Assembly (NCBI GenBank): GCA_947367055.1
Contig: CANBCI010000004.1
Coordinates: 1 to 43,824, forward strand
Reading direction: 5' to 3'
Length of the DNA: 43,824 nucleotides
From: an uncultured Alphaproteobacteria bacterium
GTDB taxonomy: Bacteria; Pseudomonadota; Alphaproteobacteria; Rs-D84
The position numbers and the translations under genes are program-made. The notes under the pieces are model-generated. The model ran no database searches. It was given only the letters and a program-made list of their open reading frames with translations, and was not told the origin of the DNA. Of the stretch, positions 1-43,824 are shown one piece after another (the first letter of the stretch is position 1; every line of letters begins with the position of its first letter).

Positions 1-601
1 AACGCTGGTTATTTTGTCCGATATATCGTCGCAGCGTTCGTACATCAACCCCCAAATTTCTGGCAATCTGATAACGCGAAATTCCACAATCCAGGTGTTT
101 TTTTATATAATCCGCACACCCGTCCAGTTTGCAATGACGATTACGGCTGCCGGGCGCGCGTCCCAAACGCATTCCCGCCATTTTTCGCCGCGCCAGTGCC
201 TCGCGCGTGCGTTGGCTGATTAAATCACGTTCTATTTCTGCGGCCAGGCCGAATGCAAAGGCCAAAACCTTGCTTTGGATATTATCCCCCAATTCATATC
301 CGTCTTTTACACTGTACAACTTGGCGCCAATTTTTATCAGATGTTCCAAAACCGCCATAACCATGAATAATTTTCGCCCCAGGCGTGATAATTCGCTGCA
401 AATTATTACATCACCCGGGCAAATCCGGCGCATAAGACGCCCCAGCGCCCTTTTGTCCGGACTCGTCGCACCCGACACGCCGTCGTCGGCGATAAACGTA
501 TCTATGTGCAGCCCCAGTTGCGCCGCCTTGGCGACAATTCCAATTTTTTGATTTTCTAAATCCTGATGATCGGTACTGACCCGTATATATGCGTAAACCA
601 T
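1..601 (-). CDS. Serine site-specific recombinase (resolvase/invertase family), C-terminus cut by window edge
   Basis: Reading leftwards from an ATG at 599-601, the frame stays open to the window edge (about 200 codons). The N-terminus has the family signature IRVSTDHQ, which places the nucleophilic serine at residue 9, followed by the SELSRLGR motif, a long E-helix region (AEIERDLISQRTREAL) and a C-terminal helix-turn-helix (GISRYQIARNLGVDVRTLRRYI). These small serine recombinases invert or resolve DNA between short crossover sites. The start resembles Mpi-type master invertases of gut bacteria. No mobile-element partner is visible because the window ends here. An inverted repeat (606-651) lies directly upstream. 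The whole length and the targets cannot be seen. Confidence 0.9.
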   Translation of the reverse strand, partial: MVYAYIRVSTDHQDLENQKIGIVAKAAQLGLHIDTFIADDGVSGATSPDKRALGRLMRRICPGDVIICSELSRLGRKLFMVMAVLEHLIKIGAKLYSVKDGYELGDNIQSKVLAFAFGLAAEIERDLISQRTREALARRKMAGMRLGRAPGSRNRHCKLDGCADYIKKHLDCGISRYQIARNLGVDVRTLRRYIGQNNQR

Positions 602-605
602 TTTT

Positions 606-651
606 TATATCCTATGTTTCTTATCCCCCAAATGGGCAAAAATAGGATATA
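606..651. repeat. 9-bp inverted repeat upstream of the recombinase
   Basis: TATATCCTA at 606-614 and TAGGATATA at 643-651 are perfect inverted repeats separated by 28 bp. They lie between the recombinase start codon and the tRNA-Gly terminator. This could be an operator or a recombinase binding or crossover site. The sequence alone does not decide between them. Confidence 0.5.
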
Positions 652-680
652 AAAAAAGCCCGTCATTTGACGGGACTTTT
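651..680 (-). terminator. Intrinsic terminator of tRNA-Gly
   Basis: CCCGTC at 659-664 pairs with GACGGG at 669-674. The hairpin is flanked by A-runs and T-runs on both sides, so it can act in either direction. It follows tRNA-Gly on the minus strand. Confidence 0.8.
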
Positions 681-688
681 TGAATCCT

Positions 689-765
689 TGGTGCGAGCAA
701 AGGGACTCGAACCCTCGACCTCAACCTTGGCAAGGTTGCGCTCTAACCAACTGAGCTACGCTCGC
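689..765 (-). tRNA. tRNA-Gly(GCC)
   Basis: A full cloverleaf can be drawn on the minus strand. The acceptor stem GCGAGCG (759-765) pairs with TGCTCGC (693-699), the T-loop is TTCGAGT, and the anticodon loop is TTGCCAA with anticodon GCC. The CCA end is encoded (689-691). Confidence 0.97.
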
Positions 766-809
766 ACTGCGTGGGTAATTCTTACATATATTTTTACCCA
801 TTGCAAGTA

Positions 810-1127
810 TTATTTTTGTTTTATTTTTCCGCCACCATAATACCTTATTGAATCCAAGGAAAACCGACGCTGTTCCAGTTCCAACTGTTTCTCGCGGATA
901 TCCAGTTCACGTTGCTTTAACTGATTATTCATATAAATTCCATCCGCAATTCCATATAATGCCACCAGCGATAGACACGCCGCAAACGCTATTACGTACA
1001 GACGACCACCCCTCAAATGTACATCAAGCATTTGGGAATGATGCACATCCACACTCGGCCGGTTTTCAATTATAACTCGCTGGTAGTCAGGCATTATATT
1101 TTTCCAATTTATTACAACCATTTCCAC
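810..1127 (-). CDS. Small single-pass membrane protein, unknown function
   Basis: This 105-residue product is not recognised. It has a polar N-terminus, one transmembrane segment at about residues 43-65 (YVIAFAACLSLVALYGIADG) and a charged C-terminal helix rich in K, E, Q and R (LKQRELDIREKQLELEQRR) that looks like a short coiled coil. The start overlaps the 3' end of the upstream gene by 16 bases, which suggests translational coupling and a shared operon. An ATG two codons further in (1121) is an alternative start. It is the last gene of the long minus-strand run and is followed by tRNA-Gly. Confidence 0.6.
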   Translation of the reverse strand: MEMVVINWKNIMPDYQRVIIENRPSVDVHHSQMLDVHLRGGRLYVIAFAACLSLVALYGIADGIYMNNQLKQRELDIREKQLELEQRRFSLDSIRYYGGGKIKQK

Positions 1128-2098
1128 GGCTGCAAGACCTTTAACAGGCTGTACGCCGTGCGCTTGTCAACATATGTGTGGCCGCAACGCGGGCAAACCG
1201 CAAACGGACGCAACATGGCCTTGACCTTTTTGAACAGCATGAACCAGACAAACAACCCCAGCAACCATGCCGCCGCAACCAGCCCCCATGCAACATAACC
1301 AAAGTATTTGTTCACAGTTCCGGTAATTACATTTACAACATCTACATCGGATTTTTCCAAATCGTTATAGATTTTTGTCGCAACCGGCCATGACGACGGG
1401 CGCCACGGATAGACATGTTCAACATTATAACGGGTCAGCAACGTCGTCCCCAGGCCACCTGTATTTTTATCCAGCTGTTTCTTGATTGCTTCGTCAATCA
1501 TCTTGTCGAATTCCAGTTGCAGTGTGGATGTCAAATCCTTTTCAACCTTGTCCAATTTTTCATTTACCAGTGCGGCAGTGTTATCGACCTTTGCAATGGC
1601 GGAATCAGCCTTGGCAACACTGTCGTCAACCTTGTTCAAAGCCTTGTCAATGCCACTGGTGTTTACGCCAAGTTTACCCGCAACCCCGGTCAGTTTTTTT
1701 ACACCCGCCGTTTTTTCCGTGACGGCGGCATTCGCCTGCTTTGCCTTGGCGGTGGTGTCTGTAACCTTGTCAACCGCGCTTGAGGCCATTTTTACCTTGT
1801 CCACCGCGAATGCAATCGGCTTTTCCAGGTTAATTGCATCCTTTATTCCGTCCAACAATTGTTCGTACTGCTTTACAATATTTTGTTGCAAATCAAAGAA
1901 CATGGACACAACGATTGATTTCTTTATCGGTTCGGAATATTTATCCTTTACATGCAGCGGCGCAATAATAACAAACGACAGCCACAATATCGACACAATC
2001 GCAAACACGCGCTTTGTCCATGTAATAAAAGATGTTTTTTTCGCAACGGTTTTTGCGCCGCCGTGGTCAATTACTTCGACTTGTTTTTTCTTGGGCAT
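1112..2098 (-). CDS. Membrane protein with coiled coil and C-terminal zinc-ribbon-like motif, unknown function
   Basis: This is a 328-residue protein of unknown family. It has a basic start (MPKKKQVEV), a transmembrane segment at about residues 29-50, a long Ala/Lys/Asp/Val-rich central region with repeated VDK and AKAD-type heptads (residues 90-200, likely helical or coiled coil), a second transmembrane segment near residue 270-295, and a C-terminal CPRCG motif with few further metal ligands. The start is supported by AAGGAG eight bases upstream. The central part would lie in the periplasm if both segments span the membrane. It shares an operon with the 105-residue protein downstream. Confidence 0.65.
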   Translation of the reverse strand: MPKKKQVEVIDHGGAKTVAKKTSFITWTKRVFAIVSILWLSFVIIAPLHVKDKYSEPIKKSIVVSMFFDLQQNIVKQYEQLLDGIKDAINLEKPIAFAVDKVKMASSAVDKVTDTTAKAKQANAAVTEKTAGVKKLTGVAGKLGVNTSGIDKALNKVDDSVAKADSAIAKVDNTAALVNEKLDKVEKDLTSTLQLEFDKMIDEAIKKQLDKNTGGLGTTLLTRYNVEHVYPWRPSSWPVATKIYNDLEKSDVDVVNVITGTVNKYFGYVAWGLVAAAWLLGLFVWFMLFKKVKAMLRPFAVCPRCGHTYVDKRTAYSLLKVLQPWKWL

Positions 2099-2136
2099 AT
2101 AAAACTCCTTTTTCCTGATGATACAACTCTAATAAA

Positions 2137-2246
2137 TTATTTGTATGAAATGCAAGATTTATCTAACCCTGTCTTTAAATTCAGCGATATATTCCGATCA
2201 TTAAGAACGCGCACCGGTTCCTGATCGGGCGTTAATTTTATTTCCA

Positions 2247-2247
<1 letters not shown>
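2137..2247 (-). CDS. 36-residue small ORF coupled to tgt
   Basis: The ATG (2245-2247) shares its A with the TAA stop of tgt (TAATG overlap), an arrangement typical of reinitiating ribosomes. The product begins MEIKLTPDQEPVRVLNDRN and ends ISYK. It is polar, lacks a signal peptide, and matches nothing I recognise. The coupling is the main evidence that it is translated; chance is possible at this length. Confidence 0.4.
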
Positions 2248-3728
<1,481 letters not shown>

Positions 3729-3754
<26 letters not shown>

Positions 3755-4769
3755 TTCTAATCTCCTTTTTGAACAGCAGACAGCAATCCCCGTACGAGAA
3801 AAAGCGATATTTTTCTGCAACCGCATGCGAATATGCGCGTTTCATTTCATCAAGTCCGGCAAACGCGGACACCAGCATAAACAGCGTTGATTTCGGCAAA
3901 TGAAAATTCGTCAGCAAAACATCCACCGCACGGAATTTATAACCCGGCGTAATGAATATGTCCGTTGTGCGGCAAAACGGCGCAACGCGCATGCCCGGCG
4001 CCGCATCCGCCGCCGCAGATTCCAATGTACGCATTGATGTCGTGCCGACCGCAATAACACGCGCGGCATTATTTATAATTTCAGCCTGTTCGGGTGTGAT
4101 GCAGGCCCATTCACTGTGCATTTTGTGCTGGGACAAATCTTCGGTTTTGACCGGCATCCAGGTGCCCGCCCCGACATGCAGCGTTACTTTTACAATTTGG
4201 GCGCCGCGCGCGCGAATTTCGTCCAACATTTCATTTGTAAAATGCAGGCCCGCCGTCGGAGCAGCCATGGACCCCGTGGGGCCGGCGTACACGGTCTGAT
4301 ACCGTTCGCGGTCCGCATCCTCTTGGGCGCGTTTCATATACGGCGGCAACGGCATTTTTCCAACACGTTCCAACACGTCAAACAAATTGTCGCAATTAAA
4401 TCGCAGTTTAAGACCGCTGTCATCATCACGCGCCAAAACAGTCGCGGTTGTGCCGTCATCCAGTGTTAATGCAGCACCAATTTCAATTTTATTAAATTTT
4501 TTGCACAGTCCCCACCAAGTGCCGTCACCCGCCGCCGTATGCAACGTAATTTCATGTCCAGACGCCATAAATCGCGCGGGAATAACACGCGAATTATTAA
4601 AGACAACCACATCGCCGGGCCGCAAAAATTCAATAAAGTCGCGCACGCCATGGTCGGAAATTTCGCCGCCATTCACAACCAGCATGCGCGACGCATCGCG
4701 CCGCATAAGCGGATGCGACGCAATCAATTCCGACGGCAGTTCAAAATCAAAATCGGATGTATGCAACAT
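3729..4769 (-). CDS. queA: S-adenosylmethionine:tRNA ribosyltransferase-isomerase
   Basis: QueA moves the ribosyl group of SAM onto preQ1-modified tRNA to make epoxyqueuosine. The 346-residue length is typical. Family-typical stretches are the N-terminal DFDFELPSELIASHP, NNSRVIPARF, GSMAAPTAGLHFT and the C-terminal TNFHLPKSTLFMLVSAFAG. It follows the lipoprotein gene by 14 bases and overlaps the next gene by 26, in an apparent era-lipoprotein-queA-orphan-tgt transcription unit. Confidence 0.97.
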
Positions 4770-4783
4770 TGGATTGAAAATGA

Positions 4784-5209
4784 TTATTTTGATTTTTCCG
4801 ATTTTGACATCACGCTACGAATGTACCTAGATTTTTCTTTCTGCATACTTTTAAACTTTTCGTGTTCTTTCACTTCGCGTAATGTTTTGTTATTTATATG
4901 AGAAAGCCTGGATTCGCTTAATGGGCCAAAACGAACCAGATTATTTATAACAATGCGTTTATCTGCAAAACGACTTATCTGCATTGTTATGGTATCACCG
5001 ATATTGATATGTTCATAATATTCGTAATATTCATAGTTATATGGCTTAAACATAACCACAGACGTATCTCGTGGAGCGGACATATAATGCACAACAATTT
5101 TATTATCTGCTTTGCCATCCACGATAAAATCGTATGACTTATTGCATCCGCCAAACAGCGCCGGCGCACCAAACATCATTGTTGTCATAATTTTATGTTT
5201 CAAACTCAT
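4784..5209 (-). CDS. Small lipoprotein, unknown function
   Basis: The product has 141 residues. The start MSLKHKIMTTMMFG is supported by GAGGTG a few bases upstream, and it opens a signal peptide ending in the lipobox LFGGC (cysteine at about residue 21). The mature part holds a beta-rich segment (YDFIVDGKADNKIVV...) and a tyrosine cluster (YNYEYYEYYEH), and ends in a basic Ser/Lys tail. The family is not recognised. It lies 20 bases downstream of era and 14 bases upstream of queA, so it is cotranscribed with them, although its envelope location suggests an unrelated job. Confidence 0.7.
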   Translation of the reverse strand: MSLKHKIMTTMMFGAPALFGGCNKSYDFIVDGKADNKIVVHYMSAPRDTSVVMFKPYNYEYYEYYEHINIGDTITMQISRFADKRIVINNLVRFGPLSESRLSHINNKTLREVKEHEKFKSMQKEKSRYIRSVMSKSEKSK

Positions 5210-5228
5210 ATTAACACCTCTTATGATT

Positions 5229-6122
5229 TTATTTTTTGAATTCCAATCCCTGATCCACATAGTTTTCCGCGCGGTTTTCCCAATCCGATTCCACACGCAC
5301 GAACAAATGCAGACGCGCATTCACGCCCCATTGGTCCTGAATATCATGACGGGCGCTAGTACCTATTTGTTGCAACTGCGCACCACCGCGACCGATTACA
5401 ATTTTCTTGTGCGCATCGCTTTGGACAACGATTTTCTGATATATATCCAGTACGCCGTCCGGATCAACATCCACTTTTTCTGTTACGACATTGATGTGGT
5501 ACGGCAATTCCTGGTGAATATATTTATAAATCTTTTCTCGCGTCAATTCGGACAGATACAGATTATCCGGCACATCAACACTGTCCGCCGCATCAAACAG
5601 ATACGGCCCCGCCGGCATAACCGCCGCCAGTGCATCCAGCATCCCAGTAACCCCGTCGTTTTTTAACGCAGAAATCATAAATATCTCGCGCCAATCGGCC
5701 ATTTGGGACAATTCCGCCGCAATTGGCAATAAATCCTGTTTTTTTACGGCATCGGCCTTGTTTAATGCAACAAACAAATTTGGCCTGTTTTTTATTTTTT
5801 CAACCAGTCCGCGGATTGTGTCCGTGACGCCCTTTTGCGCGTCTAAAATAAGCAACACCGCATCCGCGTCCGCCAATGCGTCCATGGCGGCACCCACCAT
5901 TGCACGGTCCAGGCGCCGTGCCGGTTTGAATACGCCCGGCGTATCAACAAATATCAATTGACGGTCGCCAACCATTTTTACCGCACGGAAATTTGTTCGC
6001 GTGGTTTGAACCTTGTGCGATACAATTGATACCTTGCGCCCCATAATTTGGTTTAGCAATGTGCTCTTGCCCGCATTCGTGGGACCAATAATTGCAATAA
6101 ATCCGGAATATGTCTGTTTCAT
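5229..6122 (-). CDS. era: GTPase Era, ribosome small-subunit assembly
   Basis: Era binds the 3' end of 16S rRNA and couples GTP hydrolysis to 30S maturation. In the 297-residue reading from MKQTYSG, the G1 motif GPTNAGKST is at 13-21, DTPG at 60-63, NKAD at 121-124 and SALKNDGV near 151; the C-terminal KH domain carries the GRGG loop at 244-247. The chosen ATG gives the usual Era length; an ATG four codons upstream is possible. Neither has a clear Shine-Dalgarno sequence. It heads the minus-strand operon leading into queA and tgt. Confidence 0.96.
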   Translation of the reverse strand: MKQTYSGFIAIIGPTNAGKSTLLNQIMGRKVSIVSHKVQTTRTNFRAVKMVGDRQLIFVDTPGVFKPARRLDRAMVGAAMDALADADAVLLILDAQKGVTDTIRGLVEKIKNRPNLFVALNKADAVKKQDLLPIAAELSQMADWREIFMISALKNDGVTGMLDALAAVMPAGPYLFDAADSVDVPDNLYLSELTREKIYKYIHQELPYHINVVTEKVDVDPDGVLDIYQKIVVQSDAHKKIVIGRGGAQLQQIGTSARHDIQDQWGVNARLHLFVRVESDWENRAENYVDQGLEFKK

Positions 6123-6165
6123 ACTTGGGAACATAGCACAGTTTTTGAAAAAGTGAATAAAAATC

Positions 6166-6193
6166 TTGCAAAAGTTGTACTTTATTTTATAAT
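6166..6193 (+). promoter_or_regulatory. Predicted sigma70-type promoter for the deaminase-MazG gene
   Basis: TTGCAA (6166-6171) and TATAAT (6188-6193) are separated by 16 bp and lie 24 bp before the ATG at 6217, in the gap between the divergent era gene and this gene. Confidence 0.6.
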
Positions 6194-6216
6194 TTGTCCA
6201 AAAATATGGATTACTC

Positions 6217-7221
6217 ATGAAAAAAGATGACATTTTGGAATTTGACGAAAAGTGGAACTTGCGCTTTATGGAACTGGCGAAACTTGTGTCCACTTGGTCC
6301 AAAGACGAAAGCACCAAGGTCGGATGCGCAATTGTCGGCCCAGACAAGGAAGTGCGTTCCCTAGGATACAACGGATTCCCGCGCGGTGTTGACGATACGA
6401 TTGCGGAACGTCAGTTGCGTCCGCAAAAATACGAATATTACGAACACGCCGAATGAAACGCGATATATAATGCCAATCTGTCGGGCAGTGCGTTGCGCGG
6501 GTGCATCCTGTATGTGACACAGCCGCCGTGCACCGATTGCGCCCGTGGAATAATCCAGTCCGGAATCCGGCATGTATATTTCCTAAAACCGTGCGAAAAA
6601 AATGACAAAAATGTGCCCGGCTGGCGTGACAAATTATCACATTCTTTTGAAATGTTTGACGAGGCGGGCGTCAAATACACATCGCTAAACAGTGAAATCG
6701 AGGTATGCAACGCCCCGATGGAACAACTGTTCAATCTGGTACCACAACAGGAACTGGACCATATATCGGATGTCACGATTAAAAAGTACGGTCTGAATCA
6801 CCAGATTTCAATATGTATTGAAGAGTTGGGCGAATTATCAACGGAACTGCTGCTGAATAATTCGGCAAAAAACACGGCGGCGGAAACCGCTGATGTGTAC
6901 ATAACACTAAATCACATAACATACGGGTACGACATTCGCAAATCGGTCATTGCCGCACGCGACAAAAAAATATTAAATCCAAACTATCTGACCGGGGATA
7001 ATGAACGGCTGATATCATTTTTCGCATTGCAAAAAGAACTGCTGAAAAACATCAACCGCGGATTTGACAACATTCCTGAAATCACAAACCGCACCGCAGA
7101 TGCTTATATTGCACTGATAAAGTCCATTGCGGAACGCAATAACATGCCCACCGTTCGCCAAATTGTACAATCAAAAATGGCACGAACAATCCAGCGTATA
7201 CAGGCCGAAAAGACAAAATAA
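6217..7221 (+). pseudogene. dCMP deaminase - MazG-like pyrophosphohydrolase fusion, interrupted by an in-frame TGA
   Basis: One frame encodes both domains, broken only by TGA at 6454-6456 (codon 80). The N-terminal part is a ComEB/dCMP deaminase-type zinc enzyme: ESTKVGCAIV, the HAE motif (His77, Glu79), and after the TGA NAIYNAN and PPCTDC (zinc ligands Cys105 and Cys108). The C-terminal part has the MazG signature EELGE (202-206), 16 residues, then ETAD (223-226), matching EExxE-N12-28-ExxD. A MazG domain could supply dCMP from dCTP to the deaminase; that is inference. TGA sits where relatives commonly carry Arg (HAERNAI), so a single CGA to TGA change would explain it. The stop removes both cysteine ligands. 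A TTG at 6493 could restart translation but would lack HAE. Confidence 0.8.
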
Positions 7222-7247
7222 AAAAACCGGCACTATGCCGGTTTTTA
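7221..7247. terminator. Bidirectional terminator between the deaminase and bamD genes
   Basis: AAAACCGGCA pairs with TGCCGGTTTT, with A-runs and T-runs on either side. It separates two convergent genes. Confidence 0.85.
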
Positions 7248-7252
7248 TAAAT

Positions 7253-7999
7253 TTAGCGTTCCATATTGTTTGCTTTCTTGTCCAATTTCTTTGTCCATTC
7301 GTTGTCCGGGAAATTCGTTTGCAACATTTTGGCAAAGCCCGCCGCCTGCTCTGGCAGGCCAATTGCCGTATAACATTCGGTCAAACGATACATGGCCTCG
7401 GGCGTCATGACGGTTTCCTGGGCATCAGTCACGACCGATTGCAGGCGACTGATTGCGCTGGTCCAGTTTTCGCGTGCCATATCGCGGCGCGCGGAATACA
7501 TAATCTTGCCCGCGATATAGTTTTTCAAAATAATAATTTTGTTCTTGGCATTTTCAGCGTATTCGGATTTCGGGAATCGTTCAACCAATTGTTCAAACTG
7601 GGCCAGCGCATAGACTGACATCCCCGGCTCGCGCCGGACATCGCTTACCTGGCGGTAATAGCACATGCCGCGCAGATAGAGGATATAAGGTACATCCGCG
7701 TGTCCCGGGTGGAACCGCATAAAGCGGTCGGCCGCCAAAATCGCACCGGCGAAATCATCATCCATGTAATATGAATACGCCGCCATAACCAGCGCATCGG
7801 CCGCCCAGGGACTCGACGGGTATTGCGTTTCCGCCCGCAGGAAATCTGCCGCCGCGGCATCATAATTTTTCTTGTTAAATTCCTTGTAAGCCTGGGTATA
7901 TATCTCTTCCAGGGGTTGTTCTGGTGCGATTTTTGTATCCCCGCCGCCGCATCCCGCGACCAGACCGCAAACCGCAACTAACATCAGTATCTTTTTCAT
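7253..7999 (-). CDS. bamD: Outer membrane assembly lipoprotein BamD
   Basis: BamD is the lipoprotein partner of BamA in the complex that inserts beta-barrel proteins in the outer membrane. The start MKKILMLVAVCGLVAGC (248 residues) is preceded by AGGAT and gives a signal peptide with lipobox LVAGC at Cys17. TPR-like repeats follow: YTQAYKEFNKKNYDAAAADF, SPWAADALVMAAYSYY, ADRFMRFHPGHADVPYILYLRGMCYY, FEQLVERFPKSEYAENAKNKI. It is transcribed away from murJ. Confidence 0.93.
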   Translation of the reverse strand: MKKILMLVAVCGLVAGCGGGDTKIAPEQPLEEIYTQAYKEFNKKNYDAAAADFLRAETQYPSSPWAADALVMAAYSYYMDDDFAGAILAADRFMRFHPGHADVPYILYLRGMCYYRQVSDVRREPGMSVYALAQFEQLVERFPKSEYAENAKNKIIILKNYIAGKIMYSARRDMARENWTSAISRLQSVVTDAQETVMTPEAMYRLTECYTAIGLPEQAAGFAKMLQTNFPDNEWTKKLDKKANNMER

Positions 8000-8011
8000 T
8001 ATAATCCTGCC

Positions 8012-8041
8012 TTGATTTTGTATTTCAAATATGAGTATAAT
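8012..8041 (+). promoter_or_regulatory. Predicted promoter placing the murJ transcription start at its ATG
   Basis: TTGATT (8012-8017) and TATAAT (8036-8041) are spaced by 18 bp. The ATG at 8049 follows the -10 box by 7 bases, so the transcript would start at or one base before the start codon. The segment TATAATCGAAACCATGAAA is almost repeated at the M23 peptidase start at 18668. Confidence 0.65.
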
Positions 8042-8048
8042 CGAAACC

Positions 8049-9509
8049 ATGAAACTAGGCAAACATATTTTCGGGGTTGGTGCCATGACCGGCATCAGCC
8101 GTATATTTGGCTTTATTCGCGATATGCTGATTGCGCGCGTACTGGGGGCCGGACGGTTAAGCGACATATTCCTGGCGGCGTTCAAGTTGCCGAATTTATT
8201 CCGCGACCTGCTAGGCGAAGGGGCATTGTCCGCAATATTTATCCCCATGTACACGGATCTTAAAAAAGACGATGAATTTGCCAAGAATGTCTTTTCATGG
8301 CTAATGGTGGTTTTACTGGCTATCACCATAGTATTTGAAATATTCATGCCGTTGGTTGTGTGGATTCTGGCCCCGGGGTTTGACGCAGAACCGGGAAAAA
8401 TGGAAATGACCGTACTGATTTCCAGAATAATGTTCTTTTATGTGATATTCGTGTGTGGTTCGGCGTTCCTGTCCGCGATACTTAACGCGTTTTCAAAGTT
8501 TTTACTGGCCGCGTTCATGCCGGTCATGCTGAATATTATGCTAATTGGCGCATTACTGCTGGCGTCCACATGGACGGGTGGCACGGCCCTGTACCTTATG
8601 GCGGGAACAGTCGTTCTGTCGGGCATTGTGCAGTTTGCAATTCTGTGGGGGCGCGTACGGGCACGGCATTTCGGTCTGCGCCTTGTCCGGCCACGCTGGA
8701 CGCCGGGAATTAAGCACTTGTTTCAGCGCCTGGGCATCAGTATTGTCGGAAACGGCTTTTATCAGATTACCATTATCGTCGGCACATTGGTCGCCAGTTT
8801 TCAAAACGGCGCGGTATCATGGCTGTATTACGCCGACCGCATTGTGCAATTACCGTTTGCAATGATTGGATTGGCGGTTGGGACAGTGCTGATGTCATCA
8901 ATTTCAAACGCACTGGCAGACCACAATATGCGCAGTGTTCATATTCAGCAAAATTCTTCGCTGCGCCGGTCAATGATGCTGATATTGCCGTGCGTGGCTG
9001 GACTGTTTGTGCTGGCGCAGCCAATTATAAAATACCTGTTTGAATATGGCGCATGGACGCCGGCATCAACTTCGGCGGTCGCCACGGCCATTATGATTCA
9101 GGTATTCGTCCTGCCGGCGATGCTGATTAGCCAGATTTACAGTAAAACCCTGTACGCCGCCCAGGATGTCAAGACGCCTGTAAAAACCAGCATGATTTCA
9201 CTGGCGACGGCGGCGGTGATTTATTTGGCGCTGTTTCCGGTACTGGGATATCTGGCGATTCCCGCCGGTGTCGTGGCCAGCGGATACCTTAAAAACTACC
9301 TGCTGGGGCGGGCATGCCGAAAACGCGGTCTGTTCAAAATGGACATGCGTTCAGTTCGCACGATTGCGGCATTCGGATTGCTGGCGGCGGCGCTGGGCGT
9401 TGCACTGTGGTTTGTCCCGATTGACAGCATTTGGACACTGTTCGCGGCAATTGCGGCGTATGGGATAATATACCTGCCGATTGCATATGTTATCGACCGG
9501 AAATTATAG
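8049..9509 (+). CDS. murJ: Lipid II flippase MurJ
   Basis: MurJ flips the peptidoglycan precursor lipid II across the inner membrane. The 486-residue protein has about 14 hydrophobic segments and the family motif near the N-terminus GFIRDMLIARVLGAG...FRDLLGEGALSAIFIPMY, with the charged cavity residues typical of the MOP/MurJ fold. An ATG at 8031 would add six residues, but the predicted promoter overlaps it, so 8049 is preferred; no Shine-Dalgarno sequence precedes either. It ends with TAG. The next gene has its own promoter. Confidence 0.95.
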   Translation: MKLGKHIFGVGAMTGISRIFGFIRDMLIARVLGAGRLSDIFLAAFKLPNLFRDLLGEGALSAIFIPMYTDLKKDDEFAKNVFSWLMVVLLAITIVFEIFMPLVVWILAPGFDAEPGKMEMTVLISRIMFFYVIFVCGSAFLSAILNAFSKFLLAAFMPVMLNIMLIGALLLASTWTGGTALYLMAGTVVLSGIVQFAILWGRVRARHFGLRLVRPRWTPGIKHLFQRLGISIVGNGFYQITIIVGTLVASFQNGAVSWLYYADRIVQLPFAMIGLAVGTVLMSSISNALADHNMRSVHIQQNSSLRRSMMLILPCVAGLFVLAQPIIKYLFEYGAWTPASTSAVATAIMIQVFVLPAMLISQIYSKTLYAAQDVKTPVKTSMISLATAAVIYLALFPVLGYLAIPAGVVASGYLKNYLLGRACRKRGLFKMDMRSVRTIAAFGLLAAALGVALWFVPIDSIWTLFAAIAAYGIIYLPIAYVIDRKL

Positions 9510-9521
9510 ATAAAATAAAGT

Positions 9522-9550
9522 TTGAAACCGGGGCTTTTTTATGATAAAAT
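9522..9550 (+). promoter_or_regulatory. Predicted promoter of the RlpA-like gene
   Basis: TTGAAA (9522-9527) and TAAAAT (9545-9550) are separated by 17 bp; a Shine-Dalgarno AAGGAG and the ATG at 9580 follow. Confidence 0.55.
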
Positions 9551-9579
9551 ATAAATATTAAGAATGTAAGGAGTCCCAC

Positions 9580-10482
9580 ATGACAAAAAAAGTAATATCA
9601 CTGGCGGTTTTGACCGCTATGCTGACGGGGTGCATGAACAATAATGGCACAACGACCGGCACGGGTGGATATGGTTCCGACGGCTTTGGCGAAGAAGTGT
9701 TGATCACCACTCCGGCGGAAACCCAGACACTAAATAACACATATCTAATGGCACCGGCGCCGAAATACTATATCGGCAACGCGTACAAGGTCGAAGATGT
9801 TCAGTACATCCCGGTCGAAGATTTGACCTATAACCAAACCGGCGTGGCGGGCATTGTTCCGGTCGAATTGAACGGCAGCAAAACCAGCAACGGCGAAACT
9901 TTTGACATAACCCAAATGCTGGCGACCAGCAAGACGTTGCCTCTGCCAACAATTGCAAAGGTCACCAATTTGGATAATGGCCAATCTGTTGTTGTTCGTG
10001 TAAATAACCGCGGCCCGTTTGTGAATACACGCATTATGGACCTGTCACCGGCGGCGGCGGCAAAAATTGGCATGAACGGCCAGACCAAGGTCCAGATTCA
10101 GGTTTTGCCGGAACAGTCAATTGCGGTTAAAAACGCAACACTGGGCGCAACAACCACATTCCAACAGACAGAAACCGTCGAAGTGACACCGACACAGACG
10201 ATTGAAACAACGACGACAACCGTCACGACACCGGCCGCTACGGGTGATTACAGTGTGCAACTGGCGGCATTTTACGCCGAAGACAGCGCAACAGCCCTGG
10301 CCAATCGTATGAAAGCCTATGGCGACGCCACCGTTGTCAAGGAAGGCGACATGTACAAGGTTCGCATTATAAATCTGGATGCGTCCCAGGCACGCAGTGT
10401 TATCGACACCCTGCGCAGCAGCGAAGGCATGGCGCCGGGCCTGTTGAAAAACGGTCGCTGGATTAACGCGGATAGTATTTAA
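9580..10482 (+). CDS. RlpA-like septal lipoprotein with DPBB and SPOR domains, active-site positions altered
   Basis: This 300-residue lipoprotein has signal peptide and lipobox LTGC at Cys18. The double-psi beta-barrel (about residues 85-190) is recognisable from GETFD, KTLPLP, AKVTNLDNGQSVVVRVN and RGPFVNTRIMDLS. A Thr/Val/Glu-rich linker leads to a C-terminal SPOR domain (about 222-300, YSVQLAAFYAEDSATALANR), which binds denuded septal glycan. Typical RlpA proteins carry WYG at the barrel start, AHKTLP and VNDRGPF; here these read IVPVELNG, ATSKTLP and VNNRGPF. The His and Asp thought to drive lytic transglycosylase activity are therefore missing, while Glu of GETFD remains. A binding rather than cutting role is inferred. 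Confidence 0.85.
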   Translation: MTKKVISLAVLTAMLTGCMNNNGTTTGTGGYGSDGFGEEVLITTPAETQTLNNTYLMAPAPKYYIGNAYKVEDVQYIPVEDLTYNQTGVAGIVPVELNGSKTSNGETFDITQMLATSKTLPLPTIAKVTNLDNGQSVVVRVNNRGPFVNTRIMDLSPAAAAKIGMNGQTKVQIQVLPEQSIAVKNATLGATTTFQQTETVEVTPTQTIETTTTTVTTPAATGDYSVQLAAFYAEDSATALANRMKAYGDATVVKEGDMYKVRIINLDASQARSVIDTLRSSEGMAPGLLKNGRWINADSI

Positions 10483-10502
10483 ACTGTAAATGCAATCTGC
10501 TA

Positions 10503-10535
10503 AAAACATGCCCCGCATTTGCGGGGTTTGTTTTT
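10503..10535. terminator. Terminator after the RlpA-like gene
   Basis: CCCCGC (10511-10516) pairs with GCGGGG (10521-10526), followed by TTTGTTTTT. It can also serve the convergent TfoX-like gene. Confidence 0.85.
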
Positions 10536-10574
10536 AATCTGTAAATACTGAATATATAAATCAGACCGCCCGGG

Positions 10575-10919
10575 CTACTGCTTTTCCGGTCTTTTTTTAA
10601 TCTTTGGCTTTGGTGGTGGCAATATCTGGCCCAACTTTCGCGCCATATCAATCGCCAAGTCAGCATTTTCAATATCAAGAATATAATGCGGCTTTGCCCC
10701 CTTATACGGCGTACCCAAATCAGGTGTAATGCCATACGCGGCAAATATTGCGGCGACTTCGGGTAATTGCTTTACATACACGGTGTCGTCACATACCAAA
10801 AAAATCGCACGCCCGTTATGGTATATCATATATTCGCCAAACATCTTTTTGTATGACGCATCACCTATGGCCGCAATCTGGTCACACGCAAATTGAATAA
10901 AGTCACTACTCGTCGCCAT
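10575..10919 (-). CDS. TfoX/Sxy N-terminal domain protein
   Basis: At 114 residues the protein is one TfoX-N domain: YKKMFGEYMIYHNGRAIFLVCDDTVYVKQLPEV is the family core, where KMFGEYG-type and VCDD motifs are conserved. The C-terminal helix-hairpin-helix domain of full Sxy/TfoX is absent, replaced by a basic proline-rich tail (PPPKPKIKKRPEKQ). In gamma-proteobacteria TfoX activates competence genes; single-domain versions in alphaproteobacteria have no proven role. The ATG at 10919 is taken; three codons upstream is another. It follows the kinase-like gene by 13 bases, so the two may be cotranscribed. Confidence 0.8.
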   Translation of the reverse strand: MATSSDFIQFACDQIAAIGDASYKKMFGEYMIYHNGRAIFLVCDDTVYVKQLPEVAAIFAAYGITPDLGTPYKGAKPHYILDIENADLAIDMARKLGQILPPPKPKIKKRPEKQ

Positions 10920-10932
10920 TTGATACACTTAC

Positions 10933-11457
10933 CTATCGTTGATAACTATTTATAAATTTGTTAATTTCGTGAAAAGATTTTAATTCAATAACTTTAAGTT
11001 TTTTATTTTTCTTGGCAGTTTGCATAATCAAATCATATGGCGCATCATTGTGACGCATCATATACCACACATGACTAAAACGGAAATTTTTTGCAGAAAA
11101 ACCATTGCGCCCATGCCGTTTCTGTCCTAATGCGCATGTTTTGGCATAACGCCATATTCTTGCAACCGCCGGTGCCCGTAAAATTATCAGCGTATCGGCT
11201 CCGTTCATTCTTTCTTCAAAGGCATACCACTGATATACACCTTCAATTATCCATTTTGGCTTCGCCATTGTATCACGGATTGTTTTATACATAATCTGTT
11301 CACGTTTTGCACGACCCGCATCATCATTCACAGCATATGGGTCAAACAAATCCATATACATAACCGGAATACTTAATTTTTGCCCCAGCCTTTCCGCTGT
11401 TGTCGATTTGCCGGCGCAAGAACCACCCATTATTAAAATTTTATTTCCGTAATTCAT
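10933..11457 (-). CDS. P-loop adenylate-kinase-like protein (FlaR/topology modulation type)
   Basis: The 174-residue product opens with Walker A GGSCAGKST (about residues 11-19), followed by AERLGQKLSIPVMYMDL, WIIEGVYQWYAFEERM and DTLIILRAPAVARIWRYAKT. This pattern matches the small AAA-like or adenylate-kinase-like proteins annotated as FlaR or DNA topology modulation proteins, whose substrates are largely unknown. The ATG at 11457 is preferred over a GTG at 11469. The C-terminal segment (MQTAKKNKKLKVIELKSFHEINKFI) is also typical of that family. Confidence 0.75.
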   Translation of the reverse strand: MNYGNKILIMGGSCAGKSTTAERLGQKLSIPVMYMDLFDPYAVNDDAGRAKREQIMYKTIRDTMAKPKWIIEGVYQWYAFEERMNGADTLIILRAPAVARIWRYAKTCALGQKRHGRNGFSAKNFRFSHVWYMMRHNDAPYDLIMQTAKKNKKLKVIELKSFHEINKFINSYQR

Positions 11458-11517
11458 AGAACATCCCACATATATTTATATAAGTTATAAAAACACATAT
11501 TTATTGTCAATTAAATA

Positions 11518-11721
11518 AAACCGGCGCAACCGCCGGTTTGAATTTATGGCGCACCCAGAAGATTCCCTCGGCATATAAATGCCTGCGGGGAAACCGTGAC
11601 GGCTCGATTACACTGCATTCATCTCGCCTACTTGTTTTCGAACCAGGCTTCTCATCCTGGGATGCACAACATAAATTAAAACCGGCGCAATCGCCGGTTT
11701 GAATTTATGGCGCACCCAGAA
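11518..11721. repeat. 43-bp direct repeat carrying the tRNA-Arg 3' end plus terminator
   Basis: Positions 11518-11560 and 11679-11721 match in 42 of 43 bases. Each copy holds the last 14 bases of tRNA-Arg with its CCA, a short spacer and a terminator hairpin (AAACCGGCG/CGCCGGTTT). The intact tRNA uses the right copy. Such duplication of a tRNA 3' end is typical of integration sites, although here only 118 bp lie between the copies. Confidence 0.85.
11547..11665 (-). other. 119-nt structured tRNA-end-like unit, possibly a remnant or an ncRNA
   Basis: On the minus strand GCATCCCAG (11657-11665) can pair with CTGGGTGC (11551-11558), which is followed by G and CCA, exactly as in the neighbouring tRNA-Arg. 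Inside are a GGTTCGAA T-loop-like string, CCAGG/CCTGG, and a strong nested hairpin (TTCCC...GGCAT-TTAT-ATGCC...GGGAA). It does not fold into a normal tRNA and has no anticodon arm. It is followed by a terminator (11518-11540). I do not recognise it as tmRNA, 4.5S RNA, 6S RNA or RNase P RNA. Confidence 0.4.
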
Positions 11722-11784
11722 GGATTCGAACCCTCAACCTTCTGATCCGTAGTCAGATGCTCTATCCAATTGAGCCATGGGTGC
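11708..11784 (-). tRNA. tRNA-Arg(ACG)
   Basis: The acceptor stem GCACCCA (11778-11784) pairs with TGGGTGC (11712-11718). The anticodon loop is CTACGGA with ACG (wobble A read as inosine), the T-loop TTCGAAT, and CCA is encoded. A terminator hairpin follows at 11679-11701. Confidence 0.97.
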
Positions 11785-11839
11785 AACGGTGTTATATTTT
11801 ATATCAATTTATTCAAATTGCAAGAAAAAATAAAACTAT

Positions 11840-11868
11840 TTGTAAAATAATTGCAAATGCAGTATAAT
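11840..11868 (+). promoter_or_regulatory. Predicted promoter of the structured leader before the 12070 gene
   Basis: TTGTAA (11840-11845) and TATAAT (11863-11868) have a 17-bp spacer. The expected start (about 11875) falls on the first base of the leader's 5' hairpin. Confidence 0.75.
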
Positions 11869-11874
11869 CTGCTT

Positions 11875-12069
11875 GATGTGCATGGAACGCACATCGGGAT
11901 GTCGAAACCCATAAGTTATAGTGTCCGAGGGGACAATAAATACCTCCAATCAAACCAAGGTTGGAGGGTGGCGATATATCTAAATAAGCCCACTATTTCC
12001 TATAACTTAATAGTTTCGAACCTCCAACCACCATTCGTTTGGTGGTATTTGGTGTTAAAAGGAGAAATT
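11875..12069 (+). promoter_or_regulatory. Structured 5' leader RNA, type member of a repeated leader family
   Basis: The leader holds, in order: hairpin H1 (GATGTGC 11875-11881 / GCACATC 11889-11895); a GGG/CCC hairpin whose loop includes TCGAAAC (11902-11908); TAAGTTATAG (11912-11921); hairpin TGTCC/GGACA (11922-11935); P4, CCTCCAA (11943-11949) with TTGGAGG (11961-11967); P3, GTGG...CCAC (11968-11993) with loop GATATATCTAAATAA; CTATAACTTA (12000-12009) and GTTTCGA (12013-12019), which pair with the two upstream strands (P2, 10+7 bp); CCTCCAACC (12021-12029), which can pair with GGTTGGAGG at 11959-11967 (P1, exclusive with P4); and P0, CCACC/GGTGG (12028-12045). AAGGAG and the ATG follow. 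The same plan recurs before 16754 and 26906. No riboswitch class I know fits. Confidence 0.8.
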
Positions 12070-13008
12070 ATGAAAAAATCTTTTATACTGGGATGCATAA
12101 TGTTGCCCATGGCGGCATTTGCCGACATTATTGCCGATGCACAATCCCAACTACAGGCGACGCGCATAATATGTGACGGCATATCCGATGATTTATCACG
12201 CGTGTCAGGCGTCGCAAAAACAGACAGCGCAATTACTGCGATTGGCACGGTCGCGGGTGGCGGCGCGGTGTATGCCGGATTTAAAAAATTAAAATGGGAT
12301 CAAGAAATTGAAACGTTAATGGATAAAATGTGCGCCGGTGGCGGATGTTCTGCAAACGCTATAAAATCAATGTCAGATGATGATTTCGTAGAAAATGTTC
12401 TAACCCCAATGGCGGACATGTCAAAGTTGGCCGATGAAATTGCCAATGCGGAAAAGAAATCAAAAAAGCTGGGTAATTGGCGTACGGGGTTGATGGCGGG
12501 AAATGCCGCAACCAATATTGCGTCATCTATTATAGCCGGACTGAATAAAAATCAGTCCGATTTGGTTCAGCACATCATTGCGTGCAATAATTCTTTGAGT
12601 GACTTAAATTCCGCCTATTATAATTTATTGGATGCGGGAATAAATCCGTATGAAAATCCCATTATGACCAAAATCGTCAAAATTAGGGATAATTGCGGCG
12701 AAATCAGCAGCAAGGATATTGCGGAGATAGAACAAAGTATGTCCAGAACTATGGAAATTGGTATTGCAGGGGGCGCCATAGGTGTTGCCGGCACTGCGGT
12801 AAGCGCTACCGCAAATTCCGACAAAACTCGCAATAACAACAGCGAGAAGGGCCAACAAAAAGAAGAAAAATTAAATTTCACCGCAAATATATTGGGTGTT
12901 GTCAGCACCGGGAGCAGCGTTTTAGGCACAGTCTCCAACATATCAACGGTTTCAACAATTAAAAAGCTCATCAAACGGGCGCAATATTGCGAGGAGGCTT
13001 TACAATGA
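12070..13008 (+). CDS. Exported protein of unknown function under the structured leader
   Basis: The 312-residue protein starts MKKSFILGCIMLPMAAFA, a signal peptide cleaved near residue 18; AGGAG lies 6 bases upstream. The mature part is helical and polar, with three Gly/Ala/Val/Ser-rich hydrophobic stretches (AIGTVAGGGAVYAG, GIAGGAIGVAGTAVSA, ILGVVSTGSSVLGTVS) that resemble glycine-zipper segments and might insert in a membrane. Cysteines recur in pairs (CAGGGC). The family is not recognised. Its TGA stop overlaps the ATG of the next gene (ATGA), so the two are cotranslated. A longer ORF (from 11851) runs through the leader and is not supported. Confidence 0.75.
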   Translation: MKKSFILGCIMLPMAAFADIIADAQSQLQATRIICDGISDDLSRVSGVAKTDSAITAIGTVAGGGAVYAGFKKLKWDQEIETLMDKMCAGGGCSANAIKSMSDDDFVENVLTPMADMSKLADEIANAEKKSKKLGNWRTGLMAGNAATNIASSIIAGLNKNQSDLVQHIIACNNSLSDLNSAYYNLLDAGINPYENPIMTKIVKIRDNCGEISSKDIAEIEQSMSRTMEIGIAGGAIGVAGTAVSATANSDKTRNNNSEKGQQKEEKLNFTANILGVVSTGSSVLGTVSNISTVSTIKKLIKRAQYCEEALQ

Positions 13009-13730
13009 AACAAATATTATCTGTCTTATCTATTTTATGCGTGTTGGCTTCATCCGCTGCACTAGCAGATGCGCCGGGTAAAATAATCGCGTCTGGGAAT
13101 GAGTTTTATTCATGGACGACCGAATTTATGACCTATATAAAAGATTATAAAGAATTATTGGACATAGCGTACGGAATATGCCAAAAGACAAAGGATTATA
13201 TATCAAATAACAATATAACCCTGCAATACAACGGCATTGAATATGATAGCGACAGCCTGCTGAACTGTGACATTGCGCGGCAACCAAACGTTACCCAAGA
13301 AGAAATAGAAAACCTGATGCAACGTTGCGGCATGGCCGCCATAATGATTACGGAAAACGGCAAAAACGCCCGCGCCGCCGCATTGGCAAACGATTCACAC
13401 AAAGCTAAAAAAGAGCGTATAATCGCAAATATTGCAAAACTGCAATGCGCGCGATTTAACCCACGCGATGTGACAAGTATCACTATTTCATGTCAAATTG
13501 GCAATGCCATTCGCTGCTTGGTCAAGGAAAGCTTTCATGACACGGTGTATCCGACATGTTGCATTGTGGCCGATCGGCTGCTTGATGAAATCAACATTGC
13601 TGAAAACGGCACGGCAACCATAAAAACAACTGTTTCATACGCAGATTTTACAAAGGTTGCGCATGATGCGATGTTTTCCGACGAGGCCGATAAATTAACC
13701 CTTGATAACTTTGACGACAAATGCAAATAA
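13005..13730 (+). CDS. Exported cysteine-containing protein, partner of the 12070 product
   Basis: This 241-residue protein begins MKQILSVLSILCVLASSAALA, a clear signal peptide. The mature part carries about nine cysteines (CQKTK, LNCD, QRCG, LQCARF, ISCQ, RCLVK, YPTCC, DDKC), suggesting disulfide bonding in the periplasm or outside. No family is recognised. It starts within the stop codon of the upstream gene, with GAGGAGG before it, so both are made from one transcript behind the structured leader. A terminator follows at once. Confidence 0.75.
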   Translation: MKQILSVLSILCVLASSAALADAPGKIIASGNEFYSWTTEFMTYIKDYKELLDIAYGICQKTKDYISNNNITLQYNGIEYDSDSLLNCDIARQPNVTQEEIENLMQRCGMAAIMITENGKNARAAALANDSHKAKKERIIANIAKLQCARFNPRDVTSITISCQIGNAIRCLVKESFHDTVYPTCCIVADRLLDEINIAENGTATIKTTVSYADFTKVAHDAMFSDEADKLTLDNFDDKCK

Positions 13731-13754
13731 AAATCCCCCCAATGGGGGATTTTT
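13731..13754 (+). terminator. Terminator of the exported-protein operon
   Basis: AAATCCCCC pairs with GGGGGATTT and a T-run follows. It directly follows the TAA of the 13005 gene. Confidence 0.88.
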
Positions 13755-13937
13755 AATTTGAAAATTATGCACTGTCATAATAAGCATAGCGAATTTCGCC
13801 AATTGCATAACGCCATAATGAAAATGTAATTATGCCATTTTATAGGCCCATTTTGAAGCCGACTTTGGTCATAGCAAATGGTTCCTGTTATAAATTCAAA
13901 ATTTCAACCCTATTATAATTAAAAAGTAGTCTGTGCC

Positions 13938-15083
13938 ATGAGAAAAATTTACATACTGTTTTTTATGCTTTTGGGCTTTGGCGTACATGCGGCAAACGCG
14001 GGCGCATCGCGTCAATATCTAAAGGACGCGGGACAAGCATGGGCGACGGCGCTGGGCGGGGTTGGCGGCAACAGCAGCGAGATCGCCCGACAATTGTCAC
14101 AATATCATACCAGCGACCTGGTACGGTTTAACGAATTGATCGGCGTTATCGCATATAACGACACGGCACTGGCCATATATGAGGCGACCAAACATCTGGA
14201 CATGGCCTATTCCGTAATATCACGCCCAATGGCGGCACGGCGGACAACATGTGCAAACAACTTATCCGACTGTGCCGTTCGCCGTCGCACATTAAGCGCA
14301 GAGGCCGAACTTTTCGCATCAACCGCAGACTTTGATTCGGATGCAAACGGCGATTTTACAATTGATGACACGGGTCTGTCCGTTCGGGCCAAGGGGTACG
14401 CCGCAGACGGTTTCGCATTTGGGGTCGGATATACCCACAGTTCCGCCGACACACGCGACAACCCGGTCTATACCGACTCAAAGGGAAACAGCGTCACCTT
14501 GTTCGCACAGTATTTGGCGGAATCGGGATTCTTTTTGAACATGGCGGCCGTTGGCGGACACATCAGCTGGGAAACCGACAAAACAATCGCCGGAATCCGT
14601 GATGACGGTGTTTATGACACGGATTTCTGGTCCGGGCAAATCGTCAGCGGCTTTCAATTATCGCGTGGGCATTTGTTCTTTGCACCGCGCATTGATGTAC
14701 GCTATGCACACCTAAAATCTGACGCACATACGGACGGCGCCGCACAGAGTTTTGACCGCTGGCGGTATGATGTGCTGACCGCGGGGTTGAACGCGGAAAT
14801 GGGGGCGAATTTCATTGTGAACGGCTTTGTGGTGCGCCCAAACATCACAATCGGCGGCGGATATGACATTATCAGCCACGCCGACGACAATATCAGTGTT
14901 CAGGTTATCGGAAATCAACGGTACGACATACCGGTTGAACGACCCGCGCGCACCGCACTGCGCGGTGGGCTGGGCATAGGTGTGTACGGTGCATCGTTTG
15001 CCGTCACGCTGGATTATAAATTGGATTCCAGGTCTGATTACATGGCGCATACGGGAATGCTGAACGCAAAGATTGCGTTTTAA
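13938..15083 (+). CDS. Outer-membrane beta-barrel (autotransporter-barrel-like) protein
   Basis: The 381-residue protein opens with a signal peptide (MRKIYILFFMLLGFGVHAANA). After a helical, variable N-terminal part (residues 25-125) comes a barrel-like region of amphipathic strands in alternation (AKGYAADGFAFGVGYTHSS, GNSVTLFAQYLAESGFFLNMAAVGG, HLFFAPRIDVRYAHL, NGFVVRPNITIGGGYD, ALRGGLGIGVYGASFAVTLDYKL), ending in a C-terminal Phe as BAM substrates do. The layout matches autotransporter barrel domains, but the passenger is short. A TATAAT at 13914-13919 lies upstream. The 180-bp gap before the gene holds only an imperfect hairpin near 13811-13836. Confidence 0.75.
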   Translation: MRKIYILFFMLLGFGVHAANAGASRQYLKDAGQAWATALGGVGGNSSEIARQLSQYHTSDLVRFNELIGVIAYNDTALAIYEATKHLDMAYSVISRPMAARRTTCANNLSDCAVRRRTLSAEAELFASTADFDSDANGDFTIDDTGLSVRAKGYAADGFAFGVGYTHSSADTRDNPVYTDSKGNSVTLFAQYLAESGFFLNMAAVGGHISWETDKTIAGIRDDGVYDTDFWSGQIVSGFQLSRGHLFFAPRIDVRYAHLKSDAHTDGAAQSFDRWRYDVLTAGLNAEMGANFIVNGFVVRPNITIGGGYDIISHADDNISVQVIGNQRYDIPVERPARTALRGGLGIGVYGASFAVTLDYKLDSRSDYMAHTGMLNAKIAF

Positions 15084-15098
15084 CAATCTGAAAAAATA

Positions 15099-15107
15099 TG
15101 CTATAAT
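15099..15107 (+). promoter_or_regulatory. Extended -10 promoter before the LytM-type peptidase
   Basis: TGCTATAAT (15099-15107) is an extended -10 element; no good -35 is seen. The ATG at 15117 lies 9 bases beyond, so the transcript would have a leader of about two bases. The same nine bases occur at 23077. Confidence 0.5.
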
Positions 15108-15116
15108 ACACGCGTT

Positions 15117-15911
15117 ATGAAATATGACATGATGCGTGTTTTTATTTGTGCGGCGCTGGTCGGATTTTGCGGCGGCCAATCTGTTGCGGCCGGGCTGCTT
15201 AAACCCATGAAATTTGCGCCGACATATGCCGATTTGCCTTTTTCGGTGCGAATGGAAAACGAACGCGCCGGGTTTGAGGATTGGGAACCAGAATACGATG
15301 CAAATGGGCGCTGCCTTCGCGGATGCGCATACCAGGGCATGTCCATAGAAGACGATTTGAAGGCAATGGAACGTCAAACGCAGATTGCAGTGGCACAGTT
15401 GAATCAGGCCACATCACAAACCGCACACCCGGCGCCATCGGCCGTCCCCAGCACGCAACCGGTTACGGCAACCCCGCAATGCACGCCGTCAAATCCAGCG
15501 ATCGCGGCGGGGCAAATTTACCCGAGCGGCGAACCGTTAACCGGGCGCCCCACGATAACATCACAATACGGCGACCGTATTCATCCCGTCACAAAAATCC
15601 GTACGCCACACCGCGGTATTGATTTTTCGGTACCCGTTGGAACAGATGTTTTTTCGCCGGCCACCGGCACGGTTGCATCCGTTTGGTCGGACAACACATG
15701 CGGGCGCGGCATTCGCATAACGCATGCAGGCGGATTTGAAAGCGTGTACTGCCACCTAAATTCCCAATTGGTAAAGGCGGGCGATACTGTAAATGCCGGT
15801 TGCCGCATCGGGCAAAGCGGCAACACCGGGCGCACAACCGGCGCGCATTTGCATTATGGTATAAAGCATAACGGGACATATGTAGATCCCAATAATTTCA
15901 TCGGCCGATAA
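15117..15911 (+). CDS. M23 family (LytM-type) metallopeptidase, exported
   Basis: The 264-residue product has a signal peptide (MRVFICAALVGFCGGQSVAAG). A low-complexity Ala/Thr/Pro region near residues 95-140 precedes the M23 domain (about 145-264), where zinc ligands are seen in HRGIDFS (H and D) and HLHYGI. Gly-rich surrounding motifs (GDRIHPVTK, GTDVFSPATGTVASVW, GQSGNTGRTTGAHLHYG) are canonical. It should cut peptide cross-links of peptidoglycan or activate amidases. It stands alone, in a tail-to-tail position with the Smr gene. Confidence 0.92.
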   Translation: MKYDMMRVFICAALVGFCGGQSVAAGLLKPMKFAPTYADLPFSVRMENERAGFEDWEPEYDANGRCLRGCAYQGMSIEDDLKAMERQTQIAVAQLNQATSQTAHPAPSAVPSTQPVTATPQCTPSNPAIAAGQIYPSGEPLTGRPTITSQYGDRIHPVTKIRTPHRGIDFSVPVGTDVFSPATGTVASVWSDNTCGRGIRITHAGGFESVYCHLNSQLVKAGDTVNAGCRIGQSGNTGRTTGAHLHYGIKHNGTYVDPNNFIGR

Positions 15912-15912
15912 A

Positions 15913-16287
15913 TTATTTAAGATTCTTTTGTTTCATGAATTGGACATGAAAACTACCGTTGTTTATGGGCGCAAACGAATAAATGTATGGGGTCAATATG
16001 CTTTCTGTGGCCCATTGCGGAAATTTTTGGTGTAAAACGCCACTGGCTCCGGTGATGACGGTGGCGGTTCGCGTACCCGATTTTGCAATGCGCATAATTG
16101 CATTCCATGCCTGTTCTTCGGTATGTTGATGCAAATCAATCATAATATGCCTTGGCACAGCACGCGCGACTGGTATCAGTTCCCTCAAACGCAGATTACG
16201 CCGCACGCTTTGATTTACCGCATGCGTATCGGGCGCGAATTTACACGCCGCCATTTGTTCAATATCCTTATCAGACAATTGCTTCAT
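15913..16287 (-). CDS. Smr domain protein (possible endonuclease)
   Basis: At 124 residues it is essentially one Smr (small MutS-related) domain. The markers are IDLHQHTEEQAWNAI (the LDLHG-like motif), VITGASGVLHQKFPQWA (the GxG loop) and the C-terminal FAPINNGSFHVQFMK. Stand-alone Smr proteins are nicking endonucleases or ribosome-collision factors; which applies here is unknown. The N-terminus is a short basic helix. It converges on the LytM gene with a one-base gap. Confidence 0.85.
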   Translation of the reverse strand: MKQLSDKDIEQMAACKFAPDTHAVNQSVRRNLRLRELIPVARAVPRHIMIDLHQHTEEQAWNAIMRIAKSGTRTATVITGASGVLHQKFPQWATESILTPYIYSFAPINNGSFHVQFMKQKNLK

Positions 16288-16346
16288 AATTCCGGAATAA
16301 TAATACTTATAAAAATATATTCCAGTAAATATGGCGGATTGAAACT

Positions 16347-16754
16347 TTATTTTATGTCCCTAAAAATTGCAGTGCGAAACGGTTTGTTTGACACAATGTC
16401 ACGCGCGCAAAAACTGGCACACCAATTTTCGCATTCATTTGCGTAAACATAACTGCGCAAAAACACATACTGTGACCGAAAGGGATTTGATATTCGGCAC
16501 CAGCATCCAATTGCATCATCGGCATCTTCGGGCGCGGGCAACGTTTCGGCCTGCGTATATGCGCGCGCTTCAACATCGGTGCAAACACCGACACCCTTGA
16601 CCGTCAGTTCATCCGTGCTGTTATCGCATAACGCCGCCCAATTATCACCGGAATATTCCGAATTTTTACACTTTATTTCCGGCGGCAGCATTTTGGCGCA
16701 ATACGCCGCCTGTGAAATAAACGCCAGACCAGTGGCAATCATCAGATATTTCAT
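16347..16754 (-). CDS. Small cysteine-rich exported protein under a structured leader
   Basis: This 135-residue protein begins with a signal peptide (MKYLMIATGLAFISQAAYC, cleaved near residue 19). The mature region has ten cysteines, including KCKNSEY, ALCDNS, GVCTD, GCWCRISNPF, NECENWCASFC, enough for several disulfides. No family is recognised; it ends in a short basic stretch (RTAIFRDIK). AAGGGG lies 9 bases before the ATG. It is transcribed from a strong predicted promoter at 16996-17024 through a 235-nt structured leader of the same design as those before 12070 and 26906. Confidence 0.75.
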   Translation of the reverse strand: MKYLMIATGLAFISQAAYCAKMLPPEIKCKNSEYSGDNWAALCDNSTDELTVKGVGVCTDVEARAYTQAETLPAPEDADDAIGCWCRISNPFRSQYVFLRSYVYANECENWCASFCARDIVSNKPFRTAIFRDIK

Positions 16755-16989
16755 TTTCTATTTCCCCTTTGGTTAAAGAACAAAACCACCAAAATTGGTG
16801 GTCGGGAAGTTAGAAAAATCATAAATCAGAATGATCCCGCTGGTCTTTGGGCGAACCCTGTTGTATAACCAACGGCCTCCCGACAAGGCGCCGGGCAAGC
16901 ACGGGAACGTCCCGTGGCATTGGATACGGTGCACTGCACCGCTGATTTATGGGATTTTCTACGTCCCGAACCCACATCCCTGCGGATTC
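16755..16989 (-). promoter_or_regulatory. Structured 5' leader RNA, divergent member of the family
   Basis: Read on the minus strand from about 16989: a GGG/CCC hairpin containing TAGAAAATC (16953-16961); ATAAATCAG (16942-16950); hairpin GGTGCA/TGCACC (16929-16940); strong hairpin CACGGGA/TCCCGTG (16900-16916); CCCG/CGGG (P4); GTCGGGA (16878-16884); a two-hairpin arm in place of the P3 loop; CTGATTTAT (16821-16829) and GATTTTTCTA (16811-16820), which pair back to the first two strands (P2); TCCCGAC (16801-16807), which pairs with GTCGGGA (P1); P0 CCACC/GGTGG (16786-16801); then AAGGGG and the ATG at 16754. Every stem has sequence unlike the 12070 leader, yet the plan is kept. The conserved 15-nt P3 loop is absent here. 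Confidence 0.75.
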
Positions 16990-16995
16990 AATGCA

Positions 16996-17024
16996 AGTAT
17001 AATTTATATTTTGGGCAAATACAA
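16996..17024 (-). promoter_or_regulatory. Predicted promoter of the 16754 leader
   Basis: On the minus strand TTGTAT (17019-17024) and TATACT (16996-17001) are separated by exactly 17 bp. The start would be near 16989, at the beginning of the structured leader. Confidence 0.75.
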
Positions 17025-17075
17025 GAAATATAAAATTCCTTGAAAATAATTCAAAAAAATTATACACCGTAAATT

Positions 17076-17381
17076 ATGAAATCCGAAAAAAATATTGATA
17101 TAAACAATTTACCCGGAACCCAATTTCAGCACGATGTTTGGCGCGCACTGATGCAGATACCACGCGGCACGGTAAAAACATACGCCGAATTGGCAAAAAT
17201 GTCGGGGCACCCGAACGCCGTGCGCGCCGTGGCCAATGCCGTCGGGAAAAATCCGATGCCGCCAACCATTCCGTGCCACCGCGTCATACGCAGCGATGGG
17301 AACATCGGCGGATATTCCGCACCCGGCGGCGTAATGCGAAAAATTGAATTACTTAAATCCGAGGGCGTTGAACTTTCATAA
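17076..17381 (+). CDS. Methylated-DNA-protein-cysteine methyltransferase, short form
   Basis: This repairs O6-alkylguanine by suicide transfer to a cysteine. The 101-residue protein is only the C-terminal MGMT/Ogt domain: FQHDVWRALMQIPRGTVKTYAELA, NAVRAVANAVGKNPMP and the active-site IPCHRVI with Cys67, then GGYSAPGGVMRKIELL. The active cysteine is present, so it is not an alkyltransferase-like (PWHR) protein. The usual N-terminal domain is missing; many bacteria have such short versions. A TATACA at 17061 lies 9 bases before the ATG. A terminator follows. Confidence 0.9.
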   Translation: MKSEKNIDINNLPGTQFQHDVWRALMQIPRGTVKTYAELAKMSGHPNAVRAVANAVGKNPMPPTIPCHRVIRSDGNIGGYSAPGGVMRKIELLKSEGVELS

Positions 17382-17407
17382 AAAATCCCGCATTTGCGGG
17401 ATTTTTT
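17381..17407. terminator. Bidirectional terminator between the MGMT and M23 genes
   Basis: AAAAATCCCGC, ATTT, GCGGGATTTTTT forms a perfect hairpin between convergent genes. Confidence 0.9.
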
Positions 17408-18668
17408 ACATTTGAATAAACAGGTTTGGATTTTCGGCCAGTTTTTCAATGCCGCCGTCCAATACCTTGCGATAATCTAGGAACTTTTGCTTATCGGCAC
17501 TGCCCAAATTACTGATTGCCGGCAATTTTACCGTCATCGGATTCACATGTTTGCCGTTTTTGATTATTTCATAATGCAGATGCGGCCCCGTGGACAATCC
17601 GGTTGAACCGACGTATCCGATTGTCTGGCCCTGGCGAACGGTTGTGCCAACGGTGACGCCCTTGGCAAAGCGGGACATGTGCGCATACAGCGTTTCATAT
17701 GACCCATTGTGGCGCAATTTTATATAATTCCCATGTCCGTTATTGTACCCGCGCGCAACGACACGACCCGCACCCGCCGCCGGAATCGGCGTACCGGTAG
17801 ACGCACGGAAATCGACCCCCTTGTGCGCACGCGTGTACCCCAGCACCGGATGCTTGCGCCGACCGGAAAAACTGCTAGTCACTTTGGCATTATTAATCGG
17901 CGTACGCTTTAATGATTTGATTGCACCGTTGCCGTCTTCATCATAATAACCGGATGTGCCGTCGGCCTTTTTGAATCTATACATTCGCACATTGCCGCGC
18001 AACGCATCAAACGATACCGCCAAAACGCGACCGTTATCAACCTTTTCATTATCGGAATAATTTTCCTCGTACACGACCCAGAACTTTTGCCCGGCACGAA
18101 CATCGCGTTCAAAGTCCATTTCAAACGCCAATAAATCATACACATCGGCCAATATGCCGGCGGGTATTCCCGCGCGCATTCCCGCCAGATAAAAACTGTC
18201 ACCGTCCAATATTTCACCCGTGCGATAAACCGCGCGTGTATCGGGCGTGATGTCAATCGCACTGCACTGCCATTGGCCTTCGTCGTTTCGCGACACTTCA
18301 ACCCGACGCCACGGTGACGGAATTATCGCAAACTTGGACACCGGCGCATTTTCATCGTCGCGCACAAATTCGATTTTATCGCTTTGCGCGCGCAGTGTTG
18401 TAATATCGGCGTCTTTCTTTAGAATTTTTGCAATCGCATCCACATCCGCATGGGTCAGCCCCTGCTCTGTTAATAATTTGGACAATGTGTCGCCGTCCGC
18501 CACCTGAACCGTGATGATTTGTGAATCAGATTTGGCATAATTTGTTGCCAACCGCGGCGCACGATGCGTCAAAACAACAATTATCGCAGCCACACTCAAT
18601 ATTGCGGCCACCCCCAAAACAACCCATGTCAAAATACGTGAATTAAGAATATCTTTTACTTTTTTCAT
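17406..18668 (-). CDS. M23 family metallopeptidase, membrane-anchored (MepM-like)
   Basis: The 420-residue protein has an N-terminal transmembrane anchor (TWVVLGVAAILSVAAIIVVL, about residues 14-33). A LysM-like or OapA-like segment (VQVADGDTLSKLLTEQGLTHADVDAIAKIL) follows. The M23 domain (about 270-400) has HKGVDF (zinc His and Asp) and GPHLHYEI, with GRRKHPVLGYTRAHKG and GYVGSTGLSTG typical of MepM/YebA-type DD-endopeptidases that open the murein mesh for growth. The start at 18668 fits a predicted promoter 7 bases upstream; an ORF extending to 18704 is not supported. It shares a 22-bp divergent start region with prmC. Confidence 0.93.
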   Translation of the reverse strand: MKKVKDILNSRILTWVVLGVAAILSVAAIIVVLTHRAPRLATNYAKSDSQIITVQVADGDTLSKLLTEQGLTHADVDAIAKILKKDADITTLRAQSDKIEFVRDDENAPVSKFAIIPSPWRRVEVSRNDEGQWQCSAIDITPDTRAVYRTGEILDGDSFYLAGMRAGIPAGILADVYDLLAFEMDFERDVRAGQKFWVVYEENYSDNEKVDNGRVLAVSFDALRGNVRMYRFKKADGTSGYYDEDGNGAIKSLKRTPINNAKVTSSFSGRRKHPVLGYTRAHKGVDFRASTGTPIPAAGAGRVVARGYNNGHGNYIKLRHNGSYETLYAHMSRFAKGVTVGTTVRQGQTIGYVGSTGLSTGPHLHYEIIKNGKHVNPMTVKLPAISNLGSADKQKFLDYRKVLDGGIEKLAENPNLFIQM

Positions 18669-18704
18669 GGATTCGATTATACTATTTTTATGCAAACAAA
18701 TCAA
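18655..18704. promoter_or_regulatory. Overlapping divergent promoters of the M23 and prmC genes, both leaderless
   Basis: Minus strand: TTGATT (18699-18704), 17 bp, TATAAT (18676-18681), then 7 bases to ATG 18668. Plus strand: TTTACT (18655-18660), 17 bp, TATACT (18678-18683), then 6 bases to ATG 18690. The two -10 boxes share four bases. Each -35 box lies inside the other gene's coding sequence. Transcription would start on or next to each ATG and only one polymerase could bind at a time. Confidence 0.7.
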
Positions 18705-19481
18705 GCCTTCACAATTTTACAAAATGCGGGCGGCGTTCGCGCGGCGCGCATTATTACTGAAAATCGGCCAAAATTAACGACTTTTGCCGTACGGCGAATG
18801 GCAAAAAAATTACGGCGCGGTGTGCCCGTTGCAAAAATTATTCATAGGAAATGGTTCTATGGCCTGCCGTTTTATACAAACGCGTATACTTTGGACCCGC
18901 GGCCGGACACGGAAACACTGGTATCGGCGGTAATTTCCGACATTGCGTGTGGGGACGCGCCAAAAATCCTGGACCTGGGGACGGGCACCGGGTGCATAAT
19001 CGCCGCAATTATTAAGAATTCAGTCGACACGCATGGCGTCGCCGTTGAAAAATCATGGCGCGCCGCACGCGTTGCAAAACGCAATTTTCGGAACCTAAAA
19101 ATCAATGACCGTATAAAAGTTCGACGGGCGTCTTTTGAAAAACCAAACGCCGTCCATGAAAAGTTTGATGTAATAGTTTCCAATCCGCCATATATCGCAC
19201 GGGGTGACACGCGCGTGGATGCGGGCGCAATGCACGACCCGAAAATGGCCCTGTATGCGGCGGATGACGGATTTGCGGCATACCAGGCAATCGCACAAAA
19301 TGCGCGCAAATGGATACGCGCGAATGGAAAAATATATTTGGAAATCGGCATGGACATGGGCCGGGATGTACGAAAAATATTTGAATCAAACGGGTGGAAA
19401 TTCACCAGGCGCGAAAATGATTTAAGCGGCACCGAACGCGTATTGATATTTGAACCGCGGGAATGTTTGACGACTATTTAA
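18690..19481 (+). CDS. prmC: Release factor glutamine N5-methyltransferase
   Basis: PrmC methylates the GGQ glutamine of release factors RF1 and RF2. The 263-residue product has RPDTET (71-76), the SAM-binding DLGTGTGC (95-102) and the catalytic NPPYI (165-169), in the usual order. It ends with a typical FEPRE segment near the C-terminus. No Shine-Dalgarno sequence is seen; the mRNA is predicted to begin at the ATG. Its stop overlaps the end of the convergent MBL gene by 4 bases. Confidence 0.95.
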   Translation: MQTNQAFTILQNAGGVRAARIITENRPKLTTFAVRRMAKKLRRGVPVAKIIHRKWFYGLPFYTNAYTLDPRPDTETLVSAVISDIACGDAPKILDLGTGTGCIIAAIIKNSVDTHGVAVEKSWRAARVAKRNFRNLKINDRIKVRRASFEKPNAVHEKFDVIVSNPPYIARGDTRVDAGAMHDPKMALYAADDGFAAYQAIAQNARKWIRANGKIYLEIGMDMGRDVRKIFESNGWKFTRRENDLSGTERVLIFEPRECLTTI

Positions 19482-20188
19482 TCCTTGCAACACTTGTGTT
19501 CGCCGCAACCACCGCCGTGGCAGCAATGGCCGTGTCCGCATTCCGCCACACCAAAGTACGGATTTTCCTGTTTTAACATTTCAATTGTTGAATTCATGCC
19601 GTGCCCAAATACAACAAAGGTGTCATCGGGCAAATTCATTTCATGCAGACGCGCGATTGTTGCGCGCAGCGCGCACATGTCACCGCCCGGCAAATCGCAT
19701 CGCCCGACAGAATCCGCAAATATTGTATCACCTGCAATCAGAACCTTGAAATCCGGGAAATGAAACATCATGCCGCCAGCACTGTGGCCGGGTGCGGCGA
19801 TTGCGTGCATCCAAACCCCGGGCAATATTTCAAATTCACCCGCCGGCAAATCATTCGCGCGCGCCGCCGACGCATCAATCGCCGGCAAACCGAAATATTC
19901 AAGCAGTTCCGCACCCCACCCCAGCAACGCGTTGTCACGCGCATTCAAAAACCATGGCACATTATGCGTCGTGGCCAATTCCGGCGCCGCAGAAATATGA
20001 TCCGGATGTCCATGCGTCGAATATATGGCACGCAGATTAAGTTTGCGCGCCGCCAATAATTCATCCCACGCGTCCGCGCGCCCCCATGGGTCAAATATAA
20101 CCGCATCGGCGCCGCGTGTCACCAAGACGGAATTCGTGTTTTCCGGCGCCATGCGCAATACTTCGAAATTCGGCGCGTTATTTTGCAT
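19478..20188 (-). CDS. Metallo-beta-lactamase-fold hydrolase (glyoxalase II-like) with Cys/His tail
   Basis: The 236-residue protein contains the binuclear zinc motif HGHPDH (STHGHPDHISAAPEL), with APGHSAGG, IAGDTIFADSVGR (the bridging Asp) and FGHGMNSTIE supplying the other ligands. This is the pattern of hydroxyacylglutathione hydrolases and YcbL-type enzymes. The C-terminus is unusual: GHGHCCHGGGCGEHKCCKD, rich in Cys and His, like a metal-storage or metal-delivery tail. It overlaps the 3' end of ftsH by 11 bases and appears to be the last gene of the tilS-ftsH operon. The substrate is unknown. Confidence 0.88.
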   Translation of the reverse strand: MQNNAPNFEVLRMAPENTNSVLVTRGADAVIFDPWGRADAWDELLAARKLNLRAIYSTHGHPDHISAAPELATTHNVPWFLNARDNALLGWGAELLEYFGLPAIDASAARANDLPAGEFEILPGVWMHAIAAPGHSAGGMMFHFPDFKVLIAGDTIFADSVGRCDLPGGDMCALRATIARLHEMNLPDDTFVVFGHGMNSTIEMLKQENPYFGVAECGHGHCCHGGGCGEHKCCKD

Positions 20189-22109
20189 TTTTGGGCTTTG
20201 CCTTATTTTTTGCCGCCGAAACGGATGCCTTTTTCGCAGGGGCGTTCTTTTTATTTTTCCCGAAAACGATTTCCCGGATTTCGGCCCCGGTCAGGGTTTC
20301 ACGCGCCAGCAATTCGGTCGCCAATTTTTCAACCGTCGCCCGATTGCGGGTCAGCAATCTTTTCGCATCACTGTACGCGGCGTCCATCCATGCACGAATT
20401 TCCGCGTCAACCATTTCTGCGGTTTTTTCAGATGCGTTTTCCAATGCGCCACGCGCGCCGAATGTATTCACCTGATTCACCGCCGCCAAACCGATTTTTG
20501 GCGACAGGCCGGCCGTCGTTATCGCATAACGCGCCAAACGCGTCGCCATGGCGATGTCCCCTTCGGCCCCGGTGGTGATTTTATCTGCGCCAAAGAATAT
20601 TTCCTCGGACGCGCGCCCCGCCATATACATGGCCAGATTGGCCCGAATTTCCGCAATCGTTAATGAAACCTTGTCATCAATCGGCAATTGCTGAACCATG
20701 CCGAGTGCCCGCCCACGCGGAATAATAGTCGCCTTGTGTATTGGGTCGGAAACATCCGCGTACATTGTGCTGACAAAGGCATGTCCCGCCTCGTGATATG
20801 CGGTAAGTTTAATATCCTCCGGACGCATTTTGCGAATTTTACGCGGTCCCATTATGATCTTATCGCGTGCCTCTTCTACATCGGCCTGGGCAATTTCCTT
20901 GCGACCGCCACGCACGGCGTGCAGTGCCGCCTCGTTCAGCAGATTTTCCAAATCCGCCCCGGAAAAGCCGGTTGTTCCACGCGCCAAATCCTGCATATTT
21001 ACATCTGTGCCGATTTTCACGCGCTTTGCATACAAATCCAGGATTTCCCGGCGTCCCGACAAGTCCGGCAAATCAATATGCACCTGACGGTCAAAGCGGC
21101 CGGGCCGCAACAACGCCGGGTCCAGCATATCTGCCCGATTTGTCGCACCAATAACGATAATTCCGGTATCATTTGAAAAACCGTCCATTTCAATCAGCAA
21201 TTGATTCAATGTCTGCTCGCGGTCCTGGTCATTGTATGAATGCTGGCTGCGACGCTGGCCAATGGCATCAATTTCATCAATGAACAGTATGCACGGCGCA
21301 TTGCGTTTCGCCATTTCAAAGATTTCCTTTATCTTGGCAACGCCCAGTCCGACGATAATCCCGGAAAAATCACTGCCCGATGCGGCAAAGAACGGAACAT
21401 TAGCCTCGCCCGCGATGGCACGCGCCAACAGCGTTTTTCCCGTGCCCGGCTGCCCCGACAGCAGGACCCCGCGCGGCACACGGGCGCCGACTGCCTTGAA
21501 CTTTTCCTTGTTTTTCAGGAAATCCACTATTTCGGCCAACTCCTGCTTTTCAGAATCAATGCCGGCGACATCCTTGAATGTGGTTTTAGGTTTTCCCGTG
21601 GTGATTTTTGTCGGGTTCTGTTGTGCCAGGCCCCGCGTAATGCCACCTGCGCCGCCACGCAGCCCGCGGAATATCCACCATATAAAGAACACGCCCATCA
21701 AAATCGGAACCCATGTCCCCAGATAATCAACCCATGATTTTGATGTATCGATTGAAATCGTTGCCCCATTTTCGGACAGTTTAGTCAGAGTTTCCGGGTC
21801 ATACGCAATTGTCGCGGTGTACTTTGTTCCGTCGCGCAATGTCCCCACGGCATCGTTACCGCGAATTGTCATCGTATCAATATCATTCGCACGACGCAAG
21901 ACATCGGAAAACGACAGTTTCACCGGCGCCGCCACACCCGTTGCACCGTCAAACGCATTTGACATTTGCATATGCGCGGCCGGTGACGCGATAAACGACC
22001 GCGCCAGCATCGCCCCAAACATCAACATAAACAGAATCAGCCAAACCGAACCGCCGTCGCGTTTTTTCTTGTTATTTATATTGTTAAATATTTCTTTTGG
22101 TTTTTTCAT
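20178..22109 (-). CDS. ftsH: ATP-dependent zinc metalloprotease FtsH, atypical pore loop
   Basis: FtsH is the membrane-bound hexameric AAA protease. In 643 residues: transmembrane segments at about 22-40 and 131-148, Walker A GQPGTGKT (219-226), Walker B ILFIDEID (274-281), second region of homology ATNRADMLDPALLRPGRFDR, zinc site HEAGH (439-443) and a basic Ala/Lys tail. The pore loop that normally reads MFVGVGA (aromatic Phe or Tyr) reads IIVGLGV here, so the substrate-gripping aromatic is replaced by Ile. The gene overlaps tilS by 26 bases and the MBL gene by 11, in a tilS-ftsH order common in bacteria. Confidence 0.97.
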   Translation of the reverse strand: MKKPKEIFNNINNKKKRDGGSVWLILFMLMFGAMLARSFIASPAAHMQMSNAFDGATGVAAPVKLSFSDVLRRANDIDTMTIRGNDAVGTLRDGTKYTATIAYDPETLTKLSENGATISIDTSKSWVDYLGTWVPILMGVFFIWWIFRGLRGGAGGITRGLAQQNPTKITTGKPKTTFKDVAGIDSEKQELAEIVDFLKNKEKFKAVGARVPRGVLLSGQPGTGKTLLARAIAGEANVPFFAASGSDFSGIIVGLGVAKIKEIFEMAKRNAPCILFIDEIDAIGQRRSQHSYNDQDREQTLNQLLIEMDGFSNDTGIIVIGATNRADMLDPALLRPGRFDRQVHIDLPDLSGRREILDLYAKRVKIGTDVNMQDLARGTTGFSGADLENLLNEAALHAVRGGRKEIAQADVEEARDKIIMGPRKIRKMRPEDIKLTAYHEAGHAFVSTMYADVSDPIHKATIIPRGRALGMVQQLPIDDKVSLTIAEIRANLAMYMAGRASEEIFFGADKITTGAEGDIAMATRLARYAITTAGLSPKIGLAAVNQVNTFGARGALENASEKTAEMVDAEIRAWMDAAYSDAKRLLTRNRATVEKLATELLARETLTGAEIREIVFGKNKKNAPAKKASVSAAKNKAKPKNAK

Positions 22110-23061
22110 GTCTCTTCCTAAAACTTGTTTTTGACCCTTCGGGCACGATTAAAATTTTACCGCCCAGACGCCGCACCGTACAATGGCCCAATGTAAATTT
22201 GCAATCGTGTTGCAATTTATCTAGTGCGATATTTAACGAATTCAAGCGCGGCCTGTACTCATCCCCCCCTATTTTCTGAATAAGTGTTCCCAGCAACTTT
22301 AGTCTAATATCCATGCCCTGGTCAAACAGAAAAGAATCAGAAAACATCGCATACCCATCACGCATCACATGGGCGACATGTTCGTCAATGTCCGTGTCAA
22401 TCGCATCACGCACCCGCCCCAGGTTTTTTATGGCCAGCAATATCCTCTCGTCGCTGATGCCCAGTTTTTCGGACAAGATGTGACGATTTTTACGAATTTT
22501 AACGCGTGTGTACTTTTCATCGTCATTCATTTCATCGCAAAAATATTTGATTGCATTGTCATCGCAATATTTTTTGAGTTCCGCCCGCGACACATCCAGC
22601 AACGGGCGCACAATTTTCACCCCGTCACGGAATGTCACCGCCTGCATCGCGGATAGTCCGGCCAGCCCGCTGCCACGCCCCAGATTCATCAGAAATGTTT
22701 CAATCTGGTCATCGGCCTGGTGCGCGACAAAAAGCGCATCAACGCCATTTTCACGACAAAAATCCGTCATAAATTTATATCGTGCGGCGCGCGCCGCGGC
22801 CTCTAGGCCGGACGACGGCTTTTCGCCCGCCCACTTGAACACATGGCACGGCACCCCCAACTGGCCGCACAGCGCAGCGACATACTTCGCCTCGGTTTCT
22901 GCGGCGGGGCGCAGCCCATGATTTACATGCAGGGCAACCACATCCGCCCCAACCTGCGCCAACCAGCACAGCAGACACACCGAATCCACCCCGCCGGACA
23001 CGGCCACGGCGATTTTTCGCCCGATATAGTCCCGCATAAAATCTGTAAACTTTTTATTCAT
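22084..23061 (-). CDS. tilS: tRNA(Ile)-lysidine synthase
   Basis: TilS converts cytidine-34 of the CAU tRNA-Ile to lysidine so that it reads AUA. The 325-residue protein has the N-type ATP pyrophosphatase loop SGGVDS (22-27), HVNHGLRP, and the HQADDQIETFLMNLGRGSGLAGL motif, with VKIVRPLLDVSRAELKKYC. The C-terminal TilS-specific domains are short compared with E. coli, as in many alphaproteobacteria. It starts the tilS-ftsH-MBL operon and is divergent from the LOG gene. Confidence 0.95.
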   Translation of the reverse strand: MNKKFTDFMRDYIGRKIAVAVSGGVDSVCLLCWLAQVGADVVALHVNHGLRPAAETEAKYVAALCGQLGVPCHVFKWAGEKPSSGLEAAARAARYKFMTDFCRENGVDALFVAHQADDQIETFLMNLGRGSGLAGLSAMQAVTFRDGVKIVRPLLDVSRAELKKYCDDNAIKYFCDEMNDDEKYTRVKIRKNRHILSEKLGISDERILLAIKNLGRVRDAIDTDIDEHVAHVMRDGYAMFSDSFLFDQGMDIRLKLLGTLIQKIGGDEYRPRLNSLNIALDKLQHDCKFTLGHCTVRRLGGKILIVPEGSKTSFRKRHEKTKRNI

Positions 23062-23076
23062 TGTCGCCTTATTTTA

Positions 23077-23085
23077 TGCTATAAT
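23077..23085 (+). promoter_or_regulatory. Extended -10 promoter of the LOG gene
   Basis: TGCTATAAT (23077-23085), identical to the element at 15099; the -35 region is weak. The ATG at 23111 has AAAGGG upstream, so unlike the one at 15117 this mRNA has a leader of about 18 bases. Confidence 0.5.
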
Positions 23086-23110
23086 TCGCAAAAATAAAGG
23101 GAAAAAGAAA

Positions 23111-23671
23111 ATGGCAGAAAAATTAAAATCAATCGCGGTATATTGCGGACATCAATTCGGCAACAACCCGGATTTTGCACGGGATGCGGCGAAAATCGGT
23201 GAAATGCTGGCCAAAAACGGGATAAAAATGGTTTTTGGCGGGGGGAATGTGGGACTAATGGGTACGGTTGCATCGGCGGCCCTTGAAAACGGCGGTCATG
23301 TAACGGGCATCACCACGCATGATGTCGTTGCCAAGCAGGAACCCATGCACGACGGCATAGACGCATTTGAAATCGTTAACGGCGTTAATGAAAGAAAGCA
23401 GAAAATGTTCGATTTGTCCGACGGGTTTATCATTCTGCCGGGCGGGACGGGAACCTTAAACGAATTGACCGACATCATGACGATGCAACAAATCGGCGAA
23501 ACGAAAAAGCCGTTGTTCTTTATGAACACAAACAATTTTTGGGGACCGTTTGCGCGCCTGCTGGTGCATATGAAACAATGTGGATTCTTTGTCCGCCCCC
23601 AAGACTACAACATGCAGGGCGCCACAACCCCTGAAGAATTGATGAAACTGGTTTTGAACTATCGCGCCTAA
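23111..23671 (+). CDS. LOG family nucleoside 5'-monophosphate phosphoribohydrolase
   Basis: LOG-type enzymes release a base from nucleoside monophosphates; plant-like members make active cytokinins. The 186-residue product has the family signatures GGGNVGLMG (43-51), the ERKQKM pair of basic residues (94-99) and PGGTGTLNE (110-118). Length and motifs match the TIGR00730 group. The true substrate in bacteria is often AMP or is unknown. It is divergent from tilS and overlaps the convergent YggU gene at the stop codons. Confidence 0.92.
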   Translation: MAEKLKSIAVYCGHQFGNNPDFARDAAKIGEMLAKNGIKMVFGGGNVGLMGTVASAALENGGHVTGITTHDVVAKQEPMHDGIDAFEIVNGVNERKQKMFDLSDGFIILPGGTGTLNELTDIMTMQQIGETKKPLFFMNTNNFWGPFARLLVHMKQCGFFVRPQDYNMQGATTPEELMKLVLNYRA

Positions 23672-23889
23672 TACTCAATAACCTTGTCGCGGGCGGAGGT
23701 GCCGCGAATGATTTTAATGCTGGTTTTCGGCACATCCAAATGCCGGGCCAGCATTTTTATCACCGCCGCATTTGCATCCCCGTCCGCTGGCGCGGCGGTT
23801 GTATAAACGCGCAGCGTGCCGTCCGCGGCACTCTCCACCACATTGCGGCGCGCACGCGGAATAACCCGAATATTTATTCGCACAGGCAT
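23668..23889 (-). CDS. DUF167 (YggU-family) protein
   Basis: This 73-residue protein has the DUF167 pattern: VIPRARRNVV, GTLRVYTTAAPADGDANAAVIKMLA and IIRGTSARDKVIE. The family is widespread, structurally known and without a settled function; it often lies near genes for cell-envelope or RNA functions. It starts inside the end of the HIT gene (16-base overlap) and its stop overlaps that of the convergent LOG gene. Confidence 0.9.
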   Translation of the reverse strand: MPVRINIRVIPRARRNVVESAADGTLRVYTTAAPADGDANAAVIKMLARHLDVPKTSIKIIRGTSARDKVIEY

Positions 23890-24254
23890 TTCATCATCTT
23901 TCCCAGTTCCGCCGTCTTTTCCCCCGCCATTAAGTGCATATGGAAATGAAACACAGACTGCTTTACAAACGGGGCGTCCGCACCGGCATTGGCCAACGCG
24001 TTAAAATTCGCATCAATCCCCAAAATTTCCGCCGTTTTGGCAAAGCATTCCCAAAATCCCGCCTGGGCCGCCGCCGGGGCGTGCGTCACAAAGTCCAGAA
24101 TGTTTTCATATTCACCCTTGGGTATAATAAGTGCGTGCTTTGAAAACAGCGGGTTTATGTCATGAAAACTTAATGCAAAGTCGTTTTCATATATTTTATT
24201 GCACGGAATTTCACCGCGGATTATTTTTGCAAACACATTTTCTTTGTCATACAT
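23874..24254 (-). CDS. Histidine triad (HIT) family hydrolase
   Basis: The 126-residue product begins [18 protein letters not shown], the classic HIT N-terminus; an upstream in-frame ATG (24287) is not needed. The catalytic triad lies in HFHMHLMAG near the C-terminus. HIT/HinT proteins hydrolyse nucleoside phosphoramidates such as aminoacyl-AMP. Here a Cys (IPCNKIYE) replaces the metal-site pattern CKIY seen in some members only in position. It is cotranscribed with the overlapping YggU gene. Confidence 0.92.
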
Positions 24255-24315
24255 CTTTATATTCCCCTTGTCCGTATGCAAAAACAATATTACACTGTGG
24301 TTGGAAAATCAAGCC

Positions 24316-24343
24316 TTGAAATGCGCAATCGACGCATTATATT
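24316..24343 (+). promoter_or_regulatory. Predicted groESL promoter
   Basis: TTGAAA (24316-24321), 16 bp, TATATT (24338-24343), 25 bp before the groES ATG. CTTGAA followed by TTATAT also resembles alphaproteobacterial RpoH promoters, so heat induction is possible. No CIRCE inverted repeat (TTAGCACTC/GAGTGCTAA) is present upstream. Confidence 0.55.
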
Positions 24344-24368
24344 AAACGCAAGAGCCAAGGAGAAACAA

Positions 24369-24653
24369 ATGTTCAAACCATTACACAATTATGTATTACT
24401 GGAAAGAATCGAAGAAGAAAACAAGACGGCCGGCGGCATTATAATTCCGGACAATGCGCGTGAAAAACCGTCACGCGGGCGCGTTGTGGCGGTTGGCACC
24501 GGCGCAACGGAAAACGGCGTAAAAATCCCGATGTCGGTAAAGTCGGGCGACACGGTTCTGTTTGCGAAATGGGCATCCAGCGCGAACGAAGTTAAAATTG
24601 ACGGAACCGACTATGTATTGATAAAGGAAACCGATATTTTGGGAATTTTATAA
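24369..24653 (+). CDS. groES: Co-chaperonin GroES
   Basis: GroES caps the GroEL chamber. The 94-residue reading starts [17 protein letters not shown] with AAGGAG 9 bases upstream; the ORF upstream of that is non-coding. The mobile loop ([22 protein letters not shown]) and roof segment are normal. It is followed 24 bases later by groEL in the standard operon. Confidence 0.97.
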
Positions 24654-24677
24654 ATTTCAACAGGAAAGGAATAAAAA

Positions 24678-26297
24678 ATGGCAAAAGATATTATTTTTAA
24701 TACAGACAAACTGGCGGCGGGTGTTGATAAACTGGCCGACGCGGTAAAAATCACCATGGGGCCCAAGGGTCGCACGGTCGTAATCGACAAATCATACGGC
24801 GCGCCCGTCGCAACCAAGGACGGCGTCACCGTGGCCAAGGCGGTATCATTAAAAGACCCGACCGAAAACATCGGTGCCCGCATGGTTCAGGAAGTTGCGA
24901 AAAAGGCCGGCGACGACGCCGGTGACGGCACCACAACGGCGACCGTTTTGGCGCAAAAATTGATTCGCGAAGGTCGCCGCGTCATTGCCGCAGGCATGAA
25001 CCCCATGGACATCAAGCGCGGAATCGACATTGCCGTCGCGGCCGTTGTTGATGATATTGACGCACACGCCCGCCCGGTAAAAAACAGCGCCGAAATCGCC
25101 CAGGTTGCGACAATTTCCGCCAATTCCGATGCGGACATTGGTAAAAAAATCGCCGACGCCATGGAAAAGGTCGGCAAAGAAGGCGTTATCACCGTTGAAG
25201 AAGCCAAGGGTCTGGAAACCGAAATCGATGTTGTCGAAGGTATGCAGTTTGACCAGGGATTCATGTCGCCCTACTTTGTGACGAACAGTGAAAAAATGCT
25301 GGCCGAACTGGACGGCGCGCAGATTTTGGTATCTGAAAAGAAAATCACGGGCCTGCAGGCATTGTTGCCGATATTGGAACCGATTGCACAATCGGGGCGG
25401 CCGCTGCTGATTATCGCCGAAGATGTCGAATCCGAGGCATTGGCGACATTGGTCTTGAACAGACTGCGCGGTGGATTAAAAGTCTGTGCGGTCAAGGCAC
25501 CGGGCTTTGGCGATCGGCGCAAAGAAATGTTGAAAGACATCGCGACGGTCACCGGCGCAACGGTAATATCGGACGACATGGGCATGACATTTGAAAACAT
25601 TTCAATGGACATGCTGGGGACCGCAAAGAAGGTTGTTGTTTCCAAGGATTCAACATTGTTGGCGCATGGCGGCGGCGATAAAAAGGCGATTGCCGCACGC
25701 GCAGATGAAATTCGCGTCGCACTATCGAACACAACCAGCGAATATGACCGTGAAAAATTGTCGGAAAGACTGGCCAAACTGGTCGGCGGTGTCGCGGTTA
25801 TAAAGGTTGGCGGCATGACCGAGGTTGAGGTCAAGGAAAAGAAAGATCGCGTTGACGACGCATTGGCGGCAACACGCGCGGCGGTGGCCAGCGGCATTGT
25901 TGCGGGCGGCGGCGTGGCGTTGGTTCGTGCGGTAAAGGCACTGGAAAAGTTAAAGGGCGAAAACACAGACCAAAATGTCGGAATTGACATTGTGCGCCGC
26001 ACACTTGTTGCCCCAATGTCACAGATTGCGGAAAATGCGGGCGTATCAGGTGAAATCGTCGTGGGTAAGGTTATGGAGGCCAAAGATTATAACTTTGGTT
26101 ATAACGCACAGACCGGCGAATATGTCGACATGATGAAAGCCGGTATTATCGACCCTGCAAAGGTCGTCAAGACCGCAATCCAGGCGGCGGCCAGCACGGC
26201 GGGCGTAATGCTGACCACGGGGTGCGTAATGTCGGAAATTCCCGAAGAAAAACCGGCCGCCCCACAAATGCCGGGCGGCATGCCGGGCATGATGTAA
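24678..26297 (+). CDS. groEL: Chaperonin GroEL
   Basis: GroEL is the 60-kDa chaperonin that folds proteins inside its double ring. The 539-residue protein has the nucleotide site GPKGRTVV and [12 protein letters not shown] (about 86-97), apical-domain helices, [20 protein letters not shown]-like sequence and a Met/Gly-rich flexible tail ending GGMPGMM. AGGAAAGG lies upstream of the ATG. It is a single complete copy in the window with no sign of divergence. A terminator follows 20 bases after the stop. Confidence 0.98.
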
Positions 26298-26317
26298 ACG
26301 GCACGAAAAACCACAAT

Positions 26318-26344
26318 CAAATCCCCGGAACACCGGGGATTTGT
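26318..26344. terminator. Bidirectional terminator between groEL and the PLD gene
   Basis: CAAATCCCCGG, AACA, CCGGGGATTTG, then TTTT; a perfect 11-bp stem between convergent genes. Confidence 0.9.
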
Positions 26345-26345
26345 T

Positions 26346-26906
26346 TTAATCCTTTTTGTTATATAAATCCCACAGATATTCAAATTGCTGTGAAAATGGT
26401 ACCGACATGTCATCCATAAATATGCAGTTTTCCGCATTGTCACGCGTCGCCGTATATGTCCAATTGTATGAACCGCTTACCACCATTTTATTATCAAATA
26501 TGGCAAATTTGTTGTGCATTATGCGGTGCAACAGATTTTCATTCGCGGGCTTTGATTCGCCGCCCTTTTTATATATCATTCGATATTCATAATTCGTGAC
26601 AAATGGTATGCCGGCTTTCTTTAGTTCCTGTGTGACGGAATATTTACCCTTTGACTGCTGATAATCTGCAATTATGCGAATGTTTGCGCCGCGGTTATGT
26701 GCGCGGATTAACGCATCACGAATATTATGGTTTGTAATGGAATACACGGCCACATCAATATTATTGGCACCGTTAATATTTTTTATTATTTGGTCTTCGC
26801 AGTCGGTTCCCGGCGAAAAATAAACGCGTGGCGCCGAACATATTGCAACATTGCCGACACAAATAACGCCAATTGCGGCAATCGCCGCAGTGGTTAATTT
26901 TTGCAT
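26346..26906 (-). CDS. Exported phospholipase D-superfamily nuclease (Nuc-like)
   Basis: The 186-residue protein has a signal peptide (MQKLTTAAIAAIGVICVGNVAICSA) and one HKD motif: H131, K133, D138 in MHNKFAIFDNK, followed by GSYNWT. Length, single HKD and VAVYSITNHNIRDALIRAHNRGANIRII are typical of Nuc/endonuclease-like PLD proteins, which act as dimers on DNA without metal. Exported Nuc enzymes degrade extracellular or periplasmic DNA. It is the third exported-protein gene preceded by the structured leader (26907-27118). The G-run GGGGGGAT lies near the ATG as the ribosome-binding site. Confidence 0.9.
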   Translation of the reverse strand: MQKLTTAAIAAIGVICVGNVAICSAPRVYFSPGTDCEDQIIKNINGANNIDVAVYSITNHNIRDALIRAHNRGANIRIIADYQQSKGKYSVTQELKKAGIPFVTNYEYRMIYKKGGESKPANENLLHRIMHNKFAIFDNKMVVSGSYNWTYTATRDNAENCIFMDDMSVPFSQQFEYLWDLYNKKD

Positions 26907-27118
26907 ATCTCATCCCCCCATTTTGTGTTTATACAAAAACAAAAACCACTGGAAAACTTTCAAGTGGTTGGAGTTTGAAATGATAGTTAAGTATATCCTC
27001 GGCTTATTCAAGTATTCAGCCGAACTCCAACCAAATCAGGTTGGACGTGATTGCGCACACGCGGGCGACTTAACTAACGAGATTTCAAGCTCGCTATAAC
27101 AGAGAGAACCTATTACAA
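26907..27118 (-). promoter_or_regulatory. Structured 5' leader RNA of the PLD gene (family member)
   Basis: Minus strand, from about 27118: CGAG/CTCG hairpin (27078-27093) with loop strand TTGAAAT (27082-27088); TAGTTAAGT (27068-27076); CGTG/CACG hairpin (27046-27061); P4, CCAACC (27039-27044) with GGTTGG (27027-27032); P3, TCGGC/GCCGA (26999-27023) with loop TGAATACTTGAATAA; ACTTAACTA (26984-26992) and ATTTCAA (26975-26981), which pair with the first strands (P2, 9+7 bp); AACTCCAACC (26966-26975), which can pair with GGTTGGAGTT (27023-27032, P1); and P0, CCACT/AGTGG (26946-26967). The gap to the ATG is 39 bases. The 5' end shares the string AATTGTAATAGG with the copy at 27180. Confidence 0.75.
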
Positions 27119-27179
27119 TTTACACTTTATATAATTTTTATGAAAATACCATAAAAATCAGCATGTAAATTGCAATATT

Positions 27180-27350
27180 CCGCTATACAAGATAGACGGA
27201 TTGGAGGTTAGTCTTAACATTCTGGAATGCGCACAGCCTATTCAATATATTCAGCCGCCTCCAATCCTGTTTTGGATTGGCGTTTAACGCCCGCGTGGCG
27301 TCCAGAATGCGAGAGACTAATCTCGCATAATAGGCTCACCTATTACAATT
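27180..27350 (-). promoter_or_regulatory. Orphan full copy of the structured leader, not next to a gene
   Basis: Read on the minus strand: AATAGG/CCTATT hairpin (27329-27344); GCGAGA/TCTCGC hairpin (27309-27326) whose whole loop TTAGTC (27315-27320) pairs with GACTAA (27208-27213); CATTCTGGA (27301-27309) pairs with TCCAGAATG (27218-27226); P4, CCAATCC (27274-27280) with GGATTGG (27261-27267); P1, GGATTGGAGG (27258-27267) with CCTCCAATCC (27198-27207); P0, CCG/CGG with CTAT/ATAG (27180-27199). Compared with its neighbour, an A-T change is matched in all three P1/P4 strands. It has its own predicted promoter but runs towards the PLD leader, not into a nearby ORF. Confidence 0.7.
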
Positions 27351-27353
27351 GGT

Positions 27354-27382
27354 ACTATATCCTAATTTTTCTGAATATGCAA
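27354..27382 (-). promoter_or_regulatory. Predicted promoter of the orphan leader copy
   Basis: Minus strand TTGCAT (27377-27382), 17 bp, TATAGT (27354-27359); predicted start near 27347. Confidence 0.6.
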
Positions 27383-27392
27383 CAAATAAAAC

Positions 27393-27430
27393 TTGATTGC
27401 TTCGTCGTTATCACTCCTCGCAATGACAAA
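27393..27430. repeat. Half copy of a GTCATTGCGAG-type palindromic repeat
   Basis: The stretch TTGATTGCTTCGTCG...CCTCGCAATGACAAA is the reverse-complement relative of the left arm of the repeat at 27463-27553. Sequences of this kind are scattered, often in many copies, in several bacterial genomes. Confidence 0.7.
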
Positions 27431-27462
27431 GGTGAAGTGTTTAAGAACTTAATAACTCAACT

Positions 27463-27553
27463 TGTCATTGCGAGTGAAACGAAGCAATCCAGTGAATATC
27501 ACGCGTAGCACTACTGGATTGCCACGGTCGCGCTGCTCCCTCGCAATGACAAA
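27463..27553. repeat. 91-bp palindromic repeat with GTCATTGCGAG ends
   Basis: TTGTCATTGCGAG (27463-27474) and its complement CTCGCAATGACAA (27540-27552) bound the unit; inner GCAATCCAGT pairs with ACTGGATTGC (27483-27522). It could form a long hairpin in DNA or RNA. It is a REP/MITE-like interspersed repeat, non-coding. Confidence 0.75.
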
Positions 27554-27562
27554 TAAAAATCA

Positions 27563-27646
27563 CCCGAAAACTTTCATGCGGTTGGAGGTTAAGAACTATA
27601 ATACTCAATAGTGTCACTTATTCAAATATATCGTGACCCTCCAACC
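27563..27646 (-). repeat. Partial copy of the structured leader
   Basis: Holds CCTCCAACC/GGTTGGAGG (27580-27588 with 27638-27646), the GTCAC/GTGAC hairpin (27613-27637) with loop GATATATTTGAATAA on the minus strand, and a P0-like GAAAACTTTCA segment shared with the PLD leader. The outer P2 partner and promoter part are missing. Confidence 0.7.
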
Positions 27647-27669
27647 ATATGTGATTAAAATATTGTTTA

Positions 27670-27736
27670 TGTTGGAGGTTCAAAACCATTAAGGCTAATA
27701 GCGTCGTTTATTCAATATATTCACGACCCTCCAACC
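27670..27736 (-). repeat. Second partial copy of the structured leader
   Basis: GTTGGAGG (27671-27678) pairs with CCTCCAAC (27728-27735), and GTCGT/ACGAC (27703-27727) closes the conserved loop GAATATATTGAATAA (minus strand). P0 and the P2 partner are absent, as in the adjacent partial copy. Confidence 0.7.
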
Positions 27737-27817
27737 GTATGTATTTTATCCCATGTGTTATATAAATTGCAATCAATTATTACTAAAATTCACCCGGGGT
27801 AAATCGCCAGCAGCACT

Positions 27818-27887
27818 AAAAATCCCCGCATAAATCACCCACGAAAACAAATGTTTTCGTGGGACCCGATAGTGCGGGGATTTTTTT
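27818..27887 (-). terminator. Composite nested-hairpin terminator after rne
   Basis: AAAAATCCCCGCA (27818-27830) pairs with TGCGGGGATTTTT (27873-27885). In its loop sits a second, 11-bp hairpin, CCCACGAAAAC/GTTTTCGTGGG (27838-27863). On the minus strand a T-run follows, just past the rne stop at 27895. Between 27737 and 27817 nothing else is visible. Confidence 0.8.
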
Positions 27888-27894
27888 GTTTTAC

Positions 27895-29688
27895 TTAGCC
27901 GACCAGTTTCTGCCAGATTGTTTTCTTTTTCGGCTGCTTCTTGCGGCGGCGGCGCGGCGCGTTCATTGTTGTTTTTTTCGCGTCCGCATGCTGCGCATTT
28001 TTCTTTTTCACATCGGTTGACGGTGCGTGCGCGGTCAACAATTCGTCCGTTTTATTCTGTTCCGGGGCCACACGCTGAATCGAATATTGGTCAATGTTCA
28101 TCAGGCTGTCGTCACCAACAATTACGATTTCGGTTTCGAACTTGGCCTCCATTTCCGCCAATTCCGCACGCTTGTGATTCAGCAGATACACCGCCACATC
28201 CGTCGGCACGGTCATGATGATTTTCTGGGCGGCCTTGGCCAGCAGTTTTTCCTGCAGATGACGGAACATTATTATCGCCGCGGTCTGAATAGACGGCACA
28301 ACACCCGCCCCCATGCAGTACGGGCACTGAACATAGGATGATTCCATAAAACTGCTGCGCAGTCTTTGGCGCGACAGCATCAGAACCCCGAAATTGTTAA
28401 TCTTGGCAACCTGGGTGCGTGCACGGTCGCGTTTCATAACCTCGCGCATTTTCAGTTCCAGTTTGCGGTTGTTGCGTTCTTCTTCCATATCGATAAAGTC
28501 AATCGCAACAATACCCGCCAAATCGCGCAGGCGCAGTTGCAGGGCGATTTCTTCGGCCGCCTCCAAATTAGTGTTAAGCGCCGTTTGCTCAATATCCTTT
28601 TCCTTAATCGCGCGTGACGAGTTGACATCGATTGTCACCATTGCCTCGGTCTGGTTTATAACCAGTGACCCGCCCGACGGCAACTGAACATACGGGCCAT
28701 GCAGACCCTCTAATTGCTTTTCAACGCCGGCCTTTACCATAAGTGGCACGCCCGCATCCTTGTAATTAACCAATTGTTTGCGCGGGGCGCGGCCGTACAT
28801 TTGCTGGAAATACTGTTTCGCGGCATCAAACGCCTCTTCGCCCTGGATAATCAACACATCATCCTTGTCCGAGAGGAAATCACGCACCACGCGCCGCAGA
28901 AGCGAATCTTCGGTATGAATGGTGACCGGCGCGACCGATTCCAATGTGGTCTTGCGGATTTCGTTCCATAAGTTCACCAGGTAATCATAATCCGCCGCGA
29001 TGTCCGCCGCCGATGCGCCAAACGCCGCCGTGCGCAGGACAACCGTCATACCCTTTGGAATCTTTAACCCATGCAGAATTTCACGCAAACGCGCGCGTTC
29101 GGGTTTGTCCGAAATCTTTTTGGAAATACCGTAACTGTTGCGCTTGCGGGAATTTGGCATCAATACCGCAAACCGCCCCGCCAGCGACAGGTATGTTGTC
29201 ATGGACGCGCCCTTTTGGCCGCGTTCCTCTTTTACACCCTGAACCAGCAGGATTTGTTTCGGCTTGATAACATCCTGAATCTTGAATTCACGCGCGCGCT
29301 TGGCAAATTCCTTGTTGTCTTCGCCGGCACTCTGGTCATCGTATTCGGCGACTTCGTCCCCTTCGTCATCGGGGTCGTCGTCATCTTCGACGATATTTGC
29401 ATGCGCCAATTCCAGTAATTTTTTCTTTTGCTCGGCCGTCACCTGATAATATTCGGGGTTGATTTCCGAAAACGGCAAAAATCCGTTCTTGCCCGAACCA
29501 TAATCAACAAACGCCGCCTGAAGCGATGGTTCAACCCGAATTACTTTCGCCAGATAAATGTTCCCTTTTATCTGGGGCTTGGTCGTTGTTTCAACATCAA
29601 AATCAGAAACCCGATTGGTTGCGGTATCCACAACCACGACGCGTGTTTCCTCCGGGTGGACTGCGTCCACATAAATTTTCTTTGACAT
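27895..29688 (-). CDS. rne: Ribonuclease E/G
   Basis: RNase E/G makes the first cuts in mRNA decay and in rRNA and tRNA processing. The 597-residue reading starts MSKKIYVDAV with AAAGGAT upstream. It has the S1 domain (KGNIYLAKVIRVEPSLQAAFVDYG, near residues 35-60), an acidic insertion (EDDDDPDDEGDE), the DNase I-like catalytic part with IDVNSSRA and AIDFIDME (the two metal-binding Asp), and the zinc-link CPYCMG. After about residue 520 only a short Lys-rich tail (RRRRKKQPKKKT) remains; the long scaffold of E. coli RNase E is lacking. It is thus between RNase E and RNase G in form. Confidence 0.93.
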   Translation of the reverse strand: MSKKIYVDAVHPEETRVVVVDTATNRVSDFDVETTTKPQIKGNIYLAKVIRVEPSLQAAFVDYGSGKNGFLPFSEINPEYYQVTAEQKKKLLELAHANIVEDDDDPDDEGDEVAEYDDQSAGEDNKEFAKRAREFKIQDVIKPKQILLVQGVKEERGQKGASMTTYLSLAGRFAVLMPNSRKRNSYGISKKISDKPERARLREILHGLKIPKGMTVVLRTAAFGASAADIAADYDYLVNLWNEIRKTTLESVAPVTIHTEDSLLRRVVRDFLSDKDDVLIIQGEEAFDAAKQYFQQMYGRAPRKQLVNYKDAGVPLMVKAGVEKQLEGLHGPYVQLPSGGSLVINQTEAMVTIDVNSSRAIKEKDIEQTALNTNLEAAEEIALQLRLRDLAGIVAIDFIDMEEERNNRKLELKMREVMKRDRARTQVAKINNFGVLMLSRQRLRSSFMESSYVQCPYCMGAGVVPSIQTAAIIMFRHLQEKLLAKAAQKIIMTVPTDVAVYLLNHKRAELAEMEAKFETEIVIVGDDSLMNIDQYSIQRVAPEQNKTDELLTAHAPSTDVKKKNAQHADAKKTTMNAPRRRRKKQPKKKTIWQKLVG

Positions 29689-29894
29689 CTGGTAATCCTT
29701 TGTTTTGTGATGCGTATGCAATGGAAACAACCCGTCCCCGTGGGGCGTCCAAGCCCATGCCAAGGGAATGCGCAATGATGATAAACAGCGCGTCGCGGAT
29801 TATTGAAAAAAGTGATAATATAAACACCTGTATTAACCCCATGTCATACGACAAGGTTAAGCATAGCACGCCACACCACACAAAGGCAAGGTAT

Positions 29895-30917
29895 TTATTT
29901 TCCGGTCTTTTTATTTTTACGCACCGGGATGCGGGGGATTTTTTCCTTGGCCTCGTTAATCCAGCGGCGCATGCGCGCCCGCAGCCAGTTTTCATACACA
30001 AAGAACAGCCCGCCAACACCAATTAACGGCAATACATAATATATTATGCGGTATGCCAACAGGGCCCCAAAAACACTCGCCTTGTCAATATCGGCCGGCA
30101 ATGCGATTAGGAAAATACTCTCAAACACGCCGATGCCGCCGGGAACCTGGCTAAAAACGCCGGTGGTCTGTGCAATCACGAACAGGCCGATAAATGTCCC
30201 AAACGGAATCGACCAAAACGGCCGCAGGCAGAAATACAACACCAAACCGGCCAAAACACTGTCCGTGATACCCAACAGCATTTGAACAAGCGCCATTTGG
30301 GTTGTGGGAACTTCGAACCGAATAGTGCCGACCTTGACGCTTTTGCCGTGAAAGAACACAGTCATTGCAAAATATGCCGCTATCATCGCAGCGCATATTA
30401 TAAACAATGTGTTTAACCCGACACTGGCCCCCATAGAGTTTTCAAACACATGGCGCGGGACCAAGAAATACCCCATAACGACAATCGCCGAACACCCCAG
30501 GAAATATGTAAAACCCGATATGGTCAGCATTTTTAGAATGTCCCCCCCGCGAATGCGCCAACGGGTGTACAGCCGATACCGGATTGCCCCGCCCGACACG
30601 ACCGCATGCCCGGCATTATTGCTGATTGCAAAGCCCAGCATCCCGGCCAGCATCCATTTCCACCAAGAAACCTTTTGATTTTCGCCGACATAATTCAACG
30701 CCAGATAATCATACAACGCCAACGCAAAATACCCCGCCAGACAGGCCAGGCAAGCCCCTGCCAGATTAATCAGCGGAATATCCGTAATCGCATGCCAAAT
30801 GTCCGATAAACTGTAGTTGCGCAATTGCCACCACAGCATGCCCGCCGCCAGAATGAAAAAGAAAATCCCCGAATAACTAATAAGTTTTTTTAGAATCCGC
30901 TTTGTCTTTGCCGACAT
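29895..30917 (-). CDS. UPF0104 / LPG-synthase-TM-like integral membrane protein
   Basis: This 340-residue protein has about eight hydrophobic segments and the UPF0104 pattern: YDYLALNYVG, SNNAGHAVVSGGAIRYRLYTRWRI, and GGIGVFESIFLIALP near the C-terminus. This is the membrane domain of lysylphosphatidylglycerol synthase (MprF); no soluble aminoacyl-transferase domain is fused, so it is more like the YbhN or AglD2 group, whose substrates are lipids or lipid-linked precursors. The start MSAKTKR has AAGGAT upstream; a 39-residue upstream extension is not supported. It ends in a basic tail (RIPVRKNKKTGK). Confidence 0.85.
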   Translation of the reverse strand: MSAKTKRILKKLISYSGIFFFILAAGMLWWQLRNYSLSDIWHAITDIPLINLAGACLACLAGYFALALYDYLALNYVGENQKVSWWKWMLAGMLGFAISNNAGHAVVSGGAIRYRLYTRWRIRGGDILKMLTISGFTYFLGCSAIVVMGYFLVPRHVFENSMGASVGLNTLFIICAAMIAAYFAMTVFFHGKSVKVGTIRFEVPTTQMALVQMLLGITDSVLAGLVLYFCLRPFWSIPFGTFIGLFVIAQTTGVFSQVPGGIGVFESIFLIALPADIDKASVFGALLAYRIIYYVLPLIGVGGLFFVYENWLRARMRRWINEAKEKIPRIPVRKNKKTGK

Positions 30918-31027
30918 ATAAATCCTTTTTAGCGTAACCAAGGGTATCAATAATATATAAAAATGCAAAGATAAAAAAATTCTATCCCGCGCCACGCGGA
31001 ACAATATTACATTTTTGACAAATTTGC

Positions 31028-31055
31028 TTGACAAAACTTATTTTTGGGATATTAT
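31028..31055 (+). promoter_or_regulatory. Predicted promoter of the bactofilin-like gene
   Basis: A perfect TTGACA (31028-31033), 16 bp, TATTAT (31050-31055); AAGGTG and the ATG at 31082 follow. Confidence 0.7.
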
Positions 31056-31081
31056 ACCTAGTAAATTAACAAGGTGTATTG

Positions 31082-31825
31082 ATGTTCAATAAATTAAGAA
31101 TGAAGTTGGCCGCCCGCCGCGTAAAGCGTAAAAACGACCGCCGTGCCAAGAAAACGGCCGCAACTGGCCGCACCGCAACGAATCGCCGCGGCATTGGCGC
31201 ATTATGGGCACGCATCTGCAAAGTTGATTTGATTGGATTGCTGAATCTGACACTGTTGGTGGCAATTATCGCGATTTTCACTATGCTGATTATTGATATT
31301 TTAAATTGTCGCCGCCCGCAATTGGTGGTTGTTCCCAAAAATACGCCGACAACGGAATTCAATATTGCCCACACCACGAAATCAACAAAAACACCGGCAC
31401 CAAATATGCGCACGGTTAAACCGCGCCCGCATACAAAATCCCTGCCGATACGGCGCGACGCGTCAACACGCATGTATGCGACCGAACCTGTAAATATTGT
31501 CGCCATAAAACAGGACCCCGTCATTGAACAGCAAACGGTCCGCCGCGACAAAAATATTTACGGCGACACAATTATTGACGGTCGCGGCGCGGCGCACATT
31601 TTACGCGCGGGCGATACGGTGAACGGAAACCTGTATTTACAAAATATGCGCAAATACACACTGCCGTGCGGGGTTACAGTTCGCGGCAATTTGTTCCTGC
31701 GTGACTTAAATTGGCTGCAGTTTTGCGGGGATTTCACAGTTACCGGTAATATTTATGTCAGTCCGCGTTCGTCGTTCGGTCCATTGCCGCGAACCGCACG
31801 CATCGGCGGACATCTGATATTCTAA
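31082..31825 (+). CDS. Membrane-anchored protein with bactofilin-like beta-helix repeats
   Basis: The 247-residue protein starts with a very basic region (RRVKRKNDRRAKKTAATGR), has one transmembrane segment at about residues 53-77 (LLNLTLLVAIIAIFTMLIIDIL), a Thr/Pro/Arg-rich linker, and a C-terminal part made of short repeats: VNGNLYLQN, VRGNLFLRD, VTGNIYVSP, IGGHLIF. These resemble the stacked turns of polymer-forming bactofilins or other right-handed beta-helices, here expected on the periplasmic side, unlike soluble cytoplasmic bactofilins. The start ATG at 31082 has AAGGTG 6 bases upstream. The function is not known. Confidence 0.7.
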   Translation: MFNKLRMKLAARRVKRKNDRRAKKTAATGRTATNRRGIGALWARICKVDLIGLLNLTLLVAIIAIFTMLIIDILNCRRPQLVVVPKNTPTTEFNIAHTTKSTKTPAPNMRTVKPRPHTKSLPIRRDASTRMYATEPVNIVAIKQDPVIEQQTVRRDKNIYGDTIIDGRGAAHILRAGDTVNGNLYLQNMRKYTLPCGVTVRGNLFLRDLNWLQFCGDFTVTGNIYVSPRSSFGPLPRTARIGGHLIF

Positions 31826-31845
31826 ATATAGTTTTTGTTAGGCTC

Positions 31846-31876
31846 AAAAGACCGTGCACATGTACGGTCTTTTTTA
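31846..31876 (+). terminator. Terminator after the bactofilin-like gene
   Basis: AAAAGACCGT (31846-31855) pairs with ACGGTCTTTT, followed by further T's. Confidence 0.88.
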
Positions 31877-31933
31877 ATGGATTTGAAAAATTGGATATGT
31901 TATAATTCCCAATATCCAAACAAAGGGAAACAA

Positions 31934-32185
31934 ATGAAAACTTTTGATAAAATATTAAATGTATTAACACGTAATATCGGATACACGATTGTACTGGTCG
32001 TGGCGATAATCCTGTTTGTGTATTTTTCAAATGGCTTGATTGAGGGGGCGATTACCGCGCTGTCCGCATTGGTGGGTTATGCGTGCATACTGCAGCTGCA
32101 CCGCGATTACAAGCGTGCCGCCGCGCCACATGCCCCGGCGAAAAAACCGGCCGCAAAAAAATCCCCGGCGAAAAAGAAAAAATAA
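31934..32185 (+). CDS. Small membrane protein with Lys/Ala/Pro tail
   Basis: The 83-residue product starts at ATG 31934, with AAAGGG upstream and TATAAT at about 31900-31905. It has one or two hydrophobic segments (YTIVLVVAIILFVYF and LSALVGYACIL) and a tail of APAKKPAAKK-type repeats. The family is unknown; such tails can bind nucleic acid or acidic lipids. A terminator follows. Confidence 0.65.
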   Translation: MKTFDKILNVLTRNIGYTIVLVVAIILFVYFSNGLIEGAITALSALVGYACILQLHRDYKRAAAPHAPAKKPAAKKSPAKKKK

Positions 32186-32203
32186 CATAATTCATGTTTA
32201 AAT

Positions 32204-32231
32204 AAAAATCCCCGCAAACGCGGGGATTTTT
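32204..32231. terminator. Bidirectional terminator
   Basis: AAAAATCCCCGC, AAAC, GCGGGGATTTTT between the small membrane-protein gene and the convergent secG. Confidence 0.9.
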
Positions 32232-32262
32232 ATTAAGCCTGCCGAAACAGGCAATCACATTT

Positions 32263-32592
32263 TTATTTTGTTTCCGTATTTTGGGTCTCCGGCTGCGCCG
32301 CGTCTGCATTTTCCTGAATAATTATTTCTTGGCGCAGCTCGCTTTGATTACGGGACATATCGGACTTGGACGATACCAGTGCCAACGCCGCGCACAATAT
32401 AAAGAATATTGTCGCCAGCCATGCCGTCGCCCGCGTCAGGAAATTACCCGCCGCCACACCCGTCAGGGCACCACCAAACATCGACGCCGCCGCCGAACCA
32501 GACATGCCGGACCCCTCGGACTTCTGTAATAAAATCAATCCAATCATAAAGATTGCGACGATTATCAACAATACCAGCAAAATTGAAAACAT
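32263..32592 (-). CDS. secG: Preprotein translocase subunit SecG
   Basis: SecG is the small SecYEG subunit. The 109-residue protein has the two expected transmembrane helices (about 3-22 and 53-73) and the conserved loop LLQKSEGSGMSGSAAASMFGG. The C-terminal tail is polar and Glu/Gln-rich. It is on the same strand as rnc and lepB, 31 bases downstream of rnc. Confidence 0.93.
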   Translation of the reverse strand: MFSILLVLLIIVAIFMIGLILLQKSEGSGMSGSAAASMFGGALTGVAAGNFLTRATAWLATIFFILCAALALVSSKSDMSRNQSELRQEIIIQENADAAQPETQNTETK

Positions 32593-32623
32593 ATTTTTTC
32601 CTTATTTGAATTATGACTTGATT

Positions 32624-33271
32624 TTATATGTCGCCATTTGAAATTGCAAGTTTTTTCAACAGCGCACCCGCCGCATTTATACTGGCCCCCTTTTTGGATG
32701 CCCCGCGCCCCGTGGCCGATTTGCCCATTGCGGACACCCGAACTTCAAACACCGGGCTATGCGATGCGCCGTGGGGCGCCATGTATTCATATTCCGGTAA
32801 TTTTCCTTTCCAGTTCTTTTGAACAAATTCCTGCAATGCACTTTTCGCATCCTTGGGGGCAATTGCGTCCCGCGCCGCCAACGGCCGCCACAGGTCGGCG
32901 ATAATCGCCGCCGCCGCCTCAAATCCCCCGTCCAGATAAATGGCGCCGAACACGGCCTCCATTGCATTGGCCAAAATATGATTGATGCGCCCGCCGGTAA
33001 TATGCCCGTGATGCAGGCAATCGGGAATCCCCAGTTTTTTTGCCACATCGGCCAATGTCATTGTCGACACCAAAACGGAGTGACGACGCGCCAGGTCACC
33101 TTCGGGCTCGGTCGGGAACATATCAAACAGCATTCGCGCCACCGTCAACCCCAGAACCCGATCGCCCAGGAATTCCAGCCGTTCATTGTTATGCGCGGCG
33201 TCGGCCCCACTCTGCGTCATGGCCAATTCCAGCAATTCGGAATTTTTGAAGGTGTAATTCAGTTTATCCAT
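32624..33271 (-). CDS. rnc: Ribonuclease III
   Basis: RNase III cuts double-stranded RNA, for example in rRNA maturation. The 215-residue protein has the signature NERLEFLGDRVLGL (about 29-42), the second acidic site EAVFGAIYLDGG, and a C-terminal dsRNA-binding domain from SALQEFVQKNWKGKLPEYEY to AGALLKKLA. It lies between lepB and secG; lepB-rnc is a common bacterial pairing. Confidence 0.95.
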   Translation of the reverse strand: MDKLNYTFKNSELLELAMTQSGADAAHNNERLEFLGDRVLGLTVARMLFDMFPTEPEGDLARRHSVLVSTMTLADVAKKLGIPDCLHHGHITGGRINHILANAMEAVFGAIYLDGGFEAAAAIIADLWRPLAARDAIAPKDAKSALQEFVQKNWKGKLPEYEYMAPHGASHSPVFEVRVSAMGKSATGRGASKKGASINAAGALLKKLAISNGDI

Positions 33272-33343
33272 CTTTTATTTCTTTTTTTATCGCATTAAAT
33301 TATATTAGATTATTGGTGCCAAACACGACAATATCAATAAAAT

Positions 33344-34222
33344 TTAATGTATCCCCAGTCCGATGCGTGACCAGCGTATCTTCTTGCCCCACGACCATAT
33401 GGCCAACATTGGCGCATAATAGTTGTGCGAATACCATACGAACCATACCCGCCCAAGCACATTGTCGCGCGGCACAAAACCTATTTCGGCACGGCTGTCG
33501 GCACTGTTGTCGCGGTTGTCACCCATGAAAAAGAAATGGTTTTCCGGCACGGTGTACACAGGCGTATCATCAAAACGCGCATCGTCGGCGTATTCAATTA
33601 TGCTGTGCGAAACACCGTTCGGCAACGTTTCGGTGTATTCGGTAACGTTAAAGACACCGCATGCGCCTTCATACATGCGACAGAACTTGTCATCCTTGTA
33701 TTCAATGGTGTATCCGAAATCAGCGGGTTTGTTGTCAACCCAGATTTCATTTCCGCGAACAACCATGTTGTCACGATAAAATCCCACGCCACGAATGGAT
33801 TTTGGCAATGTTGCAACCACATACGGACGCGGATTGTCACGCGGCACAATTTCACCGTTTATATACAGACGCCCGCCAATCATCTGAATTGTGTCGCCGG
33901 GTTTGCCGATTAGGCGCTTAACAAAATCCTGGGATTCGTTGATAGGATTTCGAAAAACAATGACATCACCAATTTTGGGTTCGGTTGCAAAAAACCGACC
34001 ATTCCACAATTTCCACGACCCAAACGGGAAAGAATAACGCGAATAACCGTACGACCACTTTGTAACGAAAATATGATCGCCCACATTCAGCGTCGGTATC
34101 ATGGAGCCCGACGGAATATTAAACGGCTCCAACAGAAAACTTCTGAAAATAATGGCGATAAGCACGCCATAAAATATTGTGTTAAACCATTCGCGTGATG
34201 TGTTTGTTTTTTTTGCCGGCAT
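33344..34222 (-). CDS. lepB: Signal peptidase I
   Basis: LepB removes signal peptides of exported proteins, of which this window encodes many. The 292-residue protein has one N-terminal transmembrane segment (FNTIFYGVLIAIIFRSFLL), the catalytic Ser in SGSMIPTL (about residue 38), the Lys in VKRLIGKPGD, and box E GDNRDNSADSR. It is in front of rnc on the same strand and divergent from the yifB gene. Confidence 0.95.
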   Translation of the reverse strand: MPAKKTNTSREWFNTIFYGVLIAIIFRSFLLEPFNIPSGSMIPTLNVGDHIFVTKWSYGYSRYSFPFGSWKLWNGRFFATEPKIGDVIVFRNPINESQDFVKRLIGKPGDTIQMIGGRLYINGEIVPRDNPRPYVVATLPKSIRGVGFYRDNMVVRGNEIWVDNKPADFGYTIEYKDDKFCRMYEGACGVFNVTEYTETLPNGVSHSIIEYADDARFDDTPVYTVPENHFFFMGDNRDNSADSRAEIGFVPRDNVLGRVWFVWYSHNYYAPMLAIWSWGKKIRWSRIGLGIH

Positions 34223-34291
34223 TTTTATTCCTTTCCTTATTCGGGTATTTTAGAACTTGAATTGATTCAGCGCAAGTTTTAATATGCAGTT

Positions 34292-35812
34292 ATGATTTCT
34301 TTGAGTTCAATAATATTCAACGGCATGGACGCCATACAGATTGATGTTCAGGTTCAATTGGCGGCCGGCCTGTCAAAGCCGGAATTTAACATAATCGGCC
34401 TGGCCGACCGGGCGGTCAAAGAATCCGCGGAAAGAATACGAAACGTGTTGTCGGCGTTGAATCTGACGTTGCCGCCAAAGCGGTTGACGGTGAATTTGTC
34501 ACCGGCCGATGTCGAAAAATCCGGTTCACATTTTGATTTGCCGATATTGTGTGGGATTTTGTGCGCAATCGGCGTCTTACCAGAAGACAAATTGTCAAAA
34601 TACATGATACTGGGGGAAATCGGGCTGGACGGTGCGATTGTAAAAACGGACGGGATACTGCCTGCGGGCGTATGGGCGGCAAAAAATAACATGGGCATAA
34701 TATGCCCCGCCACCCAAGGGGCCGAAGCGGTCATGTCACACAACAACGACATTCTGGCGGCGACGCATGTTATGGAATTGATAAACCATTTTAACGGGAC
34801 ACAGGTTTTACGCGCCCCGGACAGCGGCACACCGGCACAAAATGCCGCGGCAAACATTGGCGACATGGCCGATGTTCACGGTCAAACGGCCGCCAAACGC
34901 GCACTGGAAATCGCGGCGGCGGGCGGGCACGCAATGCTGATGATTGGGCCGCCGGGGTCCGGGAAAACAATGCTGGCATCACGACTGCCCACAATTTTGC
35001 CGGAAATGACGACGGATGAAATTCTGGAAACATCAACAATATATTCTATCGCTGGAAAAATGGATAATAATGCGTTGATTACATCACGCCCATTTCGCGC
35101 GGTGCACCACACGGCCAGTGCCCATGCCCTGGCGGGCGGCGGCTCAAAGGCACACCCGGGCGAAATATCATTGGCCCATAACGGGGTTCTTTTTCTGGAT
35201 GAATTGCCGGAATTTAATCGGGCAACCCTGGAAATCCTGCGTCAGCCCATGGAATCGGGGTGCATCACAATTTCACGTGTGCGTCAAAATGCCACCTATC
35301 CCGCGCGGTTTCAGTTAATTGCCGCAATGAATCCATGCCCATGCGGTCATTTGGGCAACACGGCGCTGGCATGTTCACGCGCCCCCAGATGCGCCGAGGC
35401 ATATCAAAATAAAATCTCGGGACCATTGCTGGACAGAATTGACCTGCATGTAGACGTAGACGCCGTAAATCCATGGGAAATGAAAAATGACGATGATGTC
35501 CCGCGCGAAAGCAGCCACGACATCCGCGAACGCGTTGTCGCCGCGCGCCGTCGCCAAATTGCACGCCAGGGATGCGTCAATGCGCGCCTGGACGGGCCGG
35601 AATTGGAACGCGCCGCCCCATTATCAAACGAACTGACCGATTTCTTGAATAACGCGGCGGAACGAATGGGAATGTCCGCGCGCGGATACAATCGTGTAAA
35701 ACGAATTGCACGCACAATCGCCGATTTGCGCGGTTCAGAAAATATTGAAATGCCGGATTTAGCCGAGGCTTTATCATACCGCCAAATCGGCCGTGGTAAG
35801 TTTTCGGCCTAA
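34292..35812 (+). CDS. YifB/ComM-family Mg-chelatase-like AAA ATPase
   Basis: The 506-residue protein has the ChlI N-terminal Lon-like domain (residues 1-170), Walker A GPPGSGKT (near 221), the Mg-chelatase Walker B FLDELPEF, and the C-terminal domain with zinc-like CPCGHLG...CSRAPRC. ComM helicases of this family aid branch migration during transformation; the TfoX-N protein at 10575 is another loose link to competence. No Shine-Dalgarno sequence is seen; TTAATA ends 7 bases before the ATG, suggesting a leaderless mRNA. Confidence 0.92.
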   Translation: MISLSSIIFNGMDAIQIDVQVQLAAGLSKPEFNIIGLADRAVKESAERIRNVLSALNLTLPPKRLTVNLSPADVEKSGSHFDLPILCGILCAIGVLPEDKLSKYMILGEIGLDGAIVKTDGILPAGVWAAKNNMGIICPATQGAEAVMSHNNDILAATHVMELINHFNGTQVLRAPDSGTPAQNAAANIGDMADVHGQTAAKRALEIAAAGGHAMLMIGPPGSGKTMLASRLPTILPEMTTDEILETSTIYSIAGKMDNNALITSRPFRAVHHTASAHALAGGGSKAHPGEISLAHNGVLFLDELPEFNRATLEILRQPMESGCITISRVRQNATYPARFQLIAAMNPCPCGHLGNTALACSRAPRCAEAYQNKISGPLLDRIDLHVDVDAVNPWEMKNDDDVPRESSHDIRERVVAARRRQIARQGCVNARLDGPELERAAPLSNELTDFLNNAAERMGMSARGYNRVKRIARTIADLRGSENIEMPDLAEALSYRQIGRGKFSA

Positions 35813-35830
35813 TGATGAAATTATATCATA

Positions 35831-35922
35831 TTGCTTTTTATCGTGATTTATGATATAATAACTAGCATGAATAAAGGCGACATTGTCGCCGTTTTTATTG
35901 CCCCCGCGCGCGGGGCTTTTTT
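35831..35922 (+). promoter_or_regulatory. Promoter plus tandem hairpins (attenuator-like) before the lysozyme gene
   Basis: TTGCTT (35831-35836), 17 bp, TATAAT (35854-35859). Downstream lie hairpin GGCGA/TCGCC (35876-35890, then GTTTTT) and hairpin GCCCC/GGGGC (35900-35916, then TTTTTT). Both have the form of intrinsic terminators and sit between the promoter and the lysozyme ATG at 35944. They may attenuate, or simply end yifB transcription. Confidence 0.6.
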
Positions 35923-35932
35923 ATTTAAGTAA
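35867..35932 (+). CDS. 21-residue leader ORF before the lysozyme gene
   Basis: The ATG lies 7 bases after TATAAT, so it could be translated from a leaderless mRNA. The peptide is MNKGDIVAVFIAPARGAFLFK. Both terminator-like hairpins fall within it, and its TAA overlaps the AAAGG ribosome-binding site of the lysozyme gene. This is the layout of a ribosome-controlled attenuator; there is no run of one regulatory amino acid. It is not annotated by similarity. Confidence 0.4.
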   Translation: MNKGDIVAVFIAPARGAFLFK

Positions 35933-35943
35933 AGGTAATATCA

Positions 35944-36528
35944 ATGGACAAAGTTTTAACAACAGAATTAAAAGAGGCAATAAAACAACATGAAGGGATA
36001 AAATCAAATCTGTATTTGGATTCCAAGGGTATTTTAACCATCGGAATTGGAAACAATGTAAGCAAACTAGCAAACTTCATGGAATTAAATTTGACCGATA
36101 TAAAAGACGGTCATACTTTAACTGCCGCCGAAAAAGAAAGTCTCTTTTCTCAAATAATGTCTGATGTAAATTCAAAAACTTTTCATGAGAAAAATTATTC
36201 ACAATATCATGTGGCGGCATCAGAAATAGAAAATAAATTCAATCACCAACTGGAACAATCATATCGCGAACTGGAAAGAAAAATAGAAGGATTTCAAACA
36301 TTGCCAATCCCTGCACAACAGGCTTTGCTGGATATGCAATTTAATATGGGGAATACCGCCTTTCAACCTTCAGCGCGAACCGTTCGGGGTCACTTGTATT
36401 TAGGGTGGCCAAAATTATTTGATGCAATAAATCGTCATGACTGGGCAAGTGCAGCGCAAGAATCTCGACGCAAAGATGTTCAATCCAGCAGAAACCTATG
36501 GACATATAATAAATTTATACAATCATAA
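35944..36528 (+). CDS. T4-type lysozyme (GH24-like muramidase), no signal peptide
   Basis: The 194-residue protein has HEGIKSNLYLDSKGILTIGIG near residue 16: Glu, then Asp 9 residues on, then Thr 6 further, exactly the spacing of the T4 lysozyme E11-D20-T26 triad. The C-terminal part (QQALLDMQFNMGNTAF...W) and a long helical insertion (residues 80-115) are consistent with phage endolysins or secreted muramidases. It lacks a signal peptide, so it needs a holin, a secretion system or lysis to act. The codons are richer in A and T than the neighbours, suggesting acquisition. No phage genes adjoin. Confidence 0.85.
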   Translation: MDKVLTTELKEAIKQHEGIKSNLYLDSKGILTIGIGNNVSKLANFMELNLTDIKDGHTLTAAEKESLFSQIMSDVNSKTFHEKNYSQYHVAASEIENKFNHQLEQSYRELERKIEGFQTLPIPAQQALLDMQFNMGNTAFQPSARTVRGHLYLGWPKLFDAINRHDWASAAQESRRKDVQSSRNLWTYNKFIQS

Positions 36529-36583
36529 AATTGACTTGAATATTATCAACTCAAATGATACCCTGCATTTCAAAGAGAATTTT

Positions 36584-37057
36584 ATGCGCTATTTTCCTGT
36601 TTTATTTTTAATGACTACTCCGTTTTATGCCTTTGGCGATAATTTGTCATTGTTTGAAAATAAATGGGTTTCATGTGATTATTACGATTCAAACATCCAA
36701 GAAATGGTGCACAAAAATTGCGAAGGCAGTAAAATTCAAATAGCAGACTGTTCTGACGATAGTTGCTTTTTTCAAGCAAATTTTAATCATGGCAATCCTT
36801 GGCATTCTGAATGTATTATGTGGGGAAAGTTAAAACTGAATTCTGCAGATAAAGCACAAGGAACCGCTATTGCGGAATATCGCAGCCGTGGCATGGATAA
36901 TAGAAAATATGAAGATTGTGAAATAGCATTCAGTATAGATAATGGTACTTTAAAAATATCCATATTGTCTGGCTGTGATAAGTATTGTACCCCACAAGAA
37001 TTTGAATTCTACAATAATTATCATATTGATAACACCGGCGGGGCGGTGACAATGTAG
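36584..37057 (+). CDS. Exported cysteine-rich protein next to the lysozyme
   Basis: The 157-residue product starts MRYFPVLFLMTTPFYAFG, a signal peptide; AAAGAG lies upstream. The mature part has nine cysteines (VSCDYY, KNCEGS, ADCSDDSCFF, SECIMW, EDCEIAF, SGCDKYC). A longer ORF from 36437 overlaps the lysozyme gene and is not supported. It is AT-rich like the lysozyme, 55 bases upstream. The pairing of a muramidase without a signal peptide and a periplasmic partner recalls effector-immunity pairs; no inhibitor family is recognised, so this is inference. Confidence 0.7.
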   Translation: MRYFPVLFLMTTPFYAFGDNLSLFENKWVSCDYYDSNIQEMVHKNCEGSKIQIADCSDDSCFFQANFNHGNPWHSECIMWGKLKLNSADKAQGTAIAEYRSRGMDNRKYEDCEIAFSIDNGTLKISILSGCDKYCTPQEFEFYNNYHIDNTGGAVTM

Positions 37058-37142
37058 GTTGTTTGCCGCGCCGTTAAATGTCAATCTCTAGCCCCTAAAG
37101 GCGGGTGAAAAATAATGTAATATAGCATGTCATAAAAACAAA

Positions 37143-37165
37143 AAACGGGGCGTGACGCCCCGTTT
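37143..37165. terminator. Bidirectional terminator before ackA
   Basis: AAACGGGGCG, TGA, CGCCCCGTTT between the convergent exported-protein gene and ackA. Confidence 0.9.
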
Positions 37166-37180
37166 ACATAAACATGTTTT

Positions 37181-38422
37181 TTATTTTGCGAATGAATATT
37201 CCATCTTCAAATGATCCGGATTATATGTTCCGTTCATTATCGCAATTGTATCTTCGACGATAACCAATTCTTCGTCCGTCGGAATCATCAAAACCTTGAC
37301 CCGGCTGTCATCCGTGCTGATAACAGATTCCCCGGCGCCCTTGAATGCAACCGCGGCCTCGTTGCGCACAGGGTCAATTTTTATGCCCAGTTCTTCTAAT
37401 CCGGAACAGAATTCTTCGCGCAGGCACGGGTTGTTTTCCCCGACCCCCGCTGTAAAGATTATTGCGTCCGTATGACCCAATTCCGCCATGTATGCACCAA
37501 TGTATTTTTTGACATTATGCGCCTCCATTTCTATTGCCAGGCGGCATTTGTCATCCGCGCTGCGATGTTCCAAAACATCACGACGGTCAACAAAGCACTC
37601 GGTCAGCCCCAGAAGCCCCGAATTCTTGTTCAAATGCGTTTGCATCTGATCCGGCGTCAGGTTTAGACGCTTCATCACATACAGCACAACCCCCGGGTCC
37701 AAATCACCCGGCCGCGTCCCCATTGTCAGACCGGACAGTGGCGTCATCCCCAGTGACGTGTCAACCGACACGCCACCGCGAATTGCGGTTGCGGATGCGC
37801 CCGACCCGATGTGCAGTGTAATAAAATTGCATTTATCCGCCGGCCGCCCCAGCATCGCCGCCGCACGTTTTGAAACATACAGGTGACTGGTTCCGTGAAA
37901 GCCGTAACGGCGAACACCCAATTCACGATACCACGCGGCCGGCACTGCATAACGGTATGCCGAATCCGGCATCGTCTGATGAAACGCGGTATCGAAAACG
38001 GCGACCTGCTTTGCATTCGGCAACAATTGCTTTGCCGTAATAATCCCCAGCAATGCCGACGGATTATGCAACGGTGCCAACGGCGACAATTCATCAATCG
38101 TCTTTATCACATCGTCCGTGATTTCAACCGACGATGCGAACTTATCGCCACCCATAACAACGCGATGACCGACCCCTTTGATGTCGTTAAGGTCAATCGA
38201 AGCCTCGCGCAGCATGAACAGGACGACATTCAACGCCTCGTCATGGTTCTTCATGACGGTTTCTTTTCTTTGTTTCGTGCCGTCGGGATATTTTTGCGTT
38301 ATAAACGAATCCGGCAGCCCGATTTTTTCAACATTTCCGCCAACCACAACACGTCTGGTGTCGGCGTCAAAGACCTGGTATTTCAATGAAGATGAACCGC
38401 AGTTCAATGCAAGTATGTACAT
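37181..38422 (-). CDS. ackA: Acetate kinase
   Basis: AckA interconverts acetyl phosphate plus ADP and acetate plus ATP. At 413 residues, it has the ASKHA-fold signatures LALNCGSSSLKYQVFD, GHRVVMGGDKF, FDTAFHQTMP, RRYGFHGTSH, the ribose-phosphate loop GSGASATAIRGG, TMGTRPGDLDPG and FTAGVGEN. The set points to fermentative or overflow metabolism. The phosphotransacetylase gene, its usual partner, is not in the window. Confidence 0.97.
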   Translation of the reverse strand: MYILALNCGSSSLKYQVFDADTRRVVVGGNVEKIGLPDSFITQKYPDGTKQRKETVMKNHDEALNVVLFMLREASIDLNDIKGVGHRVVMGGDKFASSVEITDDVIKTIDELSPLAPLHNPSALLGIITAKQLLPNAKQVAVFDTAFHQTMPDSAYRYAVPAAWYRELGVRRYGFHGTSHLYVSKRAAAMLGRPADKCNFITLHIGSGASATAIRGGVSVDTSLGMTPLSGLTMGTRPGDLDPGVVLYVMKRLNLTPDQMQTHLNKNSGLLGLTECFVDRRDVLEHRSADDKCRLAIEMEAHNVKKYIGAYMAELGHTDAIIFTAGVGENNPCLREEFCSGLEELGIKIDPVRNEAAVAFKGAGESVISTDDSRVKVLMIPTDEELVIVEDTIAIMNGTYNPDHLKMEYSFAK

Positions 38423-38479
38423 TATGCCTTCCCTTTTATTTAATCACGGGATTTAGCATAGCAGAACACGCGACGCGTT

Positions 38480-39064
38480 TCAATAGCAAACTCTAAACTG
38501 TATATTCCAGTCATCGTATTCTATTTCGGTCGGGACGCCGGTCGAACGATGATAGACCCAGTATTTTTCATTGCCACACATAAACACCGCATGCAAGCCG
38601 TCGTATTTAACAAACGTGTTTATGCCGGGCGCCCCGTGCGTCCCCAGCCCGAACGCATACACAATCTCGCCCGCCGAATACCCCGCCGACGGATTTTTGC
38701 AAATCATGCAAACGTCTGCAAAAATCGCAGGCTTGTTTATTTCTTCAAAAACGCATTCAAACAGGGTTGTGGCACATAATTCTATAACCGGGCCGGTTGC
38801 GATATTAAACTGCGTTCCGCCGCCAAATTGTGAAAACTTATCGGCCCAAAATTCATCCGGCACGGAATTTATATCAAACGCGTCGCCTGTATCCGGGACA
38901 TCCGGGATTTCATCCGCGCGCGCCAATGTAAATCCCCCCAGCGTTGCCCCATCATGCACACGCAGTGTTTTTGCATCGGTATCAAACGATATTTCGCCCG
39001 CCATTCCTGTAAAATTATCATTTTGCGCGGTCGTGCCGCGACGAATTTGTAAAACTCGTGACAT
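38480..39064 (-). CDS. Phage-fibre-like protein with an RRGT N-terminal domain
   Basis: The 194-residue protein opens with LQIRRGTTAQNDNFTGMAGEISFDTDAKTLRVHDGATLGGFTLA, the repeat-like N-terminal domain of many phage tail-fibre and tropism proteins (Mtd/hyaluronate-lyase-like). The rest has no recognised domain; it is rich in aromatic residues and Cys. No signal peptide or other phage structural gene is visible. It may be a domesticated fibre fragment, a secreted-particle component or a moron. The start has the usual ATG with AAGGAT upstream. Confidence 0.65.
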   Translation of the reverse strand: MSRVLQIRRGTTAQNDNFTGMAGEISFDTDAKTLRVHDGATLGGFTLARADEIPDVPDTGDAFDINSVPDEFWADKFSQFGGGTQFNIATGPVIELCATTLFECVFEEINKPAIFADVCMICKNPSAGYSAGEIVYAFGLGTHGAPGINTFVKYDGLHAVFMCGNEKYWVYHRSTGVPTEIEYDDWNIQFRVCY

Positions 39065-39096
39065 AAAAAAATCCTTAGGTTAGAAAATGTTTGGAA

Positions 39097-39121
39097 AATA
39101 AAAACACCGCATGCCGCGGTG
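39097..39121 (-). terminator. Terminator of the large coiled-coil gene
   Basis: CACCGC/GCGGTG hairpin (39105-39121) with a T-rich stretch on the minus strand side, downstream of the gene that ends at 39169. Confidence 0.75.
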
Positions 39122-39168
39122 CTACAATGTTTATATTATATCATAAATTAACAAAAAAATCAATGATA

Positions 39169-41538
39169 TTATGTGCCACGCCCGCCGCTATATGACGACA
39201 GATAATCATCGAACAGTGTCTGCTTATAAGGTTTCTTAACAGGGTTGCCTCTATCATCAATTTCGTCGGTTTCAACATCTTTATCAAACGCATTTTGCTT
39301 GGACTTTGCACTGCCCAGCGCCCATGAATACATTGGGCCGGTATGCGTATTACGCCCGGTTTCCAAGAAATCCCAGAACGCCATAAGTTCCAAGTACTGA
39401 TTTTTATGGTCATTATCCCATGATCTTATCTTTTTATCACGCTGTACAATTTGCGCATCCAGCATTTTTACAGCTTCATTGGCATTATTCCATTCGTTTA
39501 TACGCAGTTCCTTCAAATTGCGTTCGGAATCAAGGGTCTGCTGGCGTTCATTTATTTTTTCAATCGCACGCGAATACGCATTTGCGCGTTCCCCATTTGG
39601 CAACGTTTCAGTGCGCACATCACGCATTGCACTTTCCAACTTGCGTTCCAAACGCGACACTTGACGCGCCACCTCATCGCGCTGCGCGTCGGACAAATGC
39701 GGGTCACGGGAATATTCACGCATCTGATGCAATTGTTCTTCTATGTGGCGAATGCGTTCCGGGGCATTTCGCGCCGCCATAATCACATTTTCGCGCCGCT
39801 TGTCCAATCCTGCCGACAGGTCATTTGCCGCCGACAATTCGGCATGTTTTTCCGATATGGTTTCTGCATTTATGCCAAATGCATCATCCATGTTGTCCAG
39901 TGTGTCCTGATGCAGTGCGCGTTGGGCGACGTTATCATCGTACGTGCGCTGCATTTTTGTGCGTTCGGATTCATTTTGTGCCGCCTTTTCCATCCAGGCA
40001 TTATCCAGCACATCGGATTTATTATTAAACTTTGAGCCGTGCAACCGTATCATATTCCCAACAATCGTCACGCCGTATCCAACGCCAATCATTGCGGTTT
40101 TTATACTGCGATCCAATGCGTTCATAATGAATTTTACACCGTCGTTTTTATTCCATGACAATTTCGTATCCGAAAATATCGTCAAATCCGTCTTGCCCAG
40201 CGCATCCATTATCTTGCTGGTGGTGTAACCGTATTTTATAACGGACAAAACCTCCATCGCGGTTTTTGCCTCGTTCACCTTGCCGTCGCGCACCGCCTTT
40301 AGAATAAGTTCCTGAATCAATGCGCGCATTTGCGTGCCATTTTTTAATGCACCCGCAAAAGCCTTGGGCATCGTGTTTTTCAGTTCCGTCATGGTATCGG
40401 TGAACCACTTGAACTGTTTGGCCGCCTTGTTGGATTTTTTCTTTAAATTGTCCGATATGGCTGATGCCGACGACAGAACCTTTTCCAAACCGTCCGTCGG
40501 TTTGATTTTCTCCTTGTCTATCGCCTTTACAATCAATTTTGCCGCCGGCGAGAAATACATGCGGTCGCCGTGCAATTTGACATACTTATCCAGATAATTT
40601 TCAAATGTAGTGTCCCACCATTCCGATATGCGCTGCGGCATGCTTAATTCGTCTTGGCGCTTTGGCGGGATATAATCCTCGGATTCCTTGTTGTTATAAT
40701 CAACGCGTTCTTTCGCCTCGTTCAGCGTTTTTGAAATTTTGCTGCTGTCATTTTTGGAAAAAGCCTCGAACGCATCTTTATTAGTGTACAACTCCTTTAG
40801 CAAGTCGGAGTAGACACCTTTGAACTCGTTTAATTTCGCCGGGTTTACTTGCTTGTTTTCAAATTCAGACGAAATAATATTAAAATCCGGGATACCGCCA
40901 ATTATTTGCCGAACATTTTCGTCCGACTGGGCGGCATATTCCAATTGTCCGGCGATTTGTTGCACGCGCGACTGGAATTTTGGATCTTTGTTGTATTTCT
41001 TATCTTTTAGCCCATCCAGCAAATCTTTGTACGAGAAATCGTCATTGATAAGATTATACTGTCGCAGCAAAAATTCCAACCGCGGGTGGGATTGCAACAA
41101 CTCGGCCAAGTCTGCAATCTTTGCTTCGGCGGCGGTGGTGGCAACGGCGTATGAAAACAGTTGCCCGTCGGAACCAAAATATTGATTTAGGAATTTGTTC
41201 GCTTTTTCAACATATTTGAAGCTTTTCTTGCTGGCGTCCATTTCCCTGAAAGTTTCCTGGAACGCCTTGAACAGTTTTTCCCATTCTTCATCCGACAATT
41301 CGAAACTGCCGCCCGGCTCGTCCGGGTCGGGCAAAGATTTCCGTACATATAACTTATTGATTTTTACGTATTTGCCGTCCGCATCCTTTTCCAGCAGATT
41401 ATTCGCCCAATCTTTTCTGTTGCCGACCAGTTCGTCCTTGTCAACATATTCGCAAAACTGAACAAACTGTTCAATCGGCATACGCTGGAAAATCAGCCGC
41501 CGATAGTATTCCAATAAAAATTCGTCCATTTTTGCCAC
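39169..41538 (-). CDS. Large helical/coiled-coil protein of unknown function
   Basis: This 789-residue protein has no recognised family. It is strongly charged and helical; a long coiled coil spans about residues 500-700 (SERTKMQRTYDDNVAQR..., RHIEEQLHQMREYSRD, ARQVSRLERKLESAMRDV, ERQQTLDSERNLKELR). A hydrophobic patch near residue 475-495 (TAMIGVGYGVTIVGNMIRL) might touch a membrane. It ends in a Gly/Ser/Tyr tail (SSYSGGRGT). The GTG start at 41538 has AAAGG 8 bases upstream; ATG at 41529 is an alternative. It is single-gene, with its own TATAAT and terminator, and next to the phage-fibre-like gene. Confidence 0.7.
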   Translation of the reverse strand: MAKMDEFLLEYYRRLIFQRMPIEQFVQFCEYVDKDELVGNRKDWANNLLEKDADGKYVKINKLYVRKSLPDPDEPGGSFELSDEEWEKLFKAFQETFREMDASKKSFKYVEKANKFLNQYFGSDGQLFSYAVATTAAEAKIADLAELLQSHPRLEFLLRQYNLINDDFSYKDLLDGLKDKKYNKDPKFQSRVQQIAGQLEYAAQSDENVRQIIGGIPDFNIISSEFENKQVNPAKLNEFKGVYSDLLKELYTNKDAFEAFSKNDSSKISKTLNEAKERVDYNNKESEDYIPPKRQDELSMPQRISEWWDTTFENYLDKYVKLHGDRMYFSPAAKLIVKAIDKEKIKPTDGLEKVLSSASAISDNLKKKSNKAAKQFKWFTDTMTELKNTMPKAFAGALKNGTQMRALIQELILKAVRDGKVNEAKTAMEVLSVIKYGYTTSKIMDALGKTDLTIFSDTKLSWNKNDGVKFIMNALDRSIKTAMIGVGYGVTIVGNMIRLHGSKFNNKSDVLDNAWMEKAAQNESERTKMQRTYDDNVAQRALHQDTLDNMDDAFGINAETISEKHAELSAANDLSAGLDKRRENVIMAARNAPERIRHIEEQLHQMREYSRDPHLSDAQRDEVARQVSRLERKLESAMRDVRTETLPNGERANAYSRAIEKINERQQTLDSERNLKELRINEWNNANEAVKMLDAQIVQRDKKIRSWDNDHKNQYLELMAFWDFLETGRNTHTGPMYSWALGSAKSKQNAFDKDVETDEIDDRGNPVKKPYKQTLFDDYLSSYSGGRGT

Positions 41539-41621
41539 GATGCGCCTTTATGCATATTATAAATAATTATAATATTTTTTTTAAAAAATTCAACTTTTTA
41601 GGGCCGTTTGTCACAATAATA

Positions 41622-41630
41622 TGGTATAAT
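41622..41630 (+). promoter_or_regulatory. Extended -10 promoter of the MFS gene
   Basis: TGGTATAAT (41622-41630); TTAGGA and the ATG at 41655 follow. The -35 region is poor. Confidence 0.5.
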
Positions 41631-41654
41631 TTCTTAAAACATGGTGATTTAGGA

Positions 41655-42929
41655 ATGGAAAAAATATCTTTACACCGATTTGCGCGCAACGTATACGGCT
41701 ATTCGTTTTTTGACCAATTAGTTTTACTGATGCCTGTGTACGCGGTATTTATGCAGTCGCGCGGCGTGTCCGACGCCGGATTGTCATGGCTGTTGATACT
41801 GTATCCGATTGCGGTATTGATAACACAGATGCCTGCAACCGCCGTAATTAACCGAATTGGCCGCACACGGGCAATTATATTCGGCCAACTGCTTAAATGC
41901 GCCGCGTTTTTCATGTGGTGGGCCATGCCGACATATCTGGGGTTCGGCATCGGCATGTTTTTATGGGGCGTCCAGATATCCTTTTCCGGAATCGCGTTTG
42001 ACGCATTGGTCTATGACGAATTGGTTGCGCGTGGCGCGGGCGCGGCCTACACGCGGGTTTTGGGACGCAAAAATATCGCCGCATCAATCGGCCTGGCAAT
42101 GTCATCGGTCGGTTCCACATTGATGTTTTTCGGATACGGCTGGATAACAACGGCATCCATTGCGGCAGTCGCAATATCAATGATATTCATATTGCGCATG
42201 CGTCTGATCCAGCCGCCGGCCGCGGCGGAAAAAACAAACCTGCGCGCGCTGGTGCGTGTCGGATTCCGATTGTGCGCCACGTTGCCATGCGTATTGCCGC
42301 TGATGATGTTAAGTCTTATGGTGGCAAATTTCATATACTTGGAAGATTATCTGGGGCCAATCAGTTTATCAATCGGGATTCCGGTTGAATTTATCGGAAT
42401 TGTGCCGCTATTCCTGATGGGATGCGGTGTTGTCGGGCAAAGCATCGCACACAAATTCAATTCCACGCGCGCCACGATAATTTATGCGGCAATATTTGCA
42501 ACCGGGGCAATGTTCGGAATTTTCGCATGGCTGTATTCAATATCAAGCCTCGTAATATTAGGTGCGGCATATTTTGTGGGAAATGTTGTAAAAATACAGC
42601 TTCATTCCAGATTTCAAAATTCAATCCCGACGCAGTATCGCTGCATACTGTTGTCGTTTCAAAGCCTGGGGTCCAATATCGCAAATATTCTGGTATGCCT
42701 GACAATTGGACTGGGCGGTGCATTGGGCAGTTGGCGATACGGTGTTTTAATTCTGGGCATGATACTGATATGGGTTGCAATTTGGGCCGCGGCGTTTGTG
42801 GGCACGCGTTGCGAATTGCCCCCACGCAAAGATGAACAGATAACCGCACGTCTGCGCGATGTGCGCCGGAAATCACATAAAATGGGATGCGGTTCCTGTG
42901 GAATAAATGCACGGCCCGGCGTAAAATGA
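41655..42929 (+). CDS. MFS-type transporter
   Basis: The 424-residue protein has about twelve hydrophobic segments in two bundles and a soluble loop near residues 190-210. The first helix and cytoplasmic loop (MPATAVINRIGRTRAIIFGQ) carry the DRxGRR-like MFS signature, with the first acidic residue replaced. It ends with a basic, Cys-containing tail. Substrate cannot be told. TTAGGA supports the ATG at 41655. The stop is TGA at 42927-42929, four bases before the next ATG, so the two genes are likely coupled. Confidence 0.82.
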   Translation: MEKISLHRFARNVYGYSFFDQLVLLMPVYAVFMQSRGVSDAGLSWLLILYPIAVLITQMPATAVINRIGRTRAIIFGQLLKCAAFFMWWAMPTYLGFGIGMFLWGVQISFSGIAFDALVYDELVARGAGAAYTRVLGRKNIAASIGLAMSSVGSTLMFFGYGWITTASIAAVAISMIFILRMRLIQPPAAAEKTNLRALVRVGFRLCATLPCVLPLMMLSLMVANFIYLEDYLGPISLSIGIPVEFIGIVPLFLMGCGVVGQSIAHKFNSTRATIIYAAIFATGAMFGIFAWLYSISSLVILGAAYFVGNVVKIQLHSRFQNSIPTQYRCILLSFQSLGSNIANILVCLTIGLGGALGSWRYGVLILGMILIWVAIWAAAFVGTRCELPPRKDEQITARLRDVRRKSHKMGCGSCGINARPGVK

Positions 42930-42933
42930 CCGC

Positions 42934-43602
42934 ATGGCCATAAAACTGCGCGATGTATTGCTAAAATCCATACCGTACCTGTTATCTATCGCGGGTGGCG
43001 TTGTGTTGTTTACCCTGACCCAAGATAATATAAAAAGCCCCAGTCTGGCTGATTTGATAAATAATATCGCGGCATCACTACTGTCGATTCCGCTGGTGTT
43101 CCTGCTGTACGATTATTCAAATTCGCGCATTTCAAAGCGCTTGACCCAAACCATGGCGCAAAATATGGCGGACAAAGTCAACCTGCTGATGATGAATTTA
43201 ACCATACTCATGCGTCGCATCGCCGGAATGCGCGGGAAACTTACCTTGGAATCCATAAACAGAATGGACGACCTGACTCCGGGGCATATTGCAAAAAACA
43301 TGAAAATCGGCAAGGATGAAATGGCAAACCTGCGCAAATACCGGGACGAATTGGACGATTTGATATATAAATACGGGCGGGAAAACATAATATCAATTGA
43401 CCGTGTCCAGGAACTATCCGCAATGGCGCGTGATTTGTCCCATTTAATAAACGAACATAAATTTTATTCAAACCGTAAAATAACTGCAAAATATATTATA
43501 AACATAATAACGCGTATAACGGATTGGCTGGACACGGACGCGGAAATGGCGCTGCATTTCCAGCAATTATTGCAACAAGGCACAATCGGCACAGAAAAAT
43601 AA
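42934..43602 (+). CDS. Two-helix membrane protein with helical cytoplasmic domain
   Basis: The 222-residue product has two N-terminal transmembrane segments (SIPYLLSIAGGVVLFTLT and IAASLLSIPLVFLLYDYS). A soluble, helical and charged part follows (LMMNLTILMRRIAGMRGKLT, MANLRKYRDELDDLIYKYG, AMARDLSHLINEHKFYS). The family is not recognised. No Shine-Dalgarno sequence is close; it starts 4 bases after the MFS stop, suggesting an operon and a possible functional link. Confidence 0.65.
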   Translation: MAIKLRDVLLKSIPYLLSIAGGVVLFTLTQDNIKSPSLADLINNIAASLLSIPLVFLLYDYSNSRISKRLTQTMAQNMADKVNLLMMNLTILMRRIAGMRGKLTLESINRMDDLTPGHIAKNMKIGKDEMANLRKYRDELDDLIYKYGRENIISIDRVQELSAMARDLSHLINEHKFYSNRKITAKYIINIITRITDWLDTDAEMALHFQQLLQQGTIGTEK

Positions 43603-43704
43603 ATACAAAATCGTGCATTTTTTCTTGATTTTTATAATTTAATATGTCAAAATTCAGCCCGAACCACGGAAAAAGAACCATGTATTCTTGTTTCCGGGTC
43701 CAAA

Positions 43705-43780
43705 GGGGACATAGCTCAGTTGGTAGAGCAAATGACTTTTAATCATTGGGTCCAGGGTTCGAGTCCCTGTGTCCCCACCA
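43705..43780 (+). tRNA. tRNA-Lys(TTT)
   Basis: Acceptor GGGGACA (43705-43711) pairs with TGTCCCC (43770-43776). The anticodon loop CTTTTAA reads TTT, the T-loop is TTCGAGT and CCA is encoded (43778-43780). Confidence 0.97.
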
Positions 43781-43787
43781 AGAATTC

Positions 43788-43810
43788 AACCGCCGCATGG
43801 CGGTTTAATT
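43788..43810 (+). terminator. Terminator-like hairpin after tRNA-Lys
   Basis: AACCGCC (43788-43794), GCAT, GGCGGTT (43799-43805), then TAATTTTT near the window end. Confidence 0.7.
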
Positions 43811-43824
43811 TTTGGTTTGGGGCG

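What the first reader, a model, noticed from the sequence alone, without database searches (positions are those of the whole stretch)
11875..12069. New structured leader RNA before an exported-protein operon, one of a repeated family
Seen: this 195-nt leader, its promoter start matching the first hairpin base, has a long two-part P2 stem (10+7 bp) bridging a three-hairpin junction, a G-rich strand GGTTGGAGG that can choose between an upstream (P4) and a downstream (P1) C-rich partner, and a P0 hairpin next to the ribosome-binding site. P1 and P4 exclude each other and P1 is interleaved with P2, so two states are possible: the form of a genetic switch. The same plan occurs before 16754 and 26906, with different stem sequences. 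Known: riboswitches, thermometers and protein-binding leaders have such designs. Inference: a cis-acting regulator of exported proteins.
Basis: partly seen in the sequence, partly recalled or inferred. Interest (0 to 1): 0.9.

Follow-up and report, generated by a model that had tools for sequence, protein, structure and literature searches.

The report
Switching RNA leader before exported proteins
The start of this gene's messenger RNA is a folded switch that occurs about fifty times in this tiny gut bacterium's genome, mostly before exported and surface proteins, and probably decides whether transcription stops early or continues.

Summary
The 195-nt leader belongs to a structured RNA family with 47 model hits in this 0.96-Mb Candidatus Enterousia genome, plus 7 copies of a second subclass. 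It occurs in 170 of 190 genomes of the order and in 20 of 385 sampled alphaproteobacterial genomes outside the genus. The long-range stem covaries at every pair in two independent alignments. The strand GGUUGGAGG is complementary to both its upstream and downstream partner, and all three strands vary together. In 68 of 92 Enterousia-type copies a terminator-like hairpin re-uses the end of the downstream partner. That is a four-segment transcription attenuator: 1:2 and 3:4 = OFF, 2:3 = ON. Signal peptides are strongly enriched in the genes that follow (odds ratio 11).

It is not wholly unknown. The 3' half aligns in register with Rfam sRNA-Xcc1 (RF02221), always below Rfam's threshold (28.9 bits here, at most 52.9, cut-off 53), yet all 12 matches in this genome are these leaders. 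sRNA-Xcc1 is described as a trans-acting sRNA; here the core is part of a cis-acting leader. The signal is unknown; CsrA and cyclic-di-GMP are unlikely.

The parts
11863..11868 (+). promoter -10 box TATAAT
   Evidence: read directly; a -10-like box directly upstream of the first hairpin recurs in most copies
11875..11895 (+). P0 5' hairpin (GATGTGC/GCACATC)
   Evidence: fold; hairpin of 5 bp or more in 124 of 144 copies vs 405 of 720 shuffled
11896..12029 (+). conserved element matched by covariance model R1 (108.3 bits) and R2 (55.2 bits)
11902..11908 (+). L1 5' strand (pairs 12013-12019)
   Evidence: all pairs covary; 99.5% of cells paired in A1, 99.2% in A5
11912..11921 (+). L2 5' strand (pairs 12000-12009)
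   Evidence: own vs mismatched copies: helix score 18.3 vs 10.3
11922..11935 (+). P3 small hairpin (TGTCC/GGACA)
   Evidence: 4 of 5 pairs covary; absent in short copies
11943..11951 (+). segment 1, upstream partner CCTCCAATC (P4 with 11959-11967)
   Evidence: three-strand covariation; helix 17.1 vs 13.9 in mismatched copies; P4 in the nested MFE of 55/60 copies
11959..11967 (+). segment 2, GGTTGGAGG, shared strand of P4 and P1
11968..11993 (+). hairpin A with conserved loop GAUAUAUCUAAAUAA (GAAUA/AAUAA internal-loop motif)
   Evidence: 5 of 5 stem pairs covary; strands of the motif swapped in other families
11993..12013 (+). hairpin B (CTATT/AATAG); its loop carries the L2 3' strand, so it is exclusive or pseudoknotted with L2
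   Evidence: 97.9% of cells paired, UA to AU swap in 6 copies
12013..12019 (+). L1 3' strand
12021..12029 (+). segment 3, CCTCCAACC (P1 with 11959-11967); its last ACC is also the start of the terminator stem
   Evidence: 98.8% of cells paired
12027..12046 (+). terminator-like hairpin ACCACCA/TGGTGGT (segments 3:4); weak U-run here
   Evidence: 68 of 92 Enterousia-type copies have such a stem plus U-rich tail overlapping P1 (23 of 460 in shuffles)
11959..12037 (+). stretch matching Rfam sRNA-Xcc1 (RF02221) over model positions 1-87, 28.9 bits, below the 53-bit cut-off
12070..13008 (+). regulated gene: 312-aa protein with signal peptide, no Pfam match; followed by exported-protein ORFs at 13005, 13938, 15129
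16755..16989 (-). second-subclass leader before the exported protein 16347-16754(-); RF02221 core at 16793-16884
26966..27094 (-). full leader copy before the PLD-like exported protein 26346-26906(-)
   Evidence: R1 54.7 bits; Pfam PLDc_2 among leader genes
27199..27325 (-). second full copy in tandem, 5' of the previous one
   Evidence: R1 38.2 bits
27597..27736 (-). two tandem core-only copies (P1, hairpin A, hairpin B; no L1/L2/P4)

Best explanation
A cis-acting, pseudoknot-capable transcription attenuator. Transcription starts at the P0 hairpin. Segment 2 (GGUUGGAGG) first pairs with segment 1 (CCUCCAAUC, stem P4). L1/L2 then close over it, and segment 3 (CCUCCAACCACC) is left free to form the terminator hairpin with segment 4 (GGUGGU-U-run): OFF. 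When an unknown factor favours P1 (segments 2:3, compatible with L1/L2 only as a pseudoknot, or with hairpin B in place of L2), the base of the terminator stem is taken away and RNA polymerase reads on into the exported-protein gene: ON. Shown by comparison: helices, mutual exclusion, terminator overlap, gene association. Inferred: direction (default OFF) and existence of a sensed signal. Unknown: what is sensed (small molecule, protein or RNA).
For: Every helix covaries beyond 500 shuffles and beyond slid controls in two independent alignments. Segments 1, 2 and 3 vary together (2:3 357/360 pairs vs at most 315 in 5000 shuffles; 2:1 337/360 vs at most 302). A terminator-like stem overlapping segment 3 occurs in 68/92 copies vs 5% in shuffles. 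Position is constant, usually about 40-60 nt before the start codon. Downstream genes have signal peptides or are small HTH regulators. Conserved across the class with outer-membrane barrels, lipoproteins and pilin-like proteins downstream. Nested MFE shows P4 in 55/60 copies.
Against: No expression data. This copy and many in other families (21 of 32) lack a good U-run terminator overlapping P1, so control there may be at translation or absent. Nested folding puts the P1 state about 11 kcal/mol above MFE (pseudoknots not computable here). The own-vs-mismatched test for the terminator strands is weak (7.8 vs 6.7). Truncated cores and tandem arrays without a gene directly behind them exist.
Confidence: 0.72

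Rival explanations
1. It is a member of the sRNA-Xcc1 family: an independent small RNA acting in trans, whose position before genes is secondary.
For: RF02221 aligns in register over its whole length to leaders; all 12 hits in the own genome are leaders. Core-only tandem copies exist at 27597-27736. In Xcc an 88-nt transcript was mapped by RACE and Northern blot (PMC2996969).
Against: No copy reaches the family cut-off. Conserved, covarying parts lie upstream of the RF02221 model (L1 5' strand, L2, P3, segment 1). Placement before start codons with terminator overlap is constant. In Xanthomonas sRNA-Xcc1 itself lies upstream of symE (PMC12444791), as a leader would.
Confidence: 0.15
2. A riboswitch in the strict sense: the L1/L2/hairpin A fold binds one small metabolite directly.
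For: Compact pseudoknot-capable fold, conserved internal loop GAAUA/AAUAA kept even when its strands are swapped, switch plus terminator. This is a sub-case of the best explanation.
Against: About 50 copies per 0.96 Mb and diverse surface genes are unusual for a metabolite sensor; no metabolic gene in common. GGDEF proteins are absent from the own genome, so cyclic-di-GMP is unlikely.
Confidence: 0.3
3. A repetitive mobile element (MITE- or REP-like) that lands in intergenic regions and carries a promoter.
For: Many copies, tandem arrays (G000:C3:144126-145458), truncated cores, occurrence before unrelated genes.
Against: Stem sequences differ between copies while pairing is kept. No constant ends or target duplications were seen by eye. 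Distance to start codons is nearly fixed. Gene choice is biased.
Confidence: 0.06
4. A CsrA/RsmA-bound leader (the invariant GGA in segment 2 as binding site).
For: GGA of segment 2 is the most invariant part.
Against: No CsrA above the family cut-off in 8 genomes that carry the RNA.
Confidence: 0.02

Closest known systems
sRNA-Xcc1 (Rfam RF02221), Xanthomonas/Xylella
   Same: P1 stem of 9 bp closing two hairpins, full-length in-register alignment, same run-out CCACC; upstream of symE in Xanthomonas integron cassettes; tandem copies in Xylella (PMC12444791, PMC12189769).
   Different: Here always below the Rfam cut-off. The leader has an additional covarying 5' half (P0, L1, L2, P3, segment 1) and a terminator, and stands before exported-protein genes; sRNA-Xcc1 is described as an 88-nt trans-acting sRNA.
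Four-segment transcription attenuators (trp/his-operon type; own knowledge)
   Same: Segments 1:2, 2:3 and 3:4 pair exclusively; 3:4 is an intrinsic terminator.
   Different: No conserved leader-peptide reading frame or RBS before segment 1 was seen; the 5' half is a covarying pseudoknot-capable fold.
Terminator-controlling riboswitches such as c-di-GMP or ZTP (own knowledge)
   Same: Aptamer-like fold plus antiterminator/terminator.
   Different: No Rfam riboswitch match; copy number and gene set differ; no GGDEF in the own genome.
UAA/GAN internal-loop motif (own knowledge)
   Same: GAA and UAA strands facing each other in hairpin A.
   Different: Assigned from sequence only; no 3D test.

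Membership tests
sRNA-Xcc1 RF02221 | score at or above Rfam gathering cut-off (53 bits) | tested here: not met
   28.9 bits for this copy; best of 11 genomes 52.9
sRNA-Xcc1 RF02221 | core fold: P1 closing two hairpins, model positions 1-87 in register | tested here: met
   12 of 12 own-genome matches (E up to 1) are full-length and lie in leaders
sRNA-Xcc1 RF02221 | independent transcript of about 88 nt | not testable with these tools
   no RNA data; the promoter lies upstream of P0 in full copies, directly upstream of P1 in the core-only copy at 27670-27736
transcription attenuator | mutually exclusive stems sharing strands | tested here: met
   segments 1, 2, 3 covary together
transcription attenuator | intrinsic terminator before the gene, overlapping the antiterminator | tested here: met
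   68/92 Enterousia-type copies; only 11/32 in other families of the order; weak U-run in this copy
transcription attenuator | signal-dependent read-through | not testable with these tools
   needs transcription assays
ribosome-mediated (leader-peptide) attenuator | short leader ORF with RBS overlapping segment 1 | tested here: inconclusive
   by eye, no RBS or conserved frame sequences; not scored formally
known riboswitch or leader families of Rfam 15 | match above gathering score | tested here: not met
   window and 20 loci: only tRNA
CsrA/RsmA target | CsrA encoded in the genome | tested here: not met
   0 of 8 genomes over the cut-off
c-di-GMP riboswitch | ligand made in the cell (GGDEF) | tested here: not met
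   none in the own 96%-complete genome; the 7 other carrier genomes searched do have GGDEF

The most novel reading that the evidence does not exclude
One orphan RNA switch, with about 50 copies per genome, is the master control of the surface and secreted proteome of reduced-genome gut and termite alphaproteobacteria. sRNA-Xcc1, described as a virulence-linked trans-acting sRNA in Xanthomonas and Xylella, would be the core of the same switch. A single unknown signal or protein would set the whole regulon.
Probability: 0.35. Interest if true: 0.9.

Novelty: new variant of a known kind. Interest (0 to 1): 0.8.

Why it matters
These bacteria have no cultured member that I found and lack most biosynthesis; how they control what they show to partner cells is unknown. 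A single structured RNA before roughly 5% of their genes, mostly exported ones, gives a handle on that regulon and a way to look for its signal. The link to sRNA-Xcc1 makes a testable claim about an RNA already studied in plant pathogens: that it began as, or still is, a cis-acting attenuator rather than only a trans-acting sRNA.

Tried and rejected
CsrA as binder: absent. Cyclic-di-GMP as ligand: no GGDEF in the own genome. Known Rfam families above threshold: none. A leader peptide: no RBS or conserved frame by eye. Xanthomonas check through plasmids: the only Xanthomonas symE plasmid found has an IS5 element in front of symE; a remnant GGTTTCTAACCTCCCGAC stays just before symE (L323:2640-2670), suggestive only. 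Plasmid, phage and viral-contig searches for intact relatives gave nothing useful. Phylum sample (398 genomes): no hit outside the own genus. Literature searches found no description of this leader; only open-licence papers were searchable.

Full report
What is there. The 195 nt before ATG 12070 hold a promoter -10 box at 11863-11868, a 5' hairpin starting at 11875, a two-part long-range stem, a small hairpin, the strand GGTTGGAGG with two possible partners, a second conserved hairpin, and a hairpin just before the ribosome-binding site. The RNA folds much better than its shuffles (-68.3 vs -44.4 kcal/mol, z -5.3).

It is a family. blastn found 14 places in the own genome and further copies in 9 other genomes of the genus. 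From 36 copies I built an alignment (A1) and a covariance model R1. R1 finds 47 matches at E <= 0.001 in the 0.96-Mb genome, four further ones in this window besides the one at issue, and matches in 170 of 190 genomes of the order. Database records of the same motif are Candidatus Enterousia and other gut or termite Alphaproteobacteria MAGs; Enterousia belongs to GTDB order Rs-D84, described as reduced-genome, probably partner-dependent bacteria (PMC12306168). In a class-wide sample R1 found 10 further genomes outside the order. A second model R2, built from 36 distant copies (A5), found 24 of 385 genomes, 20 of them outside the genus, all of 0.9-2.2 Mb. In a phylum-wide sample it found only the own genus.

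Covariation. In A1 all 6 pairs of the long-range stem L1, all 5 of hairpin A and 4 of 5 of P3 show changes on both sides. The covariation score is 0.340 against 0.123 in shuffles and at most 0.067 when slid; 0 of 500 shuffles reach it. In the independent distant set A5 all 7 L1 pairs covary, 99% of cells are paired and the score is 0.609 vs 0.228. L2, which alignment handles badly, was tested copy by copy: own strands score 18.3, strands from different copies 10.3.

The switch. Segment 2 (GGUUGGAGG here; GGCAGGAGG, GUCAGGAGG, GGCUGGAGG and others elsewhere) is matched by both segment 1 upstream and segment 3 downstream, and all three change together: 2:3 357 of 360 pairs against at most 315 in 5000 shuffles, 2:1 337 of 360 against at most 302. 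Segment 1 was picked as the best helix of each copy, so the second figure has some built-in advantage; the fairer test of own against mismatched copies still gives 17.1 vs 13.9. Segment 3 continues into a hairpin with a U-rich tail: 74 of 92 Enterousia-type copies, 68 with the 5' arm overlapping segment 3, against 23 of 460 in shuffles. In other families of the order only 11 of 32 do, and in this copy the U-run is poor. I read this as default OFF (P4 plus terminator) and ON when P1 forms. The direction is inference.

The genes. The leader usually stands about 40-60 nt before a start codon. With a simple signal-peptide rule, 22 of 31 leader genes against 23 of 129 other genes in the fetched parts of the same genome have such a start (odds ratio 11, p 2.7e-8); several of the 23 lie in the same operons. 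The other leader genes are mostly small helix-turn-helix proteins. Pfam shows outer-membrane barrels, trypsin, PAP2, PLD and a glycosyltransferase. In other orders of the class, outer-membrane barrels and, by eye, lipoproteins and pilin-like proteins follow.

The hairpin A motif. Its loop carries GAAUA and AAUAA strands. In family f2 and in other orders the two strands have changed places around a new terminal hairpin. A motif kept through such a swap is probably a three-dimensional module; its likeness to the UAA/GAN motif is from memory.

The known relative. Rfam RF02221 (sRNA-Xcc1) matches the 3' half at 28.9 bits, below its cut-off of 53. Searched in 11 genomes it never passes the cut-off (best 52.9), but all 12 matches in the own genome are leaders, each full-length and in the same register; the 14 control genomes gave only two weak sub-threshold cases. 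It also finds the leader at 16793-16884(-), which R1 misses, and six similar ones: a second subclass with P1 GGUCGGGGG and hairpin A motif UUAUANAACAGG. I take the core as homologous, but not as a formal member. sRNA-Xcc1 was mapped as an 88-nt RNA (PMC2996969), lies upstream of symE in Xanthomonas cassettes (PMC12444791) and in a tandem cluster in Xylella (PMC12189769). Core-only tandem copies at 27597-27736 suggest that both forms exist here.

What it is not. Not a known Rfam riboswitch, not CsrA-bound, and cyclic-di-GMP is unlikely in the own genome. A mobile repeat fits badly with stems that differ in sequence yet keep pairing.

Limits. No expression data, no pseudoknot energies, MAG genomes, E-values from short calibration, a home-made signal-peptide rule, and no access to Xanthomonas or Xylella chromosomes to test whether their copies have the 5' half.

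Noticed in passing
L020 (G000:C3:143500-147700), 626-1900 on the minus strand: Tandem array of about seven leader units spaced about 225 nt, some carrying two truncated cores, before a small helix-turn-helix gene (MSGRPFKPSEID...).
   Followed up: partly
window 27597-27736 (-): Two core-only copies in tandem with a promoter-like box directly before P1 and no obvious gene directly behind; could be stand-alone RNAs like sRNA-Xcc1.
   Followed up: partly
L226, L227, L228 (IMG/VR contigs): Full leaders on contigs filed as viral; in L226 and L228 before a relative (MAGINT...) of exported proteins such as that behind the leader in L306. May be misfiled host DNA or proviruses.
   Followed up: no
window 11525-11720: About 45 bp (AACCGGCGCAA..CGCCGGTTTGAATTTATGGCGCACCCAGAAG) occurs twice, around 11525 and 11685, beside the tRNA at 11711-11784(-); looks like a partly duplicated tRNA end.
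   Followed up: no
L323:2640-2715 (Xanthomonas plasmid NZ_CP021010.1): Directly before symE a remnant GGTTTCTAACCTCCCGAC resembles the L1 3' strand plus segment 3; the rest is cut off by an IS5-type element.
   Followed up: partly
L262-L281: Terminator hairpins outside the order often share the loop CUCAUCA, which Enterousia copies do not have.
   Followed up: no
L306 (subclass-2 leader) and L226 (subclass-1 leader): Similar exported proteins (MAGINT motif) stand behind a subclass-2 leader at one place and a subclass-1 leader at another, so the subclasses may be exchangeable.
   Followed up: no

Follow-up and report, generated by a model that had tools for sequence, protein, structure and literature searches.

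An mRNA leader laid out like the C4 antisense switch of phage P1, found in many copies in an uncultured alphaproteobacterium

Why should a set of interleaved RNA helices persist in two leaders that have diverged in sequence? This question is raised by the window, by which we mean the whole 43,824-nucleotide stretch of DNA from an uncultured alphaproteobacterium that was analyzed. A sequence-only reading had placed a promoter and a leader of about 235 nt in front of the exported Cys-rich gene 16754-16347, and had described this leader (leader 2; 16990-16755, minus strand) as a diverged copy of the one that precedes gene 12070 (leader 1; 11866-12069, plus strand), with every stem kept.

Two leaders and the family to which they belong

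The promoter and the leader are both present in the sequence, and so are the stems that had been named: CCACC/GGTGG, stem P1 and both parts of P2. Stem P1 is GTCGGGA/TCCCGAC, with its 5' strand starting at 16884 and its 3' strand ending at 16801. The features of leader 2, all on the minus strand, are as follows.

17024-17019 / 17001-16996, minus strand: promoter TTGTAT-17-TATACT (from the sequence)
16968..16989, minus strand: 5' hairpin P0, GAATCC...GGGTTC (from the fold)
16951..16967, minus strand: a1 hairpin GGGA-CGTAGAAAA-TCCC (from covariation in 72 copies)
16942..16950, minus strand: b1 strand ATAAATCAG (from covariation)
16886..16941, minus strand: variable spacer hairpins, including an A strand able to pair with B (from the fold)
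16797..16885, minus strand: C4-like RNA domain, type I (model R1, 81.4 bits, E 6e-19)
16786..16801, minus strand: hairpin CCACC-AATTTT-GGTGG, then a U-rich stretch, terminator-like (from the sequence)
16752..16767, minus strand: Shine-Dalgarno (SD) sequence GGGGAA and start codon, complementary to a' plus C (16821-16800; -12.9 kcal/mol)
16347..16754, minus strand: putative regulated gene, exported Cys-rich protein of 135 aa (from the sequence)

The C4-like domain consists of a closing helix B:C, a hairpin P5 with a AUACAACA internal loop, a hairpin P6, the strand a', the strand C and an ACC end. Five further C4-like copies bring the number in the window to six. The main features of leader 1 and the positions of the other copies are:

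11863..11868, plus strand: -10 element TATAAT of leader 1 (from the sequence)
11896..11910, plus strand: a1 hairpin GGG-ATGTCGAAA-CCC of leader 1, with a1 at 11901-11908
11911..11921, plus strand: b1 of leader 1, ATAAGTTATAG, pairing with 12000-12009
11959..12032, plus strand: C4-like RNA domain of leader 1, type II (model R2, 60.1 bits, E 3e-13), with a' at 12013-12021 and C at 12021-12029
12070..13008, plus strand: putative regulated gene of leader 1, exported protein of 312 aa
26963..27032, minus strand: C4-like domain of a third full leader, type II (R2, 39.1 bits, E 7e-8)
27198..27266, minus strand: C4-like domain of a fourth full element (a1 TTAGTCT / a' AGACTAA), without a gene of its own (R2, 26.0 bits, E 2e-4)
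27577..27646, minus strand: bare C4-like unit without a1/b1 domain (R2, 55.5 bits, E 4e-12)
27671..27735, minus strand: second bare unit without a1/b1 domain, in tandem with the preceding one (R2, 62.0 bits, E 9e-14)

The third full leader precedes an exported PLD-like gene (26346-26906, minus strand; PF13091). No gene belongs to the tandem bare units (27577-27735, minus strand), which are followed downstream by two full elements and the PLD-like gene; other leaders are their possible targets in trans.

Both leaders fold more stably than their shuffled controls (z = -4.8 for leader 2 and -5.9 for the 12070 leader), and 0 of 200 shuffles were as stable. Shuffled sequences also failed to reproduce the pairings as often as the leaders do: for either leader, one dinucleotide shuffle in 3000 contained the full interleaved set, scored as closing helix, hairpin-loop helix and following-strand helix in that order. 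The suggestion that the leader should recur before orthologues of the 16347 gene was borne out by an orthologue of 87% identity (locus L005, genome G061) and by one of 45% identity in G019, where the leader lies about 90 nt upstream (G019:C5:61492-61580). Related Cys-rich genes in four other genomes (G025, G017, G026 and G081) are preceded by the leader as well. The product of 16347-16754 itself has no Pfam match. Exported Cys-rich proteins related to it form a large genus-wide family (loci L007-L033), with at least 20 copies in some genomes.

Covariance models R1 (type I, from 23 copies) and R2 (type II, from 13 copies) were built from copies of the genus with both window leaders excluded. 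R1 finds leader 2 and R2 finds leader 1, each with the score given above. The two leaders are therefore diverged members of one family with two P5 subtypes: type I, represented by leader 2, carries an extra GGG/CCC sub-hairpin in P5, and type II, represented by leader 1, has a short P5. Hence the claim that every stem was kept is correct for the shared interleaved architecture and not quite right for P5, in which the two leaders differ. Likewise, the leaders are diverged relatives, as had been proposed, and rather than a pair they are two of about 64 copies. An origin of tRNA or T-box type had been considered because of a GGGUGG motif and a tRNA-Arg at 11711; this idea was dropped, given that the tRNA is on the other strand and that other copies have no adjacent tRNA.

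At gathering thresholds, the only Rfam families matched were tRNAs. In E-value mode, RF02221 (sRNA-Xcc1) fits the 3' domain of leader 2 end to end (model positions 1-87 of 87; 39.2 bits, E 0.0018), with a score below the gathering cut-off of 53; leader 1 is not among the matches listed. The same model matches the leaders of four relatives at identical position and strand. Across the genus, it has matches in 53 of 96 genomes, two copies exceeding the cut-off (57.8 and 55.5 bits), and there are none in 14 control genomes. The closing helix, P5 with its internal loop, and P6 of the RF02221 secondary structure are all found in the leader. By model match and fold, the 3' domain of the leader is a relative of RF02221. 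The models RF01695 (C4) and RF03163 (c4-a1b1) match neither the leaders nor the RF02221 relatives in other Proteobacteria.

Complementarity of the antisense strand to two sites

In nearly every full copy, a hairpin with the stem GGG/CCC or alike stands upstream of the RF02221-like domain. The loop of this hairpin (a1) is the partner of a', the strand that leads into the 3' closing strand; b1, the strand that follows the hairpin, is the partner of b', the loop of hairpin P6, which is the second of the domain. In leader 2, a1 (16962-16955) pairs with a' (16818-16809; TAGAAAA/TTTTCTA within), and b1:b' is ATAAATCAG/CTGATTTAT (16950-16942 / 16829-16821). Among 72 non-redundant copies of the genus, with 54 distinct a1 and 71 distinct b1 sequences, the b1:b' helix averages 8.1 contiguous Watson-Crick pairs. 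At least six such pairs are present in 68 of the 72; with partners swapped between copies, the mean falls to 3.8 and the fraction with at least six to 5.5%. The a1:a' helix is present in 69 of 72 copies versus 19% after swapping, a value that is biased because the a1 hairpins were picked by loop complementarity; b1:b' played no part in this choice. The pairs are maintained by covariation, and we regard it as strongly supported by the sequences that leaders 1 and 2 are diverged relatives kept in this way and not recent copies of a mobile repeat. The earlier statement that the leader is not a mobile repeat holds in the sense of recent copying; elsewhere, the wider RNA family occurs at phage-type genes and in integron cassettes.

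Permutation of partners by pairing energy gave the same picture. The antisense strand prefers its own 5' domain with Z = -10.2 in the genus (n = 37), -11.9 in the own genome (n = 42) and -8.7 in other Proteobacteria (n = 33); 0 of 5000 permutations reached the observed value in each of the three sets. Row and column means were removed from the RNAduplex energies, since plain energies are confounded by GC content. Complementarity of a' and b' to upstream a1 and b1 within one transcript, one of several traits of C4, is what these copies display.

The antisense strand also matches the ribosome-binding site (RBS) of its own gene. In other Proteobacteria, the P6 loop and the strand that follows it are complementary to the SD region (Z = -8.9; 0 of 5000). 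In the own genome and the genus, a' plus C is complementary to the own SD/AUG (Z = -5.1 and -5.0, respectively; 0 of 5000 permutations each), and in the genus this match spans the SD and the start codon. There, only a' and C match: b' shows no match to the SD region (Z = 0.2 to 0.3). In the duplex predicted for leader 2, antisense UUUUUCU and UUCCC face AGAAAAU(G) and GGGAA in the SD/AUG region. At the level of sequence, these comparisons demonstrate a double complementarity that covaries copy by copy. The mean energies of a' plus C in the own genome are -17.6 kcal/mol against the 5' domain and -11.7 kcal/mol against SD/AUG. Because pairing with the decoy in cis is the more stable, repression would need cleavage or some other trigger.

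This pattern assigns a role to the interleaved pairings that was absent from the sequence-only reading: P2, in both parts, and P1 appear to pair a C4-like antisense RNA with upstream decoy sites.

A C4-type switch weighed against other readings

The reference system is the immI leader of phage P1. As annotated, it contains a promoter, a1 (48255-48261), b1 (48269-48276), c4 (48343-48419, 77 nt) and, after c4, a2 and b2 at the SD of icd; Rfam finds both C4 and c4-a1b1 in it. When folded, c4 shows a closing stem and two hairpins, the second with b' in its loop; a' precedes the 3' closing strand, and the RNA ends in CCACC. In phage P1, RNase P cuts at the 5' side of the stem to give the processed C4 RNA, which then keeps ribosomes from binding, with b' acting at the RBS and a' providing specificity (PMC5320573). 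Compared with c4 of phages P1 and P7 (clan CL00128: C4 RF01695, c4-2 RF02944, c4-a1b1 RF03163), our leader has identical elements in identical order, including a closing stem that encloses two hairpins, a single strand before the 3' closing strand and an RBS downstream; its 5' hairpin P0 is positioned like the 5' hairpin of phage P1 c4-a1b1. On the strength of sequence and predicted pairing, the leader is a structured RNA whose anatomy is that of the C4 antisense switch in phage P1. There are also differences. P5 contains an AUAnAA internal loop in type I leaders and is very short in those of type II, the RBS in the window genus is matched by a' plus C and not by b', and in place of one phage copy before icd-ant there are dozens of chromosomal copies before genes for exported proteins. 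Since R1 does not find c4 in phage P1, we do not claim homology with C4; for the same reason, together with the lack of RF01695 and RF03163 matches and a score below the RF02221 cut-off, we do not file the leader in RF01695. By analogy, the leader is built like C4 and probably works like C4. At one locus from the wider survey (L113), an RF02221 copy stands before a gene for a P22-type antirepressor, and about 1.3 kb away, at 2890-2958 on the minus strand, c4-2 (RF02944) matches weakly.

We consider it likely, by this analogy, that the leader, at the start of the mRNA, is a C4-type antisense-RNA control module and that this module has multiplied greatly outside phages. The module would run from the promoter through a 5' hairpin, the a1-loop hairpin, b1 and spacer hairpins to the C4-like RNA (closing helix B:C, hairpin P5, hairpin P6 with loop b', strand a'), followed by a short hairpin and SD plus AUG. 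While the antisense strand is on a1, b1 and B, it would be held in a pseudoknot and leave the ribosome site free; on SD/AUG it would block translation. From the leader anatomy and the precedent of phage P1, we infer antisense repression, probably preceded by RNase P cleavage: a cut on the 5' flank of B, where the enzyme acts in phage P1, would part the antisense RNA from its decoy, and the freed RNA could repress in cis or in trans. Signatures resembling those of RNase P substrates are limited to a GG at the start of B in most copies and RCC following the stem in 82% of genus copies but 49% of own-genome copies, the lower figure counting against the reading. The module would have been multiplied to dozens of copies per genome in this small-genome order, each with its own a/b code.

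Part of this anatomy could also be read as a transcription attenuator, in which C, the CCACC/GGUGG hairpin and the following U's act together as an intrinsic terminator and the outcome, termination or read-through, depends on B:C pairing. A hairpin and a U-rich run directly follow C in 36 of 50 own-genome copies, and the CC of the C strand is common to both helices. B:C and the hairpin overlap by only about 2 nt, however, and in other Proteobacteria the hairpin usually lacks the U run, yet the antisense match to the RBS is strongest there. As a full account, we regard attenuation as unlikely. It may coexist with the antisense mechanism, in which the hairpin and U-run after C may contribute termination or supply the end of the free leader as a small RNA.

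We give still less weight to a riboswitch or protein-binding leader. Such a leader would use a double pseudoknot with a conserved AUAnAA loop to bind a small molecule or a protein, and the B:C helix versus the terminator or SD as an expression platform. The pseudoknot architecture, the conserved P5 internal loop AUACAAnA, and a C strand complementary to the SD and partly shared with the CCACC/GGUGG hairpin would all suit this purpose. As a ligand-binding core of conserved sequence, only AUAnAA of P5 comes into question. On the other side, the most constrained helices, a1:a' and b1:b', are hypervariable, unlike a ligand pocket. The dozens of copies per genome with differing codes, the antisense match to the RBS in other Proteobacteria and the lack of a pathway common to the downstream genes argue in the same direction. 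Similarly improbable in our view is a stand-alone sRNA, as Rfam files RF02221, that lies upstream of genes by chance and acts on distant targets. The Xanthomonas sRNA-Xcc1 was indeed mapped as an 88-nt RNA (PMC2996969), and some copies have no adjacent gene or are bare tandem units. Against this stand 40 of 50 own copies that adjoin an SD-bearing ORF, in most cases 33-58 nt after the domain, and an antisense strand that matches its own gene better than the genes of other copies. The C4-type module is the reading to which we return below.

Spread of the module and its meaning

The own genome, that of a gut bacterium, measures 0.96 Mb and holds 25 R1 and 45 R2 matches (E <= 0.001) at 64 distinct places. 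Across the order, R1 matches 129 and R2 matches 123 of 142 genomes (E <= 1e-4), with matches per genome reaching at least 31-35. The seven genomes of families f2, f3, f5 and f6 have no R1 or R2 matches and double as a negative control. An ORF follows within 140 nt in 40 of the 50 own copies examined. Among these ORFs, 33 are signal-peptide-like by a simple rule that counts membrane helices too and that selects 16 of 45 window genes. The exported-looking products include Cys-rich proteins, a beta-barrel, a trypsin-like protein, PAP2 and others; the downstream genes share no common pathway.

Several copies depart from the simple arrangement. In the own genome, an array of at least seven C4-like units (L244; C3:144000-145560), some head to tail and with a repeated spacer TTTAATTCCCGTAATAATTGTTTGCA, ends in a full leader before a Cro/C1-type HTH gene (MSGRPFKPSEIDVYIGQ...). 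At another own-genome locus (L217; C2:264850, plus strand), a 33-nt direct repeat places the a1/b1 segment TTAGTAGATTGGCTTAGAATACCAAGATATTAC upstream and, unchanged, again just downstream of the C4-like domain. Four loci of related genomes (L057, L088, L101 and L102) have no SD/ATG directly downstream; instead, a hairpin carries TCTTATCTCCACA in its loop.

Amplified C4-type RNAs are not without precedent, because many C4-like RNAs (Group 1), with apparent processing on the 5' side of their closing stems, have been reported from one Acinetobacter baumannii genome (PMC5320573). Those RNAs are strongly conserved among themselves, match Rfam C4 and have targets that are still open. In contrast, the copies described here are highly diverged, number about 64 in 0.96 Mb and mostly lie in leaders of their own genes.

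The RF02221 model and its annotation contain neither an upstream a1/b1 domain nor a link to a downstream gene. We found both here, and both accompany RF02221-like RNAs in other Proteobacteria as well. In the most widespread Xanthomonas cassette, sRNA-Xcc1 stands upstream of symE (PMC12444791). Pfam assignment of 38 genes downstream of RF02221 matches in other Proteobacteria returned SymE (5), BRO-N (5), Rha (3), P22_AR_N and KilA-N. Such genes, for SymE toxins and phage antirepressors, are of the kind that C4 controls in phage P1, which fits a C4-type role at phage regulators. Within a search that covered few subscription papers, we found none that links RF02221 with C4 or describes these alphaproteobacterial leaders.

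Given some 64 diverged copies, mostly before genes for exported proteins, it appears that an RNA switch of phage type has become a regulator acting across the genome. A broader proposal, toward which our doubt slightly outweighs our confidence, is that antisense RNA of the phage-immunity type may be the main post-transcriptional control layer of this reduced-genome order, with about 64 private-code, largely insulated switches for the exported proteome and arrays of bare units acting in trans on top. The finding links three things that have been filed apart: the orphan sRNA-Xcc1, C4 of phage P1 and a leader family of uncultured Alphaproteobacteria. If our reading is true, RF02221 would be a leader element of C4 type that lacks its 5' half and has targets of a known kind. 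As a set of cis-linked antisense switches within a single bacterial genome, the copies would rank among the largest, and they would constitute a natural collection of orthogonal translation switches. Small genomes of this kind would then control their surface and secreted proteins by dozens of insulated antisense switches.
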